A DNA stretch of 37,285 nucleotides from Eubacteriales bacterium (lineage in GTDB: Bacteria; Bacillota; Clostridia; Christensenellales; Aristaeellaceae): positions 1-37,285 of the forward strand of contig JAQVQY010000010.1 of the NCBI GenBank assembly GCA_028701335.1, given 5' to 3'. A model generated the notes under the pieces. That model saw nothing but the letters and a program-made list of their open reading frames with translations. It did no database searches and had not been told where the DNA came from. Positions 1-37,285 of the stretch are shown here, in pieces; position 1 is the first letter of the stretch, and every line of letters starts with the position of its first letter. Both the position numbers and the translations under genes were made by a program.

Positions 1-1177
1 GGAAACCGTTTACCGCCAGCTCCTCACAGCGTGAGAGCGTATTAACGAGTATGGCGATGTGCTCCGGGAGAGGATCGACATGAATGGGCTGGATGCCCGC
101 TCGGGAGGCAATGACCGGTACCTCTACACAAGCGCCCGCGGGCAGGTTTTCCACCAGCCCAAAATTGCGAAGGTTCCCGTTGAACAGGAAGGGGGTGTGG
201 TCTCCAAACAACGCGTTGAAAATGTTGGACGCGTACTCGCCGCCTCTTTCAAGATCTTTATTCGGATCATTCAGCCATTCCACATACTCCGCCTCCCAGG
301 TGTTTTCGCGCTCCAGGTATTCTTTCAACAGATACGCGTGTTCACCGGGGTTCCATTCAGTTCCGTGGGTGCAGTATTTTTCGATCAGATCCGGGCGTTT
401 CCGGAACCAATACAGGTATTCGGAATTGTGTCCGGAGGATTCTGTGCAATAATAGCCAAACGCCTTGAAAATCTCGTTTCGGACCGGTTCAGCGTTGGCG
501 ACCTCCGGCTTCTTCATCGCTTCCCGGATTAAGGGGTAGGCATCCTTTCCATTCCACTTGTACTCAGTGAAGTAGGCCTGATGGTTGATGCCAGCACAGG
601 TATAGGTGATTTCTTCCATTGGCGCGCCTATGAAGCCCGCCAACAGTTCACTGGTTCCCTGAACACTATGGCACAGCCCGGTAACATTGGCTTTCGTCTC
701 GCTCTGCAGAGCCCTGCAGAGCATCGCCATCGGATTTGTATAGTTCAGCACAATCGCTTCCGGGCAGTATTTCTCCACTTCGCAGCAGATATCCAGCATG
801 ACCGGAGCGGTTCGCAGAAAACGGAAGATGCCCGAGGGCCCGCGGGTGTCTCCAACGCAGATATCCACGCCAAAGCTTTTTGGAATCTCAATGTCATGCC
901 GCCATACCTGAACACCTCCCTGAAGGATGGTGATCAGAACACCATCTGATCCCTCAAGCGCGGTCTTCAGGTCTGTGGTTTTTGATACTGTCGCGGGGTA
1001 TCCTCCGGCATTGAAAATGCTTTGAACGCCCTTCATGGCATAATCAAGACGCTTCTCATTGATATCCATCAGGCAGATATGCACGTCCCGGAAAGCCTCA
1101 AATGTCATGATATCCGTTACCAGGCCCCTTGTGAATTCCAGTGATCCCGCACCAATGAAGGTGATCTTTCTTGCCAT
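1..1177 (-). CDS. melA: GH4 family alpha-galactosidase-like glycosidase (C-terminus cut by window edge)
   Basis: This is a family 4 glycoside hydrolase, which cleaves glycosides by an NAD+ and metal dependent redox mechanism in the cytoplasm. About 392 residues are visible and the last few dozen are missing off the left edge. Seen: an N-terminal Rossmann glycine motif GAGS (residues 9-12), a conserved NYTNPM (145-150), the Cys-His metal-site motif CHSVQGT (C169, H170), and GINH (H199). The sequence resembles the MelA alpha-galactosidase branch more than 6-phospho-glucosidases, but substrate is inferred. The ATG at 1177 follows an AGGAG site. It is the last visible gene of the sugar cluster, separated from the isomerase gene by a strong hairpin, so its dosage may be set separately. 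An alpha-glucosidase or galacturonidase activity cannot be excluded. Confidence 0.88.
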
Positions 1178-1264
1178 TTCCTCGCTCCTTTTTTTATCAT
1201 CCGATACATTCGGACCGAAATGCAAACGGATAGCCATCAGGTCGGAGAATTCCCCGATATTGGT

Positions 1265-1293
1265 TTGGGCTATGCCTAACCGGCATAGCCCAA
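1265..1293 (-). other. Intercistronic hairpin between isomerase and GH4 genes
   Basis: A perfect 12-bp inverted repeat (arms 1265-1276 and 1282-1293, five-base loop) lies between the isomerase stop and the GH4 start. No U-tract follows on the minus strand, so it is more likely an mRNA stabiliser or partial attenuator than a complete intrinsic terminator. Confidence 0.7.
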
Positions 1294-1299
1294 TTCCTT

Positions 1300-2679
1300 T
1301 TAAAGCGCGACCACCTCCATGCCTGTCATTTCCGCGAAATCGATCATCTGGCGATACAAGTGTTTGCCATATCCGAGGCAACCATATTCGTTGTCCCAGT
1401 TTTTCATCAACTCGTCCACATCGCAATCCACCTTAACAAAAGCGTGGGGCCAGAACGGGATGCCGCACTCCGCCCTTCTTTCATCAATGATATCATCTTC
1501 CGGTTCATAAACCGTGCAGCGCGTAATTACCAGGCGGAATTTCCCGTCCACACGGCTCACCCTGCCAATTACGCCCTCCCCCGCTTTGCAGACGAGGCTG
1601 ACGGACAGTCCGCCGGCGGTTCCTTCTGTGGCGATCCCATGTTGGGCAAATTTGGCGCCATGCTTGTTGGCCAGGGAAGGCGGGCAAGCTCCATCCCCGA
1701 TAATCTTAATTTCCTTGTTCTTTTTGTCCAGATACTGCAGGTCACCATAGTATGTCGGTTCCTGGCTCAGGTATGTGAACAAAATACTGGTCAGGGCTGT
1801 GTTGAAGTCAGAGAGTGTGGAAGTCGGGATGCCCTCATCCAGCATCATGCTCTGCGCAAAACATGTGGCGGTGTAGTCATCCGCGAGGCCGGGGAAGGAC
1901 TGGATGGTGTAGTAACTGAAATTGTACTTGCCCATCAGCTTTTTAAGAGCCAGGTATAGCCGGACAGAGCGCTCTGTCATGGCATTGCGCTCAGGTTCCT
2001 CCACAAACTTCTGCCTGATCACACCAAACGCGCTATCCAGCTCTTCATCGCTGACAGCTTTGGCCGTATCCAGCAGTTCGGTGGTATCACGCGAATCAAT
2101 GTCAATGCCAAAGGTCTTCATCCACTGCGCGGGATCGGCCACGCCGCAGGTTTGCCCCATCCCCCGGCCTCCAAACGCAGCTATGGTGGTCATGTTGATG
2201 CGGTTCTTTACGGCAGATGCCTGGCAGTAACTCACGACAGATTCCAATGATGTTTCGTCTTCAGCGGCTCCATAGACAAAACGGTGCTTTATACCAATTT
2301 CGTTAAGCGCGGCTTTAAGCACCAAGCCGCCAACAGGACGCCAGCCCTGGGAGCCGGGATAGGTCCACACGATGATTCCCTTGCCGGTTTTCGCGAATTC
2401 GCGCAAGGCGCCAATCATGTTGGATGCCCACACCCAGGTGCCGGAAAACAGAACCAGGCAATCGATGCTGTCATCCTTGGCCATTGGCAGAATCACTTCC
2501 CTGGCATCGTCCTTGGTGGCCACAACCAGGTCATTTTCAACCAGCTTAACGCCCGCGTCAACCAGCGCGCGTTTTGAGCGATCAATAATCGCCTGATCAA
2601 TAAACAGGTCTCCCGAAGGATCTTTCAGCCCATCCTTATGAACCCCGTAAACAACGAAACCTGCAGTTGCCTTAATCAC
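1300..2679 (-). CDS. L-fucose/L-arabinose isomerase family protein
   Basis: A 459-residue member of the FucI/AraA isomerase superfamily, whose members interconvert aldoses and ketoses using a divalent metal in the cytoplasm. Seen: an N-terminal Rossmann-like half, then a conserved block [15 protein letters not shown] followed by [17 protein letters not shown], and further on [20 protein letters not shown], typical of the uncharacterised FucI-like branch rather than classical FucI or AraA. I chose the GTG at 2679, because a GGAGG site sits eight bases upstream; longer in-frame ATG choices would put that site inside the gene. It lies 42 bases after galM in the sugar cluster, so an isomerisation step on the imported or released sugar is likely. 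The substrate is not deducible; fucose, arabinose, galactose or a rarer aldose are all possible. Confidence 0.85.
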
Positions 2680-2721
2680 TTCCTGTACCTCCAAAAATAA
2701 TATTTCTCTATACAAAAACTG

Positions 2722-3777
2722 TCATTCGTCAAAGGCGATGACGAATTCAGTCTTGGAGAGGTATTCCTCTCCGGGATATAGCAGGACATCCGGACGATAT
2801 GCGTCCAGGTTGACCGCATTGGGAAAGCGGCCTGTTTCCAGGCAAACACCCCAGTTTTTCCCGTACACTTTTCCATCTTTCCCGGTGACCTGATGAATGC
2901 CGTTACCAGTATACACCAAAATGCCCGGCGAGTCGGTCATGCACGTAAGTGAAGGCGCGCATTGGCCGTCCGAAAGAACAGCTGCCCGCCGCATGCCCTC
3001 GCCATCCACAAGAAAGTAGTGATCAACGCCGTCCGCGGCGCAAATTTCAGGGTGCTCCTTGTGGGCAATCGCATCCGAGATTTTTTTACCGGCACGGAAA
3101 TCAAGCGGCGTGCCTTCGACTTTCTCAAGCTGGCCCGTAACTATCGGATCCTGCTCGCGGGCGGTCTTTGCGTAACGCTCTGCCATAATGGCCAACTGAT
3201 GATCCCGGCAACTTCCCTGTATCCCGTTCAGGTTGAAATAGCTATGATTTGTGAAGCTGACAGCCGTAAGCTCGCTGCACACAGCATGGTAGTCCAGCGA
3301 CAGGGTCAACGGCGCGACAAGCCGATAGCTCAGGCTTGCTTCCAGCAGGCCCGGAAAACCCAGCTCCATATCCGAGAATTTTCTGTAGAATTTTACGCCG
3401 TCATCCAGGATTTGCCAATCCCATACCTGGCGATGGAAGCCATGCGGGCCGCTGTGCATGCTATCGGGGCCCGCGTTCAAAGGAAGCTGAACCAAGGTTT
3501 CTCCAAGGCTGAACTTCCCGCCGGCCAAACGGTCCGCTATTGGGCCAATAAAAGCGCCGAAAAATGTACTGTCGTTTATGTAGCCCTGCAAACCATCGTA
3601 ACCAAGCACGAGATCCCGTGTAACGCCCTTCCCATCCTCAACCATGAATGCCTGCAGGATTGCCCCAAAGTTGCTTACTGATACCCTCAGGCCGGTTGAT
3701 TCATCCCGGATGTCAAATAAGCGGACCTCCCGGCCATTGGCAGCGCCCCATTTCCTGTGAACGATCCCGATGCTCAT
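2722..3777 (-). CDS. galM: Aldose 1-epimerase (mutarotase)
   Basis: Galactose-mutarotase family enzyme of 351 residues, the usual length, which interconverts alpha and beta anomers of aldoses in the cytoplasm. Seen: the N-terminal NFGAILQAF beta-strand motif, GPIADRLAGG (the family's GRxANRI region), HSGPHGFHRQVWDW containing the conserved substrate-binding His, NHSYFNLNG with the second catalytic His, and CLETGRFPNAVN near the C-terminus with the catalytic base Glu. The ATG at 3777 directly abuts the stop of the kinase gene, implying translational coupling. A mutarotase beside a GH4 glycosidase and an isomerase makes sense because glycosidase products are released as one anomer. The acceptor sugar need not be galactose. 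Confidence 0.93.
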   Translation of the reverse strand: MSIGIVHRKWGAANGREVRLFDIRDESTGLRVSVSNFGAILQAFMVEDGKGVTRDLVLGYDGLQGYINDSTFFGAFIGPIADRLAGGKFSLGETLVQLPLNAGPDSMHSGPHGFHRQVWDWQILDDGVKFYRKFSDMELGFPGLLEASLSYRLVAPLTLSLDYHAVCSELTAVSFTNHSYFNLNGIQGSCRDHQLAIMAERYAKTAREQDPIVTGQLEKVEGTPLDFRAGKKISDAIAHKEHPEICAADGVDHYFLVDGEGMRRAAVLSDGQCAPSLTCMTDSPGILVYTGNGIHQVTGKDGKVYGKNWGVCLETGRFPNAVNLDAYRPDVLLYPGEEYLSKTEFVIAFDE

Positions 3778-4797
3778 TCAAACACCCTTCTTTAATCCTT
3801 GGTTGATGAGTCCCATGAACAAATCGCGGTCTATATGGCCGGCTATTGTATCAGGTACACTTATTGCTTCAGCCGCAAGGCTCGATCCCAGTTCAGGTGC
3901 GGACAGTTCATTGCCGCCCAAAAACGGCAGCCCCATAGCCAAACCGCAGATGATGCCGGAGATATAGGCATCTCCCGCGCCGCCGGTCGCCACAACCTTA
4001 GCAGGCTTTGCCGCAATATGACGGAGTTTGTTCTCTGCCGCGATGAAACTTCCCTGAGCCCCGCAGGTCATAGCCAGCATAATCCCGGGATTTGTTTTCC
4101 GTAATTTCTCATAGCTTGCTTCTGCCAGTTTGCTAAAATCATCGGTTTTCAGCTGACAATAGGCCGCCGCTTCATCTTCATTGATAGCCAGCAAATCCGT
4201 GTTTTCAACGCCGCCGCCGCCAACAAACTCGCCTACCTCATCCAGCAGGAAAGATGAGACACAAAACGCGCCCAGGGCTTTCGCGCTTCTCAATAGTTCC
4301 AGCCTGCTTGCCACCGGCACCTCAGGCACCGCGACCACCAGGGTTCTCCCGCTGACCTGAAAGGGCAGGTTGTCCAGCGCCGTTTGAATGTCGATTTCCG
4401 ACACCAGGGAACTGGCGCTTTGGGATGTGGTTACGTTGCATATTGCCTTATCGGGGTACTGCAAACAGACGCTGTACATTGTCGGCTTTTGCTCCAAACG
4501 CTTTACAAAAGCTGTATCAATGCCCGCGCTTTCCATCTGCTGAAGCAACTCGCCGCCCGCGGAATCCCGCCCGACGGCCCCAATAGCGTGAACAGATACC
4601 TCTGGAGACAAGATGCGGGCCACATAATGAAGGATAATGTGCTGTTTGCAGTAATCCTTTGCCGGGCTCAGCATCGCCAGGCGGGTCTCATTCCGGCTCA
4701 ACGGCCTATTGTCTTCGAACTCGAAAATGATGCCGCTCCCTATTCCCCCCGTTCCAAGGACATGGTCATATTGTGTTTGCATTGCCATGGATGTCAT
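3778..4797 (-). CDS. PfkB family carbohydrate kinase
   Basis: A 339-residue ribokinase/PfkB-fold kinase that would phosphorylate a sugar or sugar phosphate with ATP. Seen: the C-terminal PfkB signature TGGAGDAY (271-278), with D276 as the catalytic base and the GAGD anion hole, an INEDEA motif (205-210) typical of the family's NxxE metal-binding motif, and a G-rich N-terminal strand. The signature has Tyr where many family members have Phe. The start overlaps the end of the NagB-like gene by 32 bases. The ATG at 4797 lies four bases after GGAGG; an in-frame ATG at 4788 is an alternative. Its place with an isomerase suggests it phosphorylates the ketose produced, but this is inference. Confidence 0.87.
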   Translation of the reverse strand: MTSMAMQTQYDHVLGTGGIGSGIIFEFEDNRPLSRNETRLAMLSPAKDYCKQHIILHYVARILSPEVSVHAIGAVGRDSAGGELLQQMESAGIDTAFVKRLEQKPTMYSVCLQYPDKAICNVTTSQSASSLVSEIDIQTALDNLPFQVSGRTLVVAVPEVPVASRLELLRSAKALGAFCVSSFLLDEVGEFVGGGGVENTDLLAINEDEAAAYCQLKTDDFSKLAEASYEKLRKTNPGIMLAMTCGAQGSFIAAENKLRHIAAKPAKVVATGGAGDAYISGIICGLAMGLPFLGGNELSAPELGSSLAAEAISVPDTIAGHIDRDLFMGLINQGLKKGV

Positions 4798-5671
4798 TGA
4801 ACCTCCACTCAGGATGCAGTGAAATGGGATGCCTTGCCGTATCTTCCGTGGCGGTCAGCATGGCATCGGGGTGCGATTGCAGCAGGGTCATCGGATACTC
4901 TGTCGTCAGCGGAGAAAACAACGCGACGCGAAGCGCCGTCTGCTTCCAGGCGCCGGTATCGCTGAACAACCTGACCTTTTTTGCGCTCAGGCATTCCTTG
5001 ACGCCCAGCGTGACCGACATGGGCGGCACAAACTGATAGGCCGCGCCGTATGTCCGCTGCGCCAGGGCAATAACGGTGTCCGCGTTGTTTTCCTGGATAC
5101 GGATGGAGGAGTTGCGCAACTGGTCCAATGACAGCTGGCTATAGGGAGCGCGGCGGGCCTGATTATAGGCGATGTGTCCGTCCTGCCCCCAACCCCCCAA
5201 TGTCAGGTCAAGCTCATGCTTATAGATTTCTTCCCGCACAGATTCCATGGTGGCAGGCGACAGGAAAAACCGCTGGTGTTGCGGAACAGCCAGTTCCTTA
5301 TCGATCCCGCCGTAGAAGTGTTTTTCCATAAAACTGCGGAAGTTGTATGGGTCGTCCCGGTGAAGAAGCTTTCCTTCCCAATCCAGGCATTCATCCATAT
5401 GGAATACCACCAGGTTACGCAGGTTGACTCTGCGGGTGTTAACAAGCGTCTCAAAAGGCTTGTACCAGCTGCTTGGCCCGCAGGGGATAATTGCCCGCAG
5501 CATGCGGCCTTCCCTGTTGGCCTGTTCGATCTCTTGCGCAAGCTCTTCAGCCATGAGCCGGCCCATGCTTGCCGAGTCTGCCACCATCCTGAAAGGTATT
5601 TTCCCGTCAGGATGCTTTTCCAGCTGTTCCGCAGGCACGCTGCACCATGTGTACAGTTGCTTGTTGTCCAA
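4766..5671 (-). CDS. NagB-like sugar-phosphate isomerase/deaminase family protein with altered active site
   Basis: A 301-residue protein of the glucosamine-6-phosphate deaminase (NagB) superfamily. Seen: a phosphate-loop-like segment around residues 63-70, FHMDE (90-94, matching the NagB catalytic Asp72 region), and GGWGQDGHIAYNQ (159-171), matching the NagB segment that carries Asp141, His143 and Glu148. Asp164 and His166 are kept, but the position of Glu148 is Gln (Q171). In NagB that Glu helps His open the sugar ring, so classical GlcN6P deamination is doubtful. It is somewhat longer than NagB. It follows the permease gene by 21 bases and overlaps the kinase gene. I infer a role on the sugar phosphate made by this cluster; it may be an isomerase or lactonase-like relative. 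Confidence 0.8.
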   Translation of the reverse strand: MDNKQLYTWCSVPAEQLEKHPDGKIPFRMVADSASMGRLMAEELAQEIEQANREGRMLRAIIPCGPSSWYKPFETLVNTRRVNLRNLVVFHMDECLDWEGKLLHRDDPYNFRSFMEKHFYGGIDKELAVPQHQRFFLSPATMESVREEIYKHELDLTLGGWGQDGHIAYNQARRAPYSQLSLDQLRNSSIRIQENNADTVIALAQRTYGAAYQFVPPMSVTLGVKECLSAKKVRLFSDTGAWKQTALRVALFSPLTTEYPMTLLQSHPDAMLTATEDTARHPISLHPEWRFNDIHGNANTI

Positions 5672-5692
5672 TGTTTCCTCCTTGCGCTCGTC

Positions 5693-6868
5693 TCAGATCG
5701 AATAGCGCTGTTTGTTCTTGAAATACATGTCAAACGCGACGGCCACCAGCACAACCAGGCCCTTGATCGCGGACTGCCAGTCGATGGAAACACCCAGCAG
5801 GGACATGCCGTTGTTCAGAACACCCATGATCAGCGCGCCCACCATGACGCCGTATACCGTGCCAGCTCCCCCGCTGATTGAAGCGCCGCCGAGGAAGCAG
5901 GCCGCAACGGCATCCAGTTCGTAGCCAACGCCTGCTTTGGGCGTAGCCGCGTTAAGGCGCGATGTGACCAGGATTCCCGCGAGTGCGGCCATCAATCCGG
6001 AAATGAGGTATACGATAAACATCATGCGTTTTGTGTTGATGCCTGAGAGCTTGGCGGCTTTGATGTTGCCTCCCATCGCGTATAAATGCCGTCCAAATAC
6101 CGATTTCTTCGTAATAAAGGAGAAAATCAGGATCAGCCCAACCAGAACCAGCATGGCAAAAGAGATGCCCTTGTAACCAGCCAGCAGCCAGCAAATGGCG
6201 TTTATAAACAGTGCGAAAATCAGTATTTTCACAATCAGCTGGCCAGTGGATTCCGTAGGAAGGCCATTCTTCTTGTTCCCGTAATGGGAAATCAGCAATA
6301 CCGCCGCCAGGACAAGCGTTCCAGCCGCCCCTATTACCAGGGTCAGCATATGCCGCCCCGTACCCGCGGAAAAGTCCTCAAGAAATCCTGTAGCCAAAAA
6401 CTGATACGCTTCCGGAAATGGCCCGATGGATCTTCCGTTCAGGATAACCTGCGCGAGACCGCGGAAAATCAGGCTTCCCGAGAGTGTTGTGATCCAGGGG
6501 TGCACCTTGACAAACGCAATCCAAAAACCTTGCCAGGCGCCTACCGCCAAGCCGGAAAGAAGGATTAACAAAACGGCTGGCAGGGTTGGCACTTTCATGT
6601 CAACCATCAGGACACCAGCTATTGCCCCGCAGAAAGCGACCACAGATCCCACAGCGAGGTCAATGTTGCCCCCGGTAAGAATGCAAAGCAGCATACCCAT
6701 CCCCAAGACAAAAACATACATGTTTTGGTGGAGCAGATTGCTGACGTTCAGCGGCTTGAGCATAGTGCCCTGTGTGGCGAATTGGAGGACTATGATCAAA
6801 ACCACGAGGGCAAACCCCATGGTATATTCCCGGATATTCGTTTTGGATGAACTCTTTAGTGTTGTCAC
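5693..6868 (-). CDS. mmsB: Multiple-monosaccharide ABC transporter permease (GguB/MmsB type)
   Basis: A 391-residue inner-membrane permease of the CUT2 sugar ABC family. It is mostly hydrophobic with about ten predicted membrane segments, and has the CUT2 landmarks GGNIDLAVGS (about residue 66), VKVHPWITTL, GRHLYAMGGN and the later FLGGASISGGAGTVYG. The long central insertion (residues about 165-230) separating membrane segments is characteristic of the GguB/MmsB branch that pairs with ChvE-like binding proteins. It starts six bases after the ATPase stop. It most likely works as a homodimer with the adjacent ATPase and binding protein; the imported sugar is unknown, with galactose, arabinose, xylose and glucose being known substrates of relatives. 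Confidence 0.92.
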   Translation of the reverse strand: MTTLKSSSKTNIREYTMGFALVVLIIVLQFATQGTMLKPLNVSNLLHQNMYVFVLGMGMLLCILTGGNIDLAVGSVVAFCGAIAGVLMVDMKVPTLPAVLLILLSGLAVGAWQGFWIAFVKVHPWITTLSGSLIFRGLAQVILNGRSIGPFPEAYQFLATGFLEDFSAGTGRHMLTLVIGAAGTLVLAAVLLISHYGNKKNGLPTESTGQLIVKILIFALFINAICWLLAGYKGISFAMLVLVGLILIFSFITKKSVFGRHLYAMGGNIKAAKLSGINTKRMMFIVYLISGLMAALAGILVTSRLNAATPKAGVGYELDAVAACFLGGASISGGAGTVYGVMVGALIMGVLNNGMSLLGVSIDWQSAIKGLVVLVAVAFDMYFKNKQRYSI

Positions 6869-6874
6869 GGTGCC

Positions 6875-8413
6875 TTACTCCTTTGAACTCTGAATGATTG
6901 CCGCCATAATGTTTTCCTGTGTAGCCGTTTCACCTGAAACTTCGCCAATAATGCTTCCCTCGTTCATAATGTAAATCCTGTCGCACAGTCCGATTAGTTC
7001 CGCCATCTCTGATGAAATGACCAGGATGTGCTTTCCTTCCAGCGCCAGCTTGTTGATCAGCGTGTAAACCTCATATTTTGCGCCCACGTCAATGCCGCGG
7101 GTCGGCTCATCCATAATCAGGACCTCCGGCTCCGCAAACACCCATTTCGCGAGCATCACCTTTTGCTGGTTGCCCCCCGAAAGATTCCCGACCGCCTGGA
7201 ACAGGTCCGGGGCCTTGATATGGAACTCGTCGCGAAGCTTTTCCGACTCTACCAGCTCCAGGAGATGGTTGACCGTGTGATTGCTGCCAACACGTTCGAG
7301 GTTGGATAGCGTCAGGTTAGTGGTCACGCTCTGGCTAAGGATGAGCCCTTCCCCTTTGCGGTCCTCCGTAACATAGGCGATACTGTGTTGAATGGCCTCA
7401 GCGGGGGTCCGTGCCCGGATCTGTTTTCCATGCAGACGCAGGTCACCTTCAACCGAGGCCCCATAAGTGCGCCCAAAAACGCTCTTGCACAACTCAGTTC
7501 GCCCTGCGCCCATCAGGCCAGCGATACCAACCACTTCCCCTTTTGCGACGCGGATATTGATGTTTTCCAGTTTTTTGCGCGAAGGATTGGCTTCATCACC
7601 CACACTCCAGTTTTCTATCTCGAACAACTTCGTGGGATCAATATCGCGTTCCCGGGGCGGGAATCGCTGGGACAAATCCCTTCCAACCATCCCCCGGATA
7701 ATGCGCTCCTCAGTTACGTCACTATCGTTCAGGAGCGTTTCCACAGTTGACCCATCGCGCAGAATGGTAATTTCATCCGCAACCTTTCGTACTTCATGGA
7801 TTTTATGGGAGATGATGATGGACGTGATGCCCTGCTGTTTAAGGCTCAGGATCAGCTCAAGCAGTTTCTCCGATTCCTCATCATTAAGGGCCGCGGTTGG
7901 CTCATCAAGAATAAGGAGCTTGACGTCCTTGGATAACGCTTTGGCTATCTCCACCAGCTGCTGTTTCCCTACCCCCAGTGTCTGCACCTGCGTGCCGGGA
8001 TCCACATGAAGATTCACGCTTCTCAGCAGTTTATCCGCATATAAATAGGTCTGCGACCAATCCACCACACCTTTGGCGCTGAGACGCTCATTTCCAAGAA
8101 AAATATTTTCGGCAACCGAAAGCTGCGGGATCAGGGCCAACTCCTGGTGGATGATGACTATCCCCTTCCCCTCACTGTCACGGACACCCTTGAATTTGCA
8201 TAGCTCGCCATCAAAATATATATCCCCATCATAGGTGCCATATGGATAAATGCCGCTGAGAACATTCATCAGAGTGGATTTGCCCGCCCCGTTTTCTCCG
8301 ACGATCGCGTGGATATGTCCCTTCTGAGCGCGAAGGCTGACACGGTCCAGCGCTTTTACACCTGGAAATGTTTTTGTGATCTCCCGCATTTCCAGCAACA
8401 CATTGTCAGACAC
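6875..8413 (-). CDS. mmsA: Multiple-monosaccharide ABC transporter, two-domain ATPase (GguA/MmsA type)
   Basis: A 512-residue ATPase with two fused nucleotide-binding domains, as usual for CUT2 sugar importers. Domain 1 has Walker A GENGAGKST (39-47), the helical-loop signature LGVGKQQLVEIAKAL and Walker B LLILDEPTAAL. Domain 2 has a degenerate Walker A (GLMGAGRTEL) but a good signature LSGGNQQKVMLAKW and Walker B LIMDEPTRGID, the standard asymmetric arrangement. I chose the GTG at 8413, six bases after AAGGAGG; the upstream in-frame ATG at 8449 would include part of an intergenic hairpin. It lies 63 bases downstream of the binding-protein gene, across that hairpin, and directly upstream of the permease gene. 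Confidence 0.94.
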   Translation of the reverse strand: MSDNVLLEMREITKTFPGVKALDRVSLRAQKGHIHAIVGENGAGKSTLMNVLSGIYPYGTYDGDIYFDGELCKFKGVRDSEGKGIVIIHQELALIPQLSVAENIFLGNERLSAKGVVDWSQTYLYADKLLRSVNLHVDPGTQVQTLGVGKQQLVEIAKALSKDVKLLILDEPTAALNDEESEKLLELILSLKQQGITSIIISHKIHEVRKVADEITILRDGSTVETLLNDSDVTEERIIRGMVGRDLSQRFPPRERDIDPTKLFEIENWSVGDEANPSRKKLENINIRVAKGEVVGIAGLMGAGRTELCKSVFGRTYGASVEGDLRLHGKQIRARTPAEAIQHSIAYVTEDRKGEGLILSQSVTTNLTLSNLERVGSNHTVNHLLELVESEKLRDEFHIKAPDLFQAVGNLSGGNQQKVMLAKWVFAEPEVLIMDEPTRGIDVGAKYEVYTLINKLALEGKHILVISSEMAELIGLCDRIYIMNEGSIIGEVSGETATQENIMAAIIQSSKE

Positions 8414-8434
8414 AGAGTTCCTCCTTGTTTGATG

Positions 8435-8463
8435 GGGGATATGGCACAAATCGCCATATCCCC
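8435..8463 (-). other. Intercistronic hairpin after the binding-protein gene
   Basis: A perfect 11-bp inverted repeat (arms 8435-8445 and 8453-8463, seven-base loop) sits between the binding-protein stop and the ATPase start. It has no following U-tract. Such hairpins after binding-protein genes commonly protect the upstream mRNA and give excess binding protein over the membrane components. Confidence 0.75.
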
Positions 8464-8476
8464 GGATATCTGCGCT

Positions 8477-9535
8477 TTATTTCAGCGCGTCGGCGGAGAT
8501 GTAGCCGGAGTCAATCAGCTCCGCTTCATAGTTGTCGATTGTGATAATGATCGCGCTGATGGCCATGGCAGGCACATCAATGGAGCCGTTGTTGTAGTAC
8601 GAATTGGTTTCAACTTCCCCGCCCGACAGGGCCTGCGTTGTCAGATCCACAGCGACCTTCGCCAGGGACGCGGTATTGTTGAAAATGGATGAGTACTGTT
8701 CCCCAGCGATCATGGATTTCACGGAGGTCACTTCGCAGTCCTGCCCGGTAACGATCGGCATACTCATATCGCCGGAGCCGTAGCCCACTGCCTTTAGCGC
8801 TGAAAGGATGCCTATGGACAGTCCGTCATATGGGGCCAGGACGCCATCGCAGGTTTCACCGCTTGAATAGTGTGCGGAAACCAGGTTGTCCATCCGTGCC
8901 TGAGCCTTCAGTGAATCCCAGCCCTCTGTGGCGCACTGGCTCAACTGTGTCTGACCGGAACGCACAACGAGAACACCGCTGTCAAGATAGGGCTTCAGAA
9001 TGTTCATCGCGCCTTCAAAGTAAAGCGGCGTGTTGCTGTCATCAAGGGAACCGGCAAACAGCTCAACATTAAACGGGCCTTCAGCTCCGTCAAGAACGCC
9101 CAGGCCAGTCAGCAGAGATGTCGCCTGCAGTTCGCCGATCGCAATGGAGTCAAAGGTGGCAAAATAATCTACGTCAGGGGAGTTAACCAGCAGCCGGTCA
9201 TAGGCAATCGTTACCACGCCCTGATCCTTTGCGTGCTTCAGGACACTGGTGAGGGTTGATCCGTCGATGGAAGCGATAACCAGCGCGTCCACTCCCCGGG
9301 TCAGCATATTCTCAACCTGGGCGATTTGCGCGTCAACGTCATCCTCGGCATACTGAAGGTCAACTGTGTATCCGAGCGCCTCAAGGCCGTCCTTCAGATT
9401 GTTGCCATCATGAATCCAGCGTTCGCTGGATTTGGTCGGCATCGCGATGCCGACCCGGCCGGTTTCGGCTGTTGCCAGCGTGATCATTCCCACCAGGGAT
9501 AGGGCAAGGAACAGGGCAATAAGTTTCTTCATCAT
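8477..9535 (-). CDS. Sugar ABC transporter substrate-binding protein (ChvE/MmsC type)
   Basis: A 352-residue periplasmic-binding-protein type 1 family member. Residues 1-23 form a Sec signal peptide (basic MKK, hydrophobic core, ATA before the mature start). The mature part begins RVGIAMPTKSSERW, the ChvE/XylF-like first strand with the sugar-stacking Trp, and contains ALVIASIDGSTL and TIAYDRLL, the hinge and ligand motifs of this branch. No lipobox cysteine is present, which is unusual for a Gram-positive-type cell because such proteins are normally lipid anchored. It is the first transporter gene after the repressor, with a 201-base gap that has no confident promoter. A second ATG three bases inside is an equally good start. 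Confidence 0.92.
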   Translation of the reverse strand: MMKKLIALFLALSLVGMITLATAETGRVGIAMPTKSSERWIHDGNNLKDGLEALGYTVDLQYAEDDVDAQIAQVENMLTRGVDALVIASIDGSTLTSVLKHAKDQGVVTIAYDRLLVNSPDVDYFATFDSIAIGELQATSLLTGLGVLDGAEGPFNVELFAGSLDDSNTPLYFEGAMNILKPYLDSGVLVVRSGQTQLSQCATEGWDSLKAQARMDNLVSAHYSSGETCDGVLAPYDGLSIGILSALKAVGYGSGDMSMPIVTGQDCEVTSVKSMIAGEQYSSIFNNTASLAKVAVDLTTQALSGGEVETNSYYNNGSIDVPAMAISAIIITIDNYEAELIDSGYISADALK

Positions 9536-9736
9536 TGAGTCTCCTTCGTTTATTAATCATCCAGGCTAAACCCGGAGATTATCCTTTTTGGCAATCGTGT
9601 TGTCGAAAGGTTGCTGAATCATCACAGCTGGATGCATGCGCAAAAAGTGAGCTTGCTCGTTTGCCTCCTTTCAATAGGCCGAATCCTGCAGTATTTTCCG
9701 GCGGGCTCGGCCGTTCTCTTCTGCCGTACGAACATG

Positions 9737-10903
9737 TCAGGCAATTTGTGCAACCAAAGAGTCACTCACATGCCTCATGCCGATAGCGAAACCGCCCAGG
9801 ACACTTGCCTTTTCCTGCAGACTTGAAATTAGGATATTCGGCGGAAAAGGAACATGGTTGGACAAAAGATTCTTCCAATAAGGCGCCAAATATGGACCGA
9901 TGAGATCTCCCAGCCTTCCCCCGATCACAATGAGCTCCACGTTGATAACGGAAACGGCATTAACCAGCATAATCCCTATATGGCTTGCGATCCGCTCGAT
10001 GATTTCCTGTACGGCGGGCATTTTGTTCCGGTTACCGTCGATAAGGCTTCTGAAATCCTGGCCAATTCCAATCTTTGTCATGTCTTTCTGGATCGTGCTG
10101 CCCGATACGAGCATTTCCAAAACACCCTGCTCATCAAATTCGCTTCTTAAGTTGGATTTGCCCGGGACCATATAGCCAACCTCGCCGGCGGCGTTATTGA
10201 CGCCCCTGTACAGTTCGCCGCTTAGTATCAAGGCGGAACCAATACCCACACCATAACTCAGGTATAGAATATCCCTGTGGCCTTTGGCTACGCCTTTCCA
10301 TTTCTCGCCAATGGCGCCCAGATTAACGCTGTTTTCCACTACAACCGGCGCATCAAAGATAGACTTTATACATTTTACAATCCCGTCGATGTCAATGCTG
10401 GACATGAATGGGACGAGAATAAGCTTTCCGGTGTTGGGGTCCATGATGCCCGGCATGCCCAGGCTGAAGTATTTAATCTGTTCCGGCTTTACGCCGGCCT
10501 CCTTAACGGCCGTCAACGCCAGTTCAAGCAGCCGTTCTTCCACGATGTTTTCGCCGTCCAGCGCGTTATAGTCATGTTTTAGGTAAATCAGTTCCTTTCC
10601 CTCAAGGTCGGAAAGCATCACTCTGATCTGGGAACGCCCGATGTCTGAGCCGATGATGTACCCCCAAGTGGCGTTGAACTCAAGCAGTGTGGCTTTCCGT
10701 CCAACCTTGTTATCTCCGCTTCCGGCGATTTTCAGGTAATTGCTCTCAAGAAGTTTTTTTACGTTTGATGAAACGCTCGGGAAGCTGATATCAAGCTTCC
10801 TGGACAATTCCGCACGCGAAACGGGACCGTGCTTACGGACAAAATCCAAGATTACGGTGCGATTATGCACCCCAAGGGTCTCTGGAGTTCCCGGATTCAT
10901 CAT
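9737..10903 (-). CDS. ROK family transcriptional regulator
   Basis: A 388-residue NagC/XylR-type repressor. Residues about 10-65 are a winged helix-turn-helix (HNRTVILDFVRKHGPVSRAE then DISFPSVSSNVKKLLE); residues about 83-380 are the sugar-binding ROK domain (GSDIGRSQIRV, LGMPGIMD, YGVGIGSALI, VIGGRLGD). The zinc cluster normally following GExGH (HxCxCGxxGC) is absent: here GEVGYMV is followed by a cysteine-free stretch, and the kinase catalytic ND pair is EN. This agrees with a sensor rather than an enzyme. ATG at 10903 follows AAGGA by eight bases; an ATG at 10900 is possible. Heading the cluster, it probably represses the transporter and catabolic genes until the sugar binds. Confidence 0.92.
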   Translation of the reverse strand: MMNPGTPETLGVHNRTVILDFVRKHGPVSRAELSRKLDISFPSVSSNVKKLLESNYLKIAGSGDNKVGRKATLLEFNATWGYIIGSDIGRSQIRVMLSDLEGKELIYLKHDYNALDGENIVEERLLELALTAVKEAGVKPEQIKYFSLGMPGIMDPNTGKLILVPFMSSIDIDGIVKCIKSIFDAPVVVENSVNLGAIGEKWKGVAKGHRDILYLSYGVGIGSALILSGELYRGVNNAAGEVGYMVPGKSNLRSEFDEQGVLEMLVSGSTIQKDMTKIGIGQDFRSLIDGNRNKMPAVQEIIERIASHIGIMLVNAVSVINVELIVIGGRLGDLIGPYLAPYWKNLLSNHVPFPPNILISSLQEKASVLGGFAIGMRHVSDSLVAQIA

Positions 10904-10919
10904 TCAACCATTCCTTAAT

Positions 10920-10930
10920 TTACTTAGTAA
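10920..10930. promoter_or_regulatory. Possible ROK operator palindrome
   Basis: A perfect 5-1-5 palindrome (TTACT, one base, AGTAA) in an AT-rich stretch between the -10 box and the start codon of the ROK gene. Its position would allow autorepression. It is short, so chance is possible. Confidence 0.4.
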
Positions 10931-10937
10931 TGTTTAA

Positions 10938-10966
10938 TAAATAACACAAGCTGGAATTTCTGTCAA
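10938..10966 (-). promoter_or_regulatory. Sigma-A type promoter of the ROK gene
   Basis: On the minus strand a consensus -35 TTGACA (10961-10966) is followed after 17 bases by TATTTA (10938-10943) as -10, with the ROK start codon 34 bases further on. Confidence 0.75.
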
Positions 10967-11609
10967 GCGTTTTTCCACAAAAAACAAAAGTCTCAGGCTT
11001 TGTTGGTAAATCGCCTGGATAACTTGGCGGCTTGTGAGATGGCGCAGAAAAGAGACGTGATTCCATTACCGAACAAAACTATAAATGGAGTGCAACCCAG
11101 GACGGTTCAGGCAGCCATAATAGACGGATGCATCACGCGACCCCACTGCCCCCGCATGCTAAAAACCCTTCCCCTGTCCATATATTTAATGTCCATTGTC
11201 TTTGGATAATAAATGCCGACAACATGGTTGATACATTCCGCCCGCTTCGCCAGGAAGCGGATCTGGCGGATATGACTTAACAGCCAAAACCGCTTGTCTT
11301 CGCTCCGCCGTGTTATACTGCAATATCTTGTTATGCGGTGAAATTCGTAATGACTGCCCGGAAAACAGAGAGATATTTTGTCTCAAAACGGCAAGACAGC
11401 AAACACCCGGAAAAGCCCGATTCATCAGTTTGTGATGATATCCGGATACAGTATCGCCATGAACCTTGGCGGATTGTTGAAGCTGCCTGATCACGCCTGT
11501 TCACAAAACACATAATGCACAGCCTCCCGCTTCCGTTCCTGATTGAAGGCACCAGGATTCGATGCTATGATGCGCCTATCTGCCCTTTTGGGGGCTTGGG
11601 GAGGCGGGC
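10967..11609. other. Gene-poor intergenic region
   Basis: About 640 bases, more AT-rich than the flanks, without any gene I recognise. Short open frames exist on both strands, the most protein-like being a 50-codon GTG frame at 11338-11490 (plus), but none has a convincing ribosome site or family resemblance. It separates the sugar cluster from the following unrelated genes and may contain decayed coding sequence. Confidence 0.6.
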
Positions 11610-12464
11610 ATGCGGGAAGACGGAAATCAGGCCAGGGGGGCCGTATTTATCATGCTGGCCAGCGTGGCCTGGAGCTTTTCCGGGGTGCTGAGCAAGTGGG
11701 CGCCCTGGGGTCCTTTCTCCTTGGTGGGGGCGCGGGCGCTCATCGCGGCCCTGGTACTGGGCGCCTCCCGGGGAAGCTTTAAGCCAAAGTTCAGCAAGGG
11801 CACCTGGCTGGGCGCCGTGGGGGTGACGGCCACGTCCACGCTGTTTATCGTGGCCAACCGGCTTACCACTGCCGCCAACGCCATCGTGCTGCAATACGCC
11901 ATGCCCATCGTGGTGATTTTCGCCTGTTGGATCCTTTGGGGGCAAAAGCCGGGGAAAGCGGACATCCTGGCCACCATCCTGACCCTAGGCGGGGTACTTT
12001 TGTGCTTTATCGGCGGTTTTGGCCGAGGGAGCCTTCTGGGGGACAGCCTGGCGCTTTTGACGGCCTTCACCTTTGCCCTGGTGTTCTTCGCGGCCAGGCT
12101 TCCAGGTATTGACCCTCTTGACTACACCTACCTGGGCAACCTCTTAAGCGCGCTGTTCCTCTTTGCCATCCCTTTTGACAAGGCGTTTGTGATAAACCCC
12201 CGCGCAACCGTCAGCGTGCTGGCTATGGGGGCCAGCCTGTCCGGCGGGTATTGGTTTTTTACCGCGGGGATGCGCACCCAAGTGCACCCGGTGACCGCCT
12301 CCATCGTGGCGATGGTGGAGCCCGTGTTAAACCCGATGTGGGCCTTCATTTTTCTGGGGGAGGATCCGGGATCCTATTCCCTTCTTGGCGCCGCGCTGGT
12401 AATCCTGAGTGTCAGCCTCTACAGTGCGCTCAAAGCCCGCCAGGCGCGCGTGGCGGTGGAATAG
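11610..12464 (+). CDS. EamA/DMT family transporter
   Basis: A 284-residue member of the drug/metabolite transporter superfamily with about ten membrane segments in two EamA repeats (roughly residues 8-140 and 145-278). Seen: an N-terminal VAWSFSGVLSKWA motif, the first-repeat end AIVLQYAMPIVV with LWGQKP, and the second-repeat end MVEPVLNPMWAFIFLGEDPG, all typical of the family. The ATG at 11610 follows GGGGAGG. It runs convergently with the PfpI-like gene, ending three bases from that gene's stop. The substrate is unknown; relatives export amino acids or other metabolites. Confidence 0.9.
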   Translation: MREDGNQARGAVFIMLASVAWSFSGVLSKWAPWGPFSLVGARALIAALVLGASRGSFKPKFSKGTWLGAVGVTATSTLFIVANRLTTAANAIVLQYAMPIVVIFACWILWGQKPGKADILATILTLGGVLLCFIGGFGRGSLLGDSLALLTAFTFALVFFAARLPGIDPLDYTYLGNLLSALFLFAIPFDKAFVINPRATVSVLAMGASLSGGYWFFTAGMRTQVHPVTASIVAMVEPVLNPMWAFIFLGEDPGSYSLLGAALVILSVSLYSALKARQARVAVE

Positions 12465-12467
12465 TGC

Positions 12468-12974
12468 TTATTTCTCCAGCTGCCTCAATAGCTCCCGCAT
12501 AAAGGCGGGCAGGTCGGCAGGCGCCCTTGAGGTAACAAAGCCGCCATCCACTACCACCTCGCTGTCCTCCCAGACTGCGCCGGCGTTCACCAGGTCATCC
12601 TTGATGGCGGTGGTGGAGGTGAGGCGTACGCCCTTTAGGACCCCGGCGGATACAGCTACCCAGCCGGCATGGCAGATCATGCCGATGGGCTTGCCGGCCT
12701 GCCTGAAAGTACGGACCAGTTCCAGCGCCGCCGGGTCCCGGCGGATCCTGTCCGGCGCGTAGCCGCCGGGTATCACCAGGGTGTCATAGTCCGCCACATT
12801 TACCATGGAATAAATCATGTCAGCCTTGGCCTTAAGCCCCGATTTGCCCTTGTATTCCACTGCCTCATGCCCGGCTACATCCACATGGTATCCGGCCTCC
12901 TGAAATCGGTAGTAGGGGTAGATGAACTCCTTCTCGTCAAAAAGGGAGTCCAGGAATATCAACGCTTTTTTCAT
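12468..12974 (-). CDS. DJ-1/PfpI family protein
   Basis: A 168-residue cytoplasmic protein of the DJ-1/PfpI superfamily, near the usual length. Seen: the N-terminal strand KALIFLDS, a conserved acidic residue (E16) in the FDEKEFIYP segment, LVIPGGYAPD, and the nucleophile elbow ICHAGW with C101 followed by H102, then TSTTAIKDDL and VVVDGGFVTSRAP. These match the YhbO/PfpI branch, reported variously as protease, glyoxalase or deglycase; the real activity is uncertain. The ATG at 12974 follows AAAGGAG by seven bases. It is monocistronic, transcribed divergently from the C69 dipeptidase gene. Confidence 0.9.
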   Translation of the reverse strand: MKKALIFLDSLFDEKEFIYPYYRFQEAGYHVDVAGHEAVEYKGKSGLKAKADMIYSMVNVADYDTLVIPGGYAPDRIRRDPAALELVRTFRQAGKPIGMICHAGWVAVSAGVLKGVRLTSTTAIKDDLVNAGAVWEDSEVVVDGGFVTSRAPADLPAFMRELLRQLEK

Positions 12975-13050
12975 TGAATTGCTCCTTTCGGTGTGCAGGG
13001 TCCGGGTGTTATGCCCTTGCTAGGTTATATACCCTTTGGACGCTGTCCGG

Positions 13051-13079
13051 TTGATTCGCCAATAAAAGCGCCTTATAAT
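13051..13079 (+). promoter_or_regulatory. Promoter of the C69 dipeptidase gene
   Basis: TTGATT (13051-13056), a 17-base spacer and a perfect TATAAT (13074-13079), 62 bases before the chosen start codon. Confidence 0.75.
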
Positions 13080-13141
13080 AGGGCATCATACGAAATCATA
13101 CGGGTTTGGCAGGGGGCATCCCCCGGGGAGGAAGAGAGAGT

Positions 13142-14686
13142 ATGCGTAGGAGAACCTTTCGGCTGATTTCTGCCATGATGGCATCCCTTTCCCTGCTTGG
13201 CTTCTGTGTAAGCGCAATGGCTTGCACGGGGTTTTATGTGGGAAAGGATGCAAGTGCCAACGGCGCGGTGATGCTTGCCCGCACGGTGGATCTGCACCCG
13301 CTGGCCGCCATGTTTCGTGTGCTGGTGGTGGACCGGGTGGAAGACCAGCCAGGACAGCATCATACGGGGACACAGGGCTTCTCCTGGCCGCTGCCGGACA
13401 CCACCTTTAAATACACCTCCACGCCCATGGCCACCGGCATGGGCTTTGGCCGCTACGGATCCGCCTGCATGAATGAAATGGGCCTTGCCATCACCGGCAC
13501 GGTGACAGCCTACGCGCGCAAGGAGATCCGCCAGATGGACCCGGCGGTGGAAGGCGGGCTGTGCGAGGAGGTCATCCCGGAATTGATTGCCGCCAGCTGC
13601 GCTTCGGCAAGGGAGGGCGTTGCGCTGATAGGTAAAATCATGGCGGAACTGGGCAGCAGCGAGCAGAACATCATCATGCTGGCAGACGCCAATGAGGCAT
13701 GGTATGTGGAGACTTACACCGGCCATCAGTGGGCCGCTCTCCGGATGCCGGAGGACAAGGTGGCCGTGTTTGGCAACCAGTTCATGATCCGGTACCTTGA
13801 TCAGGATTCTGAAGGCGCTCTCTACTCCCCCGGGCTGTTCAAGGAGCCTGAGAAGGCGGGGCTGGCGGTATATGGCGAAGACGGCCGGATGGACATCTCC
13901 AGGACCTATGCCGGAAGTCTCTCTGACTATGGCAACCGGCGAACCTGGATCGGCCACAAGACGCTGGCTCCATCCACGGCGGGGGACTATGACATCAACA
14001 CCCAGTATGACCTGTTCTACACGCCGGATGACAAGGTGAGCGTCAAAGACCTGATGGCCCTGACGCGCAACCGCTTTGAGGGCACGCCATTTTCCCCGGA
14101 GGAAACGGGCCGGGGAGACCTGCGCGTCATTGGCACGGAATCCCAGGGCACGGCTCACATCCTGCAGGTGTTTGACGGCCTGCCCGCCGCTTTAAGTTGC
14201 GTGGGCTGGCAGTGCCTGGCCAATGCAGAGCACTCAGTATACCTGCCCATCTCCAATGTGGTAACGGACACCGCTGAAAGCTACAAAAGAGACAGCCTGG
14301 AACGAGGCTATCAGCCGGAGATGGCAAGCATCGCCTATAAGCGCCTGTGCGCCCTGGCGGAACAGGACCGCATGAACTATGGCGCCGGCGTCCGGGGCTA
14401 CTGGGACGGGATGGAAGAGAAACTGCTGGCAGAATACCCTGAGGTTCTCGCCAAAGCCGCAGATCTGTATGACAATTCTCCAAAGGACGCTGCCGCGCAT
14501 CTGACGGAATACACCGTCAGGACCCAGGAAAAAGCGTATGAGGACGCCAACACCCTGTTTGAGGAGCTGCTGTGGTATGTGATGGACCACACCGACACGC
14601 TGAAGTACAGCTTCAGCTACGACACCCTCACCATGGGCGAAATCCCCACACAAAAGCCCTTTGTGCCCATCCTTGCGCTTGAATAA
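13142..14686 (+). CDS. Secreted C69 family dipeptidase (PepD-like)
   Basis: A 514-residue peptidase of family C69, an N-terminal nucleophile hydrolase that cleaves dipeptides. With the ATG at 13142 (after GGAGG), residues 1-27 form a signal peptide ending SAMA, so that cleavage would expose Cys28 in ACTGFYVGKDAS as the N-terminal catalytic nucleophile, a neat match to the family's mechanism. Further landmarks are ARTVDLHP, YGSACMNEMGLAITGT, MLADANEAWYVETYTG and TESQGTAHILQVF. An in-frame GTG-like start 36 bases upstream would spoil the signal peptide. It has its own promoter. It probably acts outside the membrane on peptides; a role in nitrogen scavenging is inferred. Confidence 0.92.
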   Translation: MRRRTFRLISAMMASLSLLGFCVSAMACTGFYVGKDASANGAVMLARTVDLHPLAAMFRVLVVDRVEDQPGQHHTGTQGFSWPLPDTTFKYTSTPMATGMGFGRYGSACMNEMGLAITGTVTAYARKEIRQMDPAVEGGLCEEVIPELIAASCASAREGVALIGKIMAELGSSEQNIIMLADANEAWYVETYTGHQWAALRMPEDKVAVFGNQFMIRYLDQDSEGALYSPGLFKEPEKAGLAVYGEDGRMDISRTYAGSLSDYGNRRTWIGHKTLAPSTAGDYDINTQYDLFYTPDDKVSVKDLMALTRNRFEGTPFSPEETGRGDLRVIGTESQGTAHILQVFDGLPAALSCVGWQCLANAEHSVYLPISNVVTDTAESYKRDSLERGYQPEMASIAYKRLCALAEQDRMNYGAGVRGYWDGMEEKLLAEYPEVLAKAADLYDNSPKDAAAHLTEYTVRTQEKAYEDANTLFEELLWYVMDHTDTLKYSFSYDTLTMGEIPTQKPFVPILALE

Positions 14687-14753
14687 GCCCATAGTTGTCC
14701 CTATGCGGGCTCCTGTGATAAGTTGGGTCTAACGAAATGAACGGAGGAACGCC

Positions 14754-15128
14754 ATGAAACCAATCCACGCCCCCAAAGCCCCGGCGGCGCTGGGCCCCTA
14801 TTCGGCCGCCATCGCCCATGACAAGCTGCTGTTCTGCTCGGGGCAGACGCCCATTGACCCCCAGACCTCTGAGCTGGTGCCCGGCGGCATCACGGAGCAG
14901 ACGGAGCAGGTCATCAAAAATCTGGCGGCCGTGCTGGAAGCCGCCGGCGCCGGGCTTAATGATGTCCTGAAAACCACCTGTTTTTTGGCGGATATGGGCG
15001 ACTTCGCCGCATTCAACTCCGTCTACGCCCGGCATTTTGTCTCAAAGCCCGCCCGCTCCACGGTGGCCGTCAAGGCCCTGCCAAAGGGCGCGCTGGTGGA
15101 GATCGAGCTGATCGCCAGGGCCGGGTGA
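14754..15128 (+). CDS. ridA: RidA family 2-iminobutanoate/2-iminopropanoate deaminase
   Basis: A 124-residue Rid (YjgF/YER057c/UK114) protein of standard length, which hydrolyses reactive enamine/imine intermediates released by PLP enzymes such as threonine dehydratase. Seen: the opening AP.APAALGPYSAAI with LLFCSGQTPIDPQT, the central TEQVIKNLAAVLEAAGAGL and VLKTTCFLADM, and the C-terminal PARSTVAVKALPKGALVEIE, which carries the conserved substrate-binding Arg and the catalytic-site Glu. ATG at 14754 follows ACGGAGG. The stop codon overlaps the beginning of the RecQ remnant. Function is well supported by family conservation. Confidence 0.95.
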   Translation: MKPIHAPKAPAALGPYSAAIAHDKLLFCSGQTPIDPQTSELVPGGITEQTEQVIKNLAAVLEAAGAGLNDVLKTTCFLADMGDFAAFNSVYARHFVSKPARSTVAVKALPKGALVEIELIARAG

Positions 15129-15129
15129 T

Positions 15130-15675
15130 GGCGGGGACCAGGCGCTCATCACCCGCGCCCTGCGCGACACAAAGGATAAGCGGCTGGCTGAACTGGGCCT
15201 GGACGCCTTGCACCAATTTGGCAGCCTGCGGGCGCTGTCCCGCCCACGGCTCAACAAAACCTTGGATTATCTGATCACCCAGGGGTACATCCGGCGGAAT
15301 TCCACTCACGGGGCGCTGGGTTTGAGCCAGCGCGCGCTGGATGTGCTGAGCAGCAATATCAAGGTATCCATTCCGGTAAAAACTGAGGATACGCCTGCTG
15401 TCCCCCAGCCTGAATCGAAAAGCGGCGCCGAAAAAAACGCGGGCAGCCCGCTTTTTGACGCGCTGAAAGCCGCGCGGCTTAGCATAGCTCAGGAGGAGGG
15501 CGTGCCGGCCTACATCGTTTTTTCCAACGCCAGCTTGAGGGACATGGCCAAAAAAGCGCCCAGGACGCCGGCGCAGTTCCGGAATGTCTCAGGCGTGGGC
15601 GATGTCAAGGCAGCCCGGTATGCGGAGGTTTTTCTGCGCGCCATCAAAGAGTTCGCGGCCCCGAAACAGATTTAA
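15130..15675 (+). pseudogene. RecQ helicase remnant: RQC winged helix plus HRDC domain only
   Basis: An open frame of about 182 codons matches only the C-terminus of RecQ helicases. The segment around LRDTKDKRLAELGLDAL, then LIEGY-like LITQGYIRR, is the end of the RQC winged-helix domain; after a Pro/Ser-rich linker (about residues 80-105) comes an HRDC domain (LFDALKAARLSIAQEEGVPA, PAQFRNVSGVGDVKAARY). The DEAD-box helicase core and zinc-binding part are absent, and the frame emerges directly from the ridA stop with no ATG or GTG start; a TTG at 15208 is the best start but lacks a good ribosome site. I infer a 5' deletion that fused the tail to ridA. Translation as a small HRDC protein is possible but unproven. 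Confidence 0.75.
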
Positions 15676-15683
15676 GGATCCCT

Positions 15684-15705
15684 ACCCCGCCTTCCCCGGG
15701 GTTTT
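15684..15705 (+). terminator. Intrinsic terminator after the RecQ remnant
   Basis: Six-base-pair G/C stem (15684-15689 with 15697-15702), seven-base loop, then a short run of T. Modest strength. Confidence 0.55.
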
Positions 15706-15722
15706 AGCGCCGGGCGGGAGCG

Positions 15723-16765
15723 TCAGCGTTCCTCCTCCGCCTCGTTTCCGTCATGCCGGTGCCTGTGCTTCTGTAATTTGGCCAGGTGCCGGTGGGCGTG
15801 GGAATGGCTCATGGTGCGGCTGTGCATGGCCCCGCCATGCGTGTGCGTAAACGTATGGACGTGCGCGTGCGTGTGATTGACCATGAGGGTATCAATGACG
15901 GACAGGGCGGAGCCCGCCAGCATGATGAGCAGCGCCAGGGCATAATAAGCGCCAGGCGGTTCCCCCAGAACACAAAGGACAGGAGCGCGCCCACAAAGGG
16001 CGCGATGGCATAATACGCGCTGGTTTTCGCCGCGCCCAGTTCATACTGCGCCCTGACGTACAGGAAGATGCTCAGGCCGTAGGCGACGAAGCCCAGCAGG
16101 AGCGCCAGCCCCGCGAAGCGGGCCTGGGGAAACCGCTCGCCCCGTATGAGGGCTACGATACCTGAGCCAAGCCCTGAGAATATGCCCTTGAGTGTGACGA
16201 TCTGGTAGGTGTTCTTTGAGGATAGTTTCCTGGTGAAGTTGTTTTCAAAGCCCCAGCATACCGCGGACGCCAACACAAAAAGGGAGCCATAGGAAAACTG
16301 AAAGCTTGAGATGTCCTCAAAGGACAGGAGCATGCTGGCCAGCGTGATCAGGACGATCGCGGCCCACAGGCGGGGGGAAATGGCCTCGTTGAACACCAGC
16401 AGCGCGACAACTGACGTGGCGACGATTTCAAAGTTGTTAAGAAGCGCCGCGTTTGCCGCGGACGCGCCGATAAGGCCCTGCATCAGCAAAATGGGCGCTA
16501 TGATGTCCAGCAATATCATGCCTGTAACATACGGCATATCTTCCCGCGCCAGCTTTTGGGTTCCATTGGCGCGGTTTTTTCCGCCCAGGAGATAGATAAG
16601 CCCGATGCCGAGCCCTGCCCCCAGATAGAGCAGGGATGCCATTGTCGCCGGGCCCGCTTCCCTTAAAAGCAGTTTTGAAAAAGGCATGTTGAGCGCGTAC
16701 AGCACGGCCGCCAGGACCGCCCAGGCGATCGCGGCTGTCTTTGTACCGGTGCGTATCTCACTCAT
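15723..16765 (-). pseudogene. EamA/DMT transporter with frameshift and histidine-rich C-terminal tail
   Basis: An EamA-family transporter whose two halves are in different frames. From ATG 16765 the protein runs through two EamA repeats (VLYALNMPFSKLLLREA, NAALLNNFEIVATSVVALLVFNE, TSAYYAIAPFVGALLSFVFWGN) and then loses homology near 15941-15952. In the neighbouring frame the expected last membrane helix (YYALALLIMLAGSALSV) continues to a stop at 15723. One missing base would join them. The tail holds 14 His among about 53 residues, in HTH, HSHAH and HRHRH patterns, likely a cytoplasmic metal-binding segment as seen in some clostridial and Bacteroides EamA proteins. The frameshift may be an assembly error or a real inactivation. 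Without correction the frame ends at 15809 with an Arg/Pro-rich nonsense tail. Confidence 0.8.
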
Positions 16766-16818
16766 TAATTCAAATCACCCACAGCCCCGGCATCAGCGAA
16801 AGCCCTGGCACGATTGGA

Positions 16819-18108
16819 CTATTCGCCCGCCTCAAACCCGCAGGGCAAATATTCCGGCAGTATCCGGTCCACCTCCGTGTAATCCAGCCGGGCGAAGCGC
16901 AGCAGGCCGTTTTCGCATTCATGTGAGGCCACGCAGTCCCCGATGAGGGGAGCGGCATAGCGGATGAAGTCATCGGTCACGTCGGTGCCGCCGGGGGCGA
17001 TCCATCCGGCCGGGAGCCTGCGGGCGGCGTTGGCCATTTTGTGAAGGGGCACCGAGTCATAGCGCACCTCATAGGGGCTGTCGCTGACCCTTAGAATGGT
17101 AGCCATGATATCGCTCCTGCCCGACAGGCCCAGGCGCACCGCCTCCTGGCCCAGCCTCCGGGCCTCCTGGCGGTCCACGCCGGACGCTTCCAGGGAGCAG
17201 CCGCGCTGGAGGACCCCGGGCACCTGGCCGGTGGCCTGGCCCCGGGCGTTTAGCTTTTTGCTGTTCAACAGGTTCACCACCGTCTGCATGGCGGTGGTGC
17301 GGCTGGCGCCGTACTCCACATGGCCAAATCCGTCCACTTTGTGGCTCTGGGCATCGGTCATCAGGCTCTCTGGCACCACCGCGATCACCCGGCCCCAGCG
17401 TTTGAGCCCGTCATTGACCAGGTCGCACACCTCTTCCGCTGTGTGCCCGGCCTCGGGCAGGAACAGGAGCAGCGGCATTTCACGCCCGGGGTCCCCCAGG
17501 CGGGCGGCGGCGGTGATAAAGCCGGAATCCCGCCCCATAGCCTGCAGCACGCTCACGCACTCGGACGGCGCCATGGCGCGGTTCTCCTCCTCCACGTTTT
17601 TGATCAGGTTGGCCCAGTAGCGCGCGCAGGAGCCGTAGCCCGGCGTATGGTCAATGAGGGTGCGCGCCTCGTCCCCCAGGTCGTTGTCAATGGTCTTGGG
17701 CACGCCCACTACCTTCAGGTCATAGCCCGTCTCCTGGGCCAGGCGCGCCACCTTGTCCGCCGTGTCCATGGAATCATTGCCGCCGATATAGAAGAAGTAG
17801 CCCACGTCATGGGCACGGAACACCTCGATGATCCGGCGGTAGTCGGCTTCATAGCTGTCCTTTAGTTTATACCGGCAGGAGCCGGCGGCGGCGGACGGGG
17901 TGATCATCAGGCGATTAAGCTCCGCCTGATCCTGGCGCCCCAAATCAAAGAGATGCTCCAGCAGCACCCCCTCAATGCCGTGGCGGGCGGCAAACACCCT
18001 GCCCACCTGCCCGCTCTTGATGCATTCCTCCGCCACCCCCAAAAGTGACGCGTTGATCACCGGCGAAGGCCCGCCGGACTGGGCCACCAGGGCGTTCCTC
18101 ATAGCCAT
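16819..18108 (-). CDS. pfp: 6-phosphofructokinase, probably pyrophosphate dependent
   Basis: A 429-residue phosphofructokinase, longer than the ~320-residue ATP enzymes, which would phosphorylate fructose 6-phosphate in glycolysis. Seen: SGGPSPVINASL (11-22), the phosphoryl-donor site GGNDS (109-113), the catalytic PKTIDND (137-143) and AMGRDSGF. In ATP enzymes the donor site reads GGDG and the catalytic loop GTIDND; an Asp at the fourth position (D112) and Lys before TIDND (K138) are hallmarks of PPi-using enzymes, so the donor is inferred to be PPi and the step reversible. I chose ATG 18108, six bases after GGAGG, over an in-frame start 57 bases upstream. It has its own promoter after the sms terminator. 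Donor specificity needs assay. Confidence 0.88.
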   Translation of the reverse strand: MAMRNALVAQSGGPSPVINASLLGVAEECIKSGQVGRVFAARHGIEGVLLEHLFDLGRQDQAELNRLMITPSAAAGSCRYKLKDSYEADYRRIIEVFRAHDVGYFFYIGGNDSMDTADKVARLAQETGYDLKVVGVPKTIDNDLGDEARTLIDHTPGYGSCARYWANLIKNVEEENRAMAPSECVSVLQAMGRDSGFITAAARLGDPGREMPLLLFLPEAGHTAEEVCDLVNDGLKRWGRVIAVVPESLMTDAQSHKVDGFGHVEYGASRTTAMQTVVNLLNSKKLNARGQATGQVPGVLQRGCSLEASGVDRQEARRLGQEAVRLGLSGRSDIMATILRVSDSPYEVRYDSVPLHKMANAARRLPAGWIAPGGTDVTDDFIRYAAPLIGDCVASHECENGLLRFARLDYTEVDRILPEYLPCGFEAGE

Positions 18109-18136
18109 AGGCCACCTCCCATATATGCTTGCCCAC

Positions 18137-18165
18137 AATGTACCATGCCACGGGCCATATCTCAA
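18137..18165 (-). promoter_or_regulatory. Promoter of the phosphofructokinase gene
   Basis: On the minus strand TTGAGA (18160-18165), 17-base spacer, TACATT (18137-18142) preceded by an extended -10 TG. Confidence 0.6.
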
Positions 18166-18168
18166 ATG

Positions 18169-18201
18169 AAAAACAGCTGGAAGCCCGCAAAAGCCCCCAG
18201 C
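18169..18201 (-). terminator. Intrinsic terminator of the smsCB operon
   Basis: Nine-base-pair stem including two G-U pairs (arms 18193-18201 and 18176-18184 on the minus transcript), eight-base loop, followed by TGTTTTT. It lies just after the smsB stop and before the phosphofructokinase promoter. Confidence 0.7.
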
Positions 18202-18216
18202 CGGTATACATTTCCG

Positions 18217-19152
18217 CTACTTCAGGAAACCCGCCACGATCCTGGCCTCAGCTTCCTCCTCGCTTAAGCCCAGGGTGCGGAGCTTGAGAATCTGCTCGCC
18301 GGCGATCTTCCCAATGGCGGCCTCGTGGATAAGGGCGGCATCGGGGCTCAGCGCGTCCAGCCGGGGGGCGGCGGTGACCACCGCCTCATCGGCCACGATG
18401 GCGTCACAGGCGCTGTGCCCGTGGCAGCGGGCCTCCCCCACGATGCGGCTGACAAAGTGCTGCCGGGAATGGCCTTTGGCCACCGAGCGGCTCACCAGGT
18501 CGCAGCCCGCGTCCTCACCCTCCAGCACCACATGGAAGACGCTTGTGGCCTCCTGGCTGCCGTCGGTCAAAAGGCGCTCCCGGATGATGAGCCTGGACCT
18601 GGCCTTCAGGTTGGCATGGGTCTCCCGCTCGGTAAAGCTGACACCGCCCAGCTGGGAGGTGTCCATGGTGAGGCTGGCGTCCTCCTCCAGCCAGCACTCG
18701 GTGACCGGGTTGATGCGCCGGATGCCTTGTCCCTCCCCGGTGCCCACGTGCTTTTCCTCATACATCACATCGCTCCCCGGGGAGAGATAAAAGCGGTGGA
18801 TGCCGTCATGGCGGCTCTCGCTCTCATCAGATGTATGCACGCCGCAGCCGGCCACAATCTTCACCTGGGCGCCGGCGCCGATGTAGAAATCATTATAGGC
18901 CACATCCCTGATGTCTCCGTGAGTGACCACGGCGGGAATATACACGGTCTCATCCCGTGTGCCAGCGGCCACATGGATCTCAAGCCCAGGCTTGCCGTCG
19001 GGCTTTGACTCGATGCGGATGTTGTCCGTGCTCCTGCGGCCGGCGCAGCCGGAATCCTGGCGGATGTTATAAGCGCCTTCAAACGCGCCCTCATACCCCT
19101 CTACGGTGTTAAGGAGCTCCCGTGCAACGGGGTTTAATTCCTGGATATTCAT
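18217..19152 (-). CDS. smsB: SufB/SufD-family iron-sulfur scaffold, minimal SUF-like (SmsB-like)
   Basis: A 311-residue protein of the SufBD family, much shorter than SufB (~480) or SufD (~420). The C-terminal half keeps the family core: ACDAIVADEAVV, whose Cys aligns with the SufB cluster-site Cys, and DAALIHEAAIGKIAGEQIL, whose HEA holds the Glu equivalent to the SufB cluster ligand; the last part LGLSEEEAEARIVAGFL matches the family's SufC-binding end. The N-terminal helical region is reduced. ATG 19152 overlaps the SmsC stop by one base, after AAGGAAG. With only an ATPase partner and no SufS, SufU or separate SufD nearby, it fits the two-gene SMS system described for anaerobes and archaea. 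It presumably builds Fe-S clusters in the cytoplasm. Confidence 0.85.
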   Translation of the reverse strand: MNIQELNPVARELLNTVEGYEGAFEGAYNIRQDSGCAGRRSTDNIRIESKPDGKPGLEIHVAAGTRDETVYIPAVVTHGDIRDVAYNDFYIGAGAQVKIVAGCGVHTSDESESRHDGIHRFYLSPGSDVMYEEKHVGTGEGQGIRRINPVTECWLEEDASLTMDTSQLGGVSFTERETHANLKARSRLIIRERLLTDGSQEATSVFHVVLEGEDAGCDLVSRSVAKGHSRQHFVSRIVGEARCHGHSACDAIVADEAVVTAAPRLDALSPDAALIHEAAIGKIAGEQILKLRTLGLSEEEAEARIVAGFLK

Positions 19153-19871
19153 CACGCTTCCTTCCTGCCAACCGGGCAAAATCCCGCGATTTCCCCGGCC
19201 AGAAGCCCCGGCAGCACGTCTTCCCTTCTGCCCTGGTCACGCACCTGGCCCCCGGAGAGCACCACGATCTCATCGGCGATGTCGATCAGCCTTTGCTGGT
19301 GGGAGATGATGATAAGCGTCCGCTTCTCGCGCTTCAACCCGTTGAACACATCCACCAGGCCCCTGAAGGACCACATGTCGATCCCGGCCTCCGGCTCGTC
19401 AAAGATGGAGACCTGGGTGCCCCGGGCCAGCACCGAGGCGATCTCCACCCGCTTGATCTCCCCGCCTGACAGCCTCGCGTCCACCTCCCGGTCCACATAG
19501 TCCATTGTGCAGAGGCCCACCTTGCCGGTAATGTCGCACAGGGTGTCAAAGTCCAGCTCCCGGCCGGCCGCCGTCTCCAACAGGTCCCTGACCGTAAAGC
19601 CCTTGAAGCGGACCGGGGTCTGAAAGCCAAAGCTGATGCCAAGCCTGGCCCGCTGGGTCACGTCCAGGTCCGTGATGTCCTGCCCGTCCAGGCGGACGCG
19701 CCCCGCGGAGGGCTTCACCAGTCCGGCGATGAGTTTCGCCAGGGTGGTCTTGCCCCCGCCGTTGGGCCCGGTCACCACGGTGAGCTTGCCCCCTGGGATG
19801 GTGAGGTTTAAGTCCTTGATTATATCGCCGCCCTCCGGCAGCGTCCAAAAGACATTTTCCAGCCTGATCAA
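19152..19871 (-). CDS. smsC: SufC-like ABC ATPase of minimal Fe-S assembly system (SmsC-like)
   Basis: A 239-residue cytoplasmic ABC ATPase of the SufC family, which binds the scaffold and drives its conformational change during Fe-S cluster assembly. Seen: Walker A GPNGGGKTT (35-43), the Q-loop GFQTPVRFKGF typical of SufC (85-92), signature LSGGE (134-138), Walker B with IFDEPEAGID (156-165) and the switch His in IIISHQQR. There is no membrane partner. I chose the TTG at 19871, nine bases after AAAGGAGG; the longer in-frame start at 19973 would read through the promoter and add a low-complexity non-homologous N-terminus. It is translationally coupled to smsB. Confidence 0.88.
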   Translation of the reverse strand: MIRLENVFWTLPEGGDIIKDLNLTIPGGKLTVVTGPNGGGKTTLAKLIAGLVKPSAGRVRLDGQDITDLDVTQRARLGISFGFQTPVRFKGFTVRDLLETAAGRELDFDTLCDITGKVGLCTMDYVDREVDARLSGGEIKRVEIASVLARGTQVSIFDEPEAGIDMWSFRGLVDVFNGLKREKRTLIIISHQQRLIDIADEIVVLSGGQVRDQGRREDVLPGLLAGEIAGFCPVGRKEA

Positions 19872-19910
19872 TGGCCTGTCCCTCCTTTGGGTATGGTGCC
19901 AACACAGGGG

Positions 19911-19939
19911 ATTGTACCCCGGATTTGAGGCTGTGTACA
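19911..19939 (-). promoter_or_regulatory. Promoter of smsCB
   Basis: On the minus strand TGTACA (19934-19939), 17-base spacer, TACAAT (19911-19916), about 40 bases before the TTG start. The -35 is weak. Confidence 0.5.
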
Positions 19940-20031
19940 GCTGTTTTGCCCCGGGCCGCCACCTGCATGTCAAACAGGATCATGAAGGGCTGTGAACCTT
20001 TTTCGCGTCCCAGGCGACTTATATCGTGAAA

Positions 20032-20046
20032 GGGGCAAATTGCCCC
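20032..20046. promoter_or_regulatory. Operator-like palindrome between divergent operons
   Basis: A perfect 7-1-7 inverted repeat (GGGGCAA, one base, TTGCCCC) in the intergenic space between the divergent smsC and ABC-transporter genes. It could bind a dimeric regulator; no regulator is identified. Confidence 0.4.
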
Positions 20047-20169
20047 ATGCCTATGTTTCCAGTTGTCTGTGCCATACGCCATACAGACAGAAGAAAGGGA
20101 TCAAAAAAGAAAACATCCTTAAAAATGGCGGGAATCTGCTTACTGAATGCCATGGAGCTGCGGGGAATA

Positions 20170-20178
20170 TGGTATAAT
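20170..20178 (+). promoter_or_regulatory. Extended -10 promoter of the ABC exporter genes
   Basis: TGGTATAAT, an extended -10 with a perfect TATAAT at 20173-20178 and no recognisable -35 box; the start codon is 29 bases downstream. Confidence 0.6.
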
Positions 20179-20206
20179 GGACCTGTATGTGGAAAGAGGT
20201 GAGGAT

Positions 20207-21109
20207 ATGCAGCTTGTCGTCAACAACATCACCAAGAGCTTCGGCGAGAAGGAGGTGCTCCACGGCGTCTCATTCACGGTTGAGTCCGGCCGGGCCATGG
20301 GCTTTCTGGGCCGCAACGGCGCCGGCAAGTCCACCACCATCCGCTGCCTGATGGACGTGTTCCACCCTGACAGCGGCAACTTCCTGCTGGACGGCAGCCC
20401 GTTTAAGCCCCGGAGCCTGAAAATCGGCTATCTGCCGGAGGAACGGGGCATGTACCAAAAAAACGGGGTGCTGGCCCAGCTGACCTACTTCGCCATGCTC
20501 AGGGGAGCCTCCATGGCCGACGCCGCCGCGTCCGCCAACCACTGGATTGATTATTTTGGCCTGGGGGAATACAAGAACAAAAAGCTGGAGACCCTCTCCA
20601 AAGGCAACCAGCAAAAGATCCAGATTGCCCAGTCCTTTTTAAACGAACCGAATATCCTGATCCTGGATGAGCCCTTCAGCGGTCTGGACCCGGTGAACGC
20701 CCAAATTTTTCAGAACGCCATCAACGAGTTTGTCAAAGAGGGCAGGCTGGTGATCTTCTCCTCCCACCAGATGAGCTATGTGGAGGAAGTATGCGATGAT
20801 GTGACGCTGATCCACAACGGCGATATCCTTTTATCCGGTGACCTGGACCTGATCAAACTGGAGGAGGGGCGGGACAAGCTGTTTCTCTCTGTCCTTTCGG
20901 GCGACACGGCCTGGGAAAAGGCGCTTTCCAATGCCTTCCCTGCCCTTGGGATCATCCCTGGGGATGACGGCCTGATCCTGGACACCAAAGGCCGGGTAAG
21001 CCAGGGGGACATCATGCGCTGGCTCAATGAGGAGCGCCTTACTGTCAGGCGTTTTGGCCTGTATGAGCCCAGCCTCAACGACATCTTCATCAAGAAGGCA
21101 GGTGACTGA
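20207..21109 (+). CDS. ABC transporter ATP-binding protein (NatA-like exporter)
   Basis: A 300-residue ATPase of the ABC-2 exporter type resembling NatA. Seen: Walker A GRNGAGKST (35-43), signature LSKGNQQKI with Lys in place of the second Gly-position residue as common in this branch, Walker B LILDEPFSGLDP, the switch His in FSSHQM, and a C-terminal regulatory extension of about 85 residues ending SLNDIFIKKAGD, as in NatA-type proteins. ATG at 20207 follows AGAGGTGAGG; an in-frame upstream start at 20147 precedes the promoter -10 and is discarded. It lies two bases before the permease gene and surely works with it. Substrate unknown; Na+ efflux or lipid/antibiotic export are options. Confidence 0.9.
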   Translation: MQLVVNNITKSFGEKEVLHGVSFTVESGRAMGFLGRNGAGKSTTIRCLMDVFHPDSGNFLLDGSPFKPRSLKIGYLPEERGMYQKNGVLAQLTYFAMLRGASMADAAASANHWIDYFGLGEYKNKKLETLSKGNQQKIQIAQSFLNEPNILILDEPFSGLDPVNAQIFQNAINEFVKEGRLVIFSSHQMSYVEEVCDDVTLIHNGDILLSGDLDLIKLEEGRDKLFLSVLSGDTAWEKALSNAFPALGIIPGDDGLILDTKGRVSQGDIMRWLNEERLTVRRFGLYEPSLNDIFIKKAGD

Positions 21110-21111
21110 CA

Positions 21112-22374
21112 ATGCGCGATTTCCTTACCGTTTTCAGGTATGAGCTGAAGACGCAGCTGACCAAGAGGACTGCCATCGTCACCACGGTGATCCTGATGCT
21201 GGTGGTGCTGGTCATCACCAGCCTGCCCCGTTTTATCAGCCTCTTTGATACAGGCGAATTGATAAATGAAACCAGCGGCATCGTGGGGGACGCGGGTTAC
21301 GTGCTGCCAGGCGGCGCCATTGAAAACGCGGGCTACGTGCTGCCCGGCGGCGGGACGGACGCGCTCCTGGCCCCCATCGCGGGAGATGACCCGGCCGTTC
21401 TTTTTGAGGACAGGGACGCCCTGACCCAGGCGCTGAGGGACAAAGACATCCAGGTGGGCTTTGTCATCCAGGAGAACCTGGACTATGAGGCCATTTACCT
21501 GGACCGGTCCCTGCAGGACAGCCTGGACACACAGATGGCAGCCATCCTGACGCAGCTTAAGAAGCAGCAGCTGATTGAGCAGATGGGCATCACGCCAGAA
21601 GGCTTCGCGGCCGTCGAGGCCGCCCAGGCTGTGGGCATCACCACTGTCCTGGGCCGCAACAGCGTTGACAACTACGCCATCAGCTTCATCCTGATGTTTG
21701 TGGTGTACATGATGGTGCTGCTCTACGGCAACTCCGTCTCCACCATCATCGCCCGGGAGAAGGACAGCCGCACCATGGAAATCCTTATCACTTCCACCCG
21801 GCCTTCCAGCCTCATCCTGGGCAAGGTGGCGGCGGCGGGCCTGTCAGCGGTCATCCAGTTTGGCGCCGTTGTCCTGGTAACGGTGGCGGGCTACCAATTC
21901 AACAAGCATCTCTATCCCGAGATGGTCACTGCCATGCTCTCCGGCACCCTCACCACCAGCTATGTTTTAAGCTACGTCTTCTTCTCCTTCTTTGGCTTCA
22001 TCCTCTACCTCTTCCTCTACGCCGCCCTTGGCTCCACCGTCTCCAAGATGGAGGATTTGGGCAGCGCCACCGCCCTGGTGCAGTTCCTGTTCATTTTCGG
22101 CTACCTGATCGCCACCTTCGCCGCCAATATGCCTTCGAGCGCTGTGGCGGTGATTGGCAGCATCGTGCCCTTCACCTCCATCATGGTGATGCCATTAAGG
22201 AGCGCCGTGATGACGGTGCCCTGGGGTGAACTCATCCTGGCGGGGGCGCTGATGGTGCTGTTTGTGATGTTCTTCGCTTTCCTGAGCATCAAGATTTACC
22301 GCTGGGGCAGCCTCAACTACGGCAACAAAACCAAGATCAGCCGCATTGTGAAAGAAGCGCTCCGGAGCCACTGA
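21112..22374 (+). CDS. ABC transporter permease (NatB-like, ABC-2 type)
   Basis: A 420-residue ABC-2 family membrane protein. It opens with a cytoplasmic helix (FLTVFRYELKTQLTKR), one membrane segment (about 23-37), a large extracytoplasmic domain (about 45-180), then five further membrane segments from about 185 to 400. The motif REKDSRTMEILITSTRPSSLILGK (coupling helix region, about 221-244) is diagnostic of the NatB/DrrB-type permeases. The extracytoplasmic domain starts with a tandem duplication of AGYVLPGG. It is directly downstream of the ATPase gene. It is likely an exporter subunit; what it exports is not shown by the sequence. Confidence 0.9.
   Translation: MRDFLTVFRYELKTQLTKRTAIVTTVILMLVVLVITSLPRFISLFDTGELINETSGIVGDAGYVLPGGAIENAGYVLPGGGTDALLAPIAGDDPAVLFEDRDALTQALRDKDIQVGFVIQENLDYEAIYLDRSLQDSLDTQMAAILTQLKKQQLIEQMGITPEGFAAVEAAQAVGITTVLGRNSVDNYAISFILMFVVYMMVLLYGNSVSTIIAREKDSRTMEILITSTRPSSLILGKVAAAGLSAVIQFGAVVLVTVAGYQFNKHLYPEMVTAMLSGTLTTSYVLSYVFFSFFGFILYLFLYAALGSTVSKMEDLGSATALVQFLFIFGYLIATFAANMPSSAVAVIGSIVPFTSIMVMPLRSAVMTVPWGELILAGALMVLFVMFFAFLSIKIYRWGSLNYGNKTKISRIVKEALRSH
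21292..21363 (+). repeat. Tandem 36-base in-frame repeat in the ABC permease gene
   Basis: Two adjacent 36-base units (21292-21327 and 21328-21363). The first 25 bases of the units differ at only two synonymous positions and encode AGYVLPGG twice; the rest of each unit has diverged. It extends the extracytoplasmic loop. Confidence 0.8.
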
Positions 22375-22389
22375 GGGCCTTCCTTGCAC

Positions 22390-22418
22390 TTGCCCCGCGC
22401 CTGAACAATGGCTATAAT
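22390..22418 (+). promoter_or_regulatory. Promoter of the NusG-domain-II gene
   Basis: TTGCCC (22390-22395), 17-base spacer, perfect TATAAT (22413-22418), 31 bases before the TTG start. Confidence 0.65.
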
Positions 22419-22448
22419 GGCGTGAACTGACGCGGAGGTATGTGACGC

Positions 22449-23018
22449 TTGAAGAAGAAGGACCTGAAGATCATTATTCCCATTTTGGCGCTGGCGCTTA
22501 TCCTGCTAATCCTCTCCCAGGTTTTGCCCAGGGAAAACAAGCAGGCTAACGCCGGAGCCCTGGTGACCGCTACCGTTGCGGCCGATAAACTCACCCCCAG
22601 CCCGGCAAAGGAAGCGGGGAGCCCAAACCCTGAAACATCAGCCCAGGCCACGCCTGAGCCCTCTCCTATGCCCACCCTGGCACCGGCCAGGGCGTACCTG
22701 AAGGTGCAGATCGGCAGCTTCGTCTTTGAGCCTCTGGCGCTGACGGAGAACCGGGACCTGGACCTCACCCAAGCGGACGGGAAGCAGAACATCGTGCGGG
22801 TGACGCCTGAGTCCATCATCATGCATTCCGCAAACTGTGACAACCAGGACTGCGTGCATCAGGGCATGGTCAGCCTTGAGAACAGGGGCAATCGGGTGCT
22901 GCAGAACATGATCGTCTGCCTGCCCAACCAGGTGGTGCTCCAGTTGCTGGACCCCCAGGAGGCGCTCGTTGACTGGGAGTCCGCCCACGGCCCGCTGCCG
23001 GAGGCTGAAACGCTCTAA
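22449..23018 (+). CDS. Membrane-anchored NusG domain II (NusG_II) protein
   Basis: A 189-residue protein with an N-terminal membrane anchor (about 7-24), a Pro/Thr/Ser-rich linker (about 36-80) and a C-terminal NusG_II domain. The domain signature is HSANCDNQDCVHQG (C130, C135) followed by IVCLPN (C157), the usual Cys pattern of this family. The function of stand-alone NusG_II proteins is unknown; they are common in Clostridia, often near rnf or cobalamin genes, and the domain is outside the membrane here. The start is TTG at 22449, ten bases after GGAGG; the nearer ATG is immediately followed by a stop. It has its own promoter and precedes rpmE. Confidence 0.82.
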   Translation: MKKKDLKIIIPILALALILLILSQVLPRENKQANAGALVTATVAADKLTPSPAKEAGSPNPETSAQATPEPSPMPTLAPARAYLKVQIGSFVFEPLALTENRDLDLTQADGKQNIVRVTPESIIMHSANCDNQDCVHQGMVSLENRGNRVLQNMIVCLPNQVVLQLLDPQEALVDWESAHGPLPEAETL

Positions 23019-23035
23019 AGCCCCAAAAATCGCCC

Positions 23036-23064
23036 TTGCATTAATGCGCGGGCAGTGTTAAAAT
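23036..23064 (+). promoter_or_regulatory. Promoter of rpmE
   Basis: TTGCAT (23036-23041), 17-base spacer, TAAAAT (23059-23064). Transcription would start around 23071, just before the leader hairpin. Confidence 0.75.
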
Positions 23065-23075
23065 GCTTTTTGCGG

Positions 23076-23119
23076 CTCATGGTTGCGCGCCATGAATCCG
23101 GCAGTAAGGCGCAAATGAG
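23076..23119 (+). ncRNA. Probable L31 leader RNA (ribosomal-protein autoregulatory element)
   Basis: The rpmE 5' leader folds into a long helix: 23076-23080 pairs with 23115-23119 and 23083-23088 with 23109-23114, eleven pairs interrupted by a two-base GG bulge, closing a 20-base apical region with a small GCC/GGC stem. The outer strand overlaps the start of the Shine-Dalgarno stretch GAGGTGAGAG, so folding should hide it. An alternative hairpin (TCATGG with CCATGA) competes with it. L31 leaders of this kind are known in Firmicutes and other bacteria; membership of a known family is inferred, not searched. Confidence 0.65.
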
Positions 23120-23130
23120 GTGAGAGAACC

Positions 23131-23340
23131 ATGAAAGAGAACATCCATCCCAAGTATCAGAAGGCCACGGTGCGCTGCGTTTGCGGCGAGACCTTTGAAA
23201 CCGGCAGCGTAAGCAAGGAAATGCGCGTGGACATCTGCTCCAAGTGCCATCCTTTCTACACCGGCAAGCAGAAGCTGGTGGACACCGGCGGGCGTGTGGA
23301 GCGCTTCAAGAAGCGCCTGGAAGCCCAGAAGCAGGACTGA
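23131..23340 (+). CDS. rpmE: 50S ribosomal protein L31 (zinc-binding type)
   Basis: A 69-residue L31 of normal length. It carries the four zinc-binding cysteines of the C+ form (C16, C18, C36, C39) in RCVCGETF and [15 protein letters not shown], the latter being the family signature. It sits in the large ribosomal subunit near the central protuberance and bridges to the small subunit. The ATG at 23131 is preceded by GAGGTGAGAG, which lies at the base of the leader helix. Zinc-containing L31 serves as a zinc reserve in Bacillus, where a C- paralogue replaces it; no paralogue is in this window. Confidence 0.98.
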
Positions 23341-23356
23341 GACCAGTTTCGTCGGT

Positions 23357-23384
23357 AAACCGCCCCGCTGCGGGCGGTTTTTTA
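23357..23384 (+). terminator. Intrinsic terminator of rpmE
   Basis: Nine-base-pair stem (23357-23365 with 23372-23380), six-base loop and a run of six T. The last bases overlap the stop region of the convergent 2H phosphoesterase gene. Confidence 0.9.
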
Positions 23385-23885
23385 TTCCTTCTTAAGAGCA
23401 TGTTCCTTGAGGATGGTGAAGCCGCCGCCTTCCTCCTCCCGGGAGAGCATGAGGGCCACCACCCGGGCTTCCCCTGGCAGGAAGGCGTCCCTGGCCCGGA
23501 CGGCCATGTTCTCCCCGATGCCATCCGGGTCAACCGCCAGGGTGATATGCGGACGGTAGTTGCCCTCCTTCAGGCTTGTGAAGGCATCGGCGTATTCATC
23601 ATGCCGGGCGTGGAAAAGCCTGTGGTAGCGCCCCAATTCCTCCGCTTCAGGCAGGCACACCAGGATATCAGGAGAGAGCAGGGCGATCCCTGCCAGCCGC
23701 ACCGGAAAGGCGGAAAAGCGCGGCGCCATCTCCTTCAGGTACCGGGCCAGGGGTTCCTCCTCCCAGAGGTAGTTCCCCAGGGTGATATGCGGGTGGATGG
23801 GCGGGGTATCAAGGGCGCCTGAGAGGGCAGAGAGCCGGCTCTCCGCCTTGTGGTCAAAGGTCCAGATGACCGACAGCCTGCGCAT
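23382..23885 (-). CDS. 2H phosphoesterase / 2'-5' RNA ligase family protein
   Basis: A 167-residue protein of the 2H phosphoesterase superfamily (LigT, ThpR, CPDase). It has the two diagnostic HxT motifs, HPHITLG (H33, T35) and YRPHITLAV (H113, T115), spaced about 80 residues as usual. Members hydrolyse 2',3'-cyclic phosphates of RNA ends or nucleotides, or act as 2'-5' RNA ligases; the exact activity here is unknown. It reads convergently towards rpmE and divergently from yqhQ. ATG 23885 lies after AAGGAGG (minus strand). Confidence 0.85.
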   Translation of the reverse strand: MRRLSVIWTFDHKAESRLSALSGALDTPPIHPHITLGNYLWEEEPLARYLKEMAPRFSAFPVRLAGIALLSPDILVCLPEAEELGRYHRLFHARHDEYADAFTSLKEGNYRPHITLAVDPDGIGENMAVRARDAFLPGEARVVALMLSREEEGGGFTILKEHALKKE

Positions 23886-23951
23886 GCGCCCTCCTTGTGC
23901 AAACTTTTTTTGTATTATAGCCTCACTTTAGCCCAAACGCTACTTTTACCC

Positions 23952-23979
23952 TTGCTCCCCTTGCCCCATCGTGTATAAT
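23952..23979 (+). promoter_or_regulatory. Promoter of the yqhQ operon
   Basis: TTGCTC (23952-23957), 16-base spacer, perfect TATAAT (23974-23979), 40 bases before the TTG start. Confidence 0.65.
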
Positions 23980-24018
23980 ATCTCTATAGCGCCCAGGCGT
24001 TATGAGGAGGATATTGTA

Positions 24019-25056
24019 TTGAATTCCATTGAAGATAAAAAATCAACGCGGACGCCGGACATCGGCGGACAAGCCGTTTTGGATGGGGTGATGATGAAGT
24101 CCCCCGATGCCATCGCCATTGCCGTGCGCCGGGAGAACGGCGATATCGTGGTCAAGAGGCAGCCCTACACTTCCCCCGGCATAAAGCACGCCTGGATGGG
24201 CAAGCCCATCATCCGCGGCGCTGTCAACATGGGGATCATGATGAAGCTGGGCGTGGGCGTCCTTCAGGACAGCGCCGACATGACAGGCGCTTTGGCAGAT
24301 GAGAAGCCCTCCAGGTTTGAAGACTGGCTGAGCAAAAAGCTGGGCAAGGGAGCCGATAAGGTATTGATGGGCCTGGCCCTGGTATTGGCCCTGGCGCTGT
24401 CCCTGGCGCTGTTTGTGTTTTTGCCAAACATCCCCGCCAGTGCCATGCGCGCCGCCGGCTGGCCGTTGTTTTCAATAAACCTGACCAGCGGCCTCATCCG
24501 CACCTTGATCCTGATTGCATACCTCTACCTTACCGGCCTGGTGCCCGACATGCGCCGGACCTTCCAATACCACGGGGCGGAGCACAAGACGGTGTACACC
24601 CATGAGGCGGGCGAGCCCCTGACGCCTGAAAACGCGCAGAAGTTCAGCACGCTCCACCCCCGCTGCGGCACCAGTTTCCTTTTGCTCACCTTTATCCTGT
24701 CCATCCTTTTCTACTCAGTGTTTGATGAACTGGTGCTGGGGCTGACGGGCTTTGACATGGCCGGCAACTACTTTATCCGGGTGTTGAGCCGCATTGTGCT
24801 TTTGCCCCTGGTGGCGGGGCTGGGCTATGAGGCGCTCAAAGGGCTGGCCCATGCCAACAACCCTGTGACCCGCGCCCTGCGCTGGCCGGGGATGCAGCTG
24901 CAAAGGCTGACCACCAGGCAACCCACGGGAGAGATGCTGGAAGTGGCCATTGCCGCCATGAACGCCGCCCTTGAAGGCCTGCCGGAAGGCGCCAAAACCA
25001 AAGAGGGTTACACCCTTCTGTCCAAAGCCGCGCCAGGGGAGGCGGTGGCGGTTTGA
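24019..25056 (+). CDS. yqhQ: DUF1385 membrane protein YqhQ
   Basis: A 345-residue DUF1385 protein. Seen: IGGQAVLDGVMMKSP near the N-terminus and YHGAEHKTV in the second half (the family's two signature motifs, the latter with conserved His and Glu suggestive of a metal or catalytic site), HPRCGTSFLL, and four or five membrane segments (about 118-140, 155-175, 215-240, 255-275). Its biochemical role is unresolved; it is widespread in Firmicutes and usually just upstream of prmC-prfA, as here. The start is TTG at 24019, eight bases after AGGAGG, rather than the upstream in-frame start that overlaps the promoter. It overlaps the prmC start by four bases. Confidence 0.93.
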   Translation: MNSIEDKKSTRTPDIGGQAVLDGVMMKSPDAIAIAVRRENGDIVVKRQPYTSPGIKHAWMGKPIIRGAVNMGIMMKLGVGVLQDSADMTGALADEKPSRFEDWLSKKLGKGADKVLMGLALVLALALSLALFVFLPNIPASAMRAAGWPLFSINLTSGLIRTLILIAYLYLTGLVPDMRRTFQYHGAEHKTVYTHEAGEPLTPENAQKFSTLHPRCGTSFLLLTFILSILFYSVFDELVLGLTGFDMAGNYFIRVLSRIVLLPLVAGLGYEALKGLAHANNPVTRALRWPGMQLQRLTTRQPTGEMLEVAIAAMNAALEGLPEGAKTKEGYTLLSKAAPGEAVAV

Positions 25057-25895
25057 CCGTTGCCCAGGCCCTTCAAGACGCCTACGCGCTCCTTGCCCAG
25101 GTGCCGGATGGAAAGCTGGATGCCCAGTGGCTTTTGTCCCATGTGCTGGGGGTCAAGCGCCTTGCCCTAACCCTTATGCAGGATCAACCGCTTTCTGCCG
25201 CACAGGAGGCGGCTTTTACGGATTATGTCACCAGGCGGGCCAAAAGGGAGCCGCTTCAGTACATTCTGGGCAGCGCCCACTTCATGGGCCGCCGGTTTGT
25301 GGCACGCCCCGGCGTGCTTATCCCCCGGGATGACACAGAAACCCTGGCGCAGATGGCCATCAGCCGGGTCAAGCCCGGGGACAGAGTGCTTGATTTGTGT
25401 TGCGGCAGCGGGAACCTGGCCATCGCCATCAAGCTGGCCTGCCCGAAAGCTGAGATCTGGGCCAGCGATGTGTCCCAGGAGGCGGTAATCCTCACCCGGG
25501 AGAACGCGCGCCAACTGGGGGCGGAGATCACCGTGGCCCAGGGCGACCTGTTTAATCCTTTAAGGGGACAGCGCTTTGACGTTATCGTGTCAAATCCCCC
25601 TTATATTCCGGCGGGGGAACTGCCGGGCCTGCAGGCTGAGGTGGGCTTCGAGCCGGCGCTGGCGCTTTCAGGCGGGGAGGACGGCCTGTCCTTCTACCGC
25701 GCGATTATAAGGGAGGCTCCCCACTTCCTTGCCCCCGGCGGATTCCTGATGCTGGAGGTGGGAGACGGGCAGGCGGAGGCGCTTCATGCGCTTTTGCCCC
25801 CCGGCTTTGCGCACTGGCAGATGGCGCGGGACCTCTCGGGGCTTTTACGTGCTGCGGAAACCCGCAGGAAGGACTATGATGCAGGAGAAGTTTGA
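25053..25895 (+). CDS. prmC: Peptide chain release factor N5-glutamine methyltransferase
   Basis: A 280-residue PrmC/HemK enzyme that methylates the Gln of the GGQ motif in release factors using S-adenosylmethionine. Seen: an N-terminal helical substrate-recognition domain (1-85) with [15 protein letters not shown] (91-96; the family more often has PRPDTE), SAM-binding motif I DLCCGSG (114-120), and the active-site NPPY (181-184). The TTG start at 25053 overlaps the yqhQ stop. The gene ends inside the start of prfA, whose product is its substrate, so enzyme and target are made from the same mRNA. Confidence 0.96.
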
Positions 25896-26940
25896 GGCCT
25901 TGAGCGCCCGCCTTCAGGAGCTGTCGCTTACGGCCAACCAGCCTGAGGTCATTTTGGATCAGCCCCGCTACCAGGCGCTGGTGAAGGAGATAGCGGGGCT
26001 TACGCCAACGGTCACGGCCTGGGAGGACTTTCAGGCGCTTGAAGAAGAGATAGCCTCCACCCGGGAGCTGCTGGAGAGCCCGGAACTCGCAGGCATGGCA
26101 AAAGAAGAGCTTGAAGCGCTTGAGGAAAAGCGCGGGAAAGCGGAAACCCAGCTGCGCCTGATGCTGCTCCCAAAAGATGAGGATGATGACCGCAACGTGG
26201 TGATGGAAATCCGAGCGGGCGCTGGCGGAGACGAAGCGAGCCTGTTTGGCGGGGTGCTTTTGCGCATGTACACCCGCTACGCCGAGCGTCATGGCTACGA
26301 AGTCAATTACCTGAGCCTGTCGGACACGGAACTGGGCGGTGTGAAGGAGGCGGTGTTCACCCTCTCGGGAAAGGGCGCCTTCAGCCGGATGAAGTATGAA
26401 AGCGGGGTGCACCGCATCCAGCGGGTGCCGGCCACCGAGTCCCAGGGCCGCATCCACACCTCAACCGCCACCGTGGCTGTCCTGCCGGAGGCCGATGAGG
26501 TGGATATCCAGATCAACCCGGCCGACCTGCGGGTTGATACCTACCGCTCCAGCGGCAAGGGAGGCCAGCACGTGAACCGGACGGACTCCGCCGTGCGCAT
26601 CACACACCTGCCCACGGGCCTGGTGGTCACCTGCCAGGATGAGAAAAGCCAGCTGAAAAACAAGGAGCAGGCATTAAAAGTCCTCCGCAGCCGTTTGTAT
26701 GAGCAGAAGCAGGCCCAGCAGCACGAGGTGTACGCCCAGAATCGCCGGGGGCAGATAGGCACCGGGGACCGCAGCGAGCGCATCCGCACCTACAACTTCC
26801 CCCAGGGCCGGGTGACCGACCACCGCATCGGGCTCACCCTTTACCAGATCGACCAGATCATGGACGGCGACCTGGACCCCATTATTGACGCCCTGGCCAT
26901 GGAAGCCCGGCAGCAAGCCCTGGCCGAAAGTCGCATATAG
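25876..26940 (+). CDS. prfA: Peptide chain release factor 1
   Basis: A 354-residue RF1, standard length, which ends translation at UAA and UAG. The stop-codon-reading tripeptide PAT is at 185-187 in [14 protein letters not shown] (RF2 would have SPF), and the GGQ hydrolysis motif is at 229-231 in [17 protein letters not shown]. The N-terminal helical domain covers residues 1-95. Two adjacent ATG codons (25876 and 25879) overlap the end of prmC by about 20 bases; AGGA six bases before the first supports that choice. Longer in-frame starts add unrelated sequence. Gln in GGQ is the target of the preceding PrmC. Confidence 0.97.
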
Positions 26941-26973
26941 GCTCCGCCGGGGAGAAAAACAAGGAGACACAGC

Positions 26974-27510
26974 ATGTCCAGCAACAGCCCCCTGACCCGT
27001 GCGCAAAAACAAATCCTGGTGTTCAGCCTTTTAATTATTTTCCTGCTTGGCGTCCTGGTCTATCTCTTCAGGGACCAGGGCGCGCCCGCGGCGCCGGTCA
27101 CAAACGCCACGCCGACGCCTGCGCCGGAAGCCACCTACGTGACGGTGGACGACGCCAAAGATTTCCTGCCGACTCCCACGCCCGTCCCCACACCTGCGCC
27201 CACCCTCGCGCCAACGCCCGCCATTACCCCCACTCCCGCGCCTGAAATCACACTGATGCCGCAGAGTTACCCCACCCTGCGCCGCAATGACGCGGGCGCT
27301 GAGGTAAAGCGCATGCAGACCCGGCTGATCGAGCTGGGCTACCTTAAGCCCGGCGGGGACGACGGGGACTTTGGTACCGGCACGTTTAACGCCGTGCGGG
27401 AGTTCCAGCGCAACAACAACCTGGGCACGGACGGCGTGGCGGGGCCCGCCACCCTCTCCGTCCTGTATGGCAATAGCCCGGTGCCCGCCAACCCGGGAGG
27501 AGAAGAGTAG
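26974..27510 (+). CDS. Membrane-anchored peptidoglycan-binding domain protein
   Basis: A 178-residue protein with three parts: an N-terminal membrane segment (about 12-33), a long Pro/Thr-rich linker (about 37-93; repeated TPTPAP units), and a C-terminal PG_binding_1 domain (about 97-165; YPTLRRNDAGAEVKRMQ, ELGYLKPGGDDGDFGTGTF, EFQRNNNLGTDGVAGPATL). The linker should span the cell wall so that the domain binds peptidoglycan. No catalytic domain is attached. It is the last gene of the yqhQ-prmC-prfA operon, followed by a strong terminator. ATG follows AAGGAGA. Confidence 0.9.
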   Translation: MSSNSPLTRAQKQILVFSLLIIFLLGVLVYLFRDQGAPAAPVTNATPTPAPEATYVTVDDAKDFLPTPTPVPTPAPTLAPTPAITPTPAPEITLMPQSYPTLRRNDAGAEVKRMQTRLIELGYLKPGGDDGDFGTGTFNAVREFQRNNNLGTDGVAGPATLSVLYGNSPVPANPGGEE

Positions 27511-27527
27511 TAGCCGCTTGAGCTGTG

Positions 27528-27563
27528 GCCTGGACGCGCGAAACAGACGCTTCCAGGCTTTTT
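27528..27563 (+). terminator. Intrinsic terminator of the yqhQ-prmC-prfA operon
   Basis: Ten-position stem with one mismatch (27528-27537 with 27549-27558), an eleven-base loop, then five T. It sits 18 bases after the last stop codon. Confidence 0.88.
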
Positions 27564-27835
27564 AAAGTGATTGACAGGCCGGCCCAAATGTTCCGGCGCT
27601 TACAGGCTTCAAACGCCGGGTATGGATGCAACGCGGGCGCATCCAACAACACCGGGAAACCTACATCCGCAACCTGGAAACGGAGAGGGAGGAGACGCCG
27701 CTTCACTGCTTCGCCCACCATGAAGGAACTTGTGATCAGCTTCCAGCTGGCGCTTGCGGGCGAGAAGGCCCTGCTGAAAGAGGGGATATACCTGGCCGCG
27801 GTCATCGAGGGGACGACTTTTAAGAAATCACTATC
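27564..27835. other. Gap between two terminators with no confident gene
   Basis: About 270 bases bounded by terminators on both sides. A small frame beginning ATG 27720 (MKELVISFQLALAGEKALLKEG) reads like a protein fragment but lacks a close ribosome site and runs without stop into the antisense of the next gene. A seven-base-pair hairpin occurs at 27623-27645. Likely decayed sequence; a small RNA is not excluded. Confidence 0.5.
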
Positions 27836-27870
27836 AAAAAAACAGCGCGGGATTACGCCGTGCTGTTTTT
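27836..27870. terminator. Bidirectional intrinsic terminator
   Basis: A stem of about twelve pairs with A-rich and T-rich flanks on opposite sides (arms about 27838-27849 and 27859-27870), able to terminate in both directions. On the minus strand it lies just after the stop of the sugar-dehydrogenase homologue. Confidence 0.85.
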
Positions 27871-27884
27871 GTGTATCAAGCGGA

Positions 27885-28997
27885 TTAATTTGCCGGGCTT
27901 ATCCGGATGATCCGGTCATCGCTGCCATTGTCGGTGGTGATATACAGGCTGCCATCAACCCCAGAAAGGGCCGCGCGGATACGGCCGAATTCTCCCTCAA
28001 AAAGCGTTTCTTGGCTGGCCGTCTGCCCATCCTTAAGCCACACCGCCCGCAGTTGGCGGCCCTTGAGCACGCCCATCACCAAGGCGCCCTGATAGCCGCC
28101 CCAGGCCTCCCCCTGAATCAGCGCCAGGCCGGACACGGCGATGGTGGGGTTGCCGGAGGCCCAGGCGGCGGGGACGGCGTCCGGGAAGCGCTCCAGGTCA
28201 GTCATGGGCACCCCCTCGTCATAAGGCGGCCGGGGCGCCCATCCGAAGTTGCCGGGGAGAAGCGGGTTCATCTCGTCATCCCGCCCCGGGCCGTGCTCGG
28301 CGCTGAAGCCGTACAGCCCGTCCACGGGTTCATCAAACAGCGCCAGGCCCTGGACGTTGCGGTGGCCAAAGCTGAAGATCCTGGGGTCAAAGGGCGCCTT
28401 TAGGTTGCCGGGGGCGGGCTCCCCCTCCCGGGTCACCCGGAGCACCTTGCCGGCCAGGCTCCGGGGGTTCTGCGGGTTATCAGCATTGGCCGCGTCCCCG
28501 GTGCCTATAAACAGGATGCCGTCCGGCCCCATCTGAAGCTGGGTGCCCGAATGCCGGCCGCTGGGGTTGGCCGGGATGCCGGTAACGATGTCCAGGGCGT
28601 CCGCCAGTTCCAGATTCTCCGACAGCCGGTAACGGGTCACACGCACCTCGGGGCTGCCGGCGGCGGTGTTATATGCCAGGTAGATGAGGCGGTTTTCCGT
28701 GAAATCCGTGTCCGCCGCCAGGCCCGTGAGCCCGCCTTCGCCCCGTGCCGCCACCTGGGGAATATCGGCGATGTGGATCACTTCTCCCTCCCGCCAGAGG
28801 CCAAGGCTGCCCCGGCGCTGGGTGAACAGCAGGCTCCCATCGGGCAGCTGCGCCACCGCCCAGGGGTTATTAAGCCCGCTGACAAGAGCCTCAGCCTCCA
28901 GTTCCGGAAGAGGCGCCTCCGCCCCCGCGCCGGGAATGGCCATGCCAACAACCAGGGCGGCGGCAAGGATCAGCACCGCCAGCTGTTTCTTCTTCAT
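27885..28997 (-). CDS. Secreted PQQ-type sugar dehydrogenase homologue (GSDH family)
   Basis: A 370-residue six-bladed beta-propeller of the glucose/sorbosone dehydrogenase family. Residues 1-26 form a Sec signal peptide (AGA before the mature start) without lipobox. Family landmarks: GLNNPWAVAQLPDGSLLFTQRRG, GEGGLTGLAADTDF, GRHSGTQLQMGPDGILFIGTGDA, FSFGHRNVQGLALF, AEHGPGRDDEMN and the C-terminal DGSLYITTDNGSDDRIIRI. These include the His and Asp/Glu residues around the PQQ and calcium sites in Asd/YliI-like relatives. Whether it uses PQQ is doubtful in an anaerobe without evident PQQ genes; other roles of this fold are possible. ATG 28997 follows AAGGAGG. Confidence 0.88.
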   Translation of the reverse strand: MKKKQLAVLILAAALVVGMAIPGAGAEAPLPELEAEALVSGLNNPWAVAQLPDGSLLFTQRRGSLGLWREGEVIHIADIPQVAARGEGGLTGLAADTDFTENRLIYLAYNTAAGSPEVRVTRYRLSENLELADALDIVTGIPANPSGRHSGTQLQMGPDGILFIGTGDAANADNPQNPRSLAGKVLRVTREGEPAPGNLKAPFDPRIFSFGHRNVQGLALFDEPVDGLYGFSAEHGPGRDDEMNPLLPGNFGWAPRPPYDEGVPMTDLERFPDAVPAAWASGNPTIAVSGLALIQGEAWGGYQGALVMGVLKGRQLRAVWLKDGQTASQETLFEGEFGRIRAALSGVDGSLYITTDNGSDDRIIRISPAN

Positions 28998-29072
28998 GTT
29001 TCTTCCTCCTTCTCTGAAGCGGGCCGTCCCGCCCGCCTGAAACCTACCCTCTGGAGGCCGCTTCAGTCACGC

Positions 29073-29101
29073 TTGCCCATAGCCCCGCGATTGGATACAA
29101 T
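29073..29101 (+). promoter_or_regulatory. Promoter of the beta-hydroxyacid dehydrogenase gene
   Basis: TTGCCC (29073-29078), 17-base spacer, TACAAT (29096-29101), 44 bases before the start codon. Confidence 0.6.
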
Positions 29102-29145
29102 GGTTTCAACGGCATATATCCCCACGGGGAAAAAGGAGTAAGGGT

Positions 29146-30006
29146 ATGAAAATCGCGTTTATCGGCATCGGCGTCATGGGCCTTCCCATGGCGGAGCACC
29201 TGCTGGCCGCGGGGCATGAACTGAACATATACACCCGCACACGGGAAAAAGCGGAGCCTCTTATCCAGCAGGGCGCCCATTGGTTTGAGGCGATAGCGCC
29301 CTGCGTTGCGGGCCGGGAGGCTGTCATCACCATGGTGGGCTTCCCCAGGGACGTGGAGGAGGTCTACCTAGGCCCAGGTGGCATCCTTAAAAACGCGGCA
29401 AAAGGGGCGCTGGTCATCGACATGACCACCACCAGCCCTGCCCTCTGGGAGCGGATCGCCGGGATGGCCCGTGAAAAAGGCTTAAGGCCCCTGGACGCGC
29501 CGGTGTCCGGCGGCGATGTGGGCGCCCGGGCCGGGACCCTGGCCATCATGGTGGGCGGGGAGGCGGCGGACTTTGAGGCCGCCCTGCCCCTGTTTCAAAA
29601 GATGGGCCGCAATATCGTCCACGAGGGCCCGGACGGCGCCGGCCAGCACACCAAGATGGCCAACCAGATCGCAATCGCGGGCGCTGTGGCGGGGGTAGCC
29701 GAGGCCATCCGCTACGGCGAGGCAACCGGACTGGACCTGAACAAGATGCTGGCCACCATCTCTACCGGCGCCGCCGGCTCCTGGCAGATGTCCAACAACG
29801 GCCCCAAGATGGTGGCCCGGGACCATGCTCCTGGCTTTTTCATCAAGCACTTCGTCAAGGATCTGCGCCTGGCCCACCAGGAAGGCAAAGACCGGAACCT
29901 GAAACTCCCTATCCTGAAACGTGTGCTGAAGCTCTACGCCGCCATGGAAGAGGACGGCAAGGGAGAACTGGGCACCCAGGCGATTATTGAGGCGTATCGG
30001 GAATAG
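29146..30006 (+). CDS. NAD(P)-dependent beta-hydroxyacid dehydrogenase (tartronate semialdehyde reductase / 3-hydroxyisobutyrate dehydrogenase family)
   Basis: A 286-residue oxidoreductase of the 3-hydroxyacid dehydrogenase family, normal length. Seen: Rossmann motif FIGIGVMGLPMAEHLL (5-20), DMTTTSP (92-98), the substrate-binding DAPVSGGDVGARAGTLAIM (117-135), and the catalytic Lys170 in GAGQHTKMANQ. The C-terminal helical domain begins near 165. The pattern suits GarR/GlxR or related short-chain hydroxyacid substrates, but substrate and NAD versus NADP preference cannot be fixed. The ATG is seven bases after AAGGAG and the gene has its own promoter, divergent from the sugar dehydrogenase homologue. 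Confidence 0.92.
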   Translation: MKIAFIGIGVMGLPMAEHLLAAGHELNIYTRTREKAEPLIQQGAHWFEAIAPCVAGREAVITMVGFPRDVEEVYLGPGGILKNAAKGALVIDMTTTSPALWERIAGMAREKGLRPLDAPVSGGDVGARAGTLAIMVGGEAADFEAALPLFQKMGRNIVHEGPDGAGQHTKMANQIAIAGAVAGVAEAIRYGEATGLDLNKMLATISTGAAGSWQMSNNGPKMVARDHAPGFFIKHFVKDLRLAHQEGKDRNLKLPILKRVLKLYAAMEEDGKGELGTQAIIEAYRE

Positions 30007-30074
30007 CTGTTTTGCAGGGGTATCAGGATGGCAATCTGCCCTCCCCACTTCTCCTTGTCCTCCGAAATCTCCTC

Positions 30075-30685
30075 CTACGCCTTCTGTAGGCTGTCTGCCG
30101 GCTGAGCGCCAGACACGGCATACTTATTGTTAATGACGAACAAGGGCAACGCTGTGGCGCCCAGTGAGCGGGCATCGGAGAGGTTCTGCTCCAGCTTTTC
30201 CCGGTAGGCATCGCCGCTTGGGATTTCCCGGACTTTCGCCCCGTCAAGCCCCGCCTCTTGTTCCAGGCGGATGATCGTCTCATGGTCACTGATTAAATCG
30301 CCCTGCGCAAAATGGGCCTGGTATACACGCCTGAAAAACTCCGCGTCCTTGCCCTGTTCCCTGGCGTGCTGCAGCACCCGGCGGGCGTCAACCTTGCTGG
30401 CGCTATTGGCGATGTCAGAATTGATGTTAGGGCCATCTTCACGCCCCATATCCGTCACCCGCCGGAAAACCGCCTTGGCTTCTTTCTCCGAAACGCCTTT
30501 CTGTTCAACAAAAGCCCCGCAATAATCCTGGCCGTGCACATATCGGGTGTCCGGACTTAAAAAAAACTCCTGTATTCAACCTGGACTTCGCCGGCATATT
30601 CAAGCCCCTCCAGGGCCTGATTTATGCGGGCCTGTCCGATATAGCAGAACGGGCATACAAAGTCTGACCAGATGGTGATGTTCAC
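30075..30685 (-). pseudogene. DsbA/FrnE-like thiol oxidoreductase interrupted at an eight-T run
   Basis: A 2-hydroxychromene-2-carboxylate isomerase/DsbA-fold (FrnE-like) gene. Starting from GTG 30685, eight bases after GGAGG, the frame gives WSDFVCPFCYIGQARI with the CPFC active site at residues 11-14 and then EVQVEYRSF, but at a run of eight T (plus-strand A at 30559-30566) it meets a stop. Homology resumes in the next frame as LSPDTRYVHGQDYC and runs to the stop at 30075 through GDLISDHETIIRLEQEAGLD and ATALPLFVINNKYAVSGAQP. One extra T would restore a full protein of about 203 residues. It is cytoplasmic (no signal peptide). Sequencing error, slippage and true inactivation are all possible. 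Confidence 0.8.
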
Positions 30686-31016
30686 GCGTTTTCCCTCCAT
30701 GGGATCTTCGCCGCGGCCGTCTGCCATTCGCCGGTAGTGTTCAAAATATACCCGCTTCCACCTGGGGCGGGCATTGGCGTAGACGGGACGCCGAAAACCC
30801 GGATGTCATTTAGCGACTTTTTTCAAAAACCTTCAGTATGGCCGTTAAGACAGCAAATAAGCCTCGCGCACATTGATATCATTGGCTTTCCAGCCGTTTT
30901 GGGACTATGCGAAGTATTTGATTGGGGGCTTGCATGTATATAAAAGAGAAGCCCCAAGATGGGAGTTGCGAAATCGCCTCTTCCGGGCCGGGAAATTTCC
31001 CGGGCGCTCCGCGCGG
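30686..31016. other. Intergenic region with no recognised gene
   Basis: About 330 bases between the FrnE-like and ComEA-like genes. Small open frames on the plus strand have no family resemblance. The only marked structure is the palindrome near its right end, listed separately. Confidence 0.55.
30988..31003. repeat. Perfect 16-base palindrome
   Basis: CCGGGAAATTTCCCGG reads the same on both strands, 13 bases beyond the stop of the ComEA-like gene. It could be an operator or an mRNA 3' hairpin; there is no T-tract. Confidence 0.6.
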
Positions 31017-31400
31017 CTACCGCACAGGCCCCTCCCCTGTATACCCATACTCCCTGAACATCTCCACGCGCTTTTCCCCTATGCCCTTCACGATATCCAG
31101 ATCCTCAATGTGGCTGAAGGGGCACAGGTCGCGCTGGGTGATGATGGCGTCTGCCAAACTGGCACTGATGCCGGGGAGGCCCATGATCTCCTCCCGGGTG
31201 GCAGTGTTCAGGTTTATCCCATTTTGATTGCCGGATACGGGGCGGGGCTTCATGGATGGAATCGGCGCATTTGCCGCCGTCAGGGTGTTCAGCTGGCTTA
31301 CCCGCCCCTTTTCCGCGATGGCGGATACGGCGATATACCCCGCCAGAAACAAACAGGCGGCAAGCATCACGCAGCCTGCCGCTTGGCGGAACCTTATCAT
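31017..31400 (-). CDS. ComEA-like helix-hairpin-helix protein
   Basis: A 127-residue membrane-anchored protein with one N-terminal membrane segment (about 9-28), a short linker and a ComEA-type helix-hairpin-helix domain (about 62-120: GINLNTATREEIMGLPGI, ASLADAIITQRD, IEDLDIVKGIGEKRVEMF). ComEA binds incoming DNA at the cell surface in natural transformation, but many short HhH proteins of this type have unknown roles. It lacks the SLBB-like domain found in Bacillus ComEA, which is longer. Its ATG overlaps the cysS stop by four bases, so it is the last gene of the phosphate operon. No other competence genes are present here. Confidence 0.88.
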   Translation of the reverse strand: MIRFRQAAGCVMLAACLFLAGYIAVSAIAEKGRVSQLNTLTAANAPIPSMKPRPVSGNQNGINLNTATREEIMGLPGISASLADAIITQRDLCPFSHIEDLDIVKGIGEKRVEMFREYGYTGEGPVR

Positions 31401-32794
31401 AAGGCTTTGCGCACTTTCTGGCCCTGGGGTGTGTCCTCAATGGTATAGCCCAGGTCGGTGAGCTGAGCCCTTAAGGCGTCGCTTTTTTGCCAGTCCCTGT
31501 CTTTGCGGGCCTGGGCGCGCTGCTCTGCCAGGGCCCTCACCTTTTCCGGCAGCTCTTCACGCTTTTTGGTGATCAGGCCCAGAATGCCTGTGGCCTCATG
31601 CAGAGTGTCCCAGGCGGCCTTGATGGCCTGGCGGGCGGAGCGCTCCGTGAGGCTGGTGTTCACGGCATAGACCAGCTCAAACAGCGCGCCCAGGGCTTCG
31701 GCGGTGTTCAGGTCATCCGCCAGGGCTTCGTCAAAGCGGGCCAGCGTGTCTTTAACGTCCTTGATAAACGCCTCATCGTCAGGCTCCAGGGCCTTGTTCT
31801 CCGTCTTTTCCATAAGGAAGGCCAGGTGATCCCGGACGGTATAAAGCCTTGTAAGTGAGGCGCGGGCCTGCTCCATCATCTCCCGGCTGAAATTAAGAGG
31901 GCTGCGGTAATGGGCGGAGAGCATGAGCATGCGCACGTCCTCCGCGTCATACTCTTTTAAGATATCCCTGACGGTGAAGAAGTTGCCCCGGGATTTGGAC
32001 ATCTTTTCGGAATTGATGTTCAGAAACCCGTTGTGCATCCAGTAGCGCACGAACGGCTTGCCCGTGGCGCCCTCGGACTGGGCGATTTCGTTCTCATGAT
32101 GGGGGAAGATCAGATCCTGACCGCCGCAGTGGATGTCAATGCTCTCGCCCAGAATGGACATGCTCATGGCGCTGCACTCGATGTGCCAGCCAGGCCGGCC
32201 CTTGCCCCAGGGGCTGTCCCAACTGGGCTCCCCAGGCTTGGCCGCCTTCCAGAGGGCGAAGTCCATGGGACTGCGCTTGTCCTCATCCACGACCACCCGG
32301 GCGCCTTCCTCCAGGTCCTCCATGTTTTGTCCTGACAGCTTGCCATAGTCCGGGAAATCGGCGGCGCTGTAATACACGTCGCCATCGGCCTCATAGGCCA
32401 GGCCCTTGTCCACCAGCTCTTCAATCAGCTCTACAATTTGCGGAATGAATGATGTGGCGCGGGGGTGCTCATCCGCCGGCTCAACGCCCAGGGCGCCCGC
32501 GTCCCTAAAGTATTCGGCGATGAACCTGTCCCCCAGCTCCTTGACCGACACGCCCTCGCGGGTGGCCCGCGTAATCATCTTGTCGTCAATGTCGGTGAAG
32601 TTCTGCACATAGGTCACTTTCAGCCCCTGGCGCTTTAACACCCGGCGCAGCAAATCAAACATGATGAAAGGGCGGGCGTTGCCGATATGGAAATAGTCAT
32701 AAACCGTGGGCCCGCAGCAGTAGACGCCGGCCTGTCCTTCCACAAGGGGGATAAATTCCTCCTTTTGTCTGCTCTGGCTGTTGTAAATGCGCAT
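31397..32794 (-). CDS. cysS: Cysteinyl-tRNA synthetase
   Basis: A 465-residue class I synthetase of standard length that charges tRNA-Cys. Seen: the HIGH-type motif HIGN (36-39), the first zinc ligand Cys27 in [18 protein letters not shown] with the second Cys ligand, [13 protein letters not shown] with the His and Glu ligands, KMSKS in [13 protein letters not shown] (about 267-271), and a C-terminal anticodon-binding region with [14 protein letters not shown] 32794 follows AGGA by eight bases. It has no T-box leader of its own because it follows ppk1 by only 15 bases, so it must be co-transcribed with the phosphate genes. Confidence 0.97.
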
Positions 32795-32809
32795 ACGCTC
32801 CGTCCTTTC

Positions 32810-34882
32810 CTATGATGGGATATCGTATCCGAGGGCCTTTTGCCTGTCAAGCAGGGGGTTTTCAGAGCGGATCAGCTCCTCCTGGGTGTTGATGGCGGGT
32901 TCCCGCCGGGGAACACGTTCGTAGCGGTTGCCCTCTGTCAGCCGCCAGGCCTTCCGGTTGTCCAGGAAACCCAGTTCCAGTATATCCGCAATTTGGCCGG
33001 CGATTGCCTTGTCCTTAACCGGGGCCGTCAGCTCCACCCGCTTATTGAGGTTGCGGGGCATCAGGTCGGCGGAGGAGAGGAACACCTCGCGTTGGCCGCT
33101 ATTTTCAAACACATACACCCGGGAGTGCTCCAGGAACCGTCCCACCAGGCTATAAATCCTGAGGTTCTCGTGCGGCTTATAGCGCAGGGTGCAGATGCCC
33201 CGAACCATCACAAGCACCTTCACCCCGGCATGGGCGGCTGACAAAAGGGCCGAGATCACCTCGGGGTCGGATAAGGAGTTCATCTTCATCATGATGCCGG
33301 CAGGAAGCCCGCGGCGGGCGTGCTCTTCCTCCCTTTTTATCCGCGCGACCATCTCCTGCCTCAGGGAATAGGGGGAGGCGATCAGTTCGCGCATGGGGGT
33401 GGTATAGTCGTAGCCGGTGATGAGGTTGAAAAAGGCTCCCGCGTCCTCCCCGATCTGCTTGTCACAGGTCATGATGCCCATGTCGGTATAGATGCGGGCG
33501 GTCACGTCATTATAATTCCCGGTACCCACGTGCACATATTGCGTAAGGCCCTGGGGCTCCCGCCTGATCACCAGGGTCAGCTTGGAGTGGGTCTTCCACC
33601 GGGGCACGCCGTAGAGCACATGGCAGCCCGCTGTTTCCAGGGACTTGCTCCAGGCGATGTTGTGTTCCTCGTCAAAGCGGGCGCGTACCTCAATCAAGAC
33701 AGTCACCTGCTTCCCGTTCCTGGCGGCCCGGGCCAGGGCTGTGATGAGCGGGCTGTGGGAGGACACCCGGTAGAGCGTCTGCTTGATCGCCAGCACGTTG
33801 GGGTCAGCCGCCGACTCCGCCACCAGGCGCGTGATTGGGTCAAAGCTGTCATAGGGGTGGTGGAAAAACAGGTCCCCGTTGCGGATGGTTCGGAAGATGG
33901 ACTCCCTGGCCAAAAGCCGGGGTTGCACCCGGGGCGTGAAGGGAACATAGCACAGGGCGTCAAAGCCCGGCAGACCGCACAGCTGCCGCATGAAAAAGCG
34001 CAGGTCCAGGGGGCCCTCCACGTGGGTTACGGCGCTGTCCGGCACCTCAAGGGCCCCCTGAAGGATACCCAGCAGCTTTTTATTTGCCTTAGCGGGCACC
34101 TCCAACCGCACGATCTTGCCGTAGGAGCGGCGCTTGACGCTCTTTGACATCTCGGACACCAGGTTGTCCATGTCGTTCAGGCGCATCACAAAGTCCGTGT
34201 TGCGGGTGATGCGAAAAGGCGTCTGGGCAATAGGCGCCATGCGCGGGAAAATGGCAGGCAGGAATATCATGATGATGTCTTCCAGCAATATCCCCCGGGC
34301 TGTGCCCTCCCCAAAGGGCAGCATCACAACCCGGTCAATGGCCCTGGGCACCGGCACCAAAGAAAGCTGGGGCGGGCCGCCCTTGTCTGACTGGAGCAGC
34401 ACCGCCACATAAAGAGCCTTGGCTGTCAAAATCGGAAAGGGCCGCTGGAGGTCGATGACGCGGGGGGTGAGGATGGGCAGCACCTGGGCGGTGAAATACT
34501 GCTGAAGCCACTGGTATTGCTCATGGCTCAGCTCATCCGGTGATAAAAGCCAAAGGCCCTCCCGCCTGAGAGCGGGCAGGAGGGTATCATTCAGCGCGTG
34601 GTACTGGCGCCTTACCTGGTCAGCCACCGCCTTGCGCACCAGCTTTAACTGCACCGCGGGGATCAGTCCCGCCGGGTCCGGCCGGGTGATGCCGGTGTCC
34701 ATCTTCCGCTCCAGCTTCCCCACCCTCACCATAAAAAACTCGTCCAGGTTGCTGGACACGATGGACAGGAACCTGGCCTGCTCCAAAAGCGGATTGTCCT
34801 TGTTTATGCCCTCGGCAAGCACCCTGGCGTTGAAGTTTAGCCAGCTCAATTCCCGGTTAAAGAACAGGGCTTTGTACTTCAA
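32810..34882 (-). CDS. ppk1: Polyphosphate kinase 1
   Basis: A 690-residue PPK1 of standard length, which reversibly makes polyphosphate from ATP. The four domains are visible: N-terminal (FFNRELSWLNFNARVLAEG, FLSIVSSNLDEFFMVRVG), head domain, and two phospholipase-D-like catalytic domains. The autophosphorylated His lies in WKTHSKLTLVIRRE, and ARFDEEHNIAWSKSLE, GTGNYNDVTARIYTDMG and LSSADLMPRNLNKRVEL are further family hallmarks. TTG 34882 follows GGGAGG by five bases. It lies 12 bases downstream of the degenerate metallophosphoesterase gene and shares an operon with a Na/Pi transporter, consistent with storing imported phosphate. Confidence 0.97.
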   Translation of the reverse strand: MKYKALFFNRELSWLNFNARVLAEGINKDNPLLEQARFLSIVSSNLDEFFMVRVGKLERKMDTGITRPDPAGLIPAVQLKLVRKAVADQVRRQYHALNDTLLPALRREGLWLLSPDELSHEQYQWLQQYFTAQVLPILTPRVIDLQRPFPILTAKALYVAVLLQSDKGGPPQLSLVPVPRAIDRVVMLPFGEGTARGILLEDIIMIFLPAIFPRMAPIAQTPFRITRNTDFVMRLNDMDNLVSEMSKSVKRRSYGKIVRLEVPAKANKKLLGILQGALEVPDSAVTHVEGPLDLRFFMRQLCGLPGFDALCYVPFTPRVQPRLLARESIFRTIRNGDLFFHHPYDSFDPITRLVAESAADPNVLAIKQTLYRVSSHSPLITALARAARNGKQVTVLIEVRARFDEEHNIAWSKSLETAGCHVLYGVPRWKTHSKLTLVIRREPQGLTQYVHVGTGNYNDVTARIYTDMGIMTCDKQIGEDAGAFFNLITGYDYTTPMRELIASPYSLRQEMVARIKREEEHARRGLPAGIMMKMNSLSDPEVISALLSAAHAGVKVLVMVRGICTLRYKPHENLRIYSLVGRFLEHSRVYVFENSGQREVFLSSADLMPRNLNKRVELTAPVKDKAIAGQIADILELGFLDNRKAWRLTEGNRYERVPRREPAINTQEELIRSENPLLDRQKALGYDIPS

Positions 34883-34894
34883 GCGCGCCTCCCG

Positions 34895-35962
34895 CTACCT
34901 GAGCCTGGAAGTAAGCTGAATGAGGGTGGCGGCTGGGCGGTTGAACAGCCTGATGGGAATTGGATAGTAACTGGAAACGCCAAGGCCCGGGCTGATGTAC
35001 ACGGCCTGGCCTTTGACATAATTAAGCCCCGAAAGCCCCTGATCCCCCGGCAGCCAGCCGCCCCTTCCGTCCGCCTGGGGGGGAAGATAGATGGGCCCCA
35101 GACCCGGCAAGCGTGCCTGGCCGTTGTTGTACTGCCCGCTCAGGTAAACGTCGGGCAGAGGGGCGGCGGTGCCCTCAGCGGCCTCCCGAAGCTCGTCCAG
35201 CAGCCTCGTTTCCGGCGGGTGGTGCCGAAGCGCCACGATGATGTCCTCCGGCTTCATCTCCGCCCTGGCGGCGGCGCTGTCTTCCAGCATCTTTAACTGG
35301 TATTCCACCAGGCGGATTTGCGCCGCGTTTTCGGGCGAGGCGGGGTTATCGCCTGTATTCAACTGATTGAGCCTGTCCTGATAGGCGCGCTGTGCGCTCA
35401 AAAGGTCCAGTTCAAATGTGTCCGCCGGGCAGAACCAGATACGGGCGCCGTCCTCCTCCATCATCACCGGCCGGTCCAGGTAGACGGCGCCCCTGGCTTG
35501 GGCTTCCCGGATATAGGGGGCCAGCACCTCGGCATCCCCACGGGGAAAGGAGAGCAGCGGCGCCGGGTCGCCCGCGCCGGCGATCAGGATGACCGGAACC
35601 TTATCACCTATCACATCCAGCAGCTTTATCATCGGCTGGGCATTGCCGCCCTTCCCCACCATGTCGCCGGTGAGGCAGACGGCCCCATAGCTCTCCCCCT
35701 CAAGCGCCTTGCGCAGGTGCTCGTGATTTGAGCCCAGTGTGGCGGCGTTTAAGTCGCTGAGGTGCAGGATAGCAAAGCCCTCCAGCGCCCGGGGCAAGTC
35801 CGGCAGGGTGAGTGCCTGAATTTCCAGCTTCACAAAGCGGTTGGAGAGGCTGTTGAGCCCTATCATCACGCCCAGGGAAATCAGCAACAAAAAAACCACA
35901 GCCAGGCAGCCATAGCGTTTCCTGCGGCGTCTGGGGCCAAAAAGGCCCTGCCGGCGGGCCAC
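34895..35962 (-). CDS. Membrane-anchored metallophosphoesterase-like protein lacking most metal ligands
   Basis: A 355-residue protein with one N-terminal membrane segment (about 18-38) and a YkuE-type calcineurin-like fold outside the membrane. The fold is clear from LHLSDL, VCLTGD, VPVILIAGAGD, IVALRHHPP and the C-terminal GQARLPGLGPIYLP, but the metal motifs are damaged: SDLH is SDLN (69-72), GNHD is GAGD (129-132), GHTHGGQ is GQYNNGQ (276-282). Only GD (99-100) and His248 in HHP resemble ligands. A charged helical insertion (about 183-236) is unusual. Loss at several separate motifs argues for a real pseudoenzyme rather than error. Start is GTG 35962 after GGGAG. The role is unknown, probably structural or regulatory, linked to phosphate by its neighbours. 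Confidence 0.82.
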   Translation of the reverse strand: MARRQGLFGPRRRRKRYGCLAVVFLLLISLGVMIGLNSLSNRFVKLEIQALTLPDLPRALEGFAILHLSDLNAATLGSNHEHLRKALEGESYGAVCLTGDMVGKGGNAQPMIKLLDVIGDKVPVILIAGAGDPAPLLSFPRGDAEVLAPYIREAQARGAVYLDRPVMMEEDGARIWFCPADTFELDLLSAQRAYQDRLNQLNTGDNPASPENAAQIRLVEYQLKMLEDSAAARAEMKPEDIIVALRHHPPETRLLDELREAAEGTAAPLPDVYLSGQYNNGQARLPGLGPIYLPPQADGRGGWLPGDQGLSGLNYVKGQAVYISPGLGVSSYYPIPIRLFNRPAATLIQLTSRLR

Positions 35963-35975
35963 TATGAAACTCCCT

Positions 35976-37285
35976 TCATGTCACGTCCCCGCCCTCGGGC
36001 GCCGGGGCTCCCTCGTCCGGGATAGCGCTGGGGCTACCCAGGGCGTACTTTGCCAGGTAGTCCTGATACACCGCTTCAAAACGAACCCCGGCCTCACCCT
36101 GGGAGAGCGATCTGACATACTCATGTGCGTCCAGGCTGCCGCGGCGCTCAATTTCAATGACGCTGGCGGCGATGTTGGAGCAGTGGTCGCTCACCCGCTC
36201 CAGGCTGGTCAGAAGGTCTGAAAGGACAAAGCCCAGCTCAATGGAGCAGGAGCCCGTTTTAAGCCGGTCGATGTGGTTCGCCTTGATCTGGCTGCGCAGG
36301 AAATCCACCACCTGCTCCAGCGGCTCCACCTGTTCAGCCTTAGCCAGGTCGCTAAAAATAAAAGCGTCCACCGCCAGGGTGAGGACCTCCCCCACCGCCT
36401 GGCGCATCACCCAGGTCTCCTGCTGGGCGGCCGGGGAAAACTGGATCTTCTTCGAGTGAATCTCGTCTGACACCTCCGTGATATTCACCGCATGGTCGCT
36501 GATGCGCTCAAAGTCGCCAAGGATGTGCAGGAGCTTGGACACCTCCTGGCTGTCCTTTAAAGAGAGCGGGCGTGTGCTGATTTTCACCAGGTATTCGCCC
36601 AGCCTGTCCTCATACTGGTCAATTTGGCTCTCCGCCTTTGATACAGCGTCGGCTTTCTTCAGGTCGAAGCGGTCCAGCAGCAGCATCGCGTCCAGGAACG
36701 CGTCCCGGGCCATCCCGGCCATCTCGCGGGTGAGCTTGCGGCACTGCTCCACGGCGACGGTGGGTGTGGCCAGAAGCCGGTCATCCAGAACCATGAAGCG
36801 CTCGCCCTCCTTGCCCTCTTTGACCAGGCGCCGGGCCATCCATTCCAGCCTGCCGATAAAGGGAAAGAGCACCACCACCGTGAACATGTTGAAAACCGAA
36901 TGCGTGACCGCGATGCCAAACGCCGTCGCGGCCTGATCCAGAAAGGGGAAATGGAAAATGGCGTTGAGCGCGTAAAACAGCGCCAGGAACAGAACGGTGC
37001 CAATCATGTTAAACGTCAGATGCACCGCCGCCACCCGTTTGGCATTGCTGTTGGCGCCGATGGAGGAGATGATGGCGGTTACACAGGTGCCGATGTTCTG
37101 CCCCATGATGATGGGGATGGCGGAAGAAAAGGGCAGGGCCCCTGTGTTGGCGATGGCCTGCAGGATGCCCACGGAGGCGGAGGAACTTTGTAATACTGCC
37201 GTGACCACAGCGCCCACCAGGACGCCAAAAACGGGATTTGAAAACAGGGTCAGCAGGCTGATGAACCCGGCGTCCTGTGAAAGGC
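35976..37285 (-). CDS. Na/Pi cotransporter family protein with PhoU-like domain (N-terminus cut by window edge)
   Basis: The C-terminal ~436 residues of a NptA/PNaS-family transporter; roughly the first hundred residues lie beyond the right edge. Seen: the substrate-site motif AVLQSSSASVGI near the visible start, the second-repeat GQNIGTCVTAIISS, membrane segments up to about residue 150 of the visible part, then a cytoplasmic PhoU-like four-helix region (LLHILGDFERISDHAVNI and LTSLERVSDHCSNIA, each with the ExxxDH pattern of PhoU metal sites). The family imports phosphate with sodium or has related roles. It opens the operon leading to ppk1. No promoter can be seen because the start is outside the window. 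Confidence 0.92.
   Translation of the reverse strand, partial: LSQDAGFISLLTLFSNPVFGVLVGAVVTAVLQSSSASVGILQAIANTGALPFSSAIPIIMGQNIGTCVTAIISSIGANSNAKRVAAVHLTFNMIGTVLFLALFYALNAIFHFPFLDQAATAFGIAVTHSVFNMFTVVVLFPFIGRLEWMARRLVKEGKEGERFMVLDDRLLATPTVAVEQCRKLTREMAGMARDAFLDAMLLLDRFDLKKADAVSKAESQIDQYEDRLGEYLVKISTRPLSLKDSQEVSKLLHILGDFERISDHAVNITEVSDEIHSKKIQFSPAAQQETWVMRQAVGEVLTLAVDAFIFSDLAKAEQVEPLEQVVDFLRSQIKANHIDRLKTGSCSIELGFVLSDLLTSLERVSDHCSNIAASVIEIERRGSLDAHEYVRSLSQGEAGVRFEAVYQDYLAKYALGSPSAIPDEGAPAPEGGDVT

Follow-up and report, generated by a model that had tools for sequence, protein, structure and literature searches.

The window, by which we mean the whole analysed stretch of 37,285 nucleotides, contains two adjacent genes on the minus strand, smsC and smsB. 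They encode a SufC-like ATPase and a short SufBD scaffold, respectively. The genes and the signals around them are as follows.

19911..19939, minus strand: promoter-like sequence TGTACA-17-TACAAT, about 40 nt upstream of smsC, a consensus match only
19152..19871, minus strand: smsC-like gene, SufC-family ABC ATPase of 239 aa, TTG start
18217..19152, minus strand: smsB-like gene, short SufBD-core scaffold of 311 aa, ATG start
18174..18203, minus strand: terminator-like 13-pair hairpin with a T-run, directly after smsB

The TTG start codon of smsC is preceded by GGAGG about 9 nt upstream. The TGA stop codon of smsC and the ATG start codon of smsB share one base in the sequence TGATG, which makes translational coupling of the two genes plausible. 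The preliminary description of this DNA assigned to the pair its own promoter and terminator, and the promoter-like site before smsC and the hairpin after smsB agree with it. The scan returned five promoter-like sites where 0.7 were expected. The two terminator-like sites found against 1.4 expected are near chance, so the terminator call rests on its position after smsB. Inverted repeats were also looked for around the operon, with no useful result. Downstream of smsB lies a gene for a diphosphate-dependent phosphofructokinase. As also described before, none of the genes sufS, sufU, sufD and sufE adjoins the pair. On the other side of smsCB, at 20147-22374 of the window, lie the divergently oriented genes for the ATPase and the permease of an ABC exporter; they did not stand out among the common gene clusters of the relatives.

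The product of smsB matches the Pfam family SUFBD_core with 57.5 bits (cut-off 27). The best NCBIfam match of the smsC product is SufC with 125.5 bits, which is under the cut-off of 212.8, and Walker A, Walker B and signature motifs are present in its sequence. In NCBIfam, both window proteins stay under the cut-offs for SufB, SufD, SufC and SmsB. The window SmsB scores 46.6 bits with the NCBIfam SmsB model NF052511 (cut-off 650); this is an "exception"-type model of 445 positions, and the low score is not decisive. The AlphaFold model of SmsB is of high confidence (pLDDT 93.6), and its fold matches structures of SmsB and SufB; the best PDB matches are 4dn7 from M. mazei and 9h78, the SMS complex of M. 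jannaschii. The C-terminal tail of SmsC is predicted with low confidence. The assignment of smsC–smsB as a two-gene SUF-like scaffold pair is well supported: the Pfam match, the fold and SufC as the best match bear out the earlier reading of a SufC-like ATPase and one short SufBD scaffold at these positions.

Scanning public genomes yielded hundreds of matches. The 80 loci retained belong to Oscillospiraceae and further Clostridia, to Eubacteriaceae-type bacteria and to several Spirochaetes. Neglectibacter timonensis (locus L042) has a short-type pair with an SmsB of 63% identity. The order smsC–smsB was retained in all 106 homologous loci compared, and on account of this conservation chance open reading frames were dropped as an explanation. 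Besides the pair itself, no conserved neighbour was found in the 80 loci; the remaining shared clusters consisted of antisense frames or had a scattered distribution. When 300 genomes of the phylum were surveyed, three arrangements emerged. One is full SUF with SufB and SufD; in the other two there is a single scaffold protein, which is either long (about 375-437 aa) or, as in the window, short (about 305-340 aa). The long-type loci L122-L129 and L137 combine a scaffold of about 410 residues with a full C-Xn-C-X-X-C motif in SmsC. One genome (G308, loci L134 and L140) carries both a full SUF operon and a short SMS pair.

The residues of SmsB and SmsC that bear on cluster assembly are encoded at the following positions.

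18844..18846, minus strand: codon of SmsB C103, equivalent to the SufB sulfur acceptor C254
18403..18426, minus strand: codons of SmsB C243 to D250 (C243, H246, C249, D250), C249 being equivalent to SufB C405
18322..18327, minus strand: codons of SmsB H276-E277, equivalent to SufB H433-E434
19155..19274, minus strand: C-terminal region of SmsC with no C218 equivalent, no CxxC and a single cysteine, C232 (19176-19178)

In E. coli, SufB C254 takes sulfur from SufE, and the assembly site seems to consist of SufB C405 and E434 and of SufD H360 (PMC5571166). A tunnel in SufB links C254 with this site, and mutation of H265 or Q285 impairs or abolishes function (PMC5571166). The residues H115 and H135 of the window SmsB align to these two tunnel residues. 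The alignment of C249, H276 and E277 with E. coli SufB C405, H433 and E434 confirms the earlier observation that the scaffold keeps the cysteine and the HEA motif of SufB. All 115 short sequences share eight residues, namely C103, H115, H119, H135, H246, C249, H276 and E277, and H106 (109/115) and C243 (108/115) are nearly invariant. Histidines at positions 106 and 119 were not seen in the long and SufB groups, and C243 is likewise characteristic of the short branch.

In the SmsB tree the short sequences lie on one side of a branch with 100/99 support, and SufB (85/96) and the long type (91/98) are separate from them. The SmsB of M. jannaschii joins the short branch at 92/92; its own branch is long, and the program warns of such joins. 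M. jannaschii is the only archaeon sampled in the trees, and the SufD sequences in the SmsB tree have long branches. In the SmsC tree, the long type groups with SufC (96/97), the short sequences form a branch of their own (80/79), and M. jannaschii SmsC has no firm position. Both trees thus agree on a separate short branch and exclude SufB, SufD and SufC, which indicates that the pair is not a remnant of SUF. The window pair belongs to a bacterial branch apart from SufB, SufD, SufC and the long-scaffold SMS, with a weak affinity to Methanocaldococcus SmsB. The scores under the curated SufB, SufD, SufC and SmsB cut-offs would suit an unrelated SufBD paralogue pair or a full-SUF remnant with no role in Fe-S metabolism. 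This explanation is very improbable in view of the invariant catalytic residues, the constant pairing of the genes, the trees and the lack of a second SufBD gene in the genome, and the remnant was dropped as a candidate on the trees and the invariant residues. A complete suf operon elsewhere, combined with a pair that falls into an unrelated SufBD paralogue group, is not what was found: there is one SufBD match in the 89.5%-complete genome, and the trees place it as described. A split of bacterial SMS into two groups was not found in the literature searched, from which Garcia et al. 2022, who reportedly defined MIS and SMS, was left out.

Two papers from 2025 conclude that the minimal SUF of methanogens holds its cluster on SmsC (PMC12192291, PMC12584684), and one of them expects this location for SmsC proteins generally. 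The M. jannaschii cluster is bound by SmsC C218, C239 and C242 (PMC12192291), and the equivalent three SufC cysteines bind it in Methanothermococcus (PMC12584684). The C-Xn-C-X-X-C motif has been described as largely absent in bacterial homologues (PMC12584684). In the short branch, no sequence has a cysteine at the C218 position (0/106), CxxC occurs in 16 of 106 tails, and 70 of 106 SmsC proteins have a single tail cysteine. The window SmsC retains one of the three methanogen ligands. As a positive control, the full motif was recovered in M. jannaschii and in 9/9 sampled long-type bacterial SmsC proteins; the same scan gave no tail cysteine in SufC. Early-branching short members have two to four tail cysteines in other spacings. 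On the tree, 14 changes occur between a single tail cysteine and two or more, and the tail beyond C232 therefore looks weakly constrained. The term "SmsC/SmsB type" used in the preliminary description holds for the composition of the pair, which is that of SMS; it does not extend to the characterised methanogen subtype, as the SmsC ligands are reduced to one. Judging from the sequences, the pair is not a member of this biochemically defined subtype, yet it may still work like SMS.

The last possibility corresponds to an ordinary SMS, in which C232 of the flexible SmsC tail, together with other SmsC cysteines (C121, C112) or with small ligands, holds the cluster, and the part of SmsB is limited to stimulating the ATPase, as in methanogens. 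C232 aligns with the M. jannaschii ligand C242 and is a cysteine in 110 of 115 sequences. C121, a branch-specific residue of the helical domain, is kept in 111/115 and C112 in 102/115. A conserved SmsC site has been predicted despite the diversity of the tails (PMC12192291), and in Methanothermococcus SufB2C2, with its cluster on SufC, the conserved SufB cysteines and histidines are dispensable (PMC12584684). We regard this reading as possible, if somewhat unlikely: the tail counts given above argue against it, and C112 and C121 are residues of the helical subdomain and not of the tail site.

The window assembly comprises 2.09 Mb in 166 contigs and is 89.5% complete, so that absent genes could lie in the missing 10%. 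Its only SufBD gene is the smsB of the window. Searching for isc, nif and full suf genes gave no full suf operon in this 89.5%-complete assembly and an Rrf2-nifS-nifU operon of the ISC/MIS type on contig 35. The NifS (569 bits) and NifU_clost (214.5 bits) matches of this operon are both over the cut-off, and its nifU is the only NifU/IscU gene of the genome. An A-type carrier was sought in the 89.5%-complete genome and not found; the single Mrp-family match is weak and partial. The pair, previously called stand-alone, is indeed alone as an operon; it is not the sole Fe-S system, since Rrf2-nifS-nifU is also encoded. With a NifU scaffold also encoded, the organism may not use the pair as a main route.

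It is conceivable that NifS-NifU is the main route and that SmsCB is a dispensable accessory system, an ATPase complex for Fe-S repair, storage or regulation. The presence of Rrf2-nifS-nifU in the window genome suits this explanation, as does the deletion of both sufCB copies in Methanosarcina acetivorans, which caused no defect in growth or Fe-S content (PMC10500019). Of 80 genomes searched, including that of the window, 36 contain the short pair and five contain full SUF, and about half of the sampled relatives have no SufBD gene at all. We nevertheless consider an accessory role improbable. The SufB catalytic positions are all invariant, and in five relatives that are each at least 90% complete (G031, G048, G051, G055 and G058) the short pair is the only recognisable scaffold. 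In these five genomes no SUF was found, NifU/IscU gave only weak partial matches, and NifS-type desulfurases are encoded. A real scaffold role of the short pair is likely, because these relatives have the pair and a NifS-type desulfurase with neither SUF nor a full-length NifU/IscU. In G048 (L143, 1414-3028) an Rrf2-nifS pair occurs without nifU, and in G051 (L153, 964-2676) Rrf2 and nifS form one continuous reading frame, also without nifU. Three other genomes of 90-99% completeness (G025, G036 and G044) have neither a detectable SufBD nor a detectable full-length NifU/IscU; absence calls may therefore partly reflect incompleteness or an unknown system.

We propose that the pair is an ATP-driven Fe-S cluster scaffold, and the solved structure of the analogous M. 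jannaschii complex leads us to expect the composition SmsC2B2. What we infer in this model is where the cluster sits, where its sulfur comes from, the stoichiometry and the physiological role. Sulfur would reach SmsB C103 as free sulfide or as persulfide supplied by a NifS-type desulfurase whose gene lies elsewhere. It would then pass a beta-helix channel at the positions held by the invariant histidines. The cluster would form at the SmsB–SmsB interface on C249, H276 and E277 with the help of C243 and H246, and the SmsC ATPase would open and close this interface. The chances that the short branch assembles its cluster in this SufB-like manner on an SmsB dimer are about even. The residues of SufB are kept in SmsB and the methanogen cluster site is missing from SmsC, which speaks for it. 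Against it stand the dispensable SufB residues of Methanothermococcus SufB2C2, the nearest tested case (PMC12584684), and the remaining C232 and C121, which could form another SmsC site. The gains of SmsB cysteines (C36, C75 and C243) also do not track the losses of SmsC tail cysteines; correlated evolution was not supported. Assembly on SmsB is possibly NifS-fed.

The complete proposal is that a widespread bacterial branch has dropped the methanogen-type SmsC site and builds clusters on a SufB-like homodimer, which receives its sulfur from a NifS-type desulfurase encoded elsewhere. We put it forward tentatively and think it unlikely to hold in full. If true, it would add a further arrangement to ISC, NIF, SUF, MIS and SMS, with a MIS desulfurase joined to an SMS scaffold, and the NifS-fed SmsB route would be the sole Fe-S route in some anaerobes. 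The short branch spans many anaerobic Bacillota and some Spirochaetes. Since it lacks the SmsC site and keeps the SufB site, it allows a direct test of cluster location in a two-protein system. The relatives with the pair and NifS, in which neither NifU nor SUF was found, are the organisms where this test can be decisive. The short branch also bears on how SUF could have arisen.

Among the known systems, the SMS of M. jannaschii (SmsC2B2, PDB 9h78 and 9h7y) and the SufB2C2 of Methanothermococcus likewise consist of two genes with C before B. The methanogen systems also have a short SufBD scaffold of about 310-320 aa that keeps the SufB-type cysteine, histidine and glutamate, and the M. jannaschii protein has the same fold as the window SmsB model (TM 0.79/0.85). 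The window pair differs in lacking SmsC C218 and C239, and hence the C-Xn-C-X-X-C motif, and in having the branch-specific SmsB residues H106, H119 and C243 and SmsC C121. It also coexists with a NifS cysteine desulfurase, whereas M. jannaschii has none (PMC12192291). The long-scaffold SMS of the same phylum is likewise a C–B pair without SufD and has the same catalytic SufB residues. However, its scaffold is about 100 residues longer and forms a separate branch, and its SmsC keeps the full cysteine motif and groups with SufC; in its mechanism, this type may resemble the methanogen system more closely than the short branch does. With SUF (SufBC2D with SufS and SufE or SufU) the window pair shares the equivalents of SufB C254, C405, H433 and E434 and the tunnel positions. 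It lacks SufD, SufS, SufE and SufU, its scaffold has 311 aa instead of about 470-500 aa, and it belongs to a different branch. The MIS/ISC system (NifS-NifU) encoded elsewhere in the window genome has the same overall function and uses a scaffold of an unrelated family.
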